From Heminiphilus faecis (GTDB lineage: Bacteria > Bacteroidota > Bacteroidia > Bacteroidales > Muribaculaceae), in assembly GCF_008728965.1 (NCBI RefSeq), contig NZ_VSMC01000006.1:62001-126000 (forward strand): DNA of 64,000 nt. The letters run 5' to 3'. The position numbers were made by a program, and so were the translations under genes. Below are positions 1-64,000 of the stretch, piece after piece. The notes beneath the pieces are model-generated. The model ran no database searches. It had not been told where the DNA came from and saw nothing but the letters and a program-made list of their open reading frames with translations. The stretch's first letter is position 1; each line of letters opens with the position of its first letter.

Positions 1-175
1 AAAAGCCATCGCCTCACTACCCGAAAAACAAAGGCTGGTATTCAACATGCGCTACTATGATGACATGAAATACGAAGCCATGTCGGAAGTATTGGGTACA
101 TCTGTGGGCGCTCTGAAAGCCTCATATCACCTTGCTGTAAAAAAAATAGAGCAATTTTTTACCAATAACGATTAA
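1..175 (+). CDS. ECF-type RNA polymerase sigma factor, C-terminal part (cut by window start)
   Basis: The open frame enters from before base 1 and stops at 173-175. The 57 visible residues form sigma region 4: the SLPEKQRLVFNMRYYDDMKY stretch followed by the helix-turn-helix YEAMSEVLGTSVGALKASYH that reads the -35/-33 element. This is typical of the ECF (group 4) sigma factors of Bacteroidetes. It lies 48 bases before a one-TM protein and then a Spy-like periplasmic protein, so it is probably the sigma of an envelope-sensing unit. Region 2 lies outside the window, so the subgroup cannot be assigned. Confidence 0.88.
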   Translation, partial: KAIASLPEKQRLVFNMRYYDDMKYEAMSEVLGTSVGALKASYHLAVKKIEQFFTNND

Positions 176-223
176 ACCATTTGAATCGCCTTTAGTCAAC
201 ATATTAAATCAAACTTTATTCAT

Positions 224-622
224 ATGGTAAAGGACAGCGACATACTTGATAAAATCGGCCGACGCTCGGGAATGACAGTTCCTGAGAACTATTTTGCCGA
301 TTTCGCCGCCCGCATGGAAGCCAAGCTTCCCGAGCACAAAGCGACACCGTCGGGCAAAGTCCTGCACAAAAGCGTATGGCAACGGTGCCGCCCTTACATA
401 TACATGGCGGCAATGTTTTCAGGCATATGGCTCATGATGTGGATTTTCAACGACATCAGCGACCGCAACACCAACAGCGACATGAGCAGCAATCCGGTTA
501 TGGCCGGCGTACTCGGCAGTGACCGTTTCTACGACTACTACCCGATGAATGACATCGATGAATACGAGCTCATTGAAGATATGTATGACGATGGCGTCAC
601 TTTAGCTGATTTCAAATTATAA
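224..622 (+). CDS. Single-TM membrane protein, candidate anti-sigma factor
   Basis: 132 residues with no signal peptide. A cytoplasmic N-terminal part of about 60 residues contains VPENYFADFAARMEAKLP, which resembles the 'VPxxYF' segment common in small proteins encoded after Bacteroidetes ECF sigmas. One transmembrane helix (about residues 46-66, with YIYMAAMFSGIWLMMWIF) is followed by an acidic periplasmic tail rich in D, E and Y. The gene follows the sigma gene by 48 bases and precedes the Spy-like gene by 5 bases, so the three are probably one operon. By analogy with CnrY in the CnrYXH system it may hold the sigma factor at the membrane; that role is inference from topology and gene order. 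No enzymatic motif is visible. Confidence 0.7.
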   Translation: MVKDSDILDKIGRRSGMTVPENYFADFAARMEAKLPEHKATPSGKVLHKSVWQRCRPYIYMAAMFSGIWLMMWIFNDISDRNTNSDMSSNPVMAGVLGSDRFYDYYPMNDIDEYELIEDMYDDGVTLADFKL

Positions 623-627
623 CTCAC

Positions 628-1107
628 ATGATAATGCGAAGGTTTACACTCTTGTTTATTATGGTTTTAGCAGCCGTAAGCCTCAACACGGCCGCTGCCG
701 ATCCACAGTCTGAAAAAGGTAGAAAAGAGTGGTTCAGAGAATTTAGGCAGTACAAGCACGAGTTCATTATAAAGGAACTTAATCTGTCCAAGGAGCAGCA
801 GGAACAGTTTTTCCCGCTATATGAAGAGATGGACAAATCTATCCATCAGTTAAACCGGCAGACACGTGCTCTGGAGAAGAAAATAGACCGTTCAAAAGAG
901 CCGATAAGCGACCTCGAATATGAGAAAGCGGCCGAAGCCCTGTACGAACTTAAAGGTAAAGAAGCAGAGACAGAGATGGCCTATTTCAACAAATTCAAGA
1001 CCATACTTACTCCCAGACAGATGTATGAACTGAAAAAAGCGGAGCGAAAATTCACACAAGAACTTATGATGCAGCACTCACGCATGAGGGCAGGCAAGAA
1101 AAGATAG
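628..1107 (+). CDS. Spy/CpxP/CnrX-like periplasmic protein
   Basis: 159 residues with a signal peptide (MRRFTLLFIMVLAAVSLNTAAA) ending near residue 24; ATG 628 or 634 are equally possible starts. The mature part is almost entirely charged helix. It holds LNLSKEQQEQFFPLYEEMD and, later, FNKFKTILTPRQMYELKKAE, matching the paired LTxxQ-type helices of the Spy/CpxP/CnrX group, which act as periplasmic chaperones or stress and metal sensors. It directly follows the candidate anti-sigma gene, the place a periplasmic sensor would take. No cysteine or histidine cluster marks a metal site. A terminator follows at 1146-1182. Confidence 0.75.
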   Translation: MIMRRFTLLFIMVLAAVSLNTAAADPQSEKGRKEWFREFRQYKHEFIIKELNLSKEQQEQFFPLYEEMDKSIHQLNRQTRALEKKIDRSKEPISDLEYEKAAEALYELKGKEAETEMAYFNKFKTILTPRQMYELKKAERKFTQELMMQHSRMRAGKKR

Positions 1108-1145
1108 GTCACGTCACCTACCCTTAATGGCACCGCATAAATAAA

Positions 1146-1182
1146 AAACAGACGCGCTCCGATACAAAGACGCGTCTGTTTT
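1146..1182 (+). terminator. Rho-independent terminator after the sigma/sensor operon
   Basis: An inverted repeat (AAACAGACGCG ... CGCGTCTGTTT) encloses a loop of about 12 bases and ends in TTTTG. It separates the Spy-like gene from the alpha-2-macroglobulin gene. Confidence 0.8.
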
Positions 1183-1227
1183 GTTATAATAGAGTCAACC
1201 CGTAACATAACTTCACGTATCGACACA

Positions 1228-4200
1228 ATGAAAAAAATATTACTCATCCTAACCGTTATCTTCACCGTTATGTCACTCCATTCAGCCAACCGGTATGAAA
1301 AACCCGATTTTGCATATCCGAAACAGGTCATAAAAACATCGCTCGCCGAACTTGACAGGGCGCTTTCTGACGGAGACGGAAAACTGGCCGTGCGATCTCT
1401 TATTAATTATGAACTCGCACAAAGCGCCATAGACCCGGACAGCCTCACACATGTACTTGCACGCATCCAAAGCATAACAGACAACGAAAAGGACCCATGT
1501 ATCAAATCATTGTTAAACACGCTGCTCGCACATGTATATCTTGACATATATCAGGCCAACCGCTGGGTATATGACCGCCGCGATCTGCCGGCAACCGCCG
1601 ACAGCGACAACTATACTCTGTGGAACGGACGCAACTTCCGAGAGAAGATACTTACATTGACCCGCGACGCTTTAAAAACGCCCGAAGCGCTCAGGAAAGC
1701 GCCGTTAAAAGATTACGAAGGCATAGTCGACATAGGAGAGCATACTACGGAGTTTTACCCTACGCTATACGACTTTATAACCTCACAGGCGCTGTCGACA
1801 CTCGATGACTTTTCAGAGGCCGCACATATGTTTTCCATAAATAGTCTGTGCCGTTATGACGTGTATTCAAAAATGAAATTCAATTATCGGTCGCCTGTAG
1901 TCAATGAAATTCTTGACATATACCGCGAGTTACTTGACTTTCACCGCGATGACGTGGCTCCGTTCATAAACTGCGACATAAGGCGCATCGACTTCATAGC
2001 ACAACATATATACTACAATGAAGCATCACTCTCGACTCGCGACCGCAAAAACGGACTGCTATTAGAGTTGTACCATAAGTATGACAACAGTCCTTATGCA
2101 GCCGAAATTCTTACGGAACTTGATTATGACACAGACTCCGATGAAGGAGCAGAGCTGTATCCGCTCATAAAAAAGCAGCTGAAGGAGCATCCCGGATATT
2201 TCCGCAACGGATGTCTTGAAAACATGCTTAAACGCATCACACTTAAAACGATCAACCTAAGCTACAACACGACCGTTGTGCCCGGCGATACTCTTACGGT
2301 AAAAGCCACCAACTGCAACACCCCGGTTTATGAAATACGGGTGTACAACGTGCCTTATGCATGGAATGGCAAAACATCATATAGGTTGCAGAAGAAAAAC
2401 ATGCCGCGACTTGTCAAAACGGTAAAATGCACCAACGGCAGTAACGTGCCGTTTAGAACCGAAACATCGGAAAAGATAGTGCTCGACCGACCGGGATGCT
2501 ATATAATCGTACCGGTTATCCCGGGCCACAAGAACGAACTTGACAATTATTATGAGATGGTGCACTGCACACAGTTCGGGCTGCAGACTGCCGCATATGC
2601 CGGCAACCGCTGGGCGTATGTGTTCAACCCGGCAACCGGAAAACCGGTAAGCGTACCGGTAAGTCTGACTGTGTCAAACTATAATGGCACAGTCATATCT
2701 AATGTCAACACCGGCAAGGACGCCACGGCACAGCTCCCGGTTGCCTGTAACCGGGTCTATGCCAAGTCCGGAACCGACCGTTATGCCTCACCATGCTACA
2801 TCCCCTACTCAAACAAGCCCGACACAACTCGTAAATACATTATTCACGGCTTCACCGACCTTTCATTATACCGCCCCGGCGATACCGTACAGTGGTCGGG
2901 AGTAGTGCAGAGCTATTTGGGACGCGATGCAAAAATCGAACCGGGCTTCTCCGTAAACGTATCACTGCGTGACGCCAACTACCAACTTCAGGACTCCGCG
3001 AAAGCGGTCTCCGACAACTTCGGACGTATAAAAGGCTCGTTTACCATACCCGACGATGGACTCACCGGCATATACTCACTCCAGTTCAGTCATCCGCGCT
3101 CCGACAAGCGACAAAGCAATTACGGCACCGTCAACTTCACCGTGTCAGACTACAGACTTCCGACATATAAGATAGAGATTACCGACATAATGCGCGACCG
3201 GCCCGAGTCAGGCGCCGTTACACTCAAGGGCAAGGTCGAGACCTACTCGGGTTTCCCGATGAGCGGATGCGACGTGAATGTCGACCTGAGTGTGGCCCCG
3301 CGCATATGGTGGTGGCGTGGTGCGAGTGACGTATCGTTCTATTCCGCCGAAGTCACTACCGACGCCAAAGGAGAATTTGACATAGAGTTCGCTAAAGAGC
3401 TTCTTGATTCATCTCCGATACCCGACGGCATATTCAACGCCTCCTTGACCGCCACATCATCGACCGGCGAAAATCAAAATACATCAAAGGCATTCACCAC
3501 CGGCCGTCCGTATATATTGACCGCATCGCTCGACAGCGACATAGACATCGCCAATCCGGTGTCGCTCAACATAAGCCTTCAAGATCTGTCAGGACAATCG
3601 ACCGACGCTCTTATCAACTACCGCATACTTGACAAAGCGAAAAAAACAGTTTATGAAGGCTCGTTCATGTCATCGGCTCCGACAGTCGACTGGAGCAACG
3701 TGACGTCAGGTTCATACGACATCGAATTCAATACCGCCGACAGCGCATTGGCCATGCCGGTGATTTCCGAAAATACAATTCTGTACAAGCCGTCCGACAG
3801 TCTACCGCCTGTCACCGATACTCCGCTATGGATACCCGTGCGTCATTACACTCTCAAAGACTCACGCAAAGCCTCCGTTCTTTACGGAGTAAATGCAGTG
3901 AAGAGCTACGTGCACTATGCGGTATTTAATGGCGAAGACATGCTTGAACAGGGCTGGATCGAGACTACCCGCGGGCTTCACCGTTTTGAATACGTCATAC
4001 CCGACAGCATAGGAAAAGTACAGATAAATCTATCGAGCACAAGCGAGTACCGTCATGCAGAAGGCGATGTGACCGTGATTACGGAGTCATCGGCAAAGGG
4101 TATATCCATAAATATCGAAAGTTTCCGCGACCATATAACCCCCGGAGCCGAAGAAACTTGGACTTTTAAAGTCATAGACCGCAACGGCAACGGCGTGAAA

Positions 4201-6900
4201 TCGGCCGTCATGCTCGACATGTACAGCAAGGCACTCGACAAACTGGCGGCTCTTGACTTCAATTTAATTCCTACATTTGGCGGCACATCGTATTATAATA
4301 TGTCGTCACCGGCAGGTCTGCGCACCGCCGACTCCTATACAGGCAGCACTTATTCTCCTGTAAAATGCACTGATATCACAATACCGCAATTTCTTACATG
4401 GGGCAATCCGTTATACAGTTACAACAACGTCATGAATATGATGGCGGCCCGTACCTCGGGAGTGCGCGTGCGAGGTACCGGAAAGATGGCATCATACGCT
4501 GCAGTTGATGATGCGGGCAACATTGTAAGAAAACACAAAAAGGAGATTGCGGCGGAAGAAGAATCCGCTGATTTCGCAGAAGACTCCTCCGTGCAAATGA
4601 CCGGTTCGGTTGCCACGACTACAGGTAAAACGACAAACGATAATTTCGAATATCGCGCGGCGGAAAATCCAATTGCATTTTTCCGTCCCGACCTCACTAC
4701 CGATAAAGACGGCAACCTTGAATTCTCCTTCACCGCGCCCAACGCCAATACCACTTGGCAGCTCTGTGCCATAGCTTTTACTCCCGACATGCTTGTCAGT
4801 AACATGGCCAAGGAGATCGTATCCAACAAACCGGTAATGGTACAGCCCAATATGCCCCGGTTTCTGCGTAACGGCGACAAAGCGTATATCAGCGCATCGG
4901 TAATGAACAATACCGACACGACAGCAGTCATAAACACCGTCGTGGAAATTTTTGACCCGGTTACCGACGTAGTGACTGACATTTATAAGTTTACCGACAC
5001 TGTGGCTCCACGAGCATCGGCAATAGTAACGACACCTGTCAATGCCGGCAACGACACAGCTATGACAGGATACAGAATAAAATCATCAACCGATGCATTT
5101 GCCGACGGCGAACAGAGTGTGATACCCGTATTGCCCTCCGTACAACCCGTCATCGAAACCGTGCCTTTCTACATCGCTCCCGACAGCACCGGCTTCTCAA
5201 CCCGACTGCCGAAGATGCCCGATGACGCACGTGTCACGCTTCAGTACTGCGACAACCCGGTATGGTACGTGGTCACCGCACTGCCCGGACTTCGCAAAGA
5301 TGATGCTGATGACGCACTGTCGGCCTCGGCACTGCTCTTCTCGACCGCAATAGCCGAAGGCATAATAAACACTGATCCGGCCATAGCTTCGGCCCTCGAA
5401 CAGTGGAGCACCTCAGACCGAAGCGACTCCACACTCGTATCGATGCTAGAACGCAACCAAGACCTCAAAACGGTACTTCTCAACTCCACACCGTGGGTCA
5501 TGGATGCCAAATCAGATACGGAGCGTATGACTCGGTTGGCTCTGCTGTTTGACAAAAATGTCATCAACTCGTCCTATACAAAAGCCGTAAAACAACTGGC
5601 ACTTCTTGAAGCGGCCAACGGCGGATGGGCTTGGATATCGCAATATAAAGAACCGTCATCATGGATAACCCGCAATGTTCTTGCCATGACAGGCCGGCTG
5701 AAGCAGCTCGGCTTCATGCCCGACAACAAGCGTCTTGACGAAATGACTGCACGAGGCATAAATTATCTTGACCGACAAGCCGATATGGCTATAGAGTCCG
5801 ATGCCTCCGCAACCGACATATCATATGTCCTCGTACGCGACTATTACGACAACATACCCATGAGCGCCGGTGCAAAACGGCTCACAGGCAATACAGTCAC
5901 CTACCTTTCCCGCAACTGGCAGACAATGGACGTAGCCGGCAAGGCTATCGCTGCGCTGATACTGTATAGGCACAACTACAAGACCGTATCGCGAAACATA
6001 ATCGCCTCTCTGCGGGAGTTTGCCGTAAGTACTCCCGAAAAAGGCATGTGGTGGCCGTCGCTCGATGACATGACAGCTTGGTCTATGGGTAAAACAGGGG
6101 CGACATCACTCATACTCGACGCATTCAACACCGTTGAACCCGGATGCCGCGACATCGACCTCATCAGGCAATGGCTCATACTTCAGAAAGAGACCAAGAA
6201 CTGGGGCACATCGGTTACTACATCAGACGTCATAGCCTCGCTGCTCACGAGCGGATCAAAATGGACCGTGCCCGCATCACCTGCAATTATAAAAATCGGC
6301 GATACCGTCATTGAATCTGAAAGTACCGACCGCATGCTCGGTTACTTCCGCCGCGACGTGTCGGCGTTACATCCGTCAGAAGCCACACTCTCGGTAAAAA
6401 AGAGCGGAACAACGCCCTCATGGGGAGCCGTGTACTGTCAGTTCAAAAGCGATATGACCGAAATAGAAGCCGCATCATGTCCTGAAGTGTCGATTGACAA
6501 GCAGCTTTACAAGCGTACAAACAGCTCCTCGGGTGTAGAATGGATTGTAGCTGACTCAATAAAAACAGGCGACATAGTACAGGTCAACCTAACGATAACG
6601 GTGAAGCGCGATATGGACTATGTGGCAATCACAGACCAACGCGGAGCCTGCTTCCAGCCCGTAGAACAGCTGCCACAGCCCGTAGTATCGGAGGGTATAT
6701 ATTTCTATCGTGAAAATCGCGACTCCTCGACCAACATATTCGTCACCCGACTGCCCAAAGGGGTATACCGCCTAAGCTACGAACTGTATGCAAACAACGC
6801 CGGGACATTCTCCTCGGGTATCGCCACATTGCAGAGCCAATACGCACCTGCTATGTCGGCCCACTCGTCAGGCAGACTTATAAAAGTTATATCCGAATGA
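1228..6900 (+). CDS. Alpha-2-macroglobulin family protein (large envelope protein), no thioester
   Basis: 1890 residues with an N-terminal signal peptide (MKKILLILTVIFTVMSLHSA). After a helical N-terminal part (about 30-330) come beta-rich macroglobulin (MG) domains. The MG2/MG3-like segment with HGFTDLSLYRPGDTVQWSG is near residue 540. A flexible bait-like stretch rich in S, T, E and A lies near 1075-1140, followed by the family core ENPIAFFRPDLTTDKDG near 1145. A helical toroid-like region (about 1360-1680) corresponds to the thioester domain, but no CxEQ thioester motif is present, so covalent trapping of proteases is unlikely. Bacterial relatives protect the periplasm from proteases, often beside a penicillin-binding protein 1C; here the partner is an SGNH hydrolase overlapping by 4 bases. 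The exact role is not known. Confidence 0.88.
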   Translation: MKKILLILTVIFTVMSLHSANRYEKPDFAYPKQVIKTSLAELDRALSDGDGKLAVRSLINYELAQSAIDPDSLTHVLARIQSITDNEKDPCIKSLLNTLLAHVYLDIYQANRWVYDRRDLPATADSDNYTLWNGRNFREKILTLTRDALKTPEALRKAPLKDYEGIVDIGEHTTEFYPTLYDFITSQALSTLDDFSEAAHMFSINSLCRYDVYSKMKFNYRSPVVNEILDIYRELLDFHRDDVAPFINCDIRRIDFIAQHIYYNEASLSTRDRKNGLLLELYHKYDNSPYAAEILTELDYDTDSDEGAELYPLIKKQLKEHPGYFRNGCLENMLKRITLKTINLSYNTTVVPGDTLTVKATNCNTPVYEIRVYNVPYAWNGKTSYRLQKKNMPRLVKTVKCTNGSNVPFRTETSEKIVLDRPGCYIIVPVIPGHKNELDNYYEMVHCTQFGLQTAAYAGNRWAYVFNPATGKPVSVPVSLTVSNYNGTVISNVNTGKDATAQLPVACNRVYAKSGTDRYASPCYIPYSNKPDTTRKYIIHGFTDLSLYRPGDTVQWSGVVQSYLGRDAKIEPGFSVNVSLRDANYQLQDSAKAVSDNFGRIKGSFTIPDDGLTGIYSLQFSHPRSDKRQSNYGTVNFTVSDYRLPTYKIEITDIMRDRPESGAVTLKGKVETYSGFPMSGCDVNVDLSVAPRIWWWRGASDVSFYSAEVTTDAKGEFDIEFAKELLDSSPIPDGIFNASLTATSSTGENQNTSKAFTTGRPYILTASLDSDIDIANPVSLNISLQDLSGQSTDALINYRILDKAKKTVYEGSFMSSAPTVDWSNVTSGSYDIEFNTADSALAMPVISENTILYKPSDSLPPVTDTPLWIPVRHYTLKDSRKASVLYGVNAVKSYVHYAVFNGEDMLEQGWIETTRGLHRFEYVIPDSIGKVQINLSSTSEYRHAEGDVTVITESSAKGISINIESFRDHITPGAEETWTFKVIDRNGNGVKSAVMLDMYSKALDKLAALDFNLIPTFGGTSYYNMSSPAGLRTADSYTGSTYSPVKCTDITIPQFLTWGNPLYSYNNVMNMMAARTSGVRVRGTGKMASYAAVDDAGNIVRKHKKEIAAEEESADFAEDSSVQMTGSVATTTGKTTNDNFEYRAAENPIAFFRPDLTTDKDGNLEFSFTAPNANTTWQLCAIAFTPDMLVSNMAKEIVSNKPVMVQPNMPRFLRNGDKAYISASVMNNTDTTAVINTVVEIFDPVTDVVTDIYKFTDTVAPRASAIVTTPVNAGNDTAMTGYRIKSSTDAFADGEQSVIPVLPSVQPVIETVPFYIAPDSTGFSTRLPKMPDDARVTLQYCDNPVWYVVTALPGLRKDDADDALSASALLFSTAIAEGIINTDPAIASALEQWSTSDRSDSTLVSMLERNQDLKTVLLNSTPWVMDAKSDTERMTRLALLFDKNVINSSYTKAVKQLALLEAANGGWAWISQYKEPSSWITRNVLAMTGRLKQLGFMPDNKRLDEMTARGINYLDRQADMAIESDASATDISYVLVRDYYDNIPMSAGAKRLTGNTVTYLSRNWQTMDVAGKAIAALILYRHNYKTVSRNIIASLREFAVSTPEKGMWWPSLDDMTAWSMGKTGATSLILDAFNTVEPGCRDIDLIRQWLILQKETKNWGTSVTTSDVIASLLTSGSKWTVPASPAIIKIGDTVIESESTDRMLGYFRRDVSALHPSEATLSVKKSGTTPSWGAVYCQFKSDMTEIEAASCPEVSIDKQLYKRTNSSSGVEWIVADSIKTGDIVQVNLTITVKRDMDYVAITDQRGACFQPVEQLPQPVVSEGIYFYRENRDSSTNIFVTRLPKGVYRLSYELYANNAGTFSSGIATLQSQYAPAMSAHSSGRLIKVISE

Positions 6901-7658
6901 AACGTCTTATCACTTTCACGGTAGCGGCAACGGTGTTTGCCGCTACCGTTTATTCAATGACCGTACTGTTTATCGGTGACTCAATCACCGACGGCAATTG
7001 GGGAAATCCGGTAGGCTACCCCTGCCCTACCCAAGCGAGAAGCACTACTGATATGAACCACATCTACGGTCACGGCTACATGTTTCTGATAGCCTCACAG
7101 TTTCAGGGCGAGACTCCTGAAAAAGGCTACCGTTTTTACAACCGTGGCATCAGCGGCAATACTCTCGATGACTTGGAGACACGATGGCATGACGATGTCA
7201 TAGCCCACTCCCCCGACGTCGTATCGGTACTAATAGGCACCAACGACGTACACCGTTATATGGAGGGCGACAGAAACCGACCTTTCGATTTCGATGGTTG
7301 GGAAAAGCGCTATCGCGCTCTGCTCGACATAACACGCGACTCACTGCCTGACGTCAACTTCGTTCTCGGCTGTCCGTTTACAGCCTATACCGGCAATATG
7401 CGCAATTATAATTCACCGGATGACTTCAGCCTGCGTAAGTCGGTCATAGAGCAGCTCGATTCTATAGTGGAGAAAATAGCGATTGATTATGAAGCCGTAT
7501 TTGTACCGTATCACGAGCTGTTTAAACAGCTTGCCACTGACTATCCATCACTTCACGACACTTATTGGATATGGGACGGCATCCACCCGACTCCGGCCGG
7601 TCACCGCAAAATGGCTGACATGTGGCTTGAACAAACAAGAATGATTTTTGACAATTAA
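6897..7658 (+). CDS. Secreted SGNH/GDSL hydrolase (esterase/lipase-like)
   Basis: 253 residues. Signal-like hydrophobic N-terminus (MKRLITFTVAATVFAATVYS). All SGNH blocks are visible: block I FIGDSITDG with the nucleophile Ser29, block II RGISGNTL with Gly, block III IGTNDV with Asn, and block V DGIHPTPAGH with the Asp/His pair near the C-terminus. The family removes acyl or acetyl groups from lipids or carbohydrates; the substrate cannot be read from sequence. The ATG overlaps the stop of the preceding gene by 4 bases, suggesting translational coupling and shared envelope function. Confidence 0.9.
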   Translation: MKRLITFTVAATVFAATVYSMTVLFIGDSITDGNWGNPVGYPCPTQARSTTDMNHIYGHGYMFLIASQFQGETPEKGYRFYNRGISGNTLDDLETRWHDDVIAHSPDVVSVLIGTNDVHRYMEGDRNRPFDFDGWEKRYRALLDITRDSLPDVNFVLGCPFTAYTGNMRNYNSPDDFSLRKSVIEQLDSIVEKIAIDYEAVFVPYHELFKQLATDYPSLHDTYWIWDGIHPTPAGHRKMADMWLEQTRMIFDN

Positions 7659-7775
7659 CATCATCTCATCAAGCGAACAGACTGTTAACAAACAAGTTAA
7701 TCGTATAAGCCAACTTTGCGGGCAAGCATTTTTGTTTAAAAATAGTTAACAACTCGATATTTTTCAGCATTTTAT

Positions 7776-7806
7776 TTTGCTGATAAGACAACAATATCTA
7801 ACTTTG
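7776..7806 (+). promoter_or_regulatory. Promoter of the M16 peptidase gene
   Basis: TTTG at 7776-7779, a 19-base spacer and TAACTTTG at 7799-7806, close to the Bacteroidetes housekeeping consensus. Transcription should start near 7811. Confidence 0.75.
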
Positions 7807-7907
7807 TATCAGTTTTTCATGGTATTAGATTTAAGGTAAAAAGATTATTCGTCGTGATGACGAGTAATTTTTTTTTGCCCTTGTACAATTATCAAAACTT
7901 TCATATG

Positions 7908-9140
7908 ATGGCAGAAGACAAAAACATATTTTCTTATCGGGTGCTATCCAACGGTTTACGCATCATACACCGTGAGTCGTCATCATCCGTCGAATATTGC
8001 GGATTGGCCGTTAAAGTCGGAAGCCGCAACGAAGCGCCGCATCAATACGGGCTGGCCCACTTTGTCGAACACACCATATTTAAAGGTACCGAAAAGCGCA
8101 GATCATGGCACATAATAAACCGTATGGAGTCAGTCGGCGGCGAAATCAACGCATACACCTCTGAGGAGGTGACCATGATTTACTCGGCCTTCCCCAAAGG
8201 CAACCTTACAAGAGCCGTAGATCTTATAGCCGACCTTGTGGCTCATTCCTGCTTTCCCCAGAACGAAATAGACCGTGAACGCGAGGTTGTGCTTGACGAG
8301 ATTGACTCATATCTTGATTCTCCGGCAGAAGCTATATTTGACGATTTCAACGACCTTATGTTTGCCGGCTCCTCGCTCGGCCATAACATACTCGGCAATG
8401 CTGACACGATAAACTCCTTCACCTCACAGACCTGCCGCGACTTCCTGTCACGATATTATACTCCCGGCAATATGGTATTTTTCTATATGGGACCGACACC
8501 GGTCGATAGGGTTGTTAAAGTGACGGAGAAATTTCTGGGCCCGCTTGACCATACAACCGAAACCATAAATCACATCGAGCCTAAAGTAAACGAACCGTTT
8601 GACCGCATAAGAAAACTCAACACCCACCAGTCGCACACGGTGATCGGAGCACGCATACCCGGCATGTTCGGCGACAAGAACCGCGTCTATGCCCTGCTAA
8701 CCAACATCATCGGCGGTCCATGCATGAACTCGTTACTCAATGTGGCGCTACGTGAACGTCACGGCTATGTATACTCTGTCGATGCCTACTCGTCACTGTT
8801 TACCGACTGCGGCCTGTTCTCGGTATATTTCGGATGCGACGAAGAGCATGTAAAACCGTGTCGCCGGCTGATATTCAACGCGTTTGACCGTCTGGCATCA
8901 TCGGCTGTAACCCCAAAAGCCCTCTACGCGGCCAAAAAGCAGTATCTCGGACAATCGGCCGTGGCATCCGACAACCGGGAACAGCTTGTACTGTCATTAG
9001 GCCGGGCCATGCTGTTTAACGGCTATGCGGCTCCGGCATCGGAAATAGTTGAACGCATAATGAGCATAACCGGAGAGGATCTGCGCATGGCCGCAGAAAA
9101 AATCACCCGCAGTCACTGCTCCGTACTCACCTTTGGGTAG
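7908..9140 (+). CDS. M16 family zinc peptidase, single-repeat
   Basis: About 411 residues from ATG 7908 (MAEDKNIFSYRV...). An in-frame ATG at 7854 would add an unconserved-looking hydrophobic tail, and ATG 7905 adds one Met. The inverted zinc motif HFVEH (His51, Glu54, His55) is present, with the distal glutamate in the EREVVLDEIDSY segment about 75 residues later. The size fits processing-peptidase-like M16 proteins that act in the cytoplasm as two-domain units. There is no signal peptide. This gene is unrelated in position to the secreted M16 protease at 22915-25737. Preceded by its own promoter; no downstream operon partner is obvious before dusB, 115 bases on. Confidence 0.9.
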   Translation: MAEDKNIFSYRVLSNGLRIIHRESSSSVEYCGLAVKVGSRNEAPHQYGLAHFVEHTIFKGTEKRRSWHIINRMESVGGEINAYTSEEVTMIYSAFPKGNLTRAVDLIADLVAHSCFPQNEIDREREVVLDEIDSYLDSPAEAIFDDFNDLMFAGSSLGHNILGNADTINSFTSQTCRDFLSRYYTPGNMVFFYMGPTPVDRVVKVTEKFLGPLDHTTETINHIEPKVNEPFDRIRKLNTHQSHTVIGARIPGMFGDKNRVYALLTNIIGGPCMNSLLNVALRERHGYVYSVDAYSSLFTDCGLFSVYFGCDEEHVKPCRRLIFNAFDRLASSAVTPKALYAAKKQYLGQSAVASDNREQLVLSLGRAMLFNGYAAPASEIVERIMSITGEDLRMAAEKITRSHCSVLTFG

Positions 9141-9255
9141 CTGTTGCTGGTATAAAATGCCGCTGAAATTTTATTTATGATATATTTTGACTAACTTCGC
9201 ATAAGTGACGGCATGCCCGTTATCAGGAAAACCTGTAAAATTTACCTTCTACCGC

Positions 9256-10278
9256 ATGAAAATAGGAGATATTGATTTAGGTGAACGTCCGGTGATGCTT
9301 GCTCCGATGGAGGATGTCACCGACCATTCTTTCCGCCTGATCTGCAAAGAACAGGGGGCTGACATGGTATACACAGAATTTGTATCGGCCGATGCGCTGA
9401 TAAGAAATATCGACGCCACTACACGCAAACTGCATATAAACACGGCAGAACGCCCCACAGCCATACAGATATACGGACGCGAGACAGGCCCCATGGTCGA
9501 GGCCGCGCAGATAGTCGAGGCCGCCTGTCCCGACATACTCGACATAAACTTCGGCTGTCCGGTAAAGAAAGTGGCCGGAAAAGGAGCCGGCGCGGGAATG
9601 CTGCGCGACATCCCGAAAATGCTTGACATAACACGCGCCGTTGTCAATGCCGTGAATCTGCCGGTTACGGTAAAGACACGTTTGGGCTGGGATCATGATT
9701 CTAAAATCATAGTAGAGCTGGCCGAACAGCTTCAGGACTGCGGAATAAAGGCTCTTACAGTACATGGACGTACACGCTCCCAGATGTACAATGGCGAAGC
9801 CGACTGGTCCATGATTGCCCGCGTCAAGGAGAATCCGCGTCTGAACATACCGGTCATAGGCAACGGCGACATAACCACACCGCAGAAAGCTGTCGAGGCG
9901 TTTGACCGCTATGGCGTGGACGGTGTGATGGTAGGACGCGCGTCTATAGGCGCACCGTGGATATTCCACGATATCAAGAGCTACATGCATGACATGGACC
10001 ACCCGGCACAACTATCTTTAGATGAGAAGTTTGCCCTTCTTCGCCGTCAGATCACAGAAAGCATTGCCAACATCGACGAACGCCGGGGCATACTGCATAT
10101 ACGCCGGCATCTCGCCGCATCGCCTCTGTTCAAGGGCATACCCCACTTCCGCGACACACGCATCGAAATGCTCCGCGCTGATACATGGGAAGCTCTCGAC
10201 TCAACGCTCAACCGTATACAGCACGAGATAATACCCTCCATACAGAATAATGTACCAACACATAATCAACTATTATAA
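9256..10278 (+). CDS. dusB: tRNA-dihydrouridine synthase, DusB type
   Basis: About 340 residues from ATG 9256 (MKIGDIDLGERPVMLAPMED). An in-frame upstream ATG at 9205 lies in non-conserved sequence. The FMN-binding TIM barrel begins with APMEDVTDHSFR. The catalytic cysteine is Cys101 in DINFGCPVKKV, and the GKGAGAGMLRD, TVKTRLGWD, VHGRTRSQMY, IGNGDI and GVMVGRASIG motifs follow in order. It reduces specific uridines of tRNA to dihydrouridine with NADPH. The stop overlaps the start of the next gene by one base (TAATG), so it forms an operon with the DUF2807 pair although no functional link is evident. Confidence 0.95.
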   Translation: MKIGDIDLGERPVMLAPMEDVTDHSFRLICKEQGADMVYTEFVSADALIRNIDATTRKLHINTAERPTAIQIYGRETGPMVEAAQIVEAACPDILDINFGCPVKKVAGKGAGAGMLRDIPKMLDITRAVVNAVNLPVTVKTRLGWDHDSKIIVELAEQLQDCGIKALTVHGRTRSQMYNGEADWSMIARVKENPRLNIPVIGNGDITTPQKAVEAFDRYGVDGVMVGRASIGAPWIFHDIKSYMHDMDHPAQLSLDEKFALLRRQITESIANIDERRGILHIRRHLAASPLFKGIPHFRDTRIEMLRADTWEALDSTLNRIQHEIIPSIQNNVPTHNQLL

Positions 10279-11207
10279 TGAAACGTTTTATCTTTTCTGT
10301 TATTTTACCGACAATAACGGCCCTAAGCATTTTTGCGGCAAAGACGGAGACCGACATGCGGCCTGTAACTTTGAAAGCAGGCAACTTTTCAGGTATAGCA
10401 TCAAACATCCCTTGCAAAATAATACTTGCGAATAATCCCGACTCTGCCGGAATGATAGCATTCAACATATCGCCCATACACAAAGACCTCTTTTCATTTT
10501 CGGTAAACAACGGTGTTCTAAATTGCGCTGTTAAAAAAGAGGGCTCGTTCACTATAAAACAAGGGCCGTCGACTTACACGATTCATCAAAGCAAATCAGG
10601 CACCAGCGTATACAAAGACACTTTCCGAAAAAAGACAAAGGATGTCATATACATGTCCACGATAATTGTATACGTGCCTCACAAGCTTGACGACATCACA
10701 ATCAACGGTTCAGGCACAATAAAAGCCGGTTCTAAAATCAGGCTCGGAGACAAAATCAATCTGTGTGTCAACGGCTCGGGCGATATAAAGCTTAAGGATA
10801 CAAGCGTAAGCCATCTGTCAGCATCTGTCAACGGATCGGGTGACATAGAACTTACAGGCAACACTACCGCCACCATACTTGAGTCTGCGGTAAGAGGCTC
10901 GGGTGATATTGATATAAAAGCATTAAACGCCGACAAACTATCGGCAGATGTATATGGCTCGGGTGATATAGAGATAGCAGGAAAAGCCGTAAATGCGGTC
11001 TATACTGTAAGCGGGAGCGGTGACATCGACTGCGACAAAGTAAAAGCCACAAGTGTTACGGCAACAGTAAATGGCAGCGGAAGCATTGATTGCTATGCCT
11101 CACGTGATTTCTCCGGCAATGTGTTAAAATCAGGCAACATCGACTGCCTCGGCTCACCGGCCAATGTAAGCCGTTCAGGTAAAACACGACATATATCGGT
11201 ACATTAA
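10278..11207 (+). CDS. DUF2807 (GIN domain) secreted repeat protein
   Basis: 309 residues with a signal peptide (MKRFIFSVILPTITALSIFAA). The C-terminal two thirds is a beta-helix-like series of at least seven GSG[DST]I units spaced by about 20 residues (NGSGTI, NGSGDI, NGSGDI, RGSGDI, YGSGDI, SGSGDI, NGSGSI). This is the hallmark of the DUF2807 / head-GIN domain of predicted surface or periplasmic proteins. Its start overlaps the dusB stop by one base, and a second DUF2807 gene follows after 29 bases. The function is unknown; it may be a cell-surface adhesin-like or envelope structural protein. Confidence 0.85.
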   Translation: MKRFIFSVILPTITALSIFAAKTETDMRPVTLKAGNFSGIASNIPCKIILANNPDSAGMIAFNISPIHKDLFSFSVNNGVLNCAVKKEGSFTIKQGPSTYTIHQSKSGTSVYKDTFRKKTKDVIYMSTIIVYVPHKLDDITINGSGTIKAGSKIRLGDKINLCVNGSGDIKLKDTSVSHLSASVNGSGDIELTGNTTATILESAVRGSGDIDIKALNADKLSADVYGSGDIEIAGKAVNAVYTVSGSGDIDCDKVKATSVTATVNGSGSIDCYASRDFSGNVLKSGNIDCLGSPANVSRSGKTRHISVH

Positions 11208-11236
11208 ATACAAACTATCAAATAAATAACGCAATT

Positions 11237-11959
11237 ATGTCAATACAAAAGTTATTTCTTTTCGGCGTCGCGATTTTATGCGGCACAATTGCGATTAAAT
11301 CTGCCAATAACGAACGCCGCTATGAGCTCGATGTGAAAGACTTCAGCGAGCTAAGAGTCATAGAGGGCCTTTCCGTAGATTACAAATACAGCGCCGACTC
11401 GGCGGGGTACGTGACGTTTACATCCTCACCCGACCTTGCATCGGTACTGATGTTCACTAACAACAAAAACCGGCTTGACATACAGATATCTACCGACGGC
11501 ATCGACTACCAGAACCTGCCGCGCATAACAGTATACTCCCGCTTTCTCAGCATGGTTGAGAACAGCGGTGATTCACTTGTAAGAGTAATGTCAATGCAAC
11601 CCGTACCGGCATTCAAAGCACGTGTGATAGGCAACGGACGTCTGTCGGTATACGATATCGACACCAATAACCTTGACGCATCTCTTGACACAGGCAACGG
11701 TTCGATAACACTCTATGGCAAAGCAGCCAAAGCCAAGTACAATCTCATCGGCACGGGTTCGATACAGGCCGACGAACTTGTAGCCGACGAAATCAAATGC
11801 TCGTTGATCGGCACAGGCTTCATTGAATGCGCACCGGTAAATATGCTCAACATCGTGGGGGCCAGTTCCGGTAAAGTCTACTACAAAGGCAACCCGCAGA
11901 TAAAAACCCGGTCACTCGGCGTAAAGGTCATCTCCATCGACAACGACACAAACGACTGA
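11237..11959 (+). CDS. DUF2807 (GIN domain) secreted protein, second of a pair
   Basis: 240 residues with an N-terminal hydrophobic segment (MSIQKLFLFGVAILCGTIAI). The opening ELDVKDFSELRVIEGLSVDYKY and later repeats (IGNGRLSVY, TGNGSITLY, IGTGSIQA, IGTGFIEC) show the same right-handed beta-helix pattern as the preceding protein, with G[NT]G in place of GSG. It probably arose by ancient duplication. A strong terminator follows at 11985-12030. Confidence 0.8.
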   Translation: MSIQKLFLFGVAILCGTIAIKSANNERRYELDVKDFSELRVIEGLSVDYKYSADSAGYVTFTSSPDLASVLMFTNNKNRLDIQISTDGIDYQNLPRITVYSRFLSMVENSGDSLVRVMSMQPVPAFKARVIGNGRLSVYDIDTNNLDASLDTGNGSITLYGKAAKAKYNLIGTGSIQADELVADEIKCSLIGTGFIECAPVNMLNIVGASSGKVYYKGNPQIKTRSLGVKVISIDNDTND

Positions 11960-11984
11960 TAAACGACAAGCACAGAGCGGAACC

Positions 11985-12030
11985 ACGGTCTCCAAAGCAG
12001 AATGCAAACCTTTGGAGACCGTATTTTTTT
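11985..12030 (+). terminator. Strong Rho-independent terminator ending the dusB-DUF2807 operon
   Basis: A perfect 13-bp stem (ACGGTCTCCAAAG / CTTTGGAGACCGT) with a 12-base loop is followed by ATTTTTTT. The T-run lies where the -33 region of the next promoter should be. Confidence 0.92.
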
Positions 12031-12049
12031 ACATCATTACACAATTTTG

Positions 12050-12057
12050 TAATTTTG
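12050..12057 (+). promoter_or_regulatory. -7 element of the TPR/LuxR gene promoter
   Basis: TAATTTTG, with the T-rich terminator tail about 20 bases upstream as the only -33 candidate. A start site near 12061-12063 leaves only a few bases before ATG 12066 and rules out the in-frame ATG at 12012. Confidence 0.65.
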
Positions 12058-12065
12058 CACCTGAT

Positions 12066-13712
12066 ATGAAGTATATAGCGTGGATAATCTTGACAATGAT
12101 TGTGGGCATGATTTCTTGCTCACGTTCAGGACAACATATGCAAACACTTTCAGACTCTGAAAGAATTGTCTATGCAAAGCCTGACAGCGCATTAGCCTTG
12201 ATGAACGACATTGAGCCCTCCGATCTCAATTCGGATTCTATGAGGGCGTTATATTATCTTGTCACAGCTTCCGCGCACAAAACCAAGGAGAGTTCAATGG
12301 CATCGGATTCCCTTATCCGTTTTTCGTTTGATTACTATAAGACCCGCGACAACACCAGATTTATACGTAGCGCCGACCTATATGCATTGTATCGTTTTTG
12401 GACAGGTGACGGAAAAGGGGCATTGGCGTTGCTTGATTCAATGATTTCGCTGCCAGAAATGCCGGATAGTCTGATGATACCGCTGCTTCGTTCAAGAATC
12501 GGAGTGGGCGGAGCCGAATTTGACTGCGAGCGAAATATAGAATATATAAAACGGCTGCAAGAATTAGACAAAGATTCAACCAATCAGACTGAATACACAT
12601 ATCAGTTGTGTGAAAACTATCAGTTTGTCGGCAGAAGTGATTCAGCGCTGATTATAATTGACAAACTGATTGATTACGCCCGCAAAAACCAACCCGACGG
12701 AAAAGATTACTTCACATATGCCTATGAGAGAATCGGTATACTTGAAGAGCTTGGACGATATGAAGAAAGCAATGTTCAGACAGATTATATATTAGAACAT
12801 GCCCCGCATAATTCAGCCATTCCATATCTGCATTTCTGGAAAGCGCTGAACCATTTCAATATGGGTGATTTCGCCCGGTCCTTCCGCGAGTTGTCTATAG
12901 CCGACAGCTGCGCGGCAGATACAAAACATTTCGACAACAGCTATTATGAAAGTTTTGCAGGACCTTTGCGCGAGTTCTTGCGTTATCGGAAAAACGGCAC
13001 GATCAGAATAAGTCAGCTGGCGACATTAAACAACAGTCAGCGCGACCGCTTCCTACGCATGGAGTCGACAAAATGGGAAACCAAACAGAATGCGCTGCGA
13101 CAGGAGAATCGTGCATTAACCTTGAAAGCGGAGAATGAACGCAAAACGGCAATCTTAATTATTGTGGCGCTTTGTTCTATAATAATAGGTCTGACCGCCA
13201 TATGGAATATACAGAAACGTAAACGCAAGACTATCGAAGCCGAAGAAAGAGTTGAAGCCCTACAAAAAATGGTTGACGAGATGAACGTCACCGCGACGCC
13301 ATTGAACGGACAAGAGGCATTACGCCGTGCCATGCTCAAGCAACTCGGCATCATCAAGATGGTAGCCGAGACACCGACAGAACAGAACCGAGAGATGTTA
13401 CGGAAAATATCGTCTATTGACAGCGATACAAACGGGGCTCTCATAAACCGGGAAAGCATATATGAAATAATTGACAACCTGTATTCAGGCTTCTATACGC
13501 GGCTTCATAAACGCCACGGAGAGATACTCACTGATAAGGAAGAGCAGATTATAGTCCTTATGATGGCCGGCTTCTCTACAAAAGAGATAAGCGTCATTAC
13601 AGCGCAGACGACCGCTACAATATATGTACGTAAATCATCGATAAGGAAGAAGCTCGGAGTTCCCGAAAAGGAAGACATAGTGGCATTTCTCCGTAAGGAG
13701 ATTTCAGATTAA
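12066..13712 (+). CDS. TPR lipoprotein sensor with TM helix and C-terminal LuxR-type HTH
   Basis: About 548 residues from ATG 12066. The N-terminus MKYIAWIILTMIVGMISC is a lipoprotein signal (lipobox MISC). A periplasmic part of about 350 residues with TPR-like helical pairs follows. Then come a TM helix (TAILIIVALCSIIIGLTAIW), a basic coiled coil (RKRKTIEAEERVEALQKMVDEM) and a LuxR-type HTH at the C-terminus (LTDKEEQIIVLMMAGFSTKEI ... RKSSIRKKLGVPEKEDIVAFL). This one-protein architecture, with sensing outside and DNA binding inside, is common in Bacteroidetes. The next gene encodes an outer-membrane barrel whose promoter carries a direct repeat, a plausible target. The signal sensed is unknown. 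Confidence 0.85.
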   Translation: MKYIAWIILTMIVGMISCSRSGQHMQTLSDSERIVYAKPDSALALMNDIEPSDLNSDSMRALYYLVTASAHKTKESSMASDSLIRFSFDYYKTRDNTRFIRSADLYALYRFWTGDGKGALALLDSMISLPEMPDSLMIPLLRSRIGVGGAEFDCERNIEYIKRLQELDKDSTNQTEYTYQLCENYQFVGRSDSALIIIDKLIDYARKNQPDGKDYFTYAYERIGILEELGRYEESNVQTDYILEHAPHNSAIPYLHFWKALNHFNMGDFARSFRELSIADSCAADTKHFDNSYYESFAGPLREFLRYRKNGTIRISQLATLNNSQRDRFLRMESTKWETKQNALRQENRALTLKAENERKTAILIIVALCSIIIGLTAIWNIQKRKRKTIEAEERVEALQKMVDEMNVTATPLNGQEALRRAMLKQLGIIKMVAETPTEQNREMLRKISSIDSDTNGALINRESIYEIIDNLYSGFYTRLHKRHGEILTDKEEQIIVLMMAGFSTKEISVITAQTTATIYVRKSSIRKKLGVPEKEDIVAFLRKEISD

Positions 13713-13792
13713 GGCGCGTTTAGATAAATACAGTCCGCATTTAAACTTTTGAGAGGAGCAAATGCTGAAATTCAACACATTACGCAGCAACT

Positions 13793-13821
13793 GTTAAGAC
13801 TTTTGCCTTTGGCGTTAAGAC
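13793..13821 (+). promoter_or_regulatory. Direct repeat GTTAAGAC x2, candidate activator site
   Basis: GTTAAGAC at 13793-13800 and again at 13814-13821, exactly 21 bases apart (two helical turns). The repeats flank the -33 element (13808-13811) of the barrel-gene promoter. The neighbouring TPR/LuxR regulator is the obvious candidate to bind here (inference). Confidence 0.5.
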
Positions 13822-13840
13822 AGATTTGGATATAATTTTG
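13808..13840 (+). promoter_or_regulatory. Promoter of the outer-membrane barrel gene
   Basis: TTTG at 13808-13811, a 21-base spacer and TAATTTTG at 13833-13840. It places the start site near 13845 and excludes an ATG at 13826, supporting ATG 13871. Confidence 0.75.
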
Positions 13841-13870
13841 CGGTACAAAATCATTAAATATTATCGCAAA

Positions 13871-15964
13871 ATGACAATCTTTAAATCAATCGTGCCGGCG
13901 GTACTCACAATTATTCTTCCCGCCACCACCACCGCACAAGAGGTGACCGACACCATCGCTGTACATGAACTCAATGAAGTCGTTGTTAAGGCTCCTAAAG
14001 TTATACGCAAGGCGGACATGGATGTGTATTATCCTTCGCAAAGCGCAGTAGAAAATTCACACAACGGCATGCAACTTCTGACCAACCTTATGATTCCCTC
14101 CCTGACGGTAACAGACGCACTCGGAACCATAAAAGCCGCAGGGCAGTCGGTGCAAGTACGTATAAACGGGCGTGAGGCATCTGTCGAGCAAGTGAAGTCT
14201 CTGCTCCCTTCAACAGTTAAACGCGTCGAGTGGATTGACAATCCCGGGGTGCGTTATAACGGGGCAAGCTATGTACTGAACTTCATCGTAGCTAATCCTA
14301 CACTCGGAGGCTCTCTGCAAGCAGAAGGACGTCAAGCCATGAATACTGCTTGGGGTGACTACTTCGTTGACGGCAAATTCAACAACGGGCGTTCGCAATT
14401 TGAAGTCGGCGCCCTGTTCAAGTTAACCGACAAGGTTAAATCACACAGAGATTATAACGAGACATTCAGATATCCCGACGGCAATTCTCTGACAAGAACA
14501 GAATCACCTATCGGAGGCCATGTAGATAACACCTTCGGTCGCTTATGGAGTTCATATAGTTATATAAAGCCCGACACCACAATATGCTATATTGAAGCGA
14601 GTGTCGACCCGAAATTTTCCGACAATCTAATGTCAAAAGGCCTCTTATCGCTCAGTGACGGGACTGAAGACATAATACTTACTGAATCAGTCGGCAGCAA
14701 GGGCACAACTCCAAAGTTATCGGCGTATCTCGAGCATCATTTATCCAACAAGCAGACAATAGTTGTTGACTTCAACAGCTCTTTTTACTTCGGACGTTCA
14801 TATTCAACTTATCTCGAGCAAAAAGCTGCCGGCGATCAACAGAGAGAACATCTCACGTCAATCGACACCGAAATCAAAGACCGCAATCAGGCTTATGCCA
14901 TAGAGGCAAATTATATAAAGCAATGGCGTAATTCGCGCTTGACGGCAGGAGCATCCTATACAGCCAACCGAAACCGTTCGGTATATGAAAATCTTGGAGG
15001 CCAGATTTTTCATCAACGACAAGATAAAGCATACTTTTTTACCGAGTATTTCCAACGGGTCAATAAAGTGACACTGACTGCCGGCATCGGAGCCCAATAC
15101 ACCGACTATCTGTTCAAAGAGACCAATCAAGGCAATCATTCATGGAATCTTCGACCACAAGCTACAATATCATACCGCCTTAATCAAGCCCATCAGTTTC
15201 GGTTAAGTTTTCAATCATGGCAGTCAACACCTTCGCTTGCCGAGTCAAATGTTACTCCCCAACAGATAGACGGCTTCCAATGGCGTATAGGAAATACGAA
15301 TTTGAAAACCGCAAGTTCGTATATGCTGACATTACGGTATAATTTCAATATACCGCATGTTGCCGGAACATTCGGAGTTCGCGCCTTTACAAGTCCGGAT
15401 GCCATCACGCCTTATCTTTACTGGAATGAAAACAAGCTGATCACTTCATATGAAAACAGCCGAGGCTTGCAGAATCTTACATTTTTCTTATCACCGCAAA
15501 TAGAGATTATTCCCGATTGGTTGATGGCAAGCGGACATATACAGTACCGTATTGAGCGCATGAGAGGAAGCGACTACAGACTTCATAACCGCAATTGGAG
15601 CGGCAATGTCAACATCATGCTCGCGCATTGGGGATTTGAACTTGTAGGGCAATACGTACGTGCCCAACACGAACTTTGGGGCGAAAAGATCAGTTGGGGC
15701 GAAAATCTATCAATCGTACAGTTATCCTACAATTGGAAGAATTGGCAGTTCGGTGCCGGTGTGATCATGCCATTCGGCAAATATGACCAAGGGTCAAAAA
15801 TGCTTAGCAAATGGAATACAAACGAACAGCACACGCGTCTTGACATGAGAATGCCTTACGTAAGCATCAGCTACAATATCCAGTGGGGGCGACAAAAACG
15901 CGGAGCGCAAAAACTCATAAACGCGGATGCCAATGTGAATACATCTACGGCAGGCGGCAGATAA
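13871..15964 (+). CDS. Outer-membrane beta-barrel protein, TonB-receptor-like
   Basis: About 697 residues from ATG 13871 with a signal peptide (MTIFKSIVPAVLTIILPATTTAQ). A plug-like segment (ELNEVVVKAPKVIRKADMDV ... VQVRINGREASVEQVKSLLP ... VKRVEWIDNPGVRY) is followed by a long run of amphipathic beta strands rich in Y, W, N and Q up to the C-terminus. It fits the 'outer membrane beta-barrel' family of Bacteroidetes related to TonB-dependent receptors but short for a SusC. No SusD partner is present, so it is not a classic polysaccharide utilisation locus. It follows a TPR/LuxR sensor gene that may control it. The substrate is unknown. Confidence 0.85.
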   Translation: MTIFKSIVPAVLTIILPATTTAQEVTDTIAVHELNEVVVKAPKVIRKADMDVYYPSQSAVENSHNGMQLLTNLMIPSLTVTDALGTIKAAGQSVQVRINGREASVEQVKSLLPSTVKRVEWIDNPGVRYNGASYVLNFIVANPTLGGSLQAEGRQAMNTAWGDYFVDGKFNNGRSQFEVGALFKLTDKVKSHRDYNETFRYPDGNSLTRTESPIGGHVDNTFGRLWSSYSYIKPDTTICYIEASVDPKFSDNLMSKGLLSLSDGTEDIILTESVGSKGTTPKLSAYLEHHLSNKQTIVVDFNSSFYFGRSYSTYLEQKAAGDQQREHLTSIDTEIKDRNQAYAIEANYIKQWRNSRLTAGASYTANRNRSVYENLGGQIFHQRQDKAYFFTEYFQRVNKVTLTAGIGAQYTDYLFKETNQGNHSWNLRPQATISYRLNQAHQFRLSFQSWQSTPSLAESNVTPQQIDGFQWRIGNTNLKTASSYMLTLRYNFNIPHVAGTFGVRAFTSPDAITPYLYWNENKLITSYENSRGLQNLTFFLSPQIEIIPDWLMASGHIQYRIERMRGSDYRLHNRNWSGNVNIMLAHWGFELVGQYVRAQHELWGEKISWGENLSIVQLSYNWKNWQFGAGVIMPFGKYDQGSKMLSKWNTNEQHTRLDMRMPYVSISYNIQWGRQKRGAQKLINADANVNTSTAGGR

Positions 15965-16039
15965 CTTGCAGTTGGCCTGACCGTATACGTACTCTCGCTA
16001 AAAGTAGCTGAATTTTACGTCAGCTCCTGATATATTTAT

Positions 16040-16047
16040 TATCTTTG
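16040..16047 (+). promoter_or_regulatory. -7 element of the riboswitch promoter
   Basis: TATCTTTG followed by GCAG, with TTTTAC about 21 bases upstream as a weak -33. A start near 16051 would begin the transcript at the first stem of the cobalamin aptamer, showing the riboswitch has its own promoter and is not just the tail of the upstream gene. Confidence 0.65.
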
Positions 16048-16049
16048 CA

Positions 16050-16240
16050 GTGCGGATAGGTTGGCGGTCGGTTTTCATCCGACGGTCATTAAAAGGGAAC
16101 GGGGTGAGAATCCCCGACAGTCCCGCTGCTGTAAGCTCCTGCAATATAATTGCCGGCAATCTCCGCCACTGGATATTTATATCCGGGAAGGCGTCGGTAA
16201 TTGGAGTAAGTCAGAAGACCTGCCTTTCCGCAGGGTGACA
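16050..16240 (+). ncRNA. Cobalamin riboswitch (B12 aptamer), orphan
   Basis: The aptamer core is clear. AAAAGGGAACGGGGTGAGAA and the following GACAGTCCCGCTGCTGTAAG cover 16090-16135, then GCCACTGG and CCGGGAAGGCG, and finally the B12 box AAGTCAGAAGACCTGCC at 16208-16224. All conserved blocks are in family order and spacing, so the aptamer looks intact. What is odd is that no plus-strand gene follows. The next 190 bases hold hairpins, then the 3' end of malQ, which runs toward it. The RNA may control a non-coding transcript, or be left over from a lost B12 transport gene. The B12-dependent reductase gene nrdJ lies 3 kb away on the opposite strand. Confidence 0.93.
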
Positions 16241-16251
16241 CCATTGTGTTC

Positions 16252-16299
16252 GTGGGATAACGCAGTCACTGCCTCCTTTTCATTTCCCACTTCTTTTTT
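16252..16299 (+). terminator. Terminator-like expression platform of the cobalamin riboswitch
   Basis: GTGGGA (16252-16257) can pair with TCCCAC (16285-16290), with GCAG/CTGC pairing inside. TTCTTTTTTC follows directly. This suggests transcription control: bound B12 would favour termination here. Confidence 0.6.
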
Positions 16300-16375
16300 C
16301 ACGCTTGTGAAAGCGTGCCATAGTCTGATTAAAGGCTTGTAGCACTGAACAAGCCTATGGTTTAAGAAAAATGAA
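16300..16375 (+). other. Structured leader without ORF downstream of the riboswitch
   Basis: Two further hairpins follow the terminator: CACGCTT-GTGA-AAGCGTG (16300-16317, a GNRA tetraloop) and GGCTTGT ... ACAAGCC (16334-16355). No start codon with a credible reading frame is seen. If read-through occurs, this would be the body of a small structured RNA of roughly 350 bases. Confidence 0.5.
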
Positions 16376-16407
16376 GCGTTCCGGGCTAAGTGATTAGGCC
16401 GGAACGC
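16376..16407. terminator. Hairpin between the riboswitch transcript and malQ
   Basis: GCGTTCCGG (16376-16384) pairs with CCGGAACGC (16399-16407), extended by CTA/TAG across one mismatch, with a 6-base loop. On the minus strand it is followed by CTTCATTTTTC and would terminate malQ. On the plus strand there is only a weak T-run, but it may still end the riboswitch RNA. Confidence 0.7.
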
Positions 16408-16437
16408 ACTTTATATACAGTATATAATAGCCAGTTA

Positions 16438-19116
16438 TCAGCGGCCGGTAGAGCGTATCTTATCGCGCAGATAGCCATTGAACTCCGAAGCACTCAAAAG
16501 CTCCTCGACGGTAAGGTGCATACGATAACGCCAGTAATGACGCGGATTGGCCGGTATGTTGATCAGCTCGTCATGAGGATTCTCACGACGCAGGATGCCG
16601 TTTATCGACAACCAGTCCTGAAGCGGGAATATGGCCAACATAGAGGGTGACTGAAGATTGAGCGTGATTATCTTGTCGCACACCCACGGTTCGGCATAAC
16701 GGGGCGCCGCGCCGCTTTCATGAAGCATATTGTTGTAATAATGCTGGGTAACGTCGCGATTCTCCTCCCACCACTGACGTATGCCTCCCATGTCATGGGT
16801 CGAAGTCGTACATACCGACAGATAAGGATAGGTCCACGTATTGCCGAATTCTGCGGCCGGGTCCTTGGGCATACGCTGTATCTCAAGCGACAGCATCTGC
16901 AGCTCGCTCATGACGGCAGGCACACAATCGGGTATCATACCGAGGTCCTCGGCACATGTGAGCATAGTTGTCGAGTCAATAAGCGGAGGCAACTTCCACA
17001 TAGCCTTGCCATACCAGAAATCATTATGACGGTGATAGTAAAAATCGTTGTACAGACGGTTGAAACACCAGCGCTCGTAGTCAGTCAACGAACGGTATAT
17101 GTAAGTGAACTGAGCCGAGATACGCGGATGATATTTACCCTTTTCATACGGGTCCTCGATAAAGAGCACCTCATCAACGAGCCCCATAAGCGCTTTACAG
17201 AGCCTGTCATTTTTATCACACTTCTCCTCACCGGCAAAGTAGTCGACTATCTTGCGCTGGGTGTCAAACTCAGGACGCAACTTAAACCGACCGTAGCCAA
17301 CGCTTATAAGGAACCGCCGTTTAGCCTCATCAGTAAACTCACCGAAGAAGTCGTAAAGGAAATAGTCCATAATAAAAGGCGTAGTCTGCAGATCGATATC
17401 AAGCCAGAAATCATAATTATTACGCAGTTCGTCGGGAGTATATGGCAAAGCCGGATTAAATATGCCGAGCAGCCCGTGCACAGCATCCATAGGTATCTGC
17501 CATATACGGAAGAAACCGAGCACATGGTCTATACGGTAAGCATCAAAGTATTCCGACATCTTGCGGAAGCGGGCTTTCCACCACGCAAATCCGTCCTTGC
17601 TCATCTCCTCCCAATTGTAGGTCGGCAATCCCCAGTTTTGGCCCAGTACAGAGAAGTCATCGGGCGGAGCACCTGCCTGACAGTCAAGATTAAATAAACG
17701 CGGATTTATCCACGCATCAGCCGAGTCACGCGATATGCCGATAGGTATATCGCCCTTGAAAGCCACACCATGCTCACCGGCATAGCGATGTACTTCACGC
17801 ATCTGCTTGTCAAGATGGTATTGTATATAGTACACATAGTCTATGTCGGTACGGTTGTCCTCTACAAACCGTTCGATCTTATCAGCGTCATAGACAGCAT
17901 ATTCACCCCACCGGTCAAACTGCGCCGTACCGTTTTTGTCACGCAACAGACAGAAAGCCGCATAAGGCTTCAGCCACGACTCGTTGTTGTTGACAAACTC
18001 CTTAAACTCAAGAGTACCGAGTGTCTTGGCACCCTCCTGCTTGAAAATTTCGCGGGTAAACTCGTTTTTGGCATTGTTTACACGCTCGTAATCGACTGCC
18101 GGCAGAGCATTAAGTTCCTTTGCAAGGTCGTCGAAATAGCGCTGGCGCCCTTCATCGTCAAGACGTCCGAGTTCGCTAAGACGAAGAAACATAGGATGAA
18201 GCGCAAACGTAGAATTGGCCTTGTACGGATACGAATCTGTCCATGTATGAGTCATCGTGGTGTCGTTGATGGGAAGTATCTGAAGAAACTTCTGTCCGGT
18301 AGCTACAGCCCAGTCCACCATCAGCTTCAGGTCATAGAAGTCGCCGACACCGAAGTCGTCATTGGACCTAACCGAGAATACAGGGATAGCAACACCGGCT
18401 CCACGCCATGAGGGACGCGAATTATTAAGTCTTAATCCGCTTATCACTAAAGCCGAGCTCTTATGCTCCGGTATTATGTTCATGAGTCGATTGTCGCCGT
18501 TCTCCCATGACAGAAGCTGCAGAGTATCCTTTTTCAGAATTACAAATTTATATCTGAAAGGCAGATCAAGCTCCCTAAAATCAATATTGACACTCCACTG
18601 CGGGAAGTTACAGTCATTCATCACCACCGCATGTGAAGGATCCCACTCGCCAAGTGCCATATTGTCACCGCATATGGCAAGCACCTCGTCAGATCCTACC
18701 ATCGGAGCATCTACATTTATGGTCAATGTACCGCCATGTATCGACAATGGCGCGTCACGATGATCGCGGCGGTTAATACAATCAACAAACACCGACGAAT
18801 AGTAAGGCTTGTCATAAGGCTGTTCCTGCCACCGGTCATAGATTTCAAATGTATTTACATCATATCCCGGAACAAAACGATGAGCGCAGCCCCATTCATG
18901 GCGCACATACCCGTTATCATGACGTACCAAGTAACGGTAGTCAAAGGCGGGAGTACCTTCGGGCACATCGACCGACAAAGTCCACAAACCCACTCCGTCG
19001 AGTTCCATTTTGACGGCACTACCCTCGTCACCGCCACCCAGCTGCGGGATAGAGGCCACGATATATACCGACTCGCCCCAATTGGTACGATAGTCAATAT
19101 TGAAGTTCAGCTTCAT
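16438..19116 (-). CDS. malQ: 4-alpha-glucanotransferase (GH77) with two N-terminal starch-binding domains
   Basis: 892 residues, no signal peptide. Two CBM20-like domains occupy about 1-110 (SVYIVASIPQLGG ... LWTLSVDVPEG) and 125-230 (EVLAICGDNMALGEWDP). The GH77 barrel follows, with SNDDFGVGDFYDL, the nucleophile region YRIDHVLGFF (near 527), the acid/base glutamate in CAEDLGMIP (near 722) and the third carboxylate in TSTHDMGG (near 773). It moves alpha-1,4-glucan segments between chains in cytoplasmic maltodextrin and glycogen metabolism. The CBM20-GH77 layout resembles the plant DPE2 and Bacteroidetes enzymes. A strong terminator separates it from nrdJ upstream, so it probably has its own promoter. 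Confidence 0.95.
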   Translation of the reverse strand: MKLNFNIDYRTNWGESVYIVASIPQLGGGDEGSAVKMELDGVGLWTLSVDVPEGTPAFDYRYLVRHDNGYVRHEWGCAHRFVPGYDVNTFEIYDRWQEQPYDKPYYSSVFVDCINRRDHRDAPLSIHGGTLTINVDAPMVGSDEVLAICGDNMALGEWDPSHAVVMNDCNFPQWSVNIDFRELDLPFRYKFVILKKDTLQLLSWENGDNRLMNIIPEHKSSALVISGLRLNNSRPSWRGAGVAIPVFSVRSNDDFGVGDFYDLKLMVDWAVATGQKFLQILPINDTTMTHTWTDSYPYKANSTFALHPMFLRLSELGRLDDEGRQRYFDDLAKELNALPAVDYERVNNAKNEFTREIFKQEGAKTLGTLEFKEFVNNNESWLKPYAAFCLLRDKNGTAQFDRWGEYAVYDADKIERFVEDNRTDIDYVYYIQYHLDKQMREVHRYAGEHGVAFKGDIPIGISRDSADAWINPRLFNLDCQAGAPPDDFSVLGQNWGLPTYNWEEMSKDGFAWWKARFRKMSEYFDAYRIDHVLGFFRIWQIPMDAVHGLLGIFNPALPYTPDELRNNYDFWLDIDLQTTPFIMDYFLYDFFGEFTDEAKRRFLISVGYGRFKLRPEFDTQRKIVDYFAGEEKCDKNDRLCKALMGLVDEVLFIEDPYEKGKYHPRISAQFTYIYRSLTDYERWCFNRLYNDFYYHRHNDFWYGKAMWKLPPLIDSTTMLTCAEDLGMIPDCVPAVMSELQMLSLEIQRMPKDPAAEFGNTWTYPYLSVCTTSTHDMGGIRQWWEENRDVTQHYYNNMLHESGAAPRYAEPWVCDKIITLNLQSPSMLAIFPLQDWLSINGILRRENPHDELINIPANPRHYWRYRMHLTVEELLSASEFNGYLRDKIRSTGR

Positions 19117-19193
19117 GTTTATTTGGTATTAATTTTTAAAAATCGCTATATATAATAATCGTATCACAGTGCTGTAAAGTTACTTATTTTTAC

Positions 19194-19241
19194 AAAAAAA
19201 ACGGCCGTTTTCGTATTTTTTTTATCGAAACGGCCGTTTTT
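19194..19241 (-). terminator. Terminator of nrdJ
   Basis: AAAAACGGCCGTTT(T)CG and its complement form a stem of about 15 bp around a T/A-rich loop. On the minus strand the stem is followed by a run of T. It lies in the 141-base gap between nrdJ and malQ. Confidence 0.9.
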
Positions 19242-19257
19242 CACTATTTAACGTCTA

Positions 19258-21795
19258 TTATCCGCATTTTGAAGTGCCGCATGAAGTACATATCAGACAT
19301 CCTTCCTGATAGATAAGAGTCTCGTTGCCGCAGTTGGGACATTTCTGTCCGTTGGCTTTTGTACCGTTAGGCAGATACTTCTTCAACGCACGCTCGACAC
19401 CCATCTTCCATGTATTGATCGACTGGCTGTCAAGTTCAAGTCCGCTGACAAGTTTCAGCACCTGATCGATCGGCATTCCGTAGCGCAATACCCCCGAAAT
19501 CAGTTTGGCATAATTCCAATATTCAGGATTGAACTTGTCGGATAGTCCCTCGATAGTAGTCTTGTAGCCGCGTTTGTTTATAAACTGGAAGTCATAGCGC
19601 TTGTAGCCATGCTCGTCTATAGCCTTTATAATCTTTCCGTGAGTTACACTCTTCGGACAGAATATGCCGTCTTCATCATCGGCAAGTCCGGTAAATATCT
19701 CATAAGGCTGTCCGTCGACAAGACCGACAAACGCAATCCATTTCTCCTTATTGTTCTGAAAACGCACCACGTCGGCTTCAAGTTCTATAGGACGCTTGAG
19801 CACATGGGCTTCAGAAATCTTCACCTCGTCGGCAGGAGCCTTTTTCTCCAGCGATACAAGAACACCCGAGCGTGAGCCGTCGCGGTACACGGTACAGCCC
19901 TTGCATCCTGACTTCCATGCCTCCACATATAACCGGTTGACAAGCTCTTCGGACACATCGGACGGCAGATTGATCGTGACTGATATCGAGTGATCCACCC
20001 ACTTCTGCACACGGCCCTGCATCTTGACCTTTTCCAACCAGTCAATGTCGTTGGACGTAGCCTTGAAATAAGGTGACCGGGCTATCAGTTCATCAAGTTC
20101 CTCCTGTGTGTAACGTTCTTTTCTCTCTATACCGCATATATCCATCCAAGTCACAAACTTAGGATGATACACGACATACTCCTCAAAGGCGTCGCCCGTA
20201 TCATCTACATAGTCAACTCTCACATCGGGGTCATTGGGATTAACCTTGCGGCGGCGTTTGTAGACCGGAAGAAACACCGGTTCTATGCCTGAAGTAGTAC
20301 GGGTCATAAGGCTCGTGGTACCGGTAGGAGCTATGGTAAGACACGCGATATTGCGACGACCGTATTTGACCATGTCGTCATACAACTGCGGATCGGCCTC
20401 CTTTATACGGTTTATATATGGATTGGCAACCTCACGCTTGGCATCAAATATGTCAAAGGCACCGCGCTCACGCGCCATCTCTACCGACGAGCGGTAAGCA
20501 GCCAATGCAAGTGTCCTGTGTACCTTTTCTGAAAAATCGGTAGCTTCAGGCGTACCATAACGCAGCCCGAGAGCGGCAAGCATGTCGCCCTCCGCTGTAG
20601 TGCCTACTCCGGTACGGCGTCCTTTGAGTGTCTTGGCTTTTATCTTTTCCCACAGATGACACTCAGTGCGTTTCACTTCAGGCAGCTCGGGGTCTTCATC
20701 CACTTTAGCTATGATGGTGTCGATCTTCTCCATTTCAAGATCTATTATGTCGTCCATCATGCGCTGAGCCTTCATGACATGCTCGCGGAAAAGTTCAAAA
20801 TCAAAATATGCCTCGGGAGTGAACGGCTTCTTTACGTAGCTATACAGATTGATAGCCAGCAACCGGCAACTGTCGTAAGGACACAGAGGTATCTCTCCGC
20901 AAGGATTGGTGGAAATAGTACGGAAGCCGAGATCGGCATAGCAGTCGGGTACCGACTCGCGTGTCACGGTGTCCCAGAACAGGACGCCGGGCTCGGCCGA
21001 CTTCCACGCATTATGTACAATCTTGCCCCATAAAGCGGAGGCATCTATCTCCTTTTTCACAATGGGCTCGCTATCACCGGTCACCGGATAAGTCTGCATA
21101 TACGGACGGCCTTCGGTGGCGGCTTTCATGAATTCGTCGTCAATGCGTACCGACACATTGGCGCCGGTCACTTTACCCTCGGTCATCTTTGCGTCGATAA
21201 ACGACTCGCTGTCGGGATGCTTTATGCTTACGGTCATCATGAGCGCTCCGCGGCGACCATCCTGAGCCACTTCACGAGTGGAGTTGGAGTAGCGTTCCAT
21301 AAAAGGCACAAGACCAGTCGAGGTCAATGCCGAGTTTTTCACCGGCGTACCCTTGGGTCTGATATGGCTGAGGTCATGCCCCACTCCGCCACGACGCTTC
21401 ATGAGCTGCACCTGTTCTTCGTCTATTTTCATTATGCCTCCGTAAGAATCAGGATTACCGTCAAGTCCGATGACAAAACAATTGCTCAACGAACCCACCT
21501 GATAATCATTTCCAATACCTGACATAGGGCTGCCCTGCGGCACAATATACCTGAACCCTCTCATGAGTTCGAACACTTCCTCCTCACTCATCGGCGAAGG
21601 ATAACGGCTCTCAATACGTGCTATTTCACGGGCTATGCGGTGATGCATGTCATCGGGAGTCTTTTCAAAAAGATTTCCGAATGAATCTTTAAGGGCGTAC
21701 TTGGTCACCCATACCCTCGCAGCCAACTCGTCACCGTCAAAATAGTGCAACGAAGCCTCCTGCGCCTCGTCGTAAGTGTAAGTTTTAGTTTCCAC
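19258..21795 (-). CDS. nrdJ: Adenosylcobalamin-dependent (class II) ribonucleotide reductase
   Basis: About 845 residues. The frame has no usable ATG: GTG at 21795 gives (M)ETKTYTYDEAQEASLHYF, which matches how family members begin; TTG at 21804 is the alternative. The barrel has the redox cysteine in GSLSNCFVIG (near 104), the RRGGVGHDLSHIRP segment, the catalytic NPCGEIPLCPYDSC (near 298) and the APTGTTSLMTRTTSGIEP loop. A C-terminal zinc ribbon (CPNCG ... CLICTSCG) ends with a CG pair. It converts ribonucleotides to deoxyribonucleotides using B12, independent of oxygen. No nrdAB or nrdD is seen here. Its B12 need gives meaning to the orphan cobalamin riboswitch 3 kb away. Confidence 0.95.
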   Translation of the reverse strand: METKTYTYDEAQEASLHYFDGDELAARVWVTKYALKDSFGNLFEKTPDDMHHRIAREIARIESRYPSPMSEEEVFELMRGFRYIVPQGSPMSGIGNDYQVGSLSNCFVIGLDGNPDSYGGIMKIDEEQVQLMKRRGGVGHDLSHIRPKGTPVKNSALTSTGLVPFMERYSNSTREVAQDGRRGALMMTVSIKHPDSESFIDAKMTEGKVTGANVSVRIDDEFMKAATEGRPYMQTYPVTGDSEPIVKKEIDASALWGKIVHNAWKSAEPGVLFWDTVTRESVPDCYADLGFRTISTNPCGEIPLCPYDSCRLLAINLYSYVKKPFTPEAYFDFELFREHVMKAQRMMDDIIDLEMEKIDTIIAKVDEDPELPEVKRTECHLWEKIKAKTLKGRRTGVGTTAEGDMLAALGLRYGTPEATDFSEKVHRTLALAAYRSSVEMARERGAFDIFDAKREVANPYINRIKEADPQLYDDMVKYGRRNIACLTIAPTGTTSLMTRTTSGIEPVFLPVYKRRRKVNPNDPDVRVDYVDDTGDAFEEYVVYHPKFVTWMDICGIERKERYTQEELDELIARSPYFKATSNDIDWLEKVKMQGRVQKWVDHSISVTINLPSDVSEELVNRLYVEAWKSGCKGCTVYRDGSRSGVLVSLEKKAPADEVKISEAHVLKRPIELEADVVRFQNNKEKWIAFVGLVDGQPYEIFTGLADDEDGIFCPKSVTHGKIIKAIDEHGYKRYDFQFINKRGYKTTIEGLSDKFNPEYWNYAKLISGVLRYGMPIDQVLKLVSGLELDSQSINTWKMGVERALKKYLPNGTKANGQKCPNCGNETLIYQEGCLICTSCGTSKCG

Positions 21796-21821
21796 GAAAA
21801 ACAATGATTTAATTACTTATG

Positions 21822-21852
21822 CAAATCTACATACTGTTGTCCAAATAAACAA
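21822..21852 (-). promoter_or_regulatory. Promoter of nrdJ
   Basis: On the minus strand TTG (21852-21850), a 20-base spacer and TAGATTTG (21829-21822). The start near 21818 leaves a leader of about 23 bases to GTG 21795. No cobalamin riboswitch lies in this leader. Confidence 0.75.
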
Positions 21853-22041
21853 CATCATGCAGTTTTAAGTTATCAACAATTTTTGTTTTGGGAAACTTTC
21901 CGGTCCAGCACAACAACAATAACAATTGACCAACAGAGCATTACCAATACATACCGGTAAACTTCACGCCAATAGGCCACATACAATGTTGTCACAGAAC
22001 GACATCAGATCAAGTCATGCAACAATGTTTTTTAACCGCAT

Positions 22042-22073
22042 TTTGGAATTTACGCAATATTGTCGTATTTTCG
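22042..22073 (+). promoter_or_regulatory. Promoter of the nitroreductase gene
   Basis: TTTG at 22042-22045, a 20-base spacer and TATTTTCG at 22066-22073 (one mismatch to TAnnTTTG). The start near 22078 supports ATG 22098 over the in-frame ATG 22017. Confidence 0.55.
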
Positions 22074-22097
22074 TATTCGATAAACAATATATATTCT

Positions 22098-22844
22098 ATG
22101 GACATAGACCGATATTTCTCAACAAGGCGCACAGTACGCCGATATACTGCGCAGGAAGTTGACAACGATCTGCTGACCCGACTTATTGACGAAGCCACCC
22201 ACGCTCCCAATACCGGAAACATGCAATTGTACTCCGTTATTGTGACCCGCTCTGACGAGGGAAAACGCGCGCTGGCTCCGCTACACTTCAACCAGCCGTC
22301 CGTGACCGGATGCAGTGTGCTGCTCACATTCTGCATAGACATAAACCGCTTCAACCGCTGGTGCGAAATAAACCGGGCCGACTGCGGCTTCAACAACATG
22401 CAGATGCTGATGGCCGCCACCATCGACACAACACTGTTCGCTCAGCAGTTCAATACCTTGGCCGAAATGCACGGACTCGGCTGCTGCTACCTCGGCACAA
22501 CAGCCTACAATGCCCCAAAGATAGCCGAAGTTCTGCATCTTCCTGACGGAGTAGTGCCCCTAACCGCCCTTACCGTAGGATACCCCGACGGAGAAGCTCC
22601 CTTATCGGACAGACTGCCGGCAGAGGGCATAATACACAACGAACTGTATCATGACTACACCGATGCCGACATAAACCGGCTTTACGCCCACAAGGAAGCT
22701 CTTGAAGAGAGCTCGCGTTTCATAGCCGAAAATTCAAAAGAGACACTCGCTCAAGTATATGCCGAAGTAAGGTATCCGCGTGCGACCAACGTACTGTTTT
22801 CCGATACGCTCAACGAGTACCTCGACAAAACATTTTTCAAATAA
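22098..22844 (+). CDS. Nitroreductase-family FMN oxidoreductase
   Basis: About 248 residues from ATG 22098 (MDIDRYFSTRRTVRRYT). The RRTVRRY opening and THAPNTGNMQLYSVIV are the FMN-binding signatures. The central NNMQMLMAATIDTTLFAQQF and LGCCYLGTTAYNAPKIAEVL segments, and the closing LTVGYPD, follow in the family's order. It is a homodimeric flavoprotein that reduces nitro groups, quinones or flavins with NAD(P)H; the physiological substrate is not clear. It is divergent from nrdJ, with a bidirectional terminator downstream. Confidence 0.9.
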   Translation: MDIDRYFSTRRTVRRYTAQEVDNDLLTRLIDEATHAPNTGNMQLYSVIVTRSDEGKRALAPLHFNQPSVTGCSVLLTFCIDINRFNRWCEINRADCGFNNMQMLMAATIDTTLFAQQFNTLAEMHGLGCCYLGTTAYNAPKIAEVLHLPDGVVPLTALTVGYPDGEAPLSDRLPAEGIIHNELYHDYTDADINRLYAHKEALEESSRFIAENSKETLAQVYAEVRYPRATNVLFSDTLNEYLDKTFFK

Positions 22845-22857
22845 AACCGCACCGGAT

Positions 22858-22901
22858 AAAAAAATAACGGTCCGCTGAAATTCAGCAGACCGTTATTTTT
22901 T
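22858..22901. terminator. Bidirectional terminator between the nitroreductase and M16 genes
   Basis: AAAAAATAACGGTC pairs with GACCGTTATTTTTT, with an inner GCT/AGC stem. Symmetric A and T runs let it work for both converging genes. Confidence 0.92.
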
Positions 22902-22914
22902 AGCTGTAAGACGA

Positions 22915-25737
22915 TTATTCGGCTGTTTCCGGATCCATTATAAATACACAGTAATTGTTCTGCTTCATAAACTCTTTCATGTAGGTTTTCACGTCATCCT
23001 CAGTGATAGCGTTGATTTCATCCACGGCATTGGTAAATGTATTTACCGGCAGGATGCAGTATCCTTCCATGGCACCTTCCCATGCGGTATTTTTCTTCAG
23101 GTTGGCGGTAGCGTCCTTTATCATGAACTCCTTGACCTTGGCAAGCTCCTCGGCAGAAATATTGGAGGTCATGTCCTCAAACTGACCGGCAATAATCTCA
23201 AGCACCTTATCCTTCATCTCCGGTTTCATCGGGAATGCCGATTGTATTATGGCATTGTAACCGTTATCACCGATACGCGACATCACTCCGCTGGCGCTTA
23301 TCGAGTATACCGCACCTTCATCCTCTCGTACAATCTTAATAAGACGGGCCGAAAGTATCTGACCTGCTATAGACGTCAGCTTCTGGTTCTTTGACGAATA
23401 AGGCATCTCGGCAAGCGCAAGAACAGCAGCATAAGTCTGCGGAGTATCCATTTTCTGAGTCACCTGTTCGGTGGCCGAACCGGTTTTCAGACCGAGACCG
23501 GCAGTCGTTATCTTGGCAGCGGGAACAGCCTTTCCGGGTATCGAGGCGATGTACTGCTCTACCAGCGGCTTGAGAGTCTCGACATCGACGTTGCCCACAA
23601 AGTAGAAGGTGTATTCACCGGCATTGGCAAGCTGCGATTTTACAATCTCAAGTATATTGTCGCGGTTGGCATTCTTGATCGTATTCACATCCACGGCATA
23701 ATGGCGCGGTGAATTCTGAAGCGCCTCCTGCAGACGCTTGGAGAACTGGAACTGCGGACTAGCCTCCTGATTCTGGAAATATCCCACATACAGATTCTGC
23801 GTTGCCTCAAATTCCGCAGGGTCAAGATTGAAGCCTGTGAACGTCATGTAAATAAGCTCCATCAGAGTAGGTATATCCTTGGGAACGGCTCTTCCCGAGA
23901 GCGAACGGTCATAGTCTGACAGATCCACGTTTACCGATGCCTGCTTTCCGGCCATGTACTTCTGAAGGTCGGCCGAAGTATAAGTACCGAGCCCTGTCGA
24001 GGTCAATGCCACCGGCAAGTAACGGAGATCAAGATCATAGTCGCTGCCATAGCAGGATGTACCACCCTTCGCTACAGCTCCGAATATCACCTCGTCATCC
24101 TTGAAGTCAGTATGTTTTACAACGACTCTGGCGCCGTTGGAGAGAGTCCACACTATAGCACCGAACTCTTTGTCATCAGCGGTGCTCACGATTTTGCCGG
24201 GCTTGGGCAGCTCGGCGATGAGCGGCTCGCTCTTTACTTCATCCACATAAGCCTCGATATTCTCGGCAGCCACCCTTTTCATGGCATCGGCAAGCTGCGC
24301 CTCTGTAGGTATGACAAACTCGCCGTTGTCAGGCAACATGGCAAGTACCACGACATTGCTGTCAGGCATAAGTTGTGTCATAGCCATGTTAAGAGCCTCA
24401 ACCGGTACCTGATTGGCAAGCATGCTCATTATCTGATACTCGTTTTCTATGCCGGGTATAGGCTCGTTGTCAATAAAATTGCGCACATAGCCCATCACCA
24501 GCGAAGTGGATGTAGCCGAATTGCGGTTCTTGTATCTGTTTTCAAGTTGTGACAGGTATTCGCTGCGTGCACGTCCGTATTCCGAGGCTGTAAAACCGCC
24601 TCTTTGGGCGCGGAGACCCTCGCGGTATATGGCCTCAAAAGTAGGCATAAGGTCATTGCCCTTAGGTATACCGAACAGATTAAACGAATCCTTGGTCTTG
24701 GCGAGCAGATCACCGTCATTGGCCGACGCGATAGCAAACGGAGCGTCAGGCTTTGACATCATGTCATTGAAGCGCGCACGGAGCATGCTCTCGATCATGT
24801 CCATGGCATAAAGCTCGACAAGATAGTCAAGATTACCCTTCAGAGAGTCGGGACGCACATCGCTGCGGAACATTATCTGCACTATAGCACGGTCCTGCTC
24901 CTTATCCTTGCCGACAGCAAAGATAGGCTCCTTGTTGTCGCCGACGGGATAATACTTGCGTTCTTTAGGATTTTCAGGCATCTTGATGTCAGAGAATATC
25001 TCCTTTATCTTAGCCTCAATGCGGTCAACATCTATATCACCGACCACGATTATACCCTGCTGATCGGGACGATACCATGTCTCATAATAATCACGAAGCG
25101 CCTGATATGGGAAATTATCAATCACCTCCAACGTGCCTATCGGCATACGATACGCATACTTACTGCCGGGATACATAACAGGCAGAAGGGTCTCAAGTAT
25201 GCGCTGCTGGCCCACATTGCTGCTACGCCACTCTTCATGAATGACTGCACGCTCTTTGTCGATCTCCTCCGGGTCAAGCAGCAGTCCGTCGGCCCAGTCA
25301 TGAAGTATAAGCAGACACGAATCCTGAACTGACTCGCGGGCGGTAGGTACCTCACATATATTATATACTGTCTCGTCGACAGAGGTATAGGCGTTGAGGT
25401 TGCGGCCGAATTTCACGCCCACGGTCTCAAGCCACGACACAATGTCGTTGCCCGGGAAGTTATTGGTGCCGTTGAAGCACATGTGTTCAAGGAAGTGAGC
25501 GAGTCCGCGCTGATTGTCTTCTTCAAGAATTGACCCTACTTTCTGTGCGATGTAATAGTCGGCCTGATCCTTTGGATACTCATTGTGACGGATGTAATAC
25601 GTCAGGCCGTTGTCAAGACGCCCTATCCTCACATTGGGATCGACCGGAATCGGGGGCATCTGCTGCGCCTTAGCGGGCGCAGACGCCGCTGCCATCAGAA
25701 CGAAAAGCAGCAGCATTCGATTAAAATACTTTCTCAT
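22915..25737 (-). CDS. Secreted two-repeat M16 zinc protease (pitrilysin-like)
   Basis: 940 residues from ATG 25737 (MRKYFNRMLLLFVLMAAASAPAKA, signal peptide, cleavage before QQ). An in-frame upstream ATG at 25788 is less likely because the signal begins at 25737. The first M16 half carries HFLEHMCFNG (His81, Glu84, His85) and the distal glutamate in KERAVIHEEWRSS. The second half (residues about 520-930) is an inactive repeat of the fold. Such proteins sit in the periplasm or outer membrane of Bacteroidetes and degrade peptides. A promoter or linked partner is not obvious. Confidence 0.92.
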   Translation of the reverse strand: MRKYFNRMLLLFVLMAAASAPAKAQQMPPIPVDPNVRIGRLDNGLTYYIRHNEYPKDQADYYIAQKVGSILEEDNQRGLAHFLEHMCFNGTNNFPGNDIVSWLETVGVKFGRNLNAYTSVDETVYNICEVPTARESVQDSCLLILHDWADGLLLDPEEIDKERAVIHEEWRSSNVGQQRILETLLPVMYPGSKYAYRMPIGTLEVIDNFPYQALRDYYETWYRPDQQGIIVVGDIDVDRIEAKIKEIFSDIKMPENPKERKYYPVGDNKEPIFAVGKDKEQDRAIVQIMFRSDVRPDSLKGNLDYLVELYAMDMIESMLRARFNDMMSKPDAPFAIASANDGDLLAKTKDSFNLFGIPKGNDLMPTFEAIYREGLRAQRGGFTASEYGRARSEYLSQLENRYKNRNSATSTSLVMGYVRNFIDNEPIPGIENEYQIMSMLANQVPVEALNMAMTQLMPDSNVVVLAMLPDNGEFVIPTEAQLADAMKRVAAENIEAYVDEVKSEPLIAELPKPGKIVSTADDKEFGAIVWTLSNGARVVVKHTDFKDDEVIFGAVAKGGTSCYGSDYDLDLRYLPVALTSTGLGTYTSADLQKYMAGKQASVNVDLSDYDRSLSGRAVPKDIPTLMELIYMTFTGFNLDPAEFEATQNLYVGYFQNQEASPQFQFSKRLQEALQNSPRHYAVDVNTIKNANRDNILEIVKSQLANAGEYTFYFVGNVDVETLKPLVEQYIASIPGKAVPAAKITTAGLGLKTGSATEQVTQKMDTPQTYAAVLALAEMPYSSKNQKLTSIAGQILSARLIKIVREDEGAVYSISASGVMSRIGDNGYNAIIQSAFPMKPEMKDKVLEIIAGQFEDMTSNISAEELAKVKEFMIKDATANLKKNTAWEGAMEGYCILPVNTFTNAVDEINAITEDDVKTYMKEFMKQNNYCVFIMDPETAE

Positions 25738-25859
25738 TGTTAATATGACTATGATTCTTACGTATAGTTTTTGACTATACGGGCACAAATTTAATAAAAC
25801 TTTTCAAAAATAGCCACATTGCATAAAAGTAATGCTCTTTCTCTTAAAAAGATATTTTA

Positions 25860-26108
25860 TCAGAAAAGCGAGAGCTGCACGGGCACAGACGGCGTGGGCG
25901 ACATGATAAACGAACGGTTCTGGCTCCACCCCTGACTACGGTTGCGCATGTGCAGAGTCACAAGGCCTATGCAGCCCGATGTGGCACGGCGCACATGGCT
26001 GATTATATCGCTGAACGAAGCAAGGCCGCTGAACTTGAATGTCGCTATCTGACGTCCGCGCTGCATGAGCGTAGCATAAATAACGTCGGTTGTATTGATT
26101 GTACCCAT
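25860..26108 (-). CDS. Small basic protein ending in a sliding-clamp-binding motif (QLSLF)
   Basis: 82 residues from ATG 26108 (MGTINTTDVIYATLMQRG). A longer frame to 26171 is excluded by the promoter at 26134-26141. The body is basic and looks like beta-alpha-beta (RQIATFKFSGLASFSDIISHVRRA ... GLVTLHMRNRSQGWS). The last five residues are QLSLF, the exact consensus of the beta-clamp (DnaN) binding pentapeptide QL[SD]LF, preceded by a flexible PTPSVPV linker. The gene lies 190 bases downstream of dnaA on the same strand with its own promoter and no other partner. I recognise no named family. A role in replication control or repair through the clamp is inference. Confidence 0.75.
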   Translation of the reverse strand: MGTINTTDVIYATLMQRGRQIATFKFSGLASFSDIISHVRRATSGCIGLVTLHMRNRSQGWSQNRSFIMSPTPSVPVQLSLF

Positions 26109-26133
26109 CTCTGTTTGCCTAAAATTTACATGG

Positions 26134-26141
26134 CAAATGTA
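26134..26141 (-). promoter_or_regulatory. -7 element of the QLSLF-protein promoter
   Basis: TACATTTG on the minus strand, start near 26130, leader of about 22 bases to ATG 26108. Confidence 0.65.
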
Positions 26142-26237
26142 GCACCGCACATGGGCCACAATCAGGCACACCCACGTTAAACAATCCTAAACAGAGACAT
26201 AGGATCAATGATTTGACGTCTATACAATAAATATAAA

Positions 26238-26265
26238 AAGCGGACGCCGTCAGGGGCATCCGCTT
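26238..26265 (-). terminator. Terminator of dnaA
   Basis: AAGCGGA-C-GCC pairs with GGC-A-TCCGCTT (one mismatch). On the minus strand it is followed by TTTTTATATTTATTG. Confidence 0.75.
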
Positions 26266-26297
26266 GGACTATAAACAGGCTGGAACAAGCCTTTATA

Positions 26298-27680
26298 TCA
26301 TCCTTTTATCATGGCTTCGAGCTTGGAGAGGTCATCACGCAAAGCAGTCTCCATAGAGAGCCGCTCCTCGATATTACGGCATGCATGCAGCACAGTGGCG
26401 TGGCTGCGCGACAGACGCGTACCTATAGCCGTCACCGGCATCTTTGCATCGCGCCGCGCAAGAAACATCACCATCTGACGAGCATCAGAAATCTCGCGTT
26501 TACGGCATTTAGCAAATATAGCATCCTGATCGATATGATAGTAATCACTCACACACTGCGTTATAATTTCGAAGTTTACAGGCTTCTTGTGGACCTTCAC
26601 GGCATTGCCGAGTACGGTACGGGCCAGATCTATGGTGACCTTGCAGTTCAGTATAGTTGCATGGGCCAGAAGCGACACCATTATACCCTCAAGTTCACGA
26701 ATGCTGTCAGTGACATTGGCAGCTATATACTCAAGCACATCGTCAGCAATGTCAAGACCGTCCTGTGCGGCCTTGCGTGCGAGCACCTCACGCCGCAGGT
26801 CTATATCGGGTTTTTCAAGTTCGACAGTCATACCCGACTTAAATCTTGACAGCAGACGTTCGTGCATATCTTTCATATCGGCCGGAGCGCAATCGCTTGA
26901 CATTATTATCTGTCGCTGATTGTGATGCAGATGGTTGAATATATGGAAGAATGCATTCTGGGTCTTGGGTTTGTGCATCAGATCCTGAATATCATCAATA
27001 ATCAGTACATCGATCGACTGATAGAAATTGATGAATTCGTTAACCCTGCTCGGGGTGGCTGTAGAAGCCGCCGTGTATTGATTTTCAAAAAGACGTGCCG
27101 ACAAATAAAGCACACGCGCCGATTCGTCGCGCTCCTTTATGCCGATGCCTATAGCCTGTATCAGATGGGTCTTTCCCACCCCTGTGGGCCCGAATACAAA
27201 CATGGGATTAAACGTCTTGCACTTTGGATCGGAAGCAATGGCCATGCCTATCGAACGAGCTATCTTATTAGAGGGACTCGCACAATAGTTCTCAAAAGTA
27301 TTTTTAGGGTTAAGACGAGAATCAAACTCCTCAACTACATCGGTCACGAAAGGATTGCCAACATGGGGTTTTACCGCCACACTGGGTTTGGCACTGTTGA
27401 TGGTTACCGACGACTGCGGGTCGGCACCTACCTGATTATATAAATATTCAAGCTTTACGTCTTTGCCGTAAACATGGCGCAACGCAAAGAAAAACAATCG
27501 GGCATAGCGCTCCTCGAGCTGCTCGACAAAGAAGAATGTAGGCACTTTAAGCCGGAGTTTCGTACCATCGAAACTCAAAGATGTAATCGGCTTAAACCAT
27601 GCATCGAATTGAGCGGCCGGGAGATTGTCCTGTATCTTTTTCAGACACCTCTCCCATAGCTCTTGTTGAGGTTCGTTCAT
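26298..27680 (-). CDS. dnaA: Chromosomal replication initiator DnaA
   Basis: 460 residues with all four domains. N-terminal domain I (ELWERCLKKIQDNLPAAQFDAWF) is followed by a short linker and the AAA+ domain with Walker A GPTGVGKTHL (near 163) and Walker B VLIIDDIQDL. The arginine-finger box region and the C-terminal DNA-binding domain (ISDARQMVMFLARRDAKMPV, then LSRSHATVLHACRNI) follow. It opens oriC for replication and regulates genes through DnaA boxes. dnaN is not adjacent here. The gene is flanked by the QLSLF protein downstream and a 340-base AT-rich gap upstream. Confidence 0.97.
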   Translation of the reverse strand: MNEPQQELWERCLKKIQDNLPAAQFDAWFKPITSLSFDGTKLRLKVPTFFFVEQLEERYARLFFFALRHVYGKDVKLEYLYNQVGADPQSSVTINSAKPSVAVKPHVGNPFVTDVVEEFDSRLNPKNTFENYCASPSNKIARSIGMAIASDPKCKTFNPMFVFGPTGVGKTHLIQAIGIGIKERDESARVLYLSARLFENQYTAASTATPSRVNEFINFYQSIDVLIIDDIQDLMHKPKTQNAFFHIFNHLHHNQRQIIMSSDCAPADMKDMHERLLSRFKSGMTVELEKPDIDLRREVLARKAAQDGLDIADDVLEYIAANVTDSIRELEGIMVSLLAHATILNCKVTIDLARTVLGNAVKVHKKPVNFEIITQCVSDYYHIDQDAIFAKCRKREISDARQMVMFLARRDAKMPVTAIGTRLSRSHATVLHACRNIEERLSMETALRDDLSKLEAMIKG

Positions 27681-28021
27681 GAAGTCTGTAAATTAGGCAT
27701 TGCTTTGTAGATGCAAATTTCCCCAACTTTTTTCTGAAAAACAATGCGAAAAATATTTGGATTTTATAATCATTCTACAACCCATCTGTCTTTCAGCCGA
27801 TTATGGACACGCTAACTTTCAGGCCCTAAAAGTCAGGCTAAATTTTGCCACCACCCTGTATATCAGCAAATTAGAGCAAACCATCGACATTGCCTCATTA
27901 TTCCTGCATTTTCTGTGAAACCCTTGTATCAGTCAGATATGCGGCATACGTAAGGTGTGGAACAAATAGCGGAGGAAGTTATCAACTATTTAGAATTAAT
28001 CTAAATAGCGTAAAATAGGCA
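27681..28021. other. AT-rich gap upstream of dnaA, with an inverted repeat
   Basis: 340 bases without a credible gene; a 72-codon plus-strand frame has no family features. A perfect 9-bp inverted repeat CTATTTAGA-attaa-TCTAAATAG lies at 27986-28008, just past the MCE gene's stop. GTTATCAAC precedes it but is two changes from a DnaA box. No DnaA-box cluster is seen, so I do not call an origin. The dnaA promoter must lie near 27700-27740, where AAATTTG is a weak -7. Confidence 0.5.
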
Positions 28022-28921
28022 TCAAAATATCTTTATCGGCGGAACGTAGCGCTTGGGATTCTTCTGGAAGTCGCCTAATATAGAGTCGATACCGAGTGTG
28101 ATACTGTCTATGCGGTCGTAGAGTACACGGTCGTTAAGCAGCATGCCGAGAGTATTGTCAGTCCTTGTAAGCTGACCGGTGACCTCATTGACGTTTGAAG
28201 TTATGGAATTGACATTGTCCATCGTCTCCTTCAGCGGCAACCGCTTAAGGTCTTCCGATACCACGGCAAGATCACGCGTTATAGAATCAAGATTAGACGC
28301 CACTCCGCCGACTGTCGACATCGTGCCGGGCATGGTGGCGAGTGTGCGGTTAAGATATGCCGTAGAGGCCTGAAGACTCGCGGTTATGGCATCAAGACGC
28401 TTAACCGACCTGATAAGGGCCGAGTCGCTTACAAGGGCATTGACCGATGTCAGCAACGAATCTACTTTAGGCAGTATGGACGTGGCAGCCGGCTTGAGTG
28501 CATCGGTAAGTCCGTCAATCATCGACGGCTCGGTAACTCCTATAAGTTTATCGCCGACGTCATGATGATCGGTAGCCGATGAAAATTTCAGAACCACGGT
28601 CGATGTGCCGAGGATGTCATTGCTGATCACAGCCTCACTTCCGGCCGGCACTCTTAGTTTATGGTCAAGGGCAAGCTCCACCATGACATGTCCGGGATTG
28701 TCGTACTCGTACGTGATGTCTCTTACTTGCCCTACCTTGAAGCCGTTCAGAGTGACGGGGGCGGAAACGGAAAGCCCGTTTACATCAGTATACGATACAT
28801 AATAATAATTCGAGGCCTTGAATACATTGATTCCTTTAAGATAATCGATACCGAAAAAAAGCACCAAAGCCGCTATCAGTACCGAAAGTCCTATTATCAT
28901 TTCTTTGGAATATCGTTTCAT
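28022..28921 (-). CDS. MCE (MlaD-type) lipid-transport substrate-binding protein
   Basis: 299 residues. An N-terminal TM anchor (MIIGLSVLIAALVLFFGIDYL) is followed by the MCE domain at about 38-115 (YYYVSYTDVNGLSVSAPVTL, NGFKVGQVRDI, VPAGSEAVI, ILGTSTVVL). A long C-terminal helical stretch rich in S, T, D and L follows, as in MlaD-like proteins that form hexameric lipid tunnels across the periplasm. Normally an MlaE permease and MlaF ATPase act with it; they are not adjacent here. It follows the amidase gene by 30 bases, so amidase and MCE genes are probably cotranscribed. Confidence 0.92.
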   Translation of the reverse strand: MKRYSKEMIIGLSVLIAALVLFFGIDYLKGINVFKASNYYYVSYTDVNGLSVSAPVTLNGFKVGQVRDITYEYDNPGHVMVELALDHKLRVPAGSEAVISNDILGTSTVVLKFSSATDHHDVGDKLIGVTEPSMIDGLTDALKPAATSILPKVDSLLTSVNALVSDSALIRSVKRLDAITASLQASTAYLNRTLATMPGTMSTVGGVASNLDSITRDLAVVSEDLKRLPLKETMDNVNSITSNVNEVTGQLTRTDNTLGMLLNDRVLYDRIDSITLGIDSILGDFQKNPKRYVPPIKIF

Positions 28922-28951
28922 AATTATATTCTGTAGTTAAAGTATTTTATG

Positions 28952-30067
28952 TCATTTTACACGCTTCCCGTCGCGCATGGTTATCACAAACGCTTCACGG
29001 TGCTTGGACCGTACTTTTTTGAGCTCACGAAGAGCCTCATCCATCGAAGTATAGTCACCTACCGTATATTTATACAATCCACCGTCATAATAGTTGTCGA
29101 CATTGTTCAATCCCTTGAATTGCGACGACCCTGACTTCAGCTTCACATCCGAAGCCAGTATCTGTATTCTGTACCGCAATTCTCCGTCATTGCAGGCAAT
29201 ATCATCCGTCATGTCGTCATCCTCATCATCGGAGTCGTCATCGGTAAATAGCGGAGCATCACCCCCACTGACCGGTCTTCCGCCCGAACTATGGTCATAA
29301 GCCGTCTTATATGATGTAAAAGCATTATATATGGCTTTGGCAAATTTAGTCTGCCCCTTTTCAGACCCTAAAAACCGCTCCGACACCGGATTGCATATAA
29401 AATCCAGTTCTACTAGCACGGCAGGCATTCCAGTTTTGGCAAGCACCCAGAAACCCGCTTGTCTGACTCCGTTGTCATGACGGCCGGCCGTCGACACCAT
29501 CTCGGACTGGACCTTGCTTGCGAAGTCAATGCTCTGGTCCATGTGCTTGTTCTGGCTAAGTTCAAATATTATATAGGATTCCGTCGAATTAGGGTCAAAG
29601 CCCTGATATGTGGCCGTAAAATCATCCTCAAGCATCATCACGGCATTTTCACGCTTGGCCACATCAAGATTCTCGGCACTTCGATGAAGGCCCAGCGTGT
29701 ATGTGGCGGTACCTTTTATTTTACGGCGGTTTTTGTTTCTCTTGTCTACCGAATTGGTATGTATCGACACAAACAGATCTCCCGAGGCTTTATTGGCAAT
29801 CTCGGCCCGTTGCTGAAGCGTCTTGAAATAATCACCGTCGCGGGTATATACCACCTTTACATCTTTATGGTGCTGCTTGACAAGACGGCCAAATTTAAGG
29901 GCAACGCTGAGATTTATCGATTTCTCATTGGTCTTGTCGCCGACGGCTCCGTAATCATGTCCTCCATGACCGGCATCAATAACCAAGACAAAATCCTTTG
30001 CCTCCGCACCGGTATACTGACATGTTAAAGCCGCAAAAATGAATAAGATTTGGAACAATCGGCCCAT
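28952..30067 (-). CDS. N-acetylmuramoyl-L-alanine amidase (Amidase_3) with SPOR-like tail
   Basis: 371 residues with a signal peptide (residues 1-23). The zinc amidase domain covers about 26-250: His34 in DAGHGGHD, Glu48 in NEKSINL, His103 in SIHTNS and catalytic Glu220 in LVELDFICN. A very acidic linker (about 275-293, DDDSDDEDDD) leads to a C-terminal domain of about 75 residues (LRYRIQILASDVKL ... YKYTVGDYTSMDEALRELKKVR) typical of SPOR, which binds denuded glycan at the septum. It cleaves the amide bond between MurNAc and peptide during cell division. Confidence 0.95.
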   Translation of the reverse strand: MGRLFQILFIFAALTCQYTGAEAKDFVLVIDAGHGGHDYGAVGDKTNEKSINLSVALKFGRLVKQHHKDVKVVYTRDGDYFKTLQQRAEIANKASGDLFVSIHTNSVDKRNKNRRKIKGTATYTLGLHRSAENLDVAKRENAVMMLEDDFTATYQGFDPNSTESYIIFELSQNKHMDQSIDFASKVQSEMVSTAGRHDNGVRQAGFWVLAKTGMPAVLVELDFICNPVSERFLGSEKGQTKFAKAIYNAFTSYKTAYDHSSGGRPVSGGDAPLFTDDDSDDEDDDMTDDIACNDGELRYRIQILASDVKLKSGSSQFKGLNNVDNYYDGGLYKYTVGDYTSMDEALRELKKVRSKHREAFVITMRDGKRVK

Positions 30068-30085
30068 ATTTTATTTAATATAGTG

Positions 30086-30093
30086 CAAAATTA
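30086..30093 (-). promoter_or_regulatory. -7 element of the amidase-MCE promoter
   Basis: TAATTTTG on the minus strand; start near 30081, leader of about 14 bases. A single perfect DnaA box (TGTGGATAA, 30113-30121) lies just upstream, in the -33 area. Confidence 0.6.
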
Positions 30094-30200
30094 CTAAATT
30101 GGCAGGTAATTTTGTGGATAAAACTTCACTTTTTGCCCATATGGAATAAAAAATCAGATGTTTTAAACAACTTTTTCAAGTATCACAGACAAATATAGAC

Positions 30201-30208
30201 TACATTTG
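30201..30208 (+). promoter_or_regulatory. -7 element of the gldB promoter
   Basis: TACATTTG directly followed by CATC and the ATG at 30213. A normal start site would fall on or within a base or two of the ATG, so the mRNA is probably leaderless. Confidence 0.6.
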
Positions 30209-30212
30209 CATC

Positions 30213-31205
30213 ATGACAGACAATATCGACATACTGCACCGCAAGCTGCTCATAACCATTTTGCTCATGGCATTATGCTCATGCGGAGGCAGAAGACCGG
30301 TTTCACCTGATGACAGTAAAGCGACCGTAACCCGCTTTGACCTTGATGTATTCAGATATCCCGACATGGACAGCGCCGCCCGCAATGCATTCCGCGACTC
30401 ATATGCCCGGGTACTGCCTGTACTGCTCATGAATACCGCTGTGTCAGACTCCGCAGTCAACGCTTATGCAAACAGCAGAGCGGTAAAGGTGTTCACCCCT
30501 GACATCATGTCGCGCTATGACAGTCATGACTCGGTGGAGAAAGTGCTCGGGGCGATAATGGCGGCTAAACATCGCCTGATGCCTGAGCTGCAATGGCCCC
30601 GCATGTATGGCATCGTATCGCCTTACAACCAATCGATAATCATGACCGACAGCATTATGCTCATAGGGCTAAACCACTATCTCGGAGCCGACTATGAGGG
30701 CTACGGATATTTCGACAGTTATCTGCGGCATATAAAGACCGCCCGGCACATGCCTTACCACATAGTCGAAGCTGTGCTGGCCGGCAGTCATCCTTTCATA
30801 CCTGATGAAAAACAGACGGCATTGAGCCGCATGCTCTACGAAGGGGCCTTGCTGAAATCAATCGAGATGCTTATGCCCGGTTTCAATCTTGCCGACGCCC
30901 TCGGATATGACTCCGCACAACTTGACCTGATAAAATCGCATGAAGCAGACATATGGAACACGCTTATAGCTAAACGGCTGCTTTTTTCAACCGTAGCTAC
31001 TGTCGCCGACCGTCTTGTAAACCCAGCTCCTTACACGTCGATCATAGGTCCGGAAGTACCGGGACGCGCAGGCCGGTACATAGGCTACCGCATAGTCGAC
31101 AGCTATCTGCGACACAACGACGTCACCGGGCCGCAGGACATACTGTCATCAGACTTTTACAACTCACGCAATACCCTCGTCAAATCAGAGTACAGCCCAC
31201 GATGA
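30213..31205 (+). CDS. gldB: GldB-like lipoprotein
   Basis: 330 residues. Lipoprotein signal (KLLITILLMALCSC, lipobox LCSC). The body matches the GldB family: VTRFDLDVFRYPDMD, then MRYG-like PRMYGIVSPYNQSIIMTD, LNHYLGADYEGYGYFDSYLRH, MPYHIVEAVL and the C-terminal GRYIGYRIVDSYLRHNDVT. In gliding flavobacteria GldB is needed for motility. Non-gliding gut Bacteroidales keep it, pointing to a wider envelope role. It is divergent from the amidase gene. Downstream, the terminator at 31225-31265 lies tail to tail with a small minus-strand gene. Confidence 0.88.
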   Translation: MTDNIDILHRKLLITILLMALCSCGGRRPVSPDDSKATVTRFDLDVFRYPDMDSAARNAFRDSYARVLPVLLMNTAVSDSAVNAYANSRAVKVFTPDIMSRYDSHDSVEKVLGAIMAAKHRLMPELQWPRMYGIVSPYNQSIIMTDSIMLIGLNHYLGADYEGYGYFDSYLRHIKTARHMPYHIVEAVLAGSHPFIPDEKQTALSRMLYEGALLKSIEMLMPGFNLADALGYDSAQLDLIKSHEADIWNTLIAKRLLFSTVATVADRLVNPAPYTSIIGPEVPGRAGRYIGYRIVDSYLRHNDVTGPQDILSSDFYNSRNTLVKSEYSPR

Positions 31206-31224
31206 AGGGGGCGACAATAAAAAG

Positions 31225-31265
31225 CCGACATAGGCAGTCGTGCCGGAGCCGGCTGCCTATGTCGG
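31225..31265 (-). terminator. Terminator between gldB and the 57-residue gene
   Basis: CCGACATAGGCAG pairs perfectly with CTGCCTATGTCGG (13 bp). The T-run (GGCTTTTTATTG) follows on the minus strand, so it serves the small minus-strand gene and may also stop gldB. Confidence 0.88.
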
Positions 31266-31266
31266 G

Positions 31267-31440
31267 TCAATTTACGATAAAGCCGCTTAACGGCAAAGGC
31301 AATCCGGAATCGGCTTTGTAGCTCCGGGCAAACTGCCGTATGAACTCGATTGTTGCCGCTCGGGGCAACTCACTGCCGACTCCGCCGCTCTTGCCATTGT
31401 CAGCCGACACCGAATTGTGTCCGGTTTTCTTTTTATCCAT
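31267..31440 (-). CDS. Small 57-residue protein
   Basis: ATG at 31440 and TGA at 31267-31269. The sequence begins MDKKKTGHNSVSADNG, has a middle IEFIRQFARSYKADSG and ends LPLSGFIVN. The basic, disordered N-terminus followed by an 'IEFIRQFAR' helix and a hydrophobic tail resembles short proteins I associate with Bacteroidales genomes, where they go unnamed. Support for a real gene: an intact frame filling the gap, codon use like the neighbours, and a strong terminator placed 2 bases after the stop on the same strand. No function can be assigned. Its promoter is not evident in the AT-rich sequence upstream. Confidence 0.7.
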   Translation of the reverse strand: MDKKKTGHNSVSADNGKSGGVGSELPRAATIEFIRQFARSYKADSGLPLPLSGFIVN

Positions 31441-31621
31441 GGCTATAGGCGGTTAATCATTAAACTTATATTGTAAACGGCAATTATGTCTGTTTTATTA
31501 TAGCTGACATGACACAAACATGTAAACATAAATGAATTTTATATAATACTTATTATGTTTAACGCCACAACACGATTCAAACGGCTTTATTGTGTGCTAA
31601 CCGCAAAAAATATTAAATTGA

Positions 31622-31653
31622 TTTGTATTTGTCATGACTCGGCACTATCTTTG
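31622..31653 (+). promoter_or_regulatory. Promoter of the sigma factor gene at 31737
   Basis: TTTG (31622-31625), a 20-base spacer and TATCTTTG (31646-31653). The start near 31658 gives a leader of about 80 bases. Confidence 0.75.
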
Positions 31654-31736
31654 CAAATATCAACAAACCAGTACAAACCGATTAAAACCTTAACGCCTAT
31701 AGCTTGACATTACTCTAACTATAACAACTTTAAGTA

Positions 31737-32327
31737 ATGCACATATTGACCACTCTCACTGACGAACAGCTTGTGAGAAAATACATTGACGGTAACAACA
31801 AAGCGTTTGACACTTTATTGCATCGCCATAAGTCCAGATTGTATTCCTACATAATACGCATTGTCAAAAACAAAGATCTTGCAGAGGACATATTTCAGGA
31901 AACATTTGTCAAGATCATAATGACCCTGCGTCAGGGACGCTATATAGAATCAGGCAAATTCAGCGCTTGGCTCTCGCGCATAGCGCACAATCTGATCATA
32001 GACCACTTCCGTCAGGAAAAGGCTGAAAACAACATGTCATCCGATGACGAGGACACCAATTTGCTCAACCGCCGTGACCTATGTGAGGAAAACATCGAAG
32101 ACATAATGGTTAACGACCAGATAAAAGCCGACGTGCGACGCATAATAGACGCCCTGCCCGACCCGCAGAAAGAAGTGCTCGTCATGCGTTACTATAACGA
32201 CATGAGCTTCAAGGAAATAGCAGAGACCACCGGCGTAAGCATAAACACTGCTCTCGGCCGCATGCGGTATGCCATCCTAAACATGCGCCGCATAGCAGCC
32301 GAAAACAATATTGTACTGTCGGCATGA
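31737..32327 (+). CDS. ECF-type sigma-70 family RNA polymerase sigma factor
   Basis: 196 residues. Region 2 is LVRKYIDGNNKAFDTLLHRH ... AEDIFQETFVKIIMTL ... AWLSRIAHNLIIDHFRQ. Region 4 is LPDPQKEVLVMRYYNDMSFKEIAETTGVSINTALGRMRYAI. Both promoter-reading regions are intact and region 3 is absent, as in ECF sigmas. The linker is longer and more acidic (SSDDEDTNLLNRRDLCEE) than usual. No anti-sigma gene is next to it; the neighbouring minus-strand genes encode a thioredoxin, a GNAT and a DUF4301 protein. It has its own promoter with a leader of about 80 bases. Its regulon is unknown. Confidence 0.92.
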   Translation: MHILTTLTDEQLVRKYIDGNNKAFDTLLHRHKSRLYSYIIRIVKNKDLAEDIFQETFVKIIMTLRQGRYIESGKFSAWLSRIAHNLIIDHFRQEKAENNMSSDDEDTNLLNRRDLCEENIEDIMVNDQIKADVRRIIDALPDPQKEVLVMRYYNDMSFKEIAETTGVSINTALGRMRYAILNMRRIAAENNIVLSA

Positions 32328-32345
32328 CTCCAAGAGCGCAGGCGT

Positions 32346-32777
32346 CTACTCGCTTGTGCTCTTGGGCAACAGATATTCCTTTATAGACTGATCGATAAAC
32401 TCGGCCGGCTGTACACCCATCATGCCACGCATAGGACGGCCGTCGTTAGGAAACAGGACGACAAGCGGGATGGAATTTATGCCCAAATCACGCGCCAGAT
32501 CCTTATTCTCGTCAATATTAAGTTTACGGAAGTCAACCTGTCCTTTATACTTGACCGCCAAAGAGTCGATTATCGGCGACAGGCGCAGACATGGAGCGCA
32601 CCAAGGCGCCCAGAAGTCGACCAACGTAGGACGTACGGGCTGCACCGTGTCACTTCGATAATTAAATATCTCTTTCATAAACTCTTCCTGACCTATAGCC
32701 TTTACAGGTTCCTGTGCTTCGGCCGACATTGCGAGTATGCATGTCAGCGACAAAGCTGTAAAAAATCTCTTTATCAT
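32346..32777 (-). CDS. Secreted thioredoxin-fold protein
   Basis: 143 residues with a signal peptide (MIKRFFTALSLTCILAMSAEA). The active site is WCAPC (Cys60, Cys63) instead of the usual WCGPC, in VDFWAPWCAPCLRLSP. The cis-proline loop is NSIPLVV, and LNIDENKDLARDLGI is the usual helix. It should exchange disulfides in the periplasm. It is the last gene of a tight minus-strand group, 11 bases after the GNAT gene. Confidence 0.92.
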   Translation of the reverse strand: MIKRFFTALSLTCILAMSAEAQEPVKAIGQEEFMKEIFNYRSDTVQPVRPTLVDFWAPWCAPCLRLSPIIDSLAVKYKGQVDFRKLNIDENKDLARDLGINSIPLVVLFPNDGRPMRGMMGVQPAEFIDQSIKEYLLPKSTSE

Positions 32778-32788
32778 TTTATCATGTT

Positions 32789-33850
32789 TTAATCAAGCAT
32801 AAGACTTATAAACGGGCGCTCGGCCGGAAAGTCCAGCAACCGCCGCGTAACGTCATTGCCAAAAATTATAGATGTAAATACCTCCACATCTATATCGTAG
32901 TCAAGCTCACCACTGTATTCGTCATTGCGCATACATTTTCCGTCAGCTAAAGTATATACACCGTTGTTTTCATCTATCTCGGCGTCGTTAACTCTTATCG
33001 ACAGCTTCATGCCGGTATAACGCCCCGCTATCACTGAAAGACACTTTTCCACGTTTACCACTCTCGCCATACCCCTAACGACATAATTGTCGTTGTCACG
33101 TACGGCATCGTAATATCCATATACGGTCATCGGACACCCGGCAAACTCTCTAAGGACTTCGGCAAGTACTGCCGCACGCGAATCACCGTCAACGGCAAGC
33201 ACATCCTTGACCACAACCTCGTCTGCGTCGGGAACTGCAAACGCCATAGCCACAGGCGAGCCATGACTGTCGGCAAGTGCTATGACCGCACCGGCATCGG
33301 CCGAATTATCCATAAGTATCTCGTCATACTGCCTGCGGGTATGCTGAACGGCACATGGCCTCGACTCCATGATTCTATTGAAAAAGCCGTATGCCTCAAC
33401 GCCTGAAAGATCATAATAACGGCTGTACACCCCGGTACTGCGAAATTTGTGGGCTGAAGTATACCGCTCCTTATCCATATAAAACACCGGCGAAAATCCC
33501 ATATGTCCGTAGTAGTGATACAACCACTCGCCTGCCGGAATAAGCGTACACAGAATATCGCCGCGACGGTAGGATTCGCGCAAGGCATGTCCCATAAGTC
33601 GCCTCATGTAGCCGTGACCGCGCAAACTCTTGGCTGTAGCCGCGCCGCACACATAGCTCACAGATGACGTTACACCATGAAAATTCATGGTGTAACGCTG
33701 TAGCATCATCGAACTGACTATGCGCCCTTCCTCCTCAAGTACGAGAGCGTCTTCATCACGATAAACCTCGCTGAAAAACATGTCGACGTACTGATCGGTA
33801 TCGTCGAAACATTCACGCCACAGTTTTAATACAGAGTCCTTCTTGTCCAT
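32789..33850 (-). CDS. GNAT family N-acetyltransferase, two-domain Eis-like
   Basis: 353 residues. The N-terminal GNAT domain has VCGAATAKSLRGHGYMRRLM (acetyl-CoA pyrophosphate loop RGHGYM) and YHYYGHMGFSP. The C-terminal part (about 190-340) with VVKDVLAVDGD and IRVNDAEIDENNGVYTLADG is the sterol-carrier-like tail seen in the Eis group of acetyltransferases. The substrate is unknown. The ATG at 33850 lies 37 bases after the DUF4301 stop, and the thioredoxin gene follows by 11 bases. Confidence 0.88.
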   Translation of the reverse strand: MDKKDSVLKLWRECFDDTDQYVDMFFSEVYRDEDALVLEEEGRIVSSMMLQRYTMNFHGVTSSVSYVCGAATAKSLRGHGYMRRLMGHALRESYRRGDILCTLIPAGEWLYHYYGHMGFSPVFYMDKERYTSAHKFRSTGVYSRYYDLSGVEAYGFFNRIMESRPCAVQHTRRQYDEILMDNSADAGAVIALADSHGSPVAMAFAVPDADEVVVKDVLAVDGDSRAAVLAEVLREFAGCPMTVYGYYDAVRDNDNYVVRGMARVVNVEKCLSVIAGRYTGMKLSIRVNDAEIDENNGVYTLADGKCMRNDEYSGELDYDIDVEVFTSIIFGNDVTRRLLDFPAERPFISLMLD

Positions 33851-33886
33851 ACACTGAATAACAGTGTCCCCGGAGTGAAAGTTCTG

Positions 33887-35407
33887 TCAGCTCTGATGAG
33901 CCTGACGCAAAAGGTCGTTTACAGTCTTTACGGGATTGAATGTAGCGATAGGCACCTCCACAAAAACCGTGTTCCAGTCGCTCATGGCTCCGTTCCACAG
34001 ACCCGGAAGCTCAAGAGCACGGAGCTCCTTGCCGTTCTTGGACTTGGATGATATAAAACCGGTGTCGGGGTCCACATAATCGGGCAGATTAAACTTCCGG
34101 CCTTCGGCATCCTTCACATAGCACACAAGATCCACAGGATTGAAGTGAGTGGCGCGGCCCATCATCTCCTTATAAGCGGAATTGGCCGGATCAATCTGCG
34201 TGCTCTCAAGGATTTGCGGCGAAGTGGACCCGTCGGGATTGTAGGCGATGAACGGGCCTCCACCCGGCTCGCCCTCGTTACGTACCATGCCGCACACTCT
34301 TACCGGACGGTTCAGTTTATTCTTTATATAGAGCACCAGATCCACGTCTTCAAGTGACTTCATCTTCTCATCGCGTATATTCAGGATATCGTGCATGAAT
34401 GCTATCATGGCTCTGACATCGTCCATTGTATAACGGCCCGTATTGATCATGTCAAGATAATTGTCGATAGTATCCACAACCTCCACGAGATATCCGGCTA
34501 TCACTTTCTTGTAGTCGACAGTAGTCTGACGCTGGCTGTCGGGCACTACGTTGTCGATGTTCTTTATAAACACCACGGCCGAGTCTATGTCATTAAGGTT
34601 CTCGATAAGGGCACCGTGACCGCCGGGGCGGAAAAGCAGCTCACCGTTTTCACGGAAAGGAGTGTTATCTGTGTTTACAGCTACGGTGTCGGTAGACTTC
34701 TTCTGTTCCGACAGACTTATGTTATACTTTACCCCAAGACGTTTTTCAAGGTCCGGCAGCGCCTCGGCTATTTTCTTGTCGAAGAGTTCGCGATGCTCGG
34801 GCGACACCGTGAAGTGCAGGTTGACAACGCCGTGTGAGTTAGCAGCAGTCTGCGCTCCCTCCACGAGATGCTCTTCAAGCGGAGTACGCGGTCCCTCGGC
34901 ATAATTGTGAAATTTCAACAGACCCTTGGGCAGACCTCCGTAATTCAAACCCTCCTTTTTCAGAAGAGCTGCCACTATGTCTTTGTATCGGCCGGCACCT
35001 TTCAGTGAATCAAGATCTGCTTCGTACAAGCGCTTGGCGGCCTCGTTCAGCTCGTCATAAAACGCGAAGCGTGGAAGCTCTTTTATAAAGGAGTCGACAG
35101 CCGAACCTTCGGCAGGCACATCCTCGCTGCCGTCAAGAAATTCAAACAGCGCCTTGAACATACGCGATGCAGCACCCGACGCGGGCACAAATTTATACAC
35201 CTGACCTCCATCGGCAAGGAAACGGTCCCAACGGGCTACCGCCTTTTCACGGCCGGCATCGTCAAGGCTTATTATACCGTCGCCCACACGGGCGGTGTCG
35301 AGAATACGCAGATAAGGGAAACCTGTCTCGAAACGACGTAATTGCGCTTCAAAAAGTTCGGGGGCTATGCCTCTTTGCTCCAGTGTTTTTTCGTCTTGAT
35401 TGGTCAT
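33887..35407 (-). CDS. DUF4301 family protein
   Basis: About 506 residues from ATG 35407 (MTNQDEKTLEQRGIAPELFE). A frame upstream to 35437 is excluded by the promoter at 35435-35442. Distinctive segments are VYKFVPASGAASRMFKALFE, GLPKGLLKFHNYAEGPRTPLEEHLVEGA, NGELLFRPGGHGALIENLND and VRVCGMVRNEGEPGGGPFI. These match the Bacteroidetes DUF4301 family, whose GGHGAL and VRNEGEPGGGPF loops look like a nucleotide- or sugar-nucleotide-binding enzyme. The reaction is unknown to me. It is the first gene of a three-gene minus-strand operon with GNAT and thioredoxin. Confidence 0.88.
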   Translation of the reverse strand: MTNQDEKTLEQRGIAPELFEAQLRRFETGFPYLRILDTARVGDGIISLDDAGREKAVARWDRFLADGGQVYKFVPASGAASRMFKALFEFLDGSEDVPAEGSAVDSFIKELPRFAFYDELNEAAKRLYEADLDSLKGAGRYKDIVAALLKKEGLNYGGLPKGLLKFHNYAEGPRTPLEEHLVEGAQTAANSHGVVNLHFTVSPEHRELFDKKIAEALPDLEKRLGVKYNISLSEQKKSTDTVAVNTDNTPFRENGELLFRPGGHGALIENLNDIDSAVVFIKNIDNVVPDSQRQTTVDYKKVIAGYLVEVVDTIDNYLDMINTGRYTMDDVRAMIAFMHDILNIRDEKMKSLEDVDLVLYIKNKLNRPVRVCGMVRNEGEPGGGPFIAYNPDGSTSPQILESTQIDPANSAYKEMMGRATHFNPVDLVCYVKDAEGRKFNLPDYVDPDTGFISSKSKNGKELRALELPGLWNGAMSDWNTVFVEVPIATFNPVKTVNDLLRQAHQS

Positions 35408-35434
35408 ATTGTTGATTTTGGTTAATACTTTGCA

Positions 35435-35442
35435 CAAAAATA
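35435..35442 (-). promoter_or_regulatory. -7 element of the DUF4301 operon promoter
   Basis: TATTTTTG on the minus strand, start near 35430, leader of about 23 bases. Confidence 0.65.
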
Positions 35443-35480
35443 AGAAATATTCGCGTAAAAACCGGCTGCCGCTTATTATA

Positions 35481-37508
35481 TTATCGAGTCATTCGCTTGA
35501 GCAGATTGTAACTCGGCACTATACCAAGTTCTCCGGCCTTGCTAAGGTCCGTCACTCCGGCATCACGGTTTCCAAGTTTCAGATAGAGATATCCCCTGTT
35601 ATAGAAAGCCTCACCCAAATCGGGCTTGAGCTCTATAGCCTTTGTATAAGCGCTGATGGCCGACGTATAGTCGCCTGCACCCACCAGCAGATTGCCTTTG
35701 TTGTAGTACGCGAAAGCCATTCGCGGCGACAGTTCTATCACCCTGTTTATATCGTCGAGGACTTCGGTACGCACCATCTGTTCGGTTCGTTTTACAAGCC
35801 CCGGTACTCCTGCATTGGTCTTGTTATGGCTCATGGACTCGACCTCGGCAAGTTTAAGTCGGGCATTAGCCCGCAATAAATAAGCCAGAACAAAGTCGGG
35901 AGTCAGTTCTATGGCCTTGTCAAGGTCATTTATAGCTGCCTGATAATTGTGAAGTGTGCAGTAGTCCATAGCGCGGCCGAAGTAGTCAATGGCGCGCGGA
36001 GAGTGGGTGGATATATATGATGTATAGTACTCTATCGAAGCGAAGTGCTTGGCTATGGCGTCTTCGTCGGTAAGTTGCGGCTCACGGTTAGTCACCATGA
36101 CAATAAACCGGAGCATGCGTGTGCCGTTGATCTCGTCTATCTCCTTTATATAATAGGGAGCCTCCTTAAGTTCGGTAGAGGTCACATAATAGCTCAAAGT
36201 AAACATGGGTTCTATCTCGACAGCCATGTTGCGGTCCTGAACACGCCCCTTAATGCCGGCGGTGCTGTATTCCTCCTTGACTGTGGCGTTGTTATCGATT
36301 GTCAACAGCGAGGTAAAACGGTTTGCGACATCCTGCTGTGTCTCGGGAGTCTCGGTTCCTTTTGCCACAGACTCATCACTTGCATCATCAGCCACCGGCA
36401 ACTTGGATAGCGCCATCGACTTGCGGTAATCCTTCTCTGCCGATCCGGTATCGCCCATAAGCCTCTTGGCCTCCGACCGCACGAAGTATGCCCCGGCAAA
36501 ACCCGGATATGCCTCGATCACCCGGTCAAGGTCGGTTATCGAGCTTCGGTAGTCGGCTATGTCTTTATACAGCAGAGCGCGGTTATAGAGAGCATGATAG
36601 TTATCGGTATCCAACTGAAGCACTTTGGAGAAGTCATCGATGGCCTTGTTGTTGTCGTGCACTTCCGCACGAAGCAGTCCGCGGTTAAACAGAGCCGTAG
36701 CATTGAGCGGCTCAAGCTGTATGGCATAGTCATAATCGGCCATTGCTCCGAAATAATCATCAAGATTATATCTGAGAAACGCTCTGTTTATGAAAAAGCC
36801 GGCATACTGCGGCTGTAGTTTTATGGCCTCGTCCATATCGGCAAGCGCACTCTTGTAGTCACCTGATGACTTTATGGCTATGTCGGCGCGCATTATATAG
36901 GCGTTGACCGCATTTTTATTTAATTCAAGCGCCTTGTTTATATCATCGACAGCAGCTATCGTATCGCCGGTGGCAAGACGCAGACGGGCACGCCCCACAT
37001 AACCGTTGTCATAACGCGGATATATCCTGAGCAACTCCGCATAACTTTTTTCCGATGCCTCGTAGTCCTTGATTTCCTCCTCGGCAAGAGCTTTGTTAAA
37101 CAATATGCCTTTACTCTCGGGCAGCTGCTCGAGGGCGGTGGTGTAGTCCTCTATAGCCTCGCGGTGACGTCCGAGATTCTGTCGCGCCACACCTCTTACC
37201 TCGTATGCATTGGTTATAAACGGATTCTTCTCTATCGCAAGCGATGCATCAGCCTCCGCGCCAAGATAATCGTCAAGACTGAGTTTGGCTATAGCCCTGT
37301 AAAAATAAGGTTGCGCAAGATACGGTTTGGCCGCTATGACCTGATTGAAATATTGTATGGAGAGCACATAATCTTCAAGATAAAGAGAGTTCTGCCCCAC
37401 ACGCAATACCTGCTCGGTATTGATCTGAGCCTTGATTTGCCCGCAAAAAAATGAACTTATTACGGCAGTTAGTATTATATATTTGATACGTGTGACTAAT
37501 TCAGGCAT
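35481..37508 (-). CDS. Secreted tetratricopeptide-repeat protein
   Basis: 675 residues with a signal peptide (TRIKYIILTAVISSFFCGQIKA). At least twelve TPR units of 34 residues follow, such as LAQPYFYRAIAKLSLDDYLG, ALFNRGLLRAEVHDNNKAID, ALYNRALLYKDIADYRSSIT and, at the C-terminus, AFAYYNKGNLLVGAGDYTSA and EAFYNRGYLYLKLGNRDAGV. A non-TPR stretch with T- and S-rich linkers (about 385-500) interrupts the array. It is probably a periplasmic or outer-membrane scaffold. Its function is unknown. It is divergent from the NADH dehydrogenase gene. Confidence 0.88.
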   Translation of the reverse strand: MPELVTRIKYIILTAVISSFFCGQIKAQINTEQVLRVGQNSLYLEDYVLSIQYFNQVIAAKPYLAQPYFYRAIAKLSLDDYLGAEADASLAIEKNPFITNAYEVRGVARQNLGRHREAIEDYTTALEQLPESKGILFNKALAEEEIKDYEASEKSYAELLRIYPRYDNGYVGRARLRLATGDTIAAVDDINKALELNKNAVNAYIMRADIAIKSSGDYKSALADMDEAIKLQPQYAGFFINRAFLRYNLDDYFGAMADYDYAIQLEPLNATALFNRGLLRAEVHDNNKAIDDFSKVLQLDTDNYHALYNRALLYKDIADYRSSITDLDRVIEAYPGFAGAYFVRSEAKRLMGDTGSAEKDYRKSMALSKLPVADDASDESVAKGTETPETQQDVANRFTSLLTIDNNATVKEEYSTAGIKGRVQDRNMAVEIEPMFTLSYYVTSTELKEAPYYIKEIDEINGTRMLRFIVMVTNREPQLTDEDAIAKHFASIEYYTSYISTHSPRAIDYFGRAMDYCTLHNYQAAINDLDKAIELTPDFVLAYLLRANARLKLAEVESMSHNKTNAGVPGLVKRTEQMVRTEVLDDINRVIELSPRMAFAYYNKGNLLVGAGDYTSAISAYTKAIELKPDLGEAFYNRGYLYLKLGNRDAGVTDLSKAGELGIVPSYNLLKRMTR

Positions 37509-37592
37509 ACCGATACTATAATTTGCTGTATTTTGTTGTAAAGTTACATGTTTAAATCGTATAATCGAGTAATTTTATAAAAAATAACATCT

Positions 37593-38876
37593 ATGACAGG
37601 CAATAAAGAGACTATCGTTGTCGTGGGCGGAGGATTTGCAGGAATGAATTTTATCAAGCGCATAGACCGCGACCGCTATGACGTGATATTGGTTGACCGT
37701 AACAACTTCCACAGCTTCCCGCCACTGTTCTACCAGATAGCATCATCGGGCCTTGAGCCGGCAAGCATATCGTTTCCGTTCCGACGCGAAATACGCAAAA
37801 TGAAAATAAAGCCGCGTTTTCACATGGGCGAAGTGAAACTTCTGGACATTGCCGGCAAAAAGATCGTGACCCAGTTTGAAACTATACACTACGATAAGCT
37901 CGTCATTGCCGCCGGCACCACCAACAACTTTTTCGGCATAGAAGATCTTTACAAGTATGTATTTACGATAAAAAGCACCGGACAGGCCATAAGATGCCGC
38001 AACGAGATACTTGACCGCCTCGAACGGGCCAGCAACAGCACCAACCCCGACACCCGGCGCAAACTGTTAAGCTTCACGGTCATAGGAGGAGGTCCGTCGG
38101 GAGTAGAAGTCGCCGGAGCCATAGGCGAGATGAAGCGTTACATACTGCATCGTGAATATCCGACAATAAAATCCGATGAACTTTCCATAACTCTCATCGA
38201 GGGCAGCGACCGCCTGCTGCATACCATGAGCGGTACCGCTTCGCGCTACGCCCTGAAGTATCTCAAATCGCTTTATGTCGACGTACATCTTCAGAAAACG
38301 ATGCAGTCATACCGCGACAACATCATCACCTTTACCGACGGGTCGACCATGTACTCCGAGATGATGGTGTGGACTGCAGGAGTAACGGGAGAAACGTTTG
38401 AAGTCAGAGGAGGAGAATTGCCTACAGGACCGGGACATCGATTTCTTGTCGACGAATACAACAGAGTGCAAGGTCACGACGATGTTTTTGTAATAGGAGA
38501 CCTCGCTCTGCACACTGACGACCTATATCCCCGCGGGTGCCCGCAACTGGCCCAAGTAGCCATACAGCAGGCACGCAATCTCGCACGCAATCTGAACAGT
38601 GACTGCATGGAGCATCCGTTTGTTTACAACGACAAGGGCTCTATGGCCACCATAGGCTGCAACCGTGCCGTAGCCGATCTGCGCCACATGCACCTTACGG
38701 GCTTTCCGGCATGGTTCACATGGATGTTCATACATCTTATATCCATACTCGGCATGCGCAACAAGCTTGTGGTACTCACCAATTGGGTATGGGCCTATTT
38801 CTCCTACCCCACCTCGTTGCGGCTGCTCATACACCCGGGCCGCTACCCATTGCGCTCACGATGGGGAGAAAGATAG
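37593..38876 (+). CDS. ndh: Type II NADH dehydrogenase (NDH-2), FAD-dependent
   Basis: 427 residues. An FAD Rossmann motif starts at the N-terminus (IVVVGGGFAGMNFIKRI), with VLVDRNNFHSFPPLFYQIA after it. The second, NADH-binding Rossmann motif is FTVIGGGPSGVEVAGAIGEM near 155-175. VFVIGDLALH binds FAD, and CPQLAQVAIQQA is the quinone-side signature. A C-terminal hydrophobic part (TWMFIHLISILGM ... LTNWVWAYFSYPTSLRL) anchors it to the membrane. It passes electrons from NADH to menaquinone without pumping protons. Confidence 0.9.
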   Translation: MTGNKETIVVVGGGFAGMNFIKRIDRDRYDVILVDRNNFHSFPPLFYQIASSGLEPASISFPFRREIRKMKIKPRFHMGEVKLLDIAGKKIVTQFETIHYDKLVIAAGTTNNFFGIEDLYKYVFTIKSTGQAIRCRNEILDRLERASNSTNPDTRRKLLSFTVIGGGPSGVEVAGAIGEMKRYILHREYPTIKSDELSITLIEGSDRLLHTMSGTASRYALKYLKSLYVDVHLQKTMQSYRDNIITFTDGSTMYSEMMVWTAGVTGETFEVRGGELPTGPGHRFLVDEYNRVQGHDDVFVIGDLALHTDDLYPRGCPQLAQVAIQQARNLARNLNSDCMEHPFVYNDKGSMATIGCNRAVADLRHMHLTGFPAWFTWMFIHLISILGMRNKLVVLTNWVWAYFSYPTSLRLLIHPGRYPLRSRWGER

Positions 38877-38919
38877 ACCGCGCCCGCTACCTGTCATGGC
38901 TGATTATTGTATTTTGTTC

Positions 38920-40149
38920 CTAAGGCAGATTTATGGTAAAGGTGGTCAGGGCGTCAGGACCGGTGTAAGGCGATAGCGTCAGTGAGCCGCCGTTAAGCTG
39001 CACCATGCGCCGGCTTATGCTTAATCCTACACCCGTACCGGTGCTTTTCGTAGTGAAAAAAGGTACAAATATCTCGTTAGCCACCTCATCAGGTATATGA
39101 GGGCCATTATCGCTAACTGTCATGACCACTGTATCGGACTCATTGCAGTAAGCCGACAATTCTACACGGCCGTCGGGCATATCGCATACTGCCTCTACCG
39201 CATTTTTCAACAGATTGGCCAATACCTGCCCCATCATATTCTCGTCGGCATAGGCAATCAGCTCATCATCGCACTTCCGTATTATTATGCTGACATCGGA
39301 CGAAGCCCCATACTGCATGGCCAAGCACATCATGCGCTCAAGAAAAGGCTTTACTGAAAATAGTCGCGGCTCGACCTTTGGCATATATACGAGTCTGCGG
39401 TATGAGGACACGAAGCTCACAAGCGACTTTCCCGTAACGGCGATGGTCGACAGTCCCTCACGCAACTCTCCCGGTCCGTCGCCGGCCCTCTCGGCAAGAG
39501 TCTCGCTAAGCGAAGTTATCGGGCCGAGCGAGTTCATTATCTCATGAGTCATGACACGTGTCAGTTTTATCCACGAGTCCACCTCCTTTCGGTCAAGACT
39601 GTCGCTTATGTCATCAAGGACTATTATCTTAATCCGGTGTTGCTGAAGCGTTATTGTCGAGACATTTACCGACAGTGTGCGCCTGCGCCCTTCAGTGGCA
39701 ACCTCCACCGACAAGCGGTCGTTATTTCCGGCCGCCTCGATATGGCACATAAGATCGGCACTTACGCGCTCCATCTGCCTCATGTGGGTAAGCACATCCA
39801 ATCCGAGAAGCGACAGCGCGGCCCTGTTTACCTGAAACACCACTCCGTTGTCGTATACCGACAACACTCCGGCCCCCACGCGGTCAAGTATCGATTCATA
39901 ATAACGCTCTTTTTCCCCGGTCTCAACCCGTATACGTTTCAGCACCCCGCTTATACGGTTTAGCATGACATTTACATCACTGTCGCTGCTTACAGGAAAC
40001 GTTATGGAAGTATCGCCGTTTTCAAGCGCGTCGAGAAGCAGAGCTATCTTGCGGCGGTCAGCCCTTGCACGCTTCACTACGGCATGTATAACCCATATTA
40101 CCGCAATGATACCGATAAAGATGCCTATGTTGAGCCAAGCCCATGTCAT
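38920..40149 (-). CDS. NtrB-type sensor histidine kinase
   Basis: 409 residues. One N-terminal TM helix (NIGIFIGIIAVIWVIHAVV) leads to a HAMP-like linker. A PAS domain (YYESILDRVGAGVLSVYDNG ... LGLDVL) is followed by the H box VMTHEIMNSLGPITSL, N box ANLLKNAVEAV, and G boxes VSDNGPHIPD and GTGVGLSISRRM. It has the simple layout of nitrogen-type kinases that partner sigma-54 regulators. Its start overlaps the regulator's stop by 4 bases (ATGA), giving one operon. The likely target is the divergent ABC operon at 41670-47027. Confidence 0.93.
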   Translation of the reverse strand: MTWAWLNIGIFIGIIAVIWVIHAVVKRARADRRKIALLLDALENGDTSITFPVSSDSDVNVMLNRISGVLKRIRVETGEKERYYESILDRVGAGVLSVYDNGVVFQVNRAALSLLGLDVLTHMRQMERVSADLMCHIEAAGNNDRLSVEVATEGRRRTLSVNVSTITLQQHRIKIIVLDDISDSLDRKEVDSWIKLTRVMTHEIMNSLGPITSLSETLAERAGDGPGELREGLSTIAVTGKSLVSFVSSYRRLVYMPKVEPRLFSVKPFLERMMCLAMQYGASSDVSIIIRKCDDELIAYADENMMGQVLANLLKNAVEAVCDMPDGRVELSAYCNESDTVVMTVSDNGPHIPDEVANEIFVPFFTTKSTGTGVGLSISRRMVQLNGGSLTLSPYTGPDALTTFTINLP

Positions 40150-41468
40150 AGCCCGTATTTTTTCAGTTTGTTATACAGAGTCTGGCGTGTTATGCCGAGC
40201 TTCGAGGCCACAGCGCTAAGATTTCCGCCACAGTCGCCGACAGCCTTAGCTATCATATGGCGTTCCATATCCTCAAGAGTCTCCATACGGTCACCTGTCA
40301 GGTCTGAAGGACGAGGTCCGGAAAGAGAGAAATGCCTTGGGTCAAGGCGCTCACCGTCGCTAAGTATCACGGCTTTCTCCACTACGTGCTGCAGTTCCCT
40401 TATGTTTCCGGGCCAAGAATGCGAAAGCAACAGACGCTCAACGTCACCGCCTGTTTCCGTGACCGGCCGGTCATATTGACGGGCGAAGCGCGCCATGAAT
40501 ATACGCGCGAGCGGCACTATATCCTCTCTGCGCTCTCGCAACGGAGGCAACTGCAGGTGTATGGTGTTTATGCGATAAAGCAGGTCCTCTCTGAAACGCC
40601 CGTCGCCCGTCATTGCGTCAAGATTGCGGTTGGTAGCGCAGATAAGACGTATGTCTACCTTGACCGGTTTATTGCTGCCCACTCTCACCACTTCGCGGTT
40701 CTGCAGCGTCACAAGCAATTTTGACTGAAGATGCGGCGGCAGGTTACCTATCTCGTCCATGAACAGTGTGCTCCCCTCGGCCGCTTCAAACTTACCCTGA
40801 CGATCGGTCACAGCATGGGTGAACGCACCTTTCACATGTCCGAACAGTTCACTCTCAAAAAGAGTTTCGGTCACAGAACCCATATCGACAGTATGCATCG
40901 GTTTGTCACGGCGCCCCGATAGACCGTGAATTTCACGGGCCAGCACCTCCTTGCCGGTTCCGTTTTCACCGGTTATAAGCACATTGGCATCAGTGGGAGC
41001 CACACGCTCCACCATGTCGCGCAGCCGCTTCATCGCATCCGATTCTCCCCAGAACATACCGTTGTCAGCCGACGAAGCCCTCTTGGTACGGCTGCTTGCC
41101 TTCAGCACAGTATCCACAAGCCGGGCATTTTCCCACGGCTTGACTATGAAGTCGCTCGCTCCCTGCTGGATACCTCTGACTGCCAGATCGATATCGGCAT
41201 AGGCCGTAAACAAAACCACAGGCATATCGGGGTTCATACGTTTTATATGTGCAAGCCAGTAAAGGCCCTCGTTACCATTGTTTATACCGGCGCTGAAGTT
41301 CATGTCAAGCAACACGCAGTCAGGCCGGTGATTGCGCAAAGTCTCGTCTATGCGCACCGGCGACGGCAGTGTGATGACCTGCTCGAAGTAAGGACGCAAC
41401 AACAGACTCACCGCCGACAATACGCCACGGTGATCGTCAACTACCAGTATGGCACCATGTTTTTTCAT
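40146..41468 (-). CDS. NtrC-type sigma-54-dependent response regulator
   Basis: 440 residues. The receiver domain has the phospho-acceptor Asp55 in CVLLDMNFSAG. The AAA+ domain has GENGTGKEVLAREI (Walker A) and STLFMDEIGNLP (Walker B). The sigma-54-contacting loop reads GAFTHA where most relatives have GAFTGA. The C-terminal Fis-type HTH is NLSAVASKLGITRQTLYNKL. The -7 element TAGATTTG at 41483-41476 (minus) sits about 8 bases before the ATG. It is the first gene of a regulator-kinase operon, divergent from an ABC operon with a sigma-54-like promoter. Confidence 0.93.
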   Translation of the reverse strand: MKKHGAILVVDDHRGVLSAVSLLLRPYFEQVITLPSPVRIDETLRNHRPDCVLLDMNFSAGINNGNEGLYWLAHIKRMNPDMPVVLFTAYADIDLAVRGIQQGASDFIVKPWENARLVDTVLKASSRTKRASSADNGMFWGESDAMKRLRDMVERVAPTDANVLITGENGTGKEVLAREIHGLSGRRDKPMHTVDMGSVTETLFESELFGHVKGAFTHAVTDRQGKFEAAEGSTLFMDEIGNLPPHLQSKLLVTLQNREVVRVGSNKPVKVDIRLICATNRNLDAMTGDGRFREDLLYRINTIHLQLPPLRERREDIVPLARIFMARFARQYDRPVTETGGDVERLLLSHSWPGNIRELQHVVEKAVILSDGERLDPRHFSLSGPRPSDLTGDRMETLEDMERHMIAKAVGDCGGNLSAVASKLGITRQTLYNKLKKYGL

Positions 41469-41475
41469 ATCGTTG

Positions 41476-41483
41476 CAAATCTA
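41476..41483 (-). promoter_or_regulatory. -7 element of the NtrC/NtrB operon promoter
   Basis: TAGATTTG on the minus strand; a start near 41472 leaves about four bases before ATG 41468. Confidence 0.6.
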
Positions 41484-41626
41484 CTAATTTTAATGTGGAT
41501 ATCAATTACTGCCATAATTTTTATATACTCCATAATGTCTATATTTTTTACGCCGGTGTATGATTTTTTGACAAACATCGCAGCGCATGCAAAGGCAATC
41601 AACTAAACAGCAGCGAGTTGCTTGTT

Positions 41627-41642
41627 TGGCACGCTTTATGTA
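41627..41642 (+). promoter_or_regulatory. Candidate sigma-54 promoter of the ABC operon
   Basis: TGGCACG at 41627-41633 is a perfect -24 element. After CTTT comes ATGTA in the -12 position, where TTGCW is the consensus; the GC of -12 is GT here. The start would fall near 41652, about 18 bases before ATG 41670. The adjacent NtrC-type regulator makes sigma-54 control likely. Confidence 0.6.
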
Positions 41643-41669
41643 ATTTCTTATAGCGATAAATACTACAAA

Positions 41670-43997
41670 ATGATGAAACAATTACATTATGCATGGAAAA
41701 CGCTGATGCACAACAAAGGTATGGCCCTGACCAAAATCATATCACTCGGTCTCGGCCTTACCATGTGCATATTGCTGTTTGCCCGTATCGATTTTGAAAA
41801 CAGTTACGACACATGCTTCAAGGAACATCAAAACATCTACCAGCTGTGGATGCAGTGGAAGCTTGGCGGAGAACTTAATGACCCGCAGATGATGTGTGTA
41901 GGCTCTCTCGCCGGAGCTGTGATGGAAGGGCTTCCCGATATTGTGGAGTCGGCGGTGACCTTACAGCCGGGCGGCATGATCGGCAAGCCGCTGAAGTATG
42001 GCGAGTCATATTATGATGAGCCCAAAATTCTTGCAGATTCACTATTTTTCAGCACTCTCGGCATAGAAGTCCTGTCAGGTAAACCTGTTGAGGACCTCGC
42101 ACAGCCCGGCACAGTATTTTTAAGCGAAAGCCTCGCAAAGAAGATATTTGGCGAAAATGACCCGCTCGGCCAGCAGATAACCTATAACGGCACATGGTTT
42201 CTACATGTAAGAGGCATATACCGCGACATCCCCGACAATGCATCGATACGTCCTCAGGCTGTCATATCACTGCCCACAGTACTTTTGCGCGGCATAGGCA
42301 ACCACTCTTGGGACGGCGGCGACAGCTGGTATGAATACATCAGGCTTAAAGACAAGGATGTCGACATCGACCTGCTCAACAAAAACATCAACAAAATCAT
42401 ACAGCAGCATGCACCCGACACCGATGACGTAGGTCTGTATGCGTTTGTGCGTCCAATCACCGATGCTCACGCAGAGATGAACGAGGATGTGCGTCGCATA
42501 AACACAATAATGTGGGTGCTGGCCATAACCCTGCTGTTCATAGCCTCGCTCAACTACTCGCTGATATCCATATCGTCACTCAACCGCCGGGCAAAGGCCA
42601 TAGGCGTACATAAGTGCAGCGGTGCCGGCTCGGGGTCTATATTCACAATGTTTCTGCTCGAAACCCTCTTCATACTTATCGGCGCGGCCGCGGTCATGGC
42701 GCTGCTTATCCTGAATTTCAGCGATTTTATAGAATACTCCCTTTCCACTCCCATATCCTCTCTCTTTGCCGCCGGCCGATTATGGATACCTGTGGCCGTA
42801 ATATCCGGAGTGCTCATATTGGGAGGCATACTGCCGGGCCACATATTCGCCTCTGTACCCGTGTCGCAGGTATTCCGCCGGGTCACCGAACGCAAACGCT
42901 CATGGAAACGTGCACTGCTCTTCATAGAGTTTTCGGGAGTGGCGTTCATATGCTCGTTGCTGTGCGTCATGTTTGCGCAGTACAGGTATGTGGTCAGCAA
43001 AGACAAAGGCTATGACCTCACCCGGCTCGCCACAGGACCGCTGCCGTCAGTGTACGACAGCAGCGATGCGGTGTTAGCCGTGTACAGAGGTCTGCCTTAT
43101 GTGGAAAAGTTCTCTTCGTCAATTTACACGCCTCTTACCGGCTACTCCGGAGAAATTGTCTATAAAGAGGACCATGGCACCAACTTCTCGACCCGCTACG
43201 ACTACGGCAACAAAGAGTATCTTGACATAATGGGTATGACAATACTTCAGGGCCGCGCTCCCGAAAAGACGGATGAAGTCATAGCCAACCAGACTTTTAT
43301 CCGATACATGGGCTGGGACGAGAAAACGGTACTTACCGAGAACCCGACGATTATAGCGTATGACCAGAGAGTAAGAATAACCGGCATACTCAAAGACTTC
43401 ACCATCAACGGCTTCTTCTCGGAGCAGCAGCCATTTATAATGTACTATCACCCCTATCCGCTCAAAGGACAGATGGTAATGAAACTGAAAGAGCCGTTTG
43501 AAGAAAACCTCAACCGTCTTAACGAGGACATGGCCGAAGCTTTCCCGGCAGGACATATAGAATTCAAAAGCATGGAGCGGATGAACGAAGAGCTTTACAA
43601 AGACGTCAAAGTATTTCGCGACATGACCCTGCTCGCCGCTATAGCGGTAATAATGATCACAGTCATGGGACTTGTCGGGTTCGTGAAGGACGAGATCAAC
43701 CGCCGCTCCAAAGAGATAGCCATCAGAAAAGTCAACGGAGCCGAAACCGCCGACATACTGCGGCTCATGTCGGGCGACATCCTGAAGGTGGCACTTCCCG
43801 CCGTAGCGATCGGCACCGCCATCGCAGCATGGGCCGGCGACATATGGCTCAATATATTTACCGTGAGAGTCGACAACCTATGGATATATTATACACTGAC
43901 CGCCATGACCATATTAATCATAATTCTGGCAAGCGTGGCTCTGCTCTCATGGCAAACCGCCCGAGAAAATCCGTCAAAAAGCCTCAAAAGCGAATAA
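41670..43997 (+). CDS. ABC transporter permease, FtsX/MacB-like (first of two)
   Basis: About 775 residues from ATG 41670 or 41673 (MMKQLHYAWKTLMHNKGMAL). The frame's ATG at 41622 lies inside the sigma-54 promoter and is rejected. The N-terminal TM helix is followed by a large periplasmic MacB-PCD domain. A block of helices follows (ILLFIASLNYSLISISSL ... HKCSGAGSGSIFTMFLLETLFILIGAAA), then a second periplasmic part and C-terminal FtsX helices ending with RENPSKSLKSE. Such proteins export peptides, lipids or drugs, or act as mechanotransducers. It is paralogous to the permease at 44721, with the near-identical segment FASVPVSQVFRRVTERK in both. Confidence 0.92.
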   Translation: MMKQLHYAWKTLMHNKGMALTKIISLGLGLTMCILLFARIDFENSYDTCFKEHQNIYQLWMQWKLGGELNDPQMMCVGSLAGAVMEGLPDIVESAVTLQPGGMIGKPLKYGESYYDEPKILADSLFFSTLGIEVLSGKPVEDLAQPGTVFLSESLAKKIFGENDPLGQQITYNGTWFLHVRGIYRDIPDNASIRPQAVISLPTVLLRGIGNHSWDGGDSWYEYIRLKDKDVDIDLLNKNINKIIQQHAPDTDDVGLYAFVRPITDAHAEMNEDVRRINTIMWVLAITLLFIASLNYSLISISSLNRRAKAIGVHKCSGAGSGSIFTMFLLETLFILIGAAAVMALLILNFSDFIEYSLSTPISSLFAAGRLWIPVAVISGVLILGGILPGHIFASVPVSQVFRRVTERKRSWKRALLFIEFSGVAFICSLLCVMFAQYRYVVSKDKGYDLTRLATGPLPSVYDSSDAVLAVYRGLPYVEKFSSSIYTPLTGYSGEIVYKEDHGTNFSTRYDYGNKEYLDIMGMTILQGRAPEKTDEVIANQTFIRYMGWDEKTVLTENPTIIAYDQRVRITGILKDFTINGFFSEQQPFIMYYHPYPLKGQMVMKLKEPFEENLNRLNEDMAEAFPAGHIEFKSMERMNEELYKDVKVFRDMTLLAAIAVIMITVMGLVGFVKDEINRRSKEIAIRKVNGAETADILRLMSGDILKVALPAVAIGTAIAAWAGDIWLNIFTVRVDNLWIYYTLTAMTILIIILASVALLSWQTARENPSKSLKSE

Positions 43998-44033
43998 TTT
44001 AACACTTACGATAACAATATAAACTTACATATT

Positions 44034-44708
44034 ATGATACAGATTGAAAAATTGGACAAAGTATTCCGTACCGACGAAGTCGAGACAGTAGCACTCAACA
44101 ACGTAAACTTCAATGTCGACAAAGGTGAGTTTGTGGCTGTCATGGGTCCCTCGGGTTGCGGAAAGTCGACACTACTCAATATACTCGGACTTCTCGACAA
44201 CCCCTCCAGCGGCAGCTACCGGCTCAACGACACCGAGGTGGCCTCGCTTAAAGAAAAGGAGCGCACCCGCCTGCGCAAGGGCAAGATCGGGTTCGTGTTT
44301 CAGAGTTTCAACCTCATCGACGAACTCAACGTGTATGAAAACGTGGAACTGCCGCTGACCTATCTCGGAGTGCCCGCATCGGAGCGCAAACGCCGTGTAA
44401 ACGACATGCTGAAACGCATGAACATAGGCCACAGGGCCAAGCACTTCCCGCAACAGCTCTCCGGAGGTCAGCAGCAGCGTGTGGCCATAGCACGCGCCGT
44501 CATCACCGAGCCGGGACTCATTCTTGCCGACGAGCCCACAGGTAACCTCGACTCGAAAAACGGAGCCGAGGTCATGGAACTGCTTACCGAACTTAACCGT
44601 CAGGGTACCACGATAGTCATGGTCACGCACTCCAAGCACGATGCCGGATATGCCCACCGCGTAGTTCATCTGTTTGACGGCTCGATAGTGGCCAATATAC
44701 CCAACTAA
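44034..44708 (+). CDS. ABC transporter ATP-binding protein (LolD/MacB type)
   Basis: 224 residues. Walker A is GPSGCGKST, the Q-loop is VFQSFNLID, the signature is [14 protein letters not shown] and Walker B is [13 protein letters not shown]. The H-loop is VTHSKHD. Length and sequence place it with the LolD/MacB/FtsE family that drives FtsX-type permeases. It lies between the two permease genes (36 bases after the first, 12 before the second), suggesting a heterodimeric permease complex. Confidence 0.95.
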
Positions 44709-44720
44709 ACGACTGACCCG

Positions 44721-47027
44721 ATGAAACAGTTGCACTACGTACTGCGCACGATGTGGCACAACCGCGGCACTACTCTGATAAAGGTAGTGTCGCTCGGACT
44801 GGCCATAACCATGTGCGCGCTTCTATTTGCACGCATAGCCTACCTGCAGAGTTTCGACACCGGCTTCAACGACTACAAGAAGCTGTACGGCATATCGATG
44901 AAATACGGCATAGCCGACAAGGCCGTATGGGAACACCGCTGCCTCGGGCCGCTGCCGAAACTCATAGCCGAAGCGTATCCCGACGACATAGAGTCATATA
45001 CCGCCACATTCAGCGGCCGATACTGCTCGCGCATAATGGTAGACGACCGTGAAATAAAAATAATCGGCTGGGCCGGAGAGCCGGACTTTTTCAAGACGCT
45101 CGGCATCGACATAATAGAGGGCAATCCGGAGACACTTTTGCAGCCTGACAACATATTTGTAAGTGAAGAGACGGCTAAAAAGATAGGCAACGGCGAAAAC
45201 CCCGTAGGCACAACCGTAAGAACCGACGGAGGACTTTACAGGGTTCAAGGGATATACAGAACCATTGCCGACAACTCCACCGTAAGGCCCGACGCTGTAT
45301 TCTCGCTCGCCGATGCCCGACGACAGTGGAACTTCCAAGCCAACTGCTGGAAAGGTTACTTCCGCCTCAAAAAGGACATACCGCAGGAGCGCCTCGACGC
45401 AATGATAGAAAAGGCCATACGACCGGCCTATCCGCCTAACGGCCAATGGGACCTCTTCGGAGTAAAATTAGGCCCCCTGCATGAGGTGTACAAAAACGAC
45501 GACTATATAAAACGCATGTGCACCATCATGGCCATACTCGGCATATCGCTCCTGCTTATCGCATCGCTGAACTACGTGCTGCTCTCCATATCCTCATTGA
45601 GCAAGCGGGCCAAGGCCATAGGCGTACAGAAATGCAGCGGTGCCGGCAACGGATGCATATTCGGCATGTTCATATGGGAAACGGCTCTGATACTCGCGCT
45701 CGCGCTTCTGCTCGCGGCCATATTGACCCTGAACTTCCGCGAGCCCATCGAAGAGATGCTCGCCACACCGGTGTCATCGCTGTTCAAGGAAGGACGCACA
45801 TCGATTATATTGGGTATTTTAGCCGTTGTACTACTTATAGGCGGCGTCATCCCGGCCCGCACGTTTGCGTCCGTACCGGTGTCGCAGGTGTTCCGTCGGG
45901 TCACCGAACGCAAAGGTTCATGGAAGCGAGCACTGCTTTTTGTAGAGTTTGCCGGAGTGTCATTTACCTGCGGTCTACTGTGTGTAATGACTTTTCAGTA
46001 CCGATATATAGTAGATAACATCCGCAATTACAATCCCGCTCCTATGGCGCTTGAGTCCAACTGGACACAAAACAAATCCGGATACGAGCTGGTGGCCGGT
46101 TTTCTGCGAAGCCTGCCGTATGTCGAAGATTGTGCCGGGTCGTCATGGCTCATAGCCGATTCATTTGAAGGCACTCGATTCAACAACGGCATAATGAGCG
46201 CCTTTTCAGCTGTCGAAAGCAACATGGCAGACGTAATGGAGCTGAAGATACTTCATGGACGAACGCTGAAAGCTCAGGGCGAGATACTTATCAATCAAAA
46301 ACTGATGAACTCACTGCATCTTACACCGGAAAAAGCGTTGAACGAGGACAAAGTCATAAATCCGGGATATGGAGGGCCTTATACCATAGTGGGCATAATA
46401 GGTGACATCGACCTCTACGGAGCTTATAACGAAGCACCTAATTCCATGATAGCCTGTCCGCCAGAAATAGTATACAATGAATGGGGATGGAACCATAATA
46501 TCATCACCGTAAAACTTAAGCCTCCGTACAAAGAGAATCTCAACAAACTGAACGAGGCCGTGGCCGAGGCATATCCCGATGCCCACGCCGAGTTCATGCT
46601 GATGACCGACGTGGTAAAAATGCAATATTCAGACATACGCATATTCCGCAACTCGGTGTTGACCACATCTGTCATAATACTGCTTACCACACTAATGGGA
46701 CTCATAGGCTTCGTGGCCGACGAGATTCAGCGACGGCGCAAGGAGATAGCCATAAGGAAGGTAAACGGAGCGGAAACCGCCGACATACTTGCACTGATAT
46801 CGCGCAACATAATGCTTGTGGCCATACCCGCAGTAGCCGTAGGAGCGGCTGCGGCGGCATGGACCGGCGACCTGTGGATGCAGCAGTTTGCGTCAAAGAT
46901 CGATAGCCTGTGGATATATTACATATTGACCGCTGTAGCGGTACTGGCAGCGATACTGCTGTGCGTGACGGCCATGACCGTCAGGACAGCACGGGAAAAT
47001 CCGGCCATTAGCCTGAAAAGCGAGTAA
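44721..47027 (+). CDS. ABC transporter permease, FtsX/MacB-like (second of two)
   Basis: 768 residues. Same architecture as the permease at 41670: N-terminal MKQLHYVLRTMWHNRGTTL, TM helix, MacB-PCD periplasmic domain, helices with LLLIASLNYVLLSISSL and QKCSGAGNGCIFGMFIWETAL, and the closing RENPAISLKSE. The two proteins align along their whole length, so the operon carries a tandem duplication with an ATPase gene between. Neither has a fused ATPase. The pair would form a heterodimeric exporter or sensor controlled by the NtrC/NtrB operon. Confidence 0.92.
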   Translation: MKQLHYVLRTMWHNRGTTLIKVVSLGLAITMCALLFARIAYLQSFDTGFNDYKKLYGISMKYGIADKAVWEHRCLGPLPKLIAEAYPDDIESYTATFSGRYCSRIMVDDREIKIIGWAGEPDFFKTLGIDIIEGNPETLLQPDNIFVSEETAKKIGNGENPVGTTVRTDGGLYRVQGIYRTIADNSTVRPDAVFSLADARRQWNFQANCWKGYFRLKKDIPQERLDAMIEKAIRPAYPPNGQWDLFGVKLGPLHEVYKNDDYIKRMCTIMAILGISLLLIASLNYVLLSISSLSKRAKAIGVQKCSGAGNGCIFGMFIWETALILALALLLAAILTLNFREPIEEMLATPVSSLFKEGRTSIILGILAVVLLIGGVIPARTFASVPVSQVFRRVTERKGSWKRALLFVEFAGVSFTCGLLCVMTFQYRYIVDNIRNYNPAPMALESNWTQNKSGYELVAGFLRSLPYVEDCAGSSWLIADSFEGTRFNNGIMSAFSAVESNMADVMELKILHGRTLKAQGEILINQKLMNSLHLTPEKALNEDKVINPGYGGPYTIVGIIGDIDLYGAYNEAPNSMIACPPEIVYNEWGWNHNIITVKLKPPYKENLNKLNEAVAEAYPDAHAEFMLMTDVVKMQYSDIRIFRNSVLTTSVIILLTTLMGLIGFVADEIQRRRKEIAIRKVNGAETADILALISRNIMLVAIPAVAVGAAAAAWTGDLWMQQFASKIDSLWIYYILTAVAVLAAILLCVTAMTVRTARENPAISLKSE

Positions 47028-47031
47028 CCGC

Positions 47032-47445
47032 CTAACGTCCGAACACGTAGTGCCCGCCCTTGACCGTCATGCGGTCGGTGTGGGCACGATGTATTTCGGG
47101 ATTGCTCAGCGCGTAAGTCACCGGTATGCGTGCCCCGGCTCCCACCCTGCGCAGCATAGGACGCGTGGTAGACACATTGCCGCGCAACGTATCGCCATCC
47201 ACTATATAATAATAGTATACCTTATAGCTCGTAGAAGCCGGACGCCGAACAAGGCGGTGATTGACCCTGTATGTGGACTCCTCGGTATGATGCCGCGTCA
47301 CTTTCTCCACGACACCGCTTATGTCGCACGATCCTTTTTCGAGCTCGCGCTCTTCATAATTCATCCGCAGTACAAGGCCTAAAATAAAAAGTACAATTAC
47401 CATAACGACGCTTATGACAAATATGCGCCAATTTTTCCGTGACAT
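47032..47445 (-). CDS. Small single-TM protein resembling DUF3592
   Basis: 137 residues. One N-terminal TM helix (FVISVVMVIVLFILGLVL), then a beta-rich domain with CDISGVVEKVTRHHTEEST, SYKVYYYYIVDGDTLRG and IPVTYALSNPEIHRA. The pattern of 'G.V', 'Y.Y.VDG' and 'V.Y...NP' resembles DUF3592 membrane proteins, but I am not certain. It ends 4 bases from the ABC operon's stop, converging. The -7 element TAACTTTG lies at 47485-47478 on the minus strand, back to back with the bioB promoter. Confidence 0.65.
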   Translation of the reverse strand: MSRKNWRIFVISVVMVIVLFILGLVLRMNYEERELEKGSCDISGVVEKVTRHHTEESTYRVNHRLVRRPASTSYKVYYYYIVDGDTLRGNVSTTRPMLRRVGAGARIPVTYALSNPEIHRAHTDRMTVKGGHYVFGR

Positions 47446-47477
47446 GGTATAATATGGTTATGTTTATTAAACTTCTG

Positions 47478-47485
47478 CAAAGTTA
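47478..47485 (-). promoter_or_regulatory. -7 element of the DUF3592-like gene
   Basis: TAACTTTG on the minus strand; start near 47473, leader of about 27 bases. Confidence 0.6.
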
Positions 47486-47508
47486 ATCAACTTAACGGTA
47501 TTATTTCG

Positions 47509-47516
47509 TAAATTTG
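47509..47516 (+). promoter_or_regulatory. -7 element of the bioB promoter
   Basis: TAAATTTG followed by CCG; start near 47521, leader of about 16 bases. No BirA-type operator is evident. Confidence 0.65.
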
Positions 47517-47537
47517 CCGTACTAAATACATCCGTAA

Positions 47538-48506
47538 ATGCTTGAAACGATAAAACAAAAAGCTCTTGAAGGCATCCCCTCCACCGTGGATGAAGCACTC
47601 GAGCTTAACCTGCGATATACCGCCGATGAACTCGCCGACGCCGCCGACGAAGTCAGACTAAAATTCTGTGGCGACGTCATCGACACCTGCTCCATTGTCA
47701 ACGCACGTTCGGGGCGCTGCACAGAAGACTGCAAATGGTGTGCCCAGTCACGCTACCACTCCACAGGCATAGATGAGTACGAGTTTGTGCCGGAGGCCGA
47801 AGCCATGCATGCCGCCCGGCTGAACAAGGAGGCAGGAGTACGCCGCTACTCGCTCGTGACAAGCGGGCGCAAAGTAGCTCCGGGCGATATAAAACGATTC
47901 TGCGACCTATATCGTAAGGTCGATGCCGAAACAGGTATATACATGTGCGCTTCCATGGGGCTGCTTAACCGCGACGAACTGCAGCAACTGCGCCAAGCCG
48001 GTGTACGTCGCTATCACTGCAATCTCGAGACATCGGCAAGTTTCTTCCCCTCGCTGTGCTCAACACACACACATGAAGACAAACTGCGCACCATAAAAGC
48101 CGCGCGCGAAGTCGGCATGGAGATATGCTGCGGAGGCATAATAGGCATGGGCGAGTCGATGCGCCAAAGACTCGAACTGGCCGAAGAAGCCCGCGAAGCG
48201 GGAGCTGTATCCATACCGATAAATATACTTAACCCCATCAAGGGCACGATGCTTGAAAACGTGCCACTCATCGGAGAGGAAGAGATTGTGCGCACAGTGG
48301 CTCTGTTCAGACTGATAGCCCCAAAACTGACACTGCGCTTTGCCGGCGGCCGCATGAGGCTGTCAAAAAAGACCATGTCCCGGATACTGCGCGGCGGGAT
48401 GAACGGAGCGCTCATGGGCGACATGCTCACAACCGTAGGCAACGGAGTGGCTGAAGATAAGGAACTTTTCCACGACACCGGCTACCGTGAAGAGCCGTTG
48501 AGTTGA
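47538..48506 (+). CDS. bioB: Biotin synthase, radical SAM
   Basis: 322 residues. The radical SAM cluster is Cys61-Cys65-Cys68 in SGRCTEDCKWCAQS. GVRRYSLVTSGRKV, GVRRYHCNLETS, CCGGIIGMGES, IPINILNPIKGTML and the C-terminal RFAGGRM complete the family's pattern. It inserts sulfur into dethiobiotin. No other bio gene is here. The 3' end overlaps the convergent folK 3' end by 25 bases. Confidence 0.96.
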   Translation: MLETIKQKALEGIPSTVDEALELNLRYTADELADAADEVRLKFCGDVIDTCSIVNARSGRCTEDCKWCAQSRYHSTGIDEYEFVPEAEAMHAARLNKEAGVRRYSLVTSGRKVAPGDIKRFCDLYRKVDAETGIYMCASMGLLNRDELQQLRQAGVRRYHCNLETSASFFPSLCSTHTHEDKLRTIKAAREVGMEICCGGIIGMGESMRQRLELAEEAREAGAVSIPINILNPIKGTMLENVPLIGEEEIVRTVALFRLIAPKLTLRFAGGRMRLSKKTMSRILRGGMNGALMGDMLTTVGNGVAEDKELFHDTGYREEPLS

Positions 48507-48862
48507 TCATAACCCCTCCTGAAATATTCGCGCTCCATGTCAACGGGGCGTATGACTTCGTCGTTCCAGAGAACGATATCCATGTCTATCGTCACGGCTC
48601 CCGTGAGCTTCATCTCCGGAGTACGCCCGTTGTCGATTTCGTATTGCTTCAACTCGTCGGTTATTTCTTCGATAGGCCTGTAGGTAAGGCCCTCGGCCAC
48701 ACAGTTAAGATAGGGTGCGTAACGCCCGCTCCATTCCAAAGTCTCGTAAATCGACGACACGACGACATCACTGAATGATGCGGAGAAGTAATCCACCGCA
48801 GCCGCCATGCGTTTGTCGCGGTCAGCAGTGTTGCTGCCTATGCCGACGACCACTCTGTTCAT
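48482..48862 (-). CDS. folK: 6-hydroxymethyl-7,8-dihydropterin pyrophosphokinase (FolK), short form
   Basis: 126 residues against about 160 in E. coli. The N-terminal GIGSNTADRDKRM loop, YETLEWSGRYAPYLNC and the Mg/ATP-binding TIDMDIVLWNDEVI are present. The RHxxxR-type loop reads GRTPEMKLTG and the usual C-terminal PHxxxxxRxFVLxPL stretch is missing, replaced by MEREYFRRGYDQL. It makes the dihydropterin diphosphate for folate. It overlaps tex by 4 bases and the end of bioB by 25 bases on the opposite strand. Confidence 0.8.
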   Translation of the reverse strand: MNRVVVGIGSNTADRDKRMAAAVDYFSASFSDVVVSSIYETLEWSGRYAPYLNCVAEGLTYRPIEEITDELKQYEIDNGRTPEMKLTGAVTIDMDIVLWNDEVIRPVDMEREYFRRGYDQLNGSSR

Positions 48863-51000
48863 TGCTGCGGCACATCTTTCATGGTCAGTGCTATGCGGCC
48901 ACGCGCATAGTCCACGTCAAGCACCCGCACAGTGACATGCTGATGCACGTTGACCACCTCGGCAGGCGACGATATAAAACGGTCGCAGAGCTGCGATATG
49001 TGAACAAGCCCGTTTTCATGAAGACCTATGTCGACAAAACAGCCGAAAGCAGTGATATTGCTGACTATGCCGTTGAGCTGCATACCGGGCTGAAGGTCAT
49101 GAATGTCGCGGATGCGGTCATCAAACTCCATCACCTCGACTGTCGAACGCGGGTCGCGTCCGGGTTTTTCAAGTTCAAGCACTATGTCGGTCAGCGTAGG
49201 CAGTCCTACCTGCTTGGTCACATATGGAGAAAGGTCAAGTTTTTCAAGCAGTTTAGGGTTCTTGACAAGACTATCGACCGTGCAGCCGTTGTCAGCGGCT
49301 ATCCTGTCGATAAGTTCATATCGCTCCGGATGCACAGCCGTATTGTCGAGCATATTGTCGGCGCCGGGAATGCGAAGAAATCCTGCACACTGCTGAAACG
49401 CTTTCTCACCCATGCGAGGCACATCAAGCAACGCCTGACGGCTCTTGAAGTCACCGTGCTCGGCACGGTAGCCTACTATGTTGGACGCAAGTGCCGGCCC
49501 TATGCCCGACACGTAAGCCAACAACTCCTTTGAGGCTGTGTTGACATTTATCCCGACAGAGTTGACACAACTCTCCACTGTATAGGCAAGCGCCTCCTTC
49601 AGTTTGGTCTGATCGACGTCATGCTGATATTGCCCTACTCCTATCGACTTGGGTTCTATCTTCACAAGTTCAGCAAGAGGGTCTATCAGACGACGGCCTA
49701 TAGACACGGCCCCGCGCACTGTCACGTCATAATCGGGAAACTCCTCACGCGCTATCTTGGACGCGGAGTAAATGGAAGCCCCGTTCTCATTTACCACAAA
49801 TACCTGCACCGGACGCGGATAGCGCAACGATCCGAGAAACTTCTCCGTCTCGCGGCTGGCGGTACCGTTGCCCACAGCAATAGCGTCTATACGGTACGAC
49901 TCCACAAGCCGGCTTACCTTAAAGGCGGCACCATGAAAGTCGTTCTGCGGCGGATTGGGATAGATGACCTCGGTGTGCATGAGATTGCCCTGCTCGTCAA
50001 GACACACGACCTTGCACCCGGTACGAAATCCCGGGTCAATAGCCAGCACTCTTTTCCGTCCCAAGGGAGGAGCGAGAAGCAGCTGCCTGACATTTTCGGC
50101 AAACATGCTTATGGCGGCATCATCAGCCTTGCTTTTTGCCACAGCAAGCACTTCGGTCTCTATCGAGGGTTTTATAAGACGACGATAACTGTCCTTTACC
50201 GTCGACCTGATCAAAGCGGCCACAGGCTCGGAAGCGGTAGTTCTTACAAACATACGCGACAACCGCTCTATCATCTCGTTGTCATCAATTGACACCGATA
50301 CCTTCAGAAAGCCTTCGGCCTCACCCCGAAGTATGGCGAGCAGACGATGAGATGTGACCGTACGCAACGGACTGCTGAATTCAAAGTAATTTTCGTAATT
50401 GGCACCCTCCTTCTCCTTACCTTTCACCACTTTGGCCGATATGACGGCATTGCGGTTGTAACGGGCACGTACTATAGAGCGTGCCTTCTCGCTCTCGCTC
50501 ATCCACTCGGCCATTATGTCAGCGGCTCCGGCCACAGCATCGGACACATCGGCTACTTCACCACCCGTAAAGCGACATGCCGGCGACTCTACATCGGCCG
50601 AAGTCTGCGCCATGAGCATACGGGCAAGAGGTTCAAGTCCTTTCTCGACAGCCATCTGCGCTCTTGTACGCCTACGCGGTTTGTAAGGCATATACAGGTC
50701 TTCGAGCAGAGTCGCGTCATAAGTATCGATGATCTTCTTCTTCAGTTCCGGAGTCAGTTTATCCTGCTCCCTGATAGTCTCAAGAATGGTATCTTTCCTT
50801 TTTTCCAAAGCGAGCAGAGCATCATAGCGCAACTGTATATTATGGACAGCCACTTCGTCAAGAGCACCTGTGGCTTCCTTGCGGTAACGGCTTATAAACG
50901 GTATCGTGCAACCCTCGTCAAGGAGTTTCAGCGTTGCCGCCACCGATTTTTTAGAAATACTCAGCTCATCCGCGATAATAGTAGATAATTCAGGATTCAT
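48859..51000 (-). CDS. tex: Tex family RNA-binding transcription accessory protein
   Basis: 713 residues. The N-terminal helical domain (FISRYRKEATGALDEV) is followed by YqgF-like RNase H fold segments (KRVLAIDPGFRTGCKVVCLD). Two helix-hairpin-helix units lie about 490-560 (NTASKELLAYVSGIGPALAS and FKSRQALLDVPRMGEKAFQQ). A C-terminal S1 domain (GMQLNGIVSNITAFGCFVDI ... HISQLCDRF) binds RNA. It is a conserved factor linked to transcription and toxin expression. It lies 6 bases after the metallophosphoesterase gene and overlaps folK by 4. Confidence 0.96.
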   Translation of the reverse strand: MNPELSTIIADELSISKKSVAATLKLLDEGCTIPFISRYRKEATGALDEVAVHNIQLRYDALLALEKRKDTILETIREQDKLTPELKKKIIDTYDATLLEDLYMPYKPRRRTRAQMAVEKGLEPLARMLMAQTSADVESPACRFTGGEVADVSDAVAGAADIMAEWMSESEKARSIVRARYNRNAVISAKVVKGKEKEGANYENYFEFSSPLRTVTSHRLLAILRGEAEGFLKVSVSIDDNEMIERLSRMFVRTTASEPVAALIRSTVKDSYRRLIKPSIETEVLAVAKSKADDAAISMFAENVRQLLLAPPLGRKRVLAIDPGFRTGCKVVCLDEQGNLMHTEVIYPNPPQNDFHGAAFKVSRLVESYRIDAIAVGNGTASRETEKFLGSLRYPRPVQVFVVNENGASIYSASKIAREEFPDYDVTVRGAVSIGRRLIDPLAELVKIEPKSIGVGQYQHDVDQTKLKEALAYTVESCVNSVGINVNTASKELLAYVSGIGPALASNIVGYRAEHGDFKSRQALLDVPRMGEKAFQQCAGFLRIPGADNMLDNTAVHPERYELIDRIAADNGCTVDSLVKNPKLLEKLDLSPYVTKQVGLPTLTDIVLELEKPGRDPRSTVEVMEFDDRIRDIHDLQPGMQLNGIVSNITAFGCFVDIGLHENGLVHISQLCDRFISSPAEVVNVHQHVTVRVLDVDYARGRIALTMKDVPQQ

Positions 51001-51006
51001 AAGGGT

Positions 51007-52209
51007 TTACTTTGTGTTTGGTGCCTTCTTTTTCAGTTTAAGAACCGTTATTTCAGGAGTAGCCCCGATACGTGCCGGCAGGGCTACGGTTCCGACTCCG
51101 ATGTTGACATATAGTTTATGCCTGTCTGATTTGTCGCTATACAGACCGCCCCATTTTGAATAACGCCATGCGGCAGGCGACCAGCCGCCTATCTGCATCT
51201 GCATGGCATGGGTGTGGCCTGAAAGTGTAAGATCTATGTTTACTGTGTCATTGTCGGCTATTTTACTGTCCCAATGAGCGGGATTATGCGACATCAGCAC
51301 TTTAAATACGCTGTCGGACAACTGCGGATAAGCCTTTTGCAGATCTCCGTATACGGTAAACGGAGGATCGCCCCAGTTCTCCACACCGATCAAGGCTATG
51401 GAGTCGGCTTCATTGCGAAGCCATGCCGTAGTATTGTCAAGTTCTTTCCAGCCCATCTGTCGCTGGAGCGAGCGCATGAGTTTCATATTTCCGGCCTTGG
51501 CCGCCTCGTCTTTCCACGAGCTGTAATCGCCGTAGTCATGATTGCCGAGCACGGAGTATACTCCGTGGCGGGCGTCAATCCGGGACAGTACCGGCACAAA
51601 CGGCACCAACTCGTCAGAACGGCGGTTCACTATATCGCCCGTAAAGAGCACTATATCGGCATTGCGTGAGTTTATTTCATCCACAATGCGGCTCACGAAA
51701 GTAGTGTCATTGCCGTAAGTACCCACATGAAAGTCGGAGAACTGGACTATGACGTAGTCATCGAAGCCGGCAGGGAGATTGTCAAACTCAAGCTCCATGT
51801 AGTTTACATGATAATCGGTACGGTTGGCAAGAGCCGCCCACCACATGACGGCAAACACAAACACGGCCGCCGCTATACCTGCCACGGAGCCGGCATAACA
51901 CTTGCGGCGGCGCCACAACCGGGGCAGATAATCAAAGAAACTGAATATGCAGTACACATACTTGGGCAGGTACACCGTGACATACGCGTACAACATCCAC
52001 ATTATGGCTACCAGCATACCGTCGGAGCCGCTGTTGCGCGGCAGACACACCACCGTTATCATATACACAAGCAGGAGCAGGGAGCTCCACGCATATACGA
52101 CTCCGGGCCAACGACGGTGACAGAAAGCGGTAAGACGCCGCCATATATATATATCCACCGCCACGTTGAGCGCGGCTATAACGATAATAAGTATTATCCC
52201 AAGCCTCAT
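51007..52209 (-). CDS. Membrane-anchored metallophosphoesterase
   Basis: 400 residues. N-terminal TM helices (LGIILIIVIAALNVAVDIYI, VVYAWSSLLLLVYMITVVCL and FVFAVMWWAALA) lead to a calcineurin-like domain. The metal motifs are VQFSDFHVGTYG, LFTGDIVN, LGNHDYG and LSGHTHAMQM, followed by NIGVGTVALPARIGA. The order is that of YkuE/YaeI-type phosphoesterases; the substrate is probably a lipid or phosphodiester at the membrane. It is 25 bases downstream of the acyltransferase and 6 upstream of tex. Confidence 0.9.
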   Translation of the reverse strand: MRLGIILIIVIAALNVAVDIYIWRRLTAFCHRRWPGVVYAWSSLLLLVYMITVVCLPRNSGSDGMLVAIMWMLYAYVTVYLPKYVYCIFSFFDYLPRLWRRRKCYAGSVAGIAAAVFVFAVMWWAALANRTDYHVNYMELEFDNLPAGFDDYVIVQFSDFHVGTYGNDTTFVSRIVDEINSRNADIVLFTGDIVNRRSDELVPFVPVLSRIDARHGVYSVLGNHDYGDYSSWKDEAAKAGNMKLMRSLQRQMGWKELDNTTAWLRNEADSIALIGVENWGDPPFTVYGDLQKAYPQLSDSVFKVLMSHNPAHWDSKIADNDTVNIDLTLSGHTHAMQMQIGGWSPAAWRYSKWGGLYSDKSDRHKLYVNIGVGTVALPARIGATPEITVLKLKKKAPNTK

Positions 52210-52234
52210 CGTACAATAACAGCTTTAAAGTTTA

Positions 52235-53422
52235 TCAGCCGTGACACTCGTCGTGACAGGATTCATCGGCATGTATATTGTTTTTCAACGGGTTGGCATA
52301 CATGGTAAGCATCATAGCATACAGATAATCCTTATCATCAGATGTAAGTTCGGGTACATCCACTTTCTTAAGCTGCTCCCTGATATATGTCTCAAAATCA
52401 GCTACCTCCTCCGCATTGTAGCGGTCGGCAAACTCCTTCGTGGCATAAAGCAGGTCATACGCTATGTAGTTTATAGGGTATATCTTGTAGCCGGAGTGTA
52501 TCTGACAGTCTATCATGCGGCATACGTCACGGGCCACTGCGGCCTTGTCATGCGACTCGTCAAGAGCGGCAAGTTCAGGATTGATCGGATGGCCTACGGC
52601 AAAGTGCACGCGTCCTTTAGGCTGCAAAAGGCCGGTCTCCATGGCAAACAAGTCGTCGCGCTGAGTCTTCTTGAACTCCGGGTCATTGCGGCGTAGCAAA
52701 AACTCACGTGCTTTCAGATAGTCGTTAGGGTCATACTCATATGATATCGACACCGGCAGCAGGTTGATATCCATCAGGTTATCTGTAAATTCCTTGCCTC
52801 CGGCAAGTCCGAGCATTTTGACCAAAGAATCCTGCGCCTTATCGTCAGAATCCTTGCTGCGTCCCTGACGCTCCGCAATCCATACCGACTGGTTGCGGCG
52901 CGATACCGTATCATGTATGTAAGCCGACAGTTCCTGCGCCGCTTCAAGGGCCTTCACCCTCGGCAAGTCACGCTTCACGATAAAGCTTTTGTTAAGCCTT
53001 ACCAAGTCGTTGATCCACTCATAGACAAGCAGATTGTTGCCTATGGCCACTTCGGTCGTAGGATAGCCCGCCCGAAGGAAGCACAGATTCAGAAACGACG
53101 TGTCGAGCACGATGTCGCGGTGATTGGTTATAAATGTATATGCTTTTGTCTTGTCTACACGCTCAAGACCGTCGACAGTAATACCTGAAGTGGTTTTTGA
53201 TGCCAGCATTTCAAGAAACGGCCACATGATCTTACGCTGGAAAGTATCCTTGTCATGCACCTGAAGCAGGTCATGGCACATTTCGTCATAATCAACATTA
53301 GGCAACACCCATCTTACCGCATGCTCAAATCCCGGCTCTTTTACAAGATGCTGCATTTTTTCATGGAATACACTGTCGGGATAAGGAGCGATGTCCTCAA
53401 ATTGTAGCTGTTCCTGTGTCAT
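52235..53422 (-). CDS. Acyltransferase, PlsC-like
   Basis: 395 residues, no signal peptide or clear TM helix. The acyltransferase block I is TNHRDIVLDTSFLN; the His-to-Asp spacing is five residues (HRDIVLD) where PlsC usually has four (HX4D), so the catalytic Asp is either of the two. Block III-like WIAERQGRSKDSDDKAQDSL and INLLPVSISYEYDP follow. It may acylate glycerol-3-phosphate or lysophosphatidate. The His-rich C-terminus (NNIHADESCHDECHG) is unusual and may bind metal. The promoter is TATCTTTG at 53459-53452 on the minus strand. Confidence 0.82.
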   Translation of the reverse strand: MTQEQLQFEDIAPYPDSVFHEKMQHLVKEPGFEHAVRWVLPNVDYDEMCHDLLQVHDKDTFQRKIMWPFLEMLASKTTSGITVDGLERVDKTKAYTFITNHRDIVLDTSFLNLCFLRAGYPTTEVAIGNNLLVYEWINDLVRLNKSFIVKRDLPRVKALEAAQELSAYIHDTVSRRNQSVWIAERQGRSKDSDDKAQDSLVKMLGLAGGKEFTDNLMDINLLPVSISYEYDPNDYLKAREFLLRRNDPEFKKTQRDDLFAMETGLLQPKGRVHFAVGHPINPELAALDESHDKAAVARDVCRMIDCQIHSGYKIYPINYIAYDLLYATKEFADRYNAEEVADFETYIREQLKKVDVPELTSDDKDYLYAMMLTMYANPLKNNIHADESCHDECHG

Positions 53423-53451
53423 AATTATCCTAAATTATAATTTCGGTTGTT

Positions 53452-53459
53452 CAAAGATA
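53452..53459 (-). promoter_or_regulatory. -7 element of the acyltransferase operon promoter
   Basis: TATCTTTG on the minus strand; start near 53447, leader of about 25 bases. Confidence 0.65.
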
Positions 53460-53508
53460 ACATTTTAATCTAAAAGTTGGTCTAAAATTACCGTTTCTTT
53501 ACGATTTT

Positions 53509-54600
53509 TTATATATCTACGGCATTGTTGTAATTACGCCATTTATCTATCAGAGCAGTCATGTCAGGCGGCACGGGAGCCGAAAAAAACATCTCCTCGC
53601 CTGTAGCCGGATGGACGAATCCGAGTGTGCGGGCGTGCAATGCCTGACGAGGGCACAGGTCGAAGCAATTGGCTACAAACTGGCGGTAACGAGCAGTCGT
53701 CAGACCCCGCAGTATGGCATCACCGCCATAACGGACGTCATTGAAAAGCGGGTGTCCTATATGCTTCATATGGACCCTTATCTGATGAGTGCGCCCCGTC
53801 TCAAGCACACACTTGACCACGCTAACATAGCCAAGCGGCTCCACTGTAGAGTAATGGGTCACGGCATGCTTGCCGTAATCGCCATCGGGAAATACCGTCA
53901 TCTGCAACCGGTCTTTAAGGCTCCGGCCTATATTCCCCTCTATGCGTCCGTCAGCAGGCTCTGGGCGCCCCCACACTACGGCCACATACTCGCGCTTGGT
54001 CGTTTTGTTGAAAAACTGCCGCCCGAGATGAGTCTTGGCATCGGGAGTCTTGGCCACGACAAGCAATCCGGATGTGTCCTTGTCGATACGGTGCACAAGC
54101 CCCATGCGCGGGTCATTGACATCATACTCGGGATTATCCTTGAAGTGATAGGCCAACGCATTGACAAGAGTACCGTGGTAATTGCCGTGGCCGGGATGCA
54201 CTACCAGTCCGGCGGGTTTATTGACCACAAGCAGATGCTCGTCTTCATATACGATGTCGAGCGGTATATCCTCGGCTATTATCTCCAGTTCATAACGGGG
54301 GCGGTCCATGACCACAGTCACCACATCAAGAGGCTTTACCCTGTAATTGGACTTGACCGCACGACCGTTGACAAGTATGCATCCTGCGTCGGCAGCCTGT
54401 TGCACACGGTTGCGCGACGACTTTTCAAGACGCGCCACAAGAAACTTGTCGACACGCAGAAGCTGCTGCCCCTTGTCGGCTACGAATCTGAAATGCTCGT
54501 AAAGCTCGCCTCCGTCAGCATCCTCGATATCGGCGTCATATCCGTTACCGGCAACCGCATCGTCGGAGGGCATAATATCATCTATATTGTCAACAGCCAT
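53509..54600 (-). CDS. rluD: Ribosomal large-subunit pseudouridine synthase, RluD family
   Basis: About 363 residues from ATG 54600 (MAVDNIDDIMPSDD); the longer frame to 54663 overlaps the preceding PASTA gene. After an acidic N-terminus the S4 domain (LRVDKFLVARLEKSSRNRVQ) is followed by the catalytic domain with GLVHRIDKDTSGLLVVAKT (Asp173) and KREYVAVVWG. It converts uridines of 23S rRNA to pseudouridine. It starts 10 bases after the PASTA gene's stop, on the same strand. Confidence 0.93.
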   Translation of the reverse strand: MAVDNIDDIMPSDDAVAGNGYDADIEDADGGELYEHFRFVADKGQQLLRVDKFLVARLEKSSRNRVQQAADAGCILVNGRAVKSNYRVKPLDVVTVVMDRPRYELEIIAEDIPLDIVYEDEHLLVVNKPAGLVVHPGHGNYHGTLVNALAYHFKDNPEYDVNDPRMGLVHRIDKDTSGLLVVAKTPDAKTHLGRQFFNKTTKREYVAVVWGRPEPADGRIEGNIGRSLKDRLQMTVFPDGDYGKHAVTHYSTVEPLGYVSVVKCVLETGRTHQIRVHMKHIGHPLFNDVRYGGDAILRGLTTARYRQFVANCFDLCPRQALHARTLGFVHPATGEEMFFSAPVPPDMTALIDKWRNYNNAVDI

Positions 54601-54610
54601 AACACAACGG

Positions 54611-55252
54611 TCAATTGATGTCAAGTTCACTTGCTTCAAGATCATCCGATATGGCCTCGGCAACAGCTATGCTGTCATCCTCGTCGGGCAATCCGCCACC
54701 CACCTCGATGGTAACTGTGGCTGAAGCGGGGATACGGGCTCCCGGCTGCAGCGAGATGCCGTTGAATTTGGCTCCAAGCACAAGATCGCGGTATTCGCTG
54801 GGCACGTAATGCTCCTTGATATGCTTTATACCTATACCTTCGAGCATTGAACGCGCCTGCCGCAAAGACATGTCGGCAAGATTGGGCACTGACACCATTT
54901 TAGGCGAAAAAGCATTGACAGTAAGATATACCACACGATTGGGCTTAACTTTTGTATTGGGTCGCGGCGACTGGTCAAGAACGGTGCCCGGCTGCGTGTG
55001 CTCGTCGTATATCGAGTCTGACAGCTCTACGTTGAGTCCGGCCGCGGCGAGTGCCGCCGACGCCTGATTGTAAGTAAGCCCGCGCATGTTGGGGACCACC
55101 TCGTATTTACCGTGGCCGGTCCACACGTCAAGGGCTACCAGAGTGATCCATACCACACCGCATCCGGCAATAAACATTAACAACAGATTGAATAATATCG
55201 GATGCCGTTTGATAAAATTTTTATATTTTCCGGGTTGACTCGCTTCTTCCAC
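54611..55252 (-). CDS. PASTA-domain membrane protein
   Basis: 213 residues with a GTG start at 55252 ((M)EEASQPGKYKNFIKRHPI). One TM helix (FNLLLMFIAGCGVVWITLVAL), then three PASTA domains: VVPNMRGLTYNQASAALAA, VSVPNLADMSLRQARSMLEG and a third short unit to TVTIEVGGGLPDEDD. PASTA usually senses muropeptides on Ser/Thr kinases and PBPs, but no kinase or transpeptidase domain is fused here. Bacteroidetes carry such stand-alone PASTA proteins. It is 10 bases upstream of rluD and likely cotranscribed. Confidence 0.88.
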   Translation of the reverse strand: MEEASQPGKYKNFIKRHPILFNLLLMFIAGCGVVWITLVALDVWTGHGKYEVVPNMRGLTYNQASAALAAAGLNVELSDSIYDEHTQPGTVLDQSPRPNTKVKPNRVVYLTVNAFSPKMVSVPNLADMSLRQARSMLEGIGIKHIKEHYVPSEYRDLVLGAKFNGISLQPGARIPASATVTIEVGGGLPDEDDSIAVAEAISDDLEASELDIN

Positions 55253-55456
55253 GTCTCACTATTTATTAATTAAGCAATTGTCGCGATATCCTATAAACCC
55301 TCATAATAACACGACATTTTACGAATAATGTGCAAAATTATATAAAACGGATGGAATTAACACGCGGTCAAGTACAATTTGTAGGCAAAAAATCTTAAAT
55401 AATCTTTTATCTGTAAAATTTTGAGCCAATATATTATTACACTCATGATTTATTAC

Positions 55457-55464
55457 TAAATTTG
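55457..55464 (+). promoter_or_regulatory. -7 element of the bamD-rpoZ promoter
   Basis: TAAATTTG followed by CAGC; start near 55469, leader of about 20 bases. Confidence 0.65.
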
Positions 55465-55489
55465 CAGCTTGAATATTTGATAGCATATT

Positions 55490-56299
55490 ATGCGTAATTA
55501 CATCCATATTTTAACAGTGCTTATCTCCGCTGTAGTGTTCACATCATGCGGTGAATATCAGCGCATACTTAAAAGCAATGACCCGGACGAGCGTCTCGAG
55601 TACGCCAAGCGTGCGTTTGAACAGAAAAAGTACACTCAGGCGGCCACCGTGCTCACCGATATCGTAACGATGTTCAAAGGCACCCAAAAAGCCGAAGACT
55701 CTCTATATCTGCTCGCCCTCAGCCACTACGAGAACAAAGACTACGAAAATGCAGGCGCCTATTTCCAGACTTACTACAACCGCTACCCCAAAGGCAAGTA
55801 TGCTGAAATGGCCCGCTTCTACTGCGGTTACGGATATTTCCTCGATTCTCCCGAACCCCAGCTTGACCAAAGCGGCACCATAAAGGCCATCGAGGAGCTT
55901 CAGGCTTTTCTCGACTACTTTCCCAAGAGCGACAAAGTGCCTGTGGCCCAGAACACCATCTTCGAGCTGCAAGACAAACTCACGCTCAAAGAACTGCAGA
56001 ACGCACAGCTCTATTACAACATGGGCAACTATATGGGCAACAACTACGAATCGGCGGTGATAGTGGCTCGCAACGCCATCAAGAACTACCCCTACTCCAA
56101 GTATAAAGAAGAACTCGAGATGCTCATTCTGAAGTCGCGCTATCAGGAAGCCGCACAGAGCGTCGAAGAGAAAAAGGCCGACCGCTTTCGTGACGTAGTC
56201 GACGAGTACTACTCGTTTATCAACAACTATCCCGAGTCGCCTAACCGCAAGGAGGCCGACAACATCATGAAGATAGCCGGTAAATACGTAAACGAATAA
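55490..56299 (+). CDS. bamD: Outer-membrane assembly lipoprotein BamD
   Basis: 269 residues. Lipoprotein signal (ILTVLISAVVFTSC). The opening CGEYQRILKSNDPDERLEYA and then five TPR-like repeats (AFEQKKYTQAATVLTDIV, HYENKDYENAGAYFQTYYNR and others) are those of BamD/YfiO. It feeds BamA in folding outer-membrane proteins. It forms an operon with rpoZ, 12 bases downstream. Confidence 0.94.
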   Translation: MRNYIHILTVLISAVVFTSCGEYQRILKSNDPDERLEYAKRAFEQKKYTQAATVLTDIVTMFKGTQKAEDSLYLLALSHYENKDYENAGAYFQTYYNRYPKGKYAEMARFYCGYGYFLDSPEPQLDQSGTIKAIEELQAFLDYFPKSDKVPVAQNTIFELQDKLTLKELQNAQLYYNMGNYMGNNYESAVIVARNAIKNYPYSKYKEELEMLILKSRYQEAAQSVEEKKADRFRDVVDEYYSFINNYPESPNRKEADNIMKIAGKYVNE

Positions 56300-56311
56300 A
56301 CATTTATAATA

Positions 56312-56644
56312 ATGGACTACAAGAAATCCAACGCACCTCTCAACACCACAACCCGCGACCTCATCAAGATGTCGGAGGACACAGGCAACATCTACGAAAC
56401 AGTGTGCATCATCGCAAAACGCGCCAACCAGATATCCGGCGAGATGAAACACGACCTCGAAAAGAAGCTACAGGAGTTTGCATCGCTCAACGACAACCTC
56501 GAAGAAATTTCGGAAAATCGCGAGCAGATCGAGATTTCACGTTATTACGAGAAACTTCCCAAGCCCACTCTTATCGCAACCCAAGAGTATCTTGAAGGAA
56601 AAATCCACTTCCGCAATCCGTCAAAAGATAAGAATCTCGACTGA
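56312..56644 (+). CDS. rpoZ: RNA polymerase omega subunit, Rpb6 type
   Basis: 110 residues. TGNIYETVCIIAKRANQISG is the Rpb6/omega signature, with the RNA-polymerase-binding helix and ENREQIEISRYYEKLPKPT following. This longer form is the omega of Bacteroidetes. It helps assemble RNA polymerase. It follows bamD by 12 bases, a conserved pairing in the phylum. Confidence 0.9.
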   Translation: MDYKKSNAPLNTTTRDLIKMSEDTGNIYETVCIIAKRANQISGEMKHDLEKKLQEFASLNDNLEEISENREQIEISRYYEKLPKPTLIATQEYLEGKIHFRNPSKDKNLD

Positions 56645-56647
56645 GAG

Positions 56648-56679
56648 TTTGGTCGGTTGTATAAAAATTACTAACTTTG
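56648..56679 (+). promoter_or_regulatory. Promoter of rpsO
   Basis: TTTG at 56648-56651, a 20-base spacer and TAACTTTG at 56672-56679. The start near 56684 leaves a leader of about 48 bases. Confidence 0.8.
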
Positions 56680-56731
56680 TGCGCTCATTTAGAGCACCAA
56701 TATAATTATTAACTTTAAATTTTCAATAAGA

Positions 56732-57007
56732 ATGCACTTGAATTCTGACGAAAAAGTACAAATCTTTGAGAAATACGGTAAGGGCAAGACTGATACTGGC
56801 TCACCTGAAGCTCAGATAGCATTATTCTCGGTTCGTATTGCTCATTTGACTCAACACCTGAAGTCAAATCACAAAGATTATACTACTGCACGCGCTCTTA
56901 AAGCATTGGTAGGTAAGCGCCGTCGTCTTCTTGATTACCTGATCAAGAAGGACATCAACCGCTATCGTGCCATCATCGCACAGAAAGAGCTTGGTATCCG
57001 CAAGTAA
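56732..57007 (+). CDS. rpsO: 30S ribosomal protein S15
   Basis: 91 residues. The family's TDTGSPEAQIALFSVRIAHLT, LKSNHKDYTTARALKALVGK and RRRLLDYL motifs are intact. It binds 16S rRNA early in small-subunit assembly. It has its own strong promoter. Its leader holds a weak GCTC/GAGC hairpin that could take part in autoregulation, which is only a guess. Confidence 0.98.
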   Translation: MHLNSDEKVQIFEKYGKGKTDTGSPEAQIALFSVRIAHLTQHLKSNHKDYTTARALKALVGKRRRLLDYLIKKDINRYRAIIAQKELGIRK

Positions 57008-57138
57008 GCCACGTGCTGCTTAACGACTACACCGGTCGGCTGCGTCAATGACGTGGCCGACCTTGTTTTCATCCCCCACCCGCAAAATAACCGACGGGGT
57101 CACATGTCCACGTTATTTGATTGGGAGCAGGCAGGCAC

Positions 57139-57250
57139 GTAGGGGCGCCAGTATCACGGCGCCCGCAGAGATTCGGATGGACATACCGGCAAGGCAGTTA
57201 CAGAAGACCATACCGGACGTAGCCGGACGCCGTGGTACTGGCGTCCCTAC
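57139..57250. repeat. MITE-like palindromic repeat, copy A
   Basis: A 112-bp unit bounded by inverted 26-base ends. The left end is GTAGGGGCGCC-8nt-GGCGCCC (57139-57164). The right end is its inverse, GGACGCC-8nt-GGCGTCCCTAC (57225-57250). Each end is itself a palindrome. In the right end both arms carry the same change (GCGCC to ACGCC and its partner), which preserves the stem. The same unit recurs at 62747-62866 and 63055-63177. Confidence 0.75.
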
Positions 57251-57411
57251 CAATATTGTCGCCGTTTGACCGTTTCCTTAAATTACAAATCCAAAAGTAT
57301 GAGAAGTTAGCAATCCGGTTAACCATACGCAGCGTAGCCGGACGCCGCACTACCGTATGACCATGCAGGCAGTGCGGTCAGAGAGGACCATCCGGGGCAT
57401 TTTGACAGCTG
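57251..57411. other. Intergenic gap between the repeat and the COG0523 gene
   Basis: About 160 bases without a gene. It holds GAGAAGTTAGCAATCC near 57300, echoing the GAAGTTAGCATG before the repeats at 62.7 and 63.0 kb. It also has TAGCCGGACGCCGCACTACC near 57340, a fragment of the repeat's end. It looks like a decayed further copy of the same element. Confidence 0.45.
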
Positions 57412-58632
57412 TCAGTCGAGACAGGCGTCGAGGTCGCGCGTTATCTGCTCGCGGTCAAGGTGCCGGCCGATAAAAACAATCTTCTCCATGCGGTCGCCAT
57501 AGGTCTCGTCCCAGTCACGCATAAGTCCCGGCTCCTGCTCCATGAGCTGCTGCAGCTCCTCCTCGGGTGCAGTGGCATACCACTGTCCTACATCGGTAAT
57601 TTTTTTCTGCACACCCGCCTGTTCAAACAGATATGTCACGTCGGTATTGTCACTGAAATAGCACACACCTTTGGCCCGGATGACATTGCGCGGCCACTTC
57701 TTGTCCACATAATAATCAAACTTATTAAGATTAAACGGACGGCGTCGGTAGTAAACAAACGTCGAAATGCCGTATTCCTCAGCTTCACCCTCCTCATGAT
57801 CATGATGGTGATGATGGTGGTGGTTACCATGCTCATGCTCATCCTCCTCGTCATGGACATGGTCATGATGATGGTGATGCTCGTGTTCAAGTTCGTCGAC
57901 CGGACGCTCTATCTCCTTGATCCAAGTCGCCGAGGTAGCCACTTTCTCAAAGTCAAACAGCCCTGTATTGATTATGCGGCCGAGATCGACATCGGCATAA
58001 TCACATTCTATTATCTCGGCCTGCGGCTGAAGAGTGCGTACAATCTCTTTTATCCTACTGCTATCCTCGGCGCTAACCTCCGATATCTTGTTGAGCAGGA
58101 TTATGTTGCAGAACTCTATCTGCTGTATTATAAGATTTTCGATATCCTCATCATCCATGTTCTCGTTTTTAAGACTGTCGCCGCACGAGAACTCACTCTG
58201 CAGTCGCAAAGCATCCACAACCGTGACCACACAGTCGAGCCGGCAGGTACCGAACTTATTTACAACAGGAGCCATAGACGGTATCGAGCATATAGTCTGC
58301 GCTATAGGCTCCGGCTCACATATGCCGCTCGCTTCTATCACGATGTAGTCGAAGCTGTCCATATGAAGCAGATCTACTATCTGATTCACAAGATCCATCT
58401 TCAGCGTACAGCATATGCAACCGTTCTGAAGGGCCACAAGGCTGTCATCGGCCGTGCCTACCACACCCCCCTTCTGTATAAGGTCAGCATCTATGTTTAC
58501 CTCTCCTATATCATTGACTATCACGGCAAACTTTATGCCTCGTTCGTTGGTCAGTATGTGATTAACCAATGTTGTCTTGCCGCTTCCCAGATATCCGGTA
58601 AGGAGCAGCACAGGTACATCCTTTCCTTTCAT
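57412..58632 (-). CDS. COG0523 (CobW/ZNG1-type) GTPase with His-rich loop
   Basis: About 406 residues from ATG 58632 (MKGKDVPVLLLTGYLGSGKT); the frame to 58653 is excluded by the promoter. Walker A is GYLGSGKTTLVN, the metal-binding GCICCTLKMDL carries CxCC, and ASGICEPEPIA follows. A stretch of about 38 residues (near 250-290) holds more than 15 histidines alternating with D and E (HEHHHHHDHVHDEEDEHEHG and onward), a metal-storage insert. The C-terminal CobW domain (GISTFVYYRRRPFNLNKFD ... VIRAKGVCYFS) is intact. COG0523 proteins deliver zinc or other metals. There is no cobalamin gene nearby, so zinc delivery is more likely than CobW's role. Confidence 0.9.
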   Translation of the reverse strand: MKGKDVPVLLLTGYLGSGKTTLVNHILTNERGIKFAVIVNDIGEVNIDADLIQKGGVVGTADDSLVALQNGCICCTLKMDLVNQIVDLLHMDSFDYIVIEASGICEPEPIAQTICSIPSMAPVVNKFGTCRLDCVVTVVDALRLQSEFSCGDSLKNENMDDEDIENLIIQQIEFCNIILLNKISEVSAEDSSRIKEIVRTLQPQAEIIECDYADVDLGRIINTGLFDFEKVATSATWIKEIERPVDELEHEHHHHHDHVHDEEDEHEHGNHHHHHHHDHEEGEAEEYGISTFVYYRRRPFNLNKFDYYVDKKWPRNVIRAKGVCYFSDNTDVTYLFEQAGVQKKITDVGQWYATAPEEELQQLMEQEPGLMRDWDETYGDRMEKIVFIGRHLDREQITRDLDACLD

Positions 58633-58645
58633 GACAATATATATA

Positions 58646-58663
58646 TTTTGCATCGCAAAAATA
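58646..58663 (-). promoter_or_regulatory. Promoter with overlapping palindrome of the COG0523 gene
   Basis: The -7 element TATTTTTG (minus, 58663-58656) overlaps the palindrome TTTTGC-ATC-GCAAAA (58646-58660) at the start site (near 58651). A dyad at this place is the usual position for a repressor, such as a zinc-responsive Fur-family protein (inference). Confidence 0.55.
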
Positions 58664-58706
58664 ACAATTTCCCCGGCTATATCCTCGGTTTATCAACGAA
58701 AAAGAC

Positions 58707-58714
58707 TAAATTTG
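58707..58714 (+). promoter_or_regulatory. -7 element of the C1 peptidase promoter
   Basis: TAAATTTG followed by CATT; start near 58719, leader of about 50 bases. Divergent from the COG0523 promoter. Confidence 0.6.
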
Positions 58715-58769
58715 CATTAACTCGACAAACCGACAAAATCCGTTTTAACCTCATAATCAATTTATCATC

Positions 58770-60164
58770 ATGAACAAAGCAGTCTTTGCCGTCATAGCCA
58801 TCGCATTATACGGAGCCACGCTACACGCGGCATCACCCGGAGGTCTCGACAAAGCGACGGTCGACAAGATACGCGCTACATATCGCGACACCCCTCATCA
58901 GCGTGCCATACACAATGCTATCGCTGCAAACTCGATTGACAGGCTTGCCGTCAATGCCGCGAATAAAAACAATTTCGACACCCATTTTTCACACAAAGTG
59001 AAAAGCAAGGGCATCACCGACCAGAAGTCATCGGGACGATGCTGGCTCTTTACCGGTCTTAACGTGCTGCGCTCCCAGATGATGGCACAGCATAATCTTC
59101 CGGAGCTGACATTGTCGCAAAACTACAATTTCTTCTGGGACCAGCTCGAAAAGTCCAATCTGTTTCTTCAAAGCATCATCGACACCGCCGACCGGTCTAT
59201 GGATGACAAGACCGTCGAATGGCTGTTTAAAAATCCGCTCAGCGACGGAGGCCAGTACACCGGTCTGTCTGACAACATATCGAAGTACGGTGTCGTTCCC
59301 TCGGAAGTGATGGTGGAGACATTCAGCAGTTCTAACACGTCGCGCATGCGCAATCTTATAGGACTCAAGCTCAAGGAGTGGGGTCTTGAACTCCGCAAAA
59401 GCGCTGCCGCCGGCACCGGGGGCAAAGCTCTTGCCGACAGGAAAACCGAAATGCTCGGTGAAGTATACAAGATGCTGGCACTGACCCTCGGCGAGCCGCC
59501 GACGGAGTTCTCGTGGTCAAGAAAGGACCGCGACGGCAATATAATAGACTCCGCAGTCTACACTCCGCAGTCGTTTTACGCCACATATGCCGGCAATGAC
59601 CTGAAAAACGATTATGTCATGCTCATGAACGACCCCACTAGAGAATATTACAGACTGTATGAGATAGATTTTGACCGACACACCTACGACGGACAAAACT
59701 GGACCTACGTAAACCTTCCGGTCGAAGATATAAAAGAGATGGCCATAGCGTCGATCAAGGACAGCACCATGATGTACTTTTCCTGCGACGTAGGCAAATG
59801 CTTCGATCGTGAGCGCGGACTGCTCGATGTCAACCATTTCGACTACGGTTCATTGTTTGACACCGGATTTCCGATGGACAAGGCCGACCGCATACGCACC
59901 TTTGCCAGCTCGTCGTCACACGCCATGACCCTGATGGCCGTGGACCTTGACAAAGACGGACGGCCTAAGAAGTGGATGGTCGAAAACAGCTGGGGCCCCG
60001 GAGCCAACAACGGTCATCTTATAATGACCGACCGATGGTTTGACGAATACATGTTCCGCCTCGTGGTCAACAAAAAGTATCTCACCGCCAAAGCCGCTTC
60101 CGTACTCGACACTAAACCCATACTCCTGCCGGCGTGGGACCCCATGTTTGCCGAGGAACAGTAA
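58770..60164 (+). CDS. C1 family peptidase, aminopeptidase C/bleomycin hydrolase-like
   Basis: 464 residues. Signal peptide (MNKAVFAVIAIALYGATLHA). The catalytic Cys91 lies in QKSSGRCWLFTGLN. The catalytic His is in SSSHAMTLMAVD and the Asn in MVENSWGPGANN, near the C-terminus. The order and the large insertions match the C1B (bleomycin hydrolase) group, which forms self-compartmentalised hexamers with aminopeptidase activity. Family members in Lactobacillus and yeast are cytoplasmic; here the signal points to the periplasm, as in other Bacteroidetes. Confidence 0.93.
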   Translation: MNKAVFAVIAIALYGATLHAASPGGLDKATVDKIRATYRDTPHQRAIHNAIAANSIDRLAVNAANKNNFDTHFSHKVKSKGITDQKSSGRCWLFTGLNVLRSQMMAQHNLPELTLSQNYNFFWDQLEKSNLFLQSIIDTADRSMDDKTVEWLFKNPLSDGGQYTGLSDNISKYGVVPSEVMVETFSSSNTSRMRNLIGLKLKEWGLELRKSAAAGTGGKALADRKTEMLGEVYKMLALTLGEPPTEFSWSRKDRDGNIIDSAVYTPQSFYATYAGNDLKNDYVMLMNDPTREYYRLYEIDFDRHTYDGQNWTYVNLPVEDIKEMAIASIKDSTMMYFSCDVGKCFDRERGLLDVNHFDYGSLFDTGFPMDKADRIRTFASSSSHAMTLMAVDLDKDGRPKKWMVENSWGPGANNGHLIMTDRWFDEYMFRLVVNKKYLTAKAASVLDTKPILLPAWDPMFAEEQ

Positions 60165-60197
60165 CCCGGGCGCCCGTTTTTCTGTTAACGCACTGCC

Positions 60198-60935
60198 TCA
60201 GATTATCTTCATGGCTTTTGCTATGCGGCAAGCCTCCATCGAATTCTTTACTTGCAGTTTAGCGAGTATTTCCTGCCGGTGGCGGCTTACCGTATTTTTG
60301 CTGATAGACAAGACCACTGCTATATCGGCACTGGTTTTGCCGGAGTCTATGAGCCTTAGCACCTGCTGTTCCCGTCGGCTCAGTATCGATGCGTCGGAGG
60401 AGGATGTCAGCTCTTCAGAAACACCTGTCAGGGAATTGGCAACGATGCTCTTGCCGACAAAGCCTATGGCGCTGCTCCCATACAGGCATAATGCGTGGGT
60501 TATTGTTTCGGCATCATCGGCATAGATGTAATACATGCGATGGAGCACATCTATAGTGCAACCCGTTTCCACAGTCATGCGCAACTTTGACACCAGATAG
60601 TAATCGGGGCGTGTATGACGCGGTACATGACGCAGGAAATTGAAGAACCGCAGTTCTGCAAGATATTTTTCCTCACGTTCATCTTCTGTCATCAGGTCGA
60701 GAATAGCCTTCTCCCAGATGGAATTTTCAGTCCCGTAATTACCTATACCCAGAAGGATCCCGAATTTGCCGGGGAATATCCGACTCGTTCCACTCCTCAG
60801 ATCACTGACTACAGCTGTGACATTTTCGATTCGGGCTACGTTTTCTGCATAATTCAGTAACCACGGCAAATCAGATTTTTCAACTCTGACCGACTGATTT
60901 TTCAGAAGCTGATTTAGTCTTGGAAGATTACTCAT
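60198..60935 (-). CDS. LuxR-type transcriptional regulator
   Basis: 245 residues. No receiver motif or TM helix is seen. The N-terminal part of about 175 residues is unassigned (LPRLNQLLKNQSVRVEKSDL ... LLGIGNYGTENSIWEKAILDL). The C-terminal LuxR HTH is ILSRREQQVLRLIDSGKTSADIAVVLSISKNTVSRHRQEILAKL. It is divergent from the acetyltransferase operon across 87 bases holding a perfect 18-bp palindromic promoter and a repeated ATGGTTATTT, so it probably controls itself and that operon. The signal is unknown. Confidence 0.85.
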   Translation of the reverse strand: MSNLPRLNQLLKNQSVRVEKSDLPWLLNYAENVARIENVTAVVSDLRSGTSRIFPGKFGILLGIGNYGTENSIWEKAILDLMTEDEREEKYLAELRFFNFLRHVPRHTRPDYYLVSKLRMTVETGCTIDVLHRMYYIYADDAETITHALCLYGSSAIGFVGKSIVANSLTGVSEELTSSSDASILSRREQQVLRLIDSGKTSADIAVVLSISKNTVSRHRQEILAKLQVKNSMEACRIAKAMKII

Positions 60936-60943
60936 GTCAAAAA

Positions 60944-61019
60944 ATGGTTATTTATAGCCATTGCGCATTATTTTACAAGCGATTAACTTTGCAAAGTTAA
61001 CTCCAATATATGGTTATTT
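60944..61019. promoter_or_regulatory. Palindromic divergent promoter with flanking direct repeats
   Basis: TTAACTTTGCAAAGTTAA (60983-61000) is a perfect palindrome that reads TAACTTTG, the -7 consensus, on both strands. On the plus strand TTG at 60961-60963 with a 20-base spacer gives a full promoter with a start near 60996, 27 bases before ATG 61023. The minus-strand copy lacks a clear -33. ATGGTTATTT occurs at 60944-60953 and 61010-61019, one in each leader. Confidence 0.65.
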
Positions 61020-61022
61020 GAA

Positions 61023-61580
61023 ATGACAGAGAAAGAAAAGATGCTGGCCGGCATGATATATGATGCAAACAATGATTCTCTGCTTATCGCCGAGAGGCTT
61101 GAGTGCAAAGAATTGTGTCATGATTACAATAATCTCAGACCAAAGGATGTCGAGGAAAGAAAGAAAATTATAATGGAACTGTTGGGCAGTGTGAAAGGAA
61201 ACTTCCTGATAGAGCAGCCGTTTCTTTGCGATTACGGCTACAATATCCATATCGGTGATAATTTCTACTCCAATCATAATTTAGTCATACTTGACGGAGC
61301 GCCTGTAAGATTCGGCGACAACGTGTTTATCGCTCCCAATTGCGGATTCTACACGGCAGGACATCCGATTGATGCCGTCGAGAGGAACAAGGGGCTCGAA
61401 TACGCCCGTCCGATTACCGTCGGCAACAATGTATGGATTGGTGCCAATGTATGTGTGCTGCCCGGCGTGACCATCGGCGATGATTGCGTAATCGGAGCCG
61501 GCAGTGTTGTGGTGAAAGACATCCCGTCTCACTCGGTAGCCGTAGGAAATCCTTGCAAAGTAATAAAAACGATAAAATGA
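61023..61580 (+). CDS. Sugar O-acetyltransferase (maltose/galactoside acetyltransferase type)
   Basis: 185 residues. The N-terminal Maa cap (MTEKEKMLAGMIYDANNDSL) is followed by left-handed beta-helix hexapeptide repeats (IHIGDNFYSNHNLVILDGAP, VRFGDNVFIAPNC) and the catalytic His in YTAGHPIDAVER. VWIGANVCVLPGVTIGDDCV and AVGNPCKVIKTI close it. It acetylates the 6-hydroxyl of sugars with acetyl-CoA. It is the first gene after the palindromic promoter and overlaps the next gene by 4 bases. Confidence 0.94.
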   Translation: MTEKEKMLAGMIYDANNDSLLIAERLECKELCHDYNNLRPKDVEERKKIIMELLGSVKGNFLIEQPFLCDYGYNIHIGDNFYSNHNLVILDGAPVRFGDNVFIAPNCGFYTAGHPIDAVERNKGLEYARPITVGNNVWIGANVCVLPGVTIGDDCVIGAGSVVVKDIPSHSVAVGNPCKVIKTIK

Positions 61581-62236
61581 CAGACATGGTACAAAAAGTT
61601 TTATTCATGGCACTTACGCTGATGACAGGACTGTCGCTCTCAGCCCAGACCCTTGAAAAAATGAACTGGTTCAACGAACCGTCGCAGTGGAATATCTCCG
61701 GCAACGAGCTTTCGATGTCGGTAACGCCCAAGAGTGACTACTGGCGCATATCGCACTATGGTTTCACCGTTGATGACGCACCTTTCTACTATGCGGAATA
61801 CGGCGGAGAGTTCGAGGCAAAGGTAAAGGTGGCCGGCGATTACAAGGTGCGTTTCGACCAAGCCGGCATGATGATTCGTATCGACCACGAAAACTATATC
61901 AAGGCCGGTATAGAATACGTTGACGGCAAATACAACCTCAGCACAGTAGTGACACATCACACATCCGACTGGAGTGTCATCGCCCTTGATAAGCCTGTCG
62001 ATTTCATCTGGATAAAGGCAGTGCGCCGAAAGGATGCGATAGAGATTTTCTATTCGTTTGACGACAAGGAGTATACCATGATGCGAAACGCATGGATGGA
62101 AGCCAACTGCCCTGTGAAAATCGGCATGATGGGCGCATGTCCCGACGGAGACGGCTTCAACGTCACATTCTCCGACTTCTCGGTTCGTCACCTGCCTGAC
62201 GCAGTCCGCACCGAATGGCTTGAGAACGACAAATAA
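61577..62236 (+). CDS. DUF1349 family secreted protein
   Basis: 219 residues from ATG 61577, which overlaps the preceding stop (ATGA). The frame's earlier ATG at 61484 lies inside the acetyltransferase gene and is rejected. A signal peptide (MVQKVLFMALTLMTGLSLSAQ) precedes the DUF1349 beta-sandwich: FNEPSQWNISGNELSMSVTP, YYAEYGGEFEAKVKVAG, YDQAGMMIRID-type DQAGMMIRIDHENYIKAGIE and VKIGMMGACPDGDGFNVTFS. The fold is concanavalin-like, found in carbohydrate-binding and regulatory proteins. The function is unknown. Confidence 0.88.
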   Translation: MTDMVQKVLFMALTLMTGLSLSAQTLEKMNWFNEPSQWNISGNELSMSVTPKSDYWRISHYGFTVDDAPFYYAEYGGEFEAKVKVAGDYKVRFDQAGMMIRIDHENYIKAGIEYVDGKYNLSTVVTHHTSDWSVIALDKPVDFIWIKAVRRKDAIEIFYSFDDKEYTMMRNAWMEANCPVKIGMMGACPDGDGFNVTFSDFSVRHLPDAVRTEWLENDK

Positions 62237-62245
62237 TATTGAGCA

Positions 62246-62635
62246 ATGAATATAAAAATAGACCATACGGCATTATATGTCCGTGACTTGGACGGGGCAA
62301 GAGATTTTTTCATACGGTATTTCAATGCCGAACCATCTGAACAATACCACAACCCGAAGACAGATTTCAAGTCATATTTCCTGAGTTTTGGCAACAGCGC
62401 AAGGCTCGAAATCATGACCCGTCCCGGATTGGATGTACAGAACGAGGCGCAGATGCGAACCGGCTATATACATCTGTCATTCAGTGTCGGCGGCAGGGAT
62501 AACGTAGATGAGTTGACATCAATACTCAAAGACGGAGGGTATGAAGTTGTCAGTGGCCCCAGAGTTACCGGCGACGGCTACTATGAGAGCCAGATAATCG
62601 GAGTCGAAGGCAACGTAATAGAAATTACCGAATAA
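62246..62635 (+). CDS. VOC family (glyoxalase-like) protein
   Basis: 129 residues with two beta-alpha-beta-beta-beta modules. Candidate metal ligands are His in KIDHTALYV, Glu in ARLEIMT, His in GYIHLSFS and Glu in NVIEITE. This is a small metalloenzyme of the glyoxalase/dioxygenase superfamily; the substrate is not clear. It follows the DUF1349 gene by 9 bases, as the third gene of the acetyltransferase operon. Confidence 0.92.
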   Translation: MNIKIDHTALYVRDLDGARDFFIRYFNAEPSEQYHNPKTDFKSYFLSFGNSARLEIMTRPGLDVQNEAQMRTGYIHLSFSVGGRDNVDELTSILKDGGYEVVSGPRVTGDGYYESQIIGVEGNVIEITE

Positions 62636-62746
62636 TCAGAATATACCCACCTGCACAAACAACACTCTATTCATAGAAGCGGAGCAATCGCCCATATAGA
62701 GTCTCGGACCAATATAAAAAACGCTGTGAAGTTAGCATGTACGATT

Positions 62747-62866
62747 GTAGGGGCGCCAGTACCACGGCGCCCGGCTGCCACCCGAATAGTCCTATGCTAA
62801 CGCCGTCGGTTTCACCATGATATTGGCCATACGGATAGACGGGCGCCGTACTACTGGCGCCCCTAC
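62747..62866. repeat. MITE-like palindromic repeat, copy B
   Basis: A 120-bp unit. Left end 62747-62772 (GTAGGGGCGCC-8nt-GGCGCCC) and right end 62841-62866 (GGGCGCC-8nt-GGCGCCCCTAC) are inverted, matching at 24 of 26 positions. Flanks are TTAGCATGTACGATT and CTTACAGCC. No transposase is present. Confidence 0.8.
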
Positions 62867-62901
62867 CTTACAGCCCTATTTTATGTTTTGCAACTGATCC
62901 G

Positions 62902-62978
62902 TTATTCTGTTGCCTCGTGGCCACGTAGTGCTTCGTTTGCCCGGGGGCCTGTGCCTCCGTTTACAATCTCAGCATGCG
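62902..62978 (-). pseudogene. Fragment of the GH92 3' end, duplicated
   Basis: On the minus strand, HAEIVNGGT-GPRANEALRGHEATE and a stop at 62904-62902 copy the last codons of the real GH92 gene (which ends HAEIVNGGTLELVMGPRPNEALRGHEATE). An in-frame 18-base deletion removes LELVM and one neighbouring residue, and there is one substitution (P to A). There is no start codon or upstream domain, so it is not expressed as a protein. Confidence 0.8.
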
Positions 62979-63054
62979 CCAATAATAACGGAGAATCATC
63001 CACATAGAGTCTCGGACCAATATAAAAAACGCTGTGAAGTTAGCATGTACGATT

Positions 63055-63177
63055 GTAGGGGCGCCAGTACCACGGCGCCCGGCTGCAGCCCGAATGGTCC
63101 TATGCTAACGTCGCTTCCGGTTTCACCAAGATATTGGCCATACCGATAGACGGGCGCCGTACTACTGGCGCCCGTCT
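63055..63177. repeat. MITE-like palindromic repeat, copy C
   Basis: Left end 63055-63080, identical to copy B. The right end starts at 63152 (GGGCGCC-8nt-GGCGCCC) but continues as GTCTATCGG and not as CTAC, so its outer border was replaced. A 23-bp perfect hairpin now spans 63136-63189. Confidence 0.75.
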
Positions 63178-63189
63178 ATCGGTATGGCC
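63136..63189. repeat. Perfect 23-bp inverted repeat
   Basis: Left arm 63136-63158 and right arm 63167-63189 are exact complements, with the loop GTACTACT. It starts 27 bases beyond the GH92 stop, so on the minus strand it may act as a transcript end or stability hairpin, but no T-run follows. Confidence 0.85.
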
Positions 63190-63215
63190 CTATTTTAAGT
63201 TTTGCAACTAATCCG

Positions 63216-64000
63216 TTATTCTGTTGCCTCGTGGCCACGTAGTGCTTCGTTTGGCCGGGGACCCATAACGAGTTCCAATGTGCCTCCGTTTACAATCTCG
63301 GCATGCGTTATCCAAAGGCGGTCAAGAGGGTTGCCGTTGAGAGTCACCGACTGTATGTAGACATTTTCGGGCGAATTGTCACGAGCGATGATTGTAAAAG
63401 TACCTCCCTGATAATACTTCGGATCAAGCGCTATCTGTGCCCGATCAAATACGGGAGATGTAAGTTCATAACGCGGTACACCGGGGCACACCGGATGAAA
63501 ACCGAGAGATGCCAAAACATACCATGCCGACATCTGCCCGACGTCCTCATTGCCGCAGAGTCCGTTGACATCGGCTCCATAGGCATTGCGGCATATACGC
63601 CTTGTCCAGTACTGTGTCAGCCACGGCTTTGATGTGTAGTTGAACATGAACGGCACATGATGATCGGGTTCGTTGGGATGATTATAATAATCGCCCCATG
63701 TAAAACGACTGTCCGCTCCGTTGAAAAAAGCCTCCAGCTCGCTTAACATTCGCTCCTCGCCCATCAGTGACTTAAGACCGGCTATGTCATGAGGCACAAA
63801 CCATCCCTGCTGATAGTTGTTGGACTCGACACATCCCTGAAGAAACGTGAGGCGCGACTTCCAAGGGGTCCATGCCCCGCTATCGTCGCGCGCCCTGAAC
63901 CAGCCTACACTGTCACACCATACCGAACGGTAAGACTGCGACTTGCGGGCAAACTCCGCAGCCTCTTCACGGCATCCAACCGAGTCAAGCAGCATCGACA
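63216..64000 (-). CDS. GH92 family alpha-1,2-mannosidase, C-terminal part (cut by window end)
   Basis: About 261 residues visible; the gene continues past base 64000. It carries family motifs GAWTPWKSRLTFLQGCVESN, YNHPNEPDHHVPFMFNYTS, GLCGNEDVGQMSAWYVLASL and GFHPVCPGVPRYELTSPVF, the catalytic and calcium-binding region of GH92. It trims alpha-mannose from glycans, outside the cell or in the periplasm. The 3' end is duplicated downstream (see 62902-62978). The N-terminal domains and signal peptide lie outside the window. Confidence 0.95.
   Translation of the reverse strand, partial: SMLLDSVGCREEAAEFARKSQSYRSVWCDSVGWFRARDDSGAWTPWKSRLTFLQGCVESNNYQQGWFVPHDIAGLKSLMGEERMLSELEAFFNGADSRFTWGDYYNHPNEPDHHVPFMFNYTSKPWLTQYWTRRICRNAYGADVNGLCGNEDVGQMSAWYVLASLGFHPVCPGVPRYELTSPVFDRAQIALDPKYYQGGTFTIIARDNSPENVYIQSVTLNGNPLDRLWITHAEIVNGGTLELVMGPRPNEALRGHEATE

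Follow-up and report, generated by a model that had tools for sequence, protein, structure and literature searches.

The window (the whole 64,000-nt stretch of Heminiphilus faecis DNA analyzed here) probably encodes a stand-alone, structured ncRNA, roughly 355 nt long and under the control of a B12 riboswitch, as judged from its sequence and that of a counterpart in a congeneric species. The interpretation of the locus as an orphan cobalamin riboswitch fused to a structured RNA, put forward earlier in a sequence-only reading, is supported by the score of the aptamer, by the lack of a downstream gene in two species, and by hairpins that covary between them.

The aptamer and its genomic setting

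The aptamer is found at 16041–16241 (+), in a genome of 3.05 Mb and 91 contigs, and matches the cobalamin riboswitch family RF00174 with 106.8 bits (E 9.6e-26) against a gathering score of 31.5. The B12 box, AAGTCAGAAGACCTGCC, could be read directly at 16208–16224 (+) and in the RF00174 alignment, in agreement with the earlier description of the aptamer as intact; score and box together place it in the family, with cobalamin binding as a predicted property. The L5 loop carries the segment UCCCGC (16121–16126, +), which is identical in the congener and complementary, with one G-U pair, to the GUGGGA (16252–16257) of the L13 loop CGUGGGAU; this complementarity is kept in both species. The L13 loop belongs to the P13 stem AUUGUGUU/AACGCAGU (16243–16266, +), read from the sequence. 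The start of the aptamer coincides with TATCTTTG (16040–16047, +), a predicted −7 element that fits the Bacteroidota type TAnnTTTG and agrees with the claim that the RNA has its own promoter. The congener has TAATTTTG at the matching position, and other aptamers in the family are also overlapped at their start by a −7 element, e.g. ATAACTTTG before a btuB riboswitch. The genome holds one further cobalamin riboswitch, which precedes a gene for a btuB-like receptor, and no others.

Among open reading frames of at least 60 aa, no + strand gene was found after the aptamer and before malQ: the frames present are two of 62 and 93 aa inside or overlapping the aptamer, and one of 86 aa antisense to malQ. 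The malQ gene (16438–19116, −), identified from the ORF list and a family match as a GH77 4-alpha-glucanotransferase, is convergent and lies outside the RNA system, and the ORF list agrees with the original observation that no + strand gene precedes its 3' end. The DNA downstream of 75 other cobalamin riboswitches, mostly from the same family, was checked for a long co-directional ORF. Such an ORF followed in 71/75 cases, one aptamer was located at a contig end, and three were orphans; the orphan state is thus unusual, applying to a few per cent of aptamers. One of the three is the counterpart in the congener (G012), and the other two (G013:C93 and G028:C2) lack the 3' domain described below, a related version of which is common only to G012 and the source genome of the window (G000).

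The orphan in G013 (L117, G013:C93:6254–6455, −), from the same genus, has a convergent gene downstream and a strong intrinsic terminator, ACTCCCGTATGC...GCATACGGGAGTTTTTT, the 5' arm of which complements L13, and no domain resembling the hairpins H1–H3 reported here. The orphan in G028 (L148, G028:C2:179091–179268, −) is convergent with an outer-membrane-protein-like gene, the likely homologue of which in G000 is found directly upstream of the btuB riboswitch; this arrangement suggests that a gene was lost or a local segment inverted. A further aptamer (L120, G014:C72:4461–4668, +) has the L13 CGUGGGAUA as in the RNA reported here, and is followed by a structured leader of about 390 nt and then by a 380-aa ORF.

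Structure and conservation of the 3' domain

Three hairpins are predicted on the + strand downstream of the aptamer. H1 (16300–16317) has 7 bp and a GUGA loop. H2 (16319–16373) contains a conserved internal loop and an invariant inner helix of 7 bp, with the consensus CAUAGUCURAUY ... AGGCUUG ... CAAGCCU ... GGUUUNAGRAAAAUG. H3 (16376–16407) comprises 9 bp, a 1x1 mismatch and CUAA-GUGA-UUAG. All hairpins noted earlier, including the final one, were recovered in the predicted folds, with the correction that two of them and not one have a GNRA loop (H1 and H3, both GUGA). The GUGA loop of H3 might contact a putative CU:AG receptor in the invariant H2 helix. The region 16298–16410 folds with −48.3 kcal/mol (z = −6.4 against dinucleotide shuffles), and the single-sequence fold in G012 has z = −3.7. 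A search of 15800–16700 (+) against Rfam at a permissive threshold returned RF00174 only, with no match for the 3' domain. H3 is the probable 3' end of the RNA, with a weak U tail on the + strand, and on the opposite strand it may plausibly serve as the malQ terminator.

A DNA search with the region matched one place in G012 twice, once with the aptamer and once with 16350–16419. The unit found there (C1:421.5–421.9 kb, −) has the same order of parts and measures 375 nt from promoter to last hairpin, compared to 368 nt in the window; the unit is single copy. In both genomes it comes after dusB and a pair of GIN-domain (DUF2807) genes, on the same strand, and the two units are therefore orthologous and not a coincidence. 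The gene between the GIN-domain genes and the unit differs, being a flippase in G012 and a LuxR-domain protein plus a 712-aa protein in the window. The window segment 11960–15964, encoding these two, appears to be a gene replacement at the locus: the 712-aa protein has no Pfam match, and several relatives share the polysaccharide flippase of G012. The G012 unit is also an orphan: it is followed by a convergent gene, the final one of a SusCD-type operon, to which a terminator-like hairpin of its own, separate from the unit, belongs. The malQ gene of G012 is found at 692–695 kb, with the reductase gene adjoining and no aptamer there.

Neutral divergence between the two species is near saturation: the malQ products are 82% identical, and the four-fold-degenerate sites of the gene are 39% identical (312 sites). 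The 150 nt before the promoter align with a score of −19 (shuffles −20.9 ± 6.2) and the 150 nt after H3 with −10 (shuffles −16.6 ± 5.7), both within about 1.2 sd of shuffles; the aptamer (138/176 identities) and H1–H3 (85/104) are both approximately 10–15 sd above them. In a hand alignment of the two species, all 37 base pairs of H1–H3 are kept, with 25 unchanged, four changed on one side, eight changed on both and none broken, and under random substitution at the same positions zero broken pairs occur in about 1 in 100,000 trials (~1e-5). H1 is the clearest case: six of its seven pairs are changed on both sides in G012 and all still pair. H3 has two double compensatory changes, one G-U change and an identical 12-nt apex, CUAAGUGAUUAG. 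Conservation also extends beyond pairing, to the internal-loop region of H2 (CAUAGUCU/AGRAAAAUG), its inner helix AGGCUUG/CAAGCCU and the H3 apex. RNAalifold recovered H1, the H2 core and H3 unaided, with a consensus of −44.0 kcal/mol compared to −8.7 ± 2.7 for conservation-preserving column shuffles (z = −13, reached by 0/500); this z-score depends on a structural alignment adjusted by hand, as MAFFT misplaced H1 and H2 by at least one base. The case for conservation is one pairwise comparison of two sequences, with an alignment partly hand-fitted to structure, and within it the check proposed with the sequence-only reading, namely whether 16300–16407 is conserved and covaries in a related genome, was positive in G012.

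These data bear on several other explanations. The locus could produce an ordinary riboswitch transcript in which H2 and H3 form a constitutive (bidirectional) terminator for malQ or its counterpart, with no functional RNA. H3 is indeed followed on the opposite strand by TTCATTTTTCTT, just after malQ, but in G012 it is found apart from the convergent gene with its own hairpin, and a terminator has no need of an identical apex, an invariant H2 helix with an internal loop, or a covarying H1; we regard this explanation as improbable. The earlier suggestion of a relic, i.e. a decaying leader that has lost its regulated gene (e.g. for a btuB-type receptor), would fit the fluid gene content around the locus (the flippase of G012 against the LuxR-like gene and 712-aa protein of G000) and the other orphan-looking aptamers of the family (G013:C93 and G028:C2). 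It is largely refuted by the covariation, since the aptamer and the three 3' hairpins have survived near-saturated divergence with compensatory changes and all 37 pairs intact. Furthermore, the gene is absent in both species and the 30 nt that separate H3 from malQ are too short for a gene remnant, leaving a relic quite improbable.

A cis-antisense RNA acting on malQ or, via read-through, on nrdJ had likewise been considered. Both genes are convergent and downstream, and nrdJ encodes by family a class II ribonucleotide reductase, a B12-dependent enzyme class, in a genome without the class I small subunit. Such a role is nevertheless very unlikely, as malQ is 270 kb away in G012, where an unrelated gene stands opposite the RNA, and in the window conservation of the RNA ends at 16407, 30 nt before the malQ stop at 16438; the conserved overlap with an opposite-strand gene expected from the layout of the Listeria RNA AspocR was not found. 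It is hardly credible that the locus serves to make a tiny leader peptide from the ATG at 16371 (MKRSGLSD*), which an A-rich stretch precedes: AGRAAAAUG is conserved and the ATG kept in G012 (MRVLRSK*), but the two peptides are unrelated and their frames are shifted with respect to the conserved H3 apex, H2 pairs the AUG with CAU, and the H3 changes track pairing and not codons.

The distribution of the structured RNA was assessed with a covariance model of the 3' domain (R1), run on 397 family genomes and a sample of 393 order genomes. Convincing matches among the family genomes were limited to G000 and G012 (83 and 105 bits), with weak matches of 28–36 bits in five further genomes, and the order genomes gave G000 only. 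A blastn-type search of 297 family genomes for wider homologues returned nothing beyond these two, and a pattern scan of GTDB contigs gave ten scattered matches, mostly from other phyla. Viral contigs held no matches to the RNA, and plasmids and phages matched the aptamer only. In a malQ tree G012 groups with G008 (81/90 support) and G000 is placed outside, and the 3' domain had no match in G008; the RNA was probably lost in G008, or else the malQ gene tree misleads.

The expression platform and the direction of the switch

The expression platform (16252–16299, +) pairs the L13 segment GUGGGA (16252–16257) with a downstream complement, the anti-L13 UCCCAC (16285–16290), with a predicted pair probability of approximately 0.97 in both species. 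The L13 loop and the anti-L13 UUCCCAC are identical in G000 and G012 and the intervening DNA is not conserved; the P13 stem differs, with pairing still possible. The pattern CCTGCC-N-CGTGGGAT-N-TTCCCAC occurs in 2/397 family genomes (G000 and G012), and the reversed control gave none. In the window, the conserved UUCCCAC (ending at 16290) is followed by UUCUUUUUU, with TTCTTTTTT at 16291–16299, and in G012 by UAAUUCGCUUUUCU, which has no clean U-run. The platform had been described as terminator-like, which is fair given the predicted pairing, but an actual terminator here is only putative: a consensus scan, which does not accommodate a loop of this length, called no intrinsic terminator at 16252–16299.

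The L5–L13 kissing loop is a contact formed on ligand binding. As L13 can pair either with L5 or with the anti-L13, it has two mutually exclusive partners, and this arrangement is kept in both species, with a good U-run in the window only. About a dozen relatives have a strong terminator whose 5' arm contains the L13 complement, a design that predicts B12-OFF control. In the window the U-run follows the L13/anti-L13 helix itself, an order that predicts B12-ON, and the model suggests that B12 switches the RNA on, a direction we favor only slightly because the U-run in G012 is poor. An RNA-seq study that included Bacteroides data has reported transcriptional cobalamin riboswitches in Gram-negative bacteria (PMC12121620).

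Proposed mechanism and relation to known RNAs

Transcription would start just after TATCTTTG. Without B12, the GUGGGA of L13 would pair with UUCCCAC; in the window, transcription would then stop at the U-run that follows, leaving a short RNA of some 245 nt. When B12 is present, L13 would dock on L5, the platform helix would not form, and the polymerase would read through into H1–H3. The hairpins may then act in trans. Binding to a protein or another structured partner is likelier than antisense pairing, because conservation is seen in stems, in an internal loop and in an apex capped by GUGA, and not in a free seed. The longest unpaired stretches (the H2 loop and the U-run) have no sequence conservation, an argument against a base-pairing seed and in favor of folded parts being recognized. 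A possible though still doubtful extension is that the RNA represents a new class of B12-induced (ON) regulatory RNA in Bacteroidota, where the aptamer would gate H1–H3, a compact folded domain that would bind a protein or other partner in trans and couple B12 supply to other genes without leading any mRNA.

Duplex energies between the 3' domain and translation starts did not single out MetH- and mutase-type genes as antisense targets (ranks 53/71, 45/71 and 29/71 in G000; 21/37, 32/37 and 34/37 in G012), in a calculation that ignores accessibility and is weak evidence. MetE was rejected as a trans-target: a search with the N-terminal part of the riboswitch-linked MetE-like protein of G008 gave no match in either G000 or G012. 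G000 encodes two enzymes with a B12-binding domain, of MetH and mutase size, together with a class II-type reductase, and the class I RNR small subunit is absent. Given the reductase beside malQ and the MetH- and mutase-size enzymes, B12 would be a cofactor of central importance.

EutX from Enterococcus faecalis is a B12-riboswitch-controlled ncRNA that sequesters EutV. In Rli55 from Listeria monocytogenes, a B12 riboswitch decides transcription of an EutV-binding domain, and the ncRNA sequesters the antiterminator EutV (PMC8079631). The RNA reported here has the same layout, with a 5' cobalamin aptamer followed by conserved structured hairpins and no ORF, and with B12 proposed to decide the long form. 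In contrast to these RNAs, it is found in another phylum, its neighbors are not eut genes, and its platform suggests ON control, whereas the long form of Rli55 and EutX is made when B12 is absent. Dual ANTAR hairpins with hexanucleotide loops were not found in the predicted folds, where H1 and H3 have GUGA tetraloops in the window and H2 has a large variable loop. By analogy, the nearest known logic would be that of Rli55, with the RNA reported here as a variant of riboswitch-controlled ncRNA.

AspocR, a B12-riboswitch-controlled antisense RNA to pocR in Listeria (PMC8079631), is similar in that the aptamer controls a non-coding transcript with a convergent gene downstream, but the conserved part of our RNA ends before that gene, which varies between species. 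The standard cobalamin riboswitches of the family, found with btuB-like, lipoprotein and MetE-like genes, share the aptamer class, promoter placement and L5–L13 arrangement but precede genes, and about a dozen have the OFF design. Non-coding RNAs are also known in Bacteroidota from the FopS/GibS-type sRNAs of Bacteroides (RF04319), FopS being an RbpB-associated multicopy sRNA family (PMC11697453). FopS consists of a single-stranded 5' seed and a terminator, whereas the present RNA has an aptamer, a folded 3' domain and no evident seed. The window itself contains an RF04319 FopS match at 7810–7877 (+), with 62 bits against a cut-off of 56. This match to a Bacteroidota family, together with a Bacteroidales SRP RNA in another genome of the family, points to the Bacteroidales as the order of G000.

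Metabolite-controlled ncRNAs without an attached mRNA are known from a few Firmicutes, and the best-studied of them either work as antisense RNAs or sequester a single antiterminator. A conserved Bacteroidota example, whose folded effector domain differs from theirs and whose logic may be inverted, would point to more than one origin for the combination of riboswitch and ncRNA, and B12-dependent trans-regulation would become testable in gut-type Bacteroidales.
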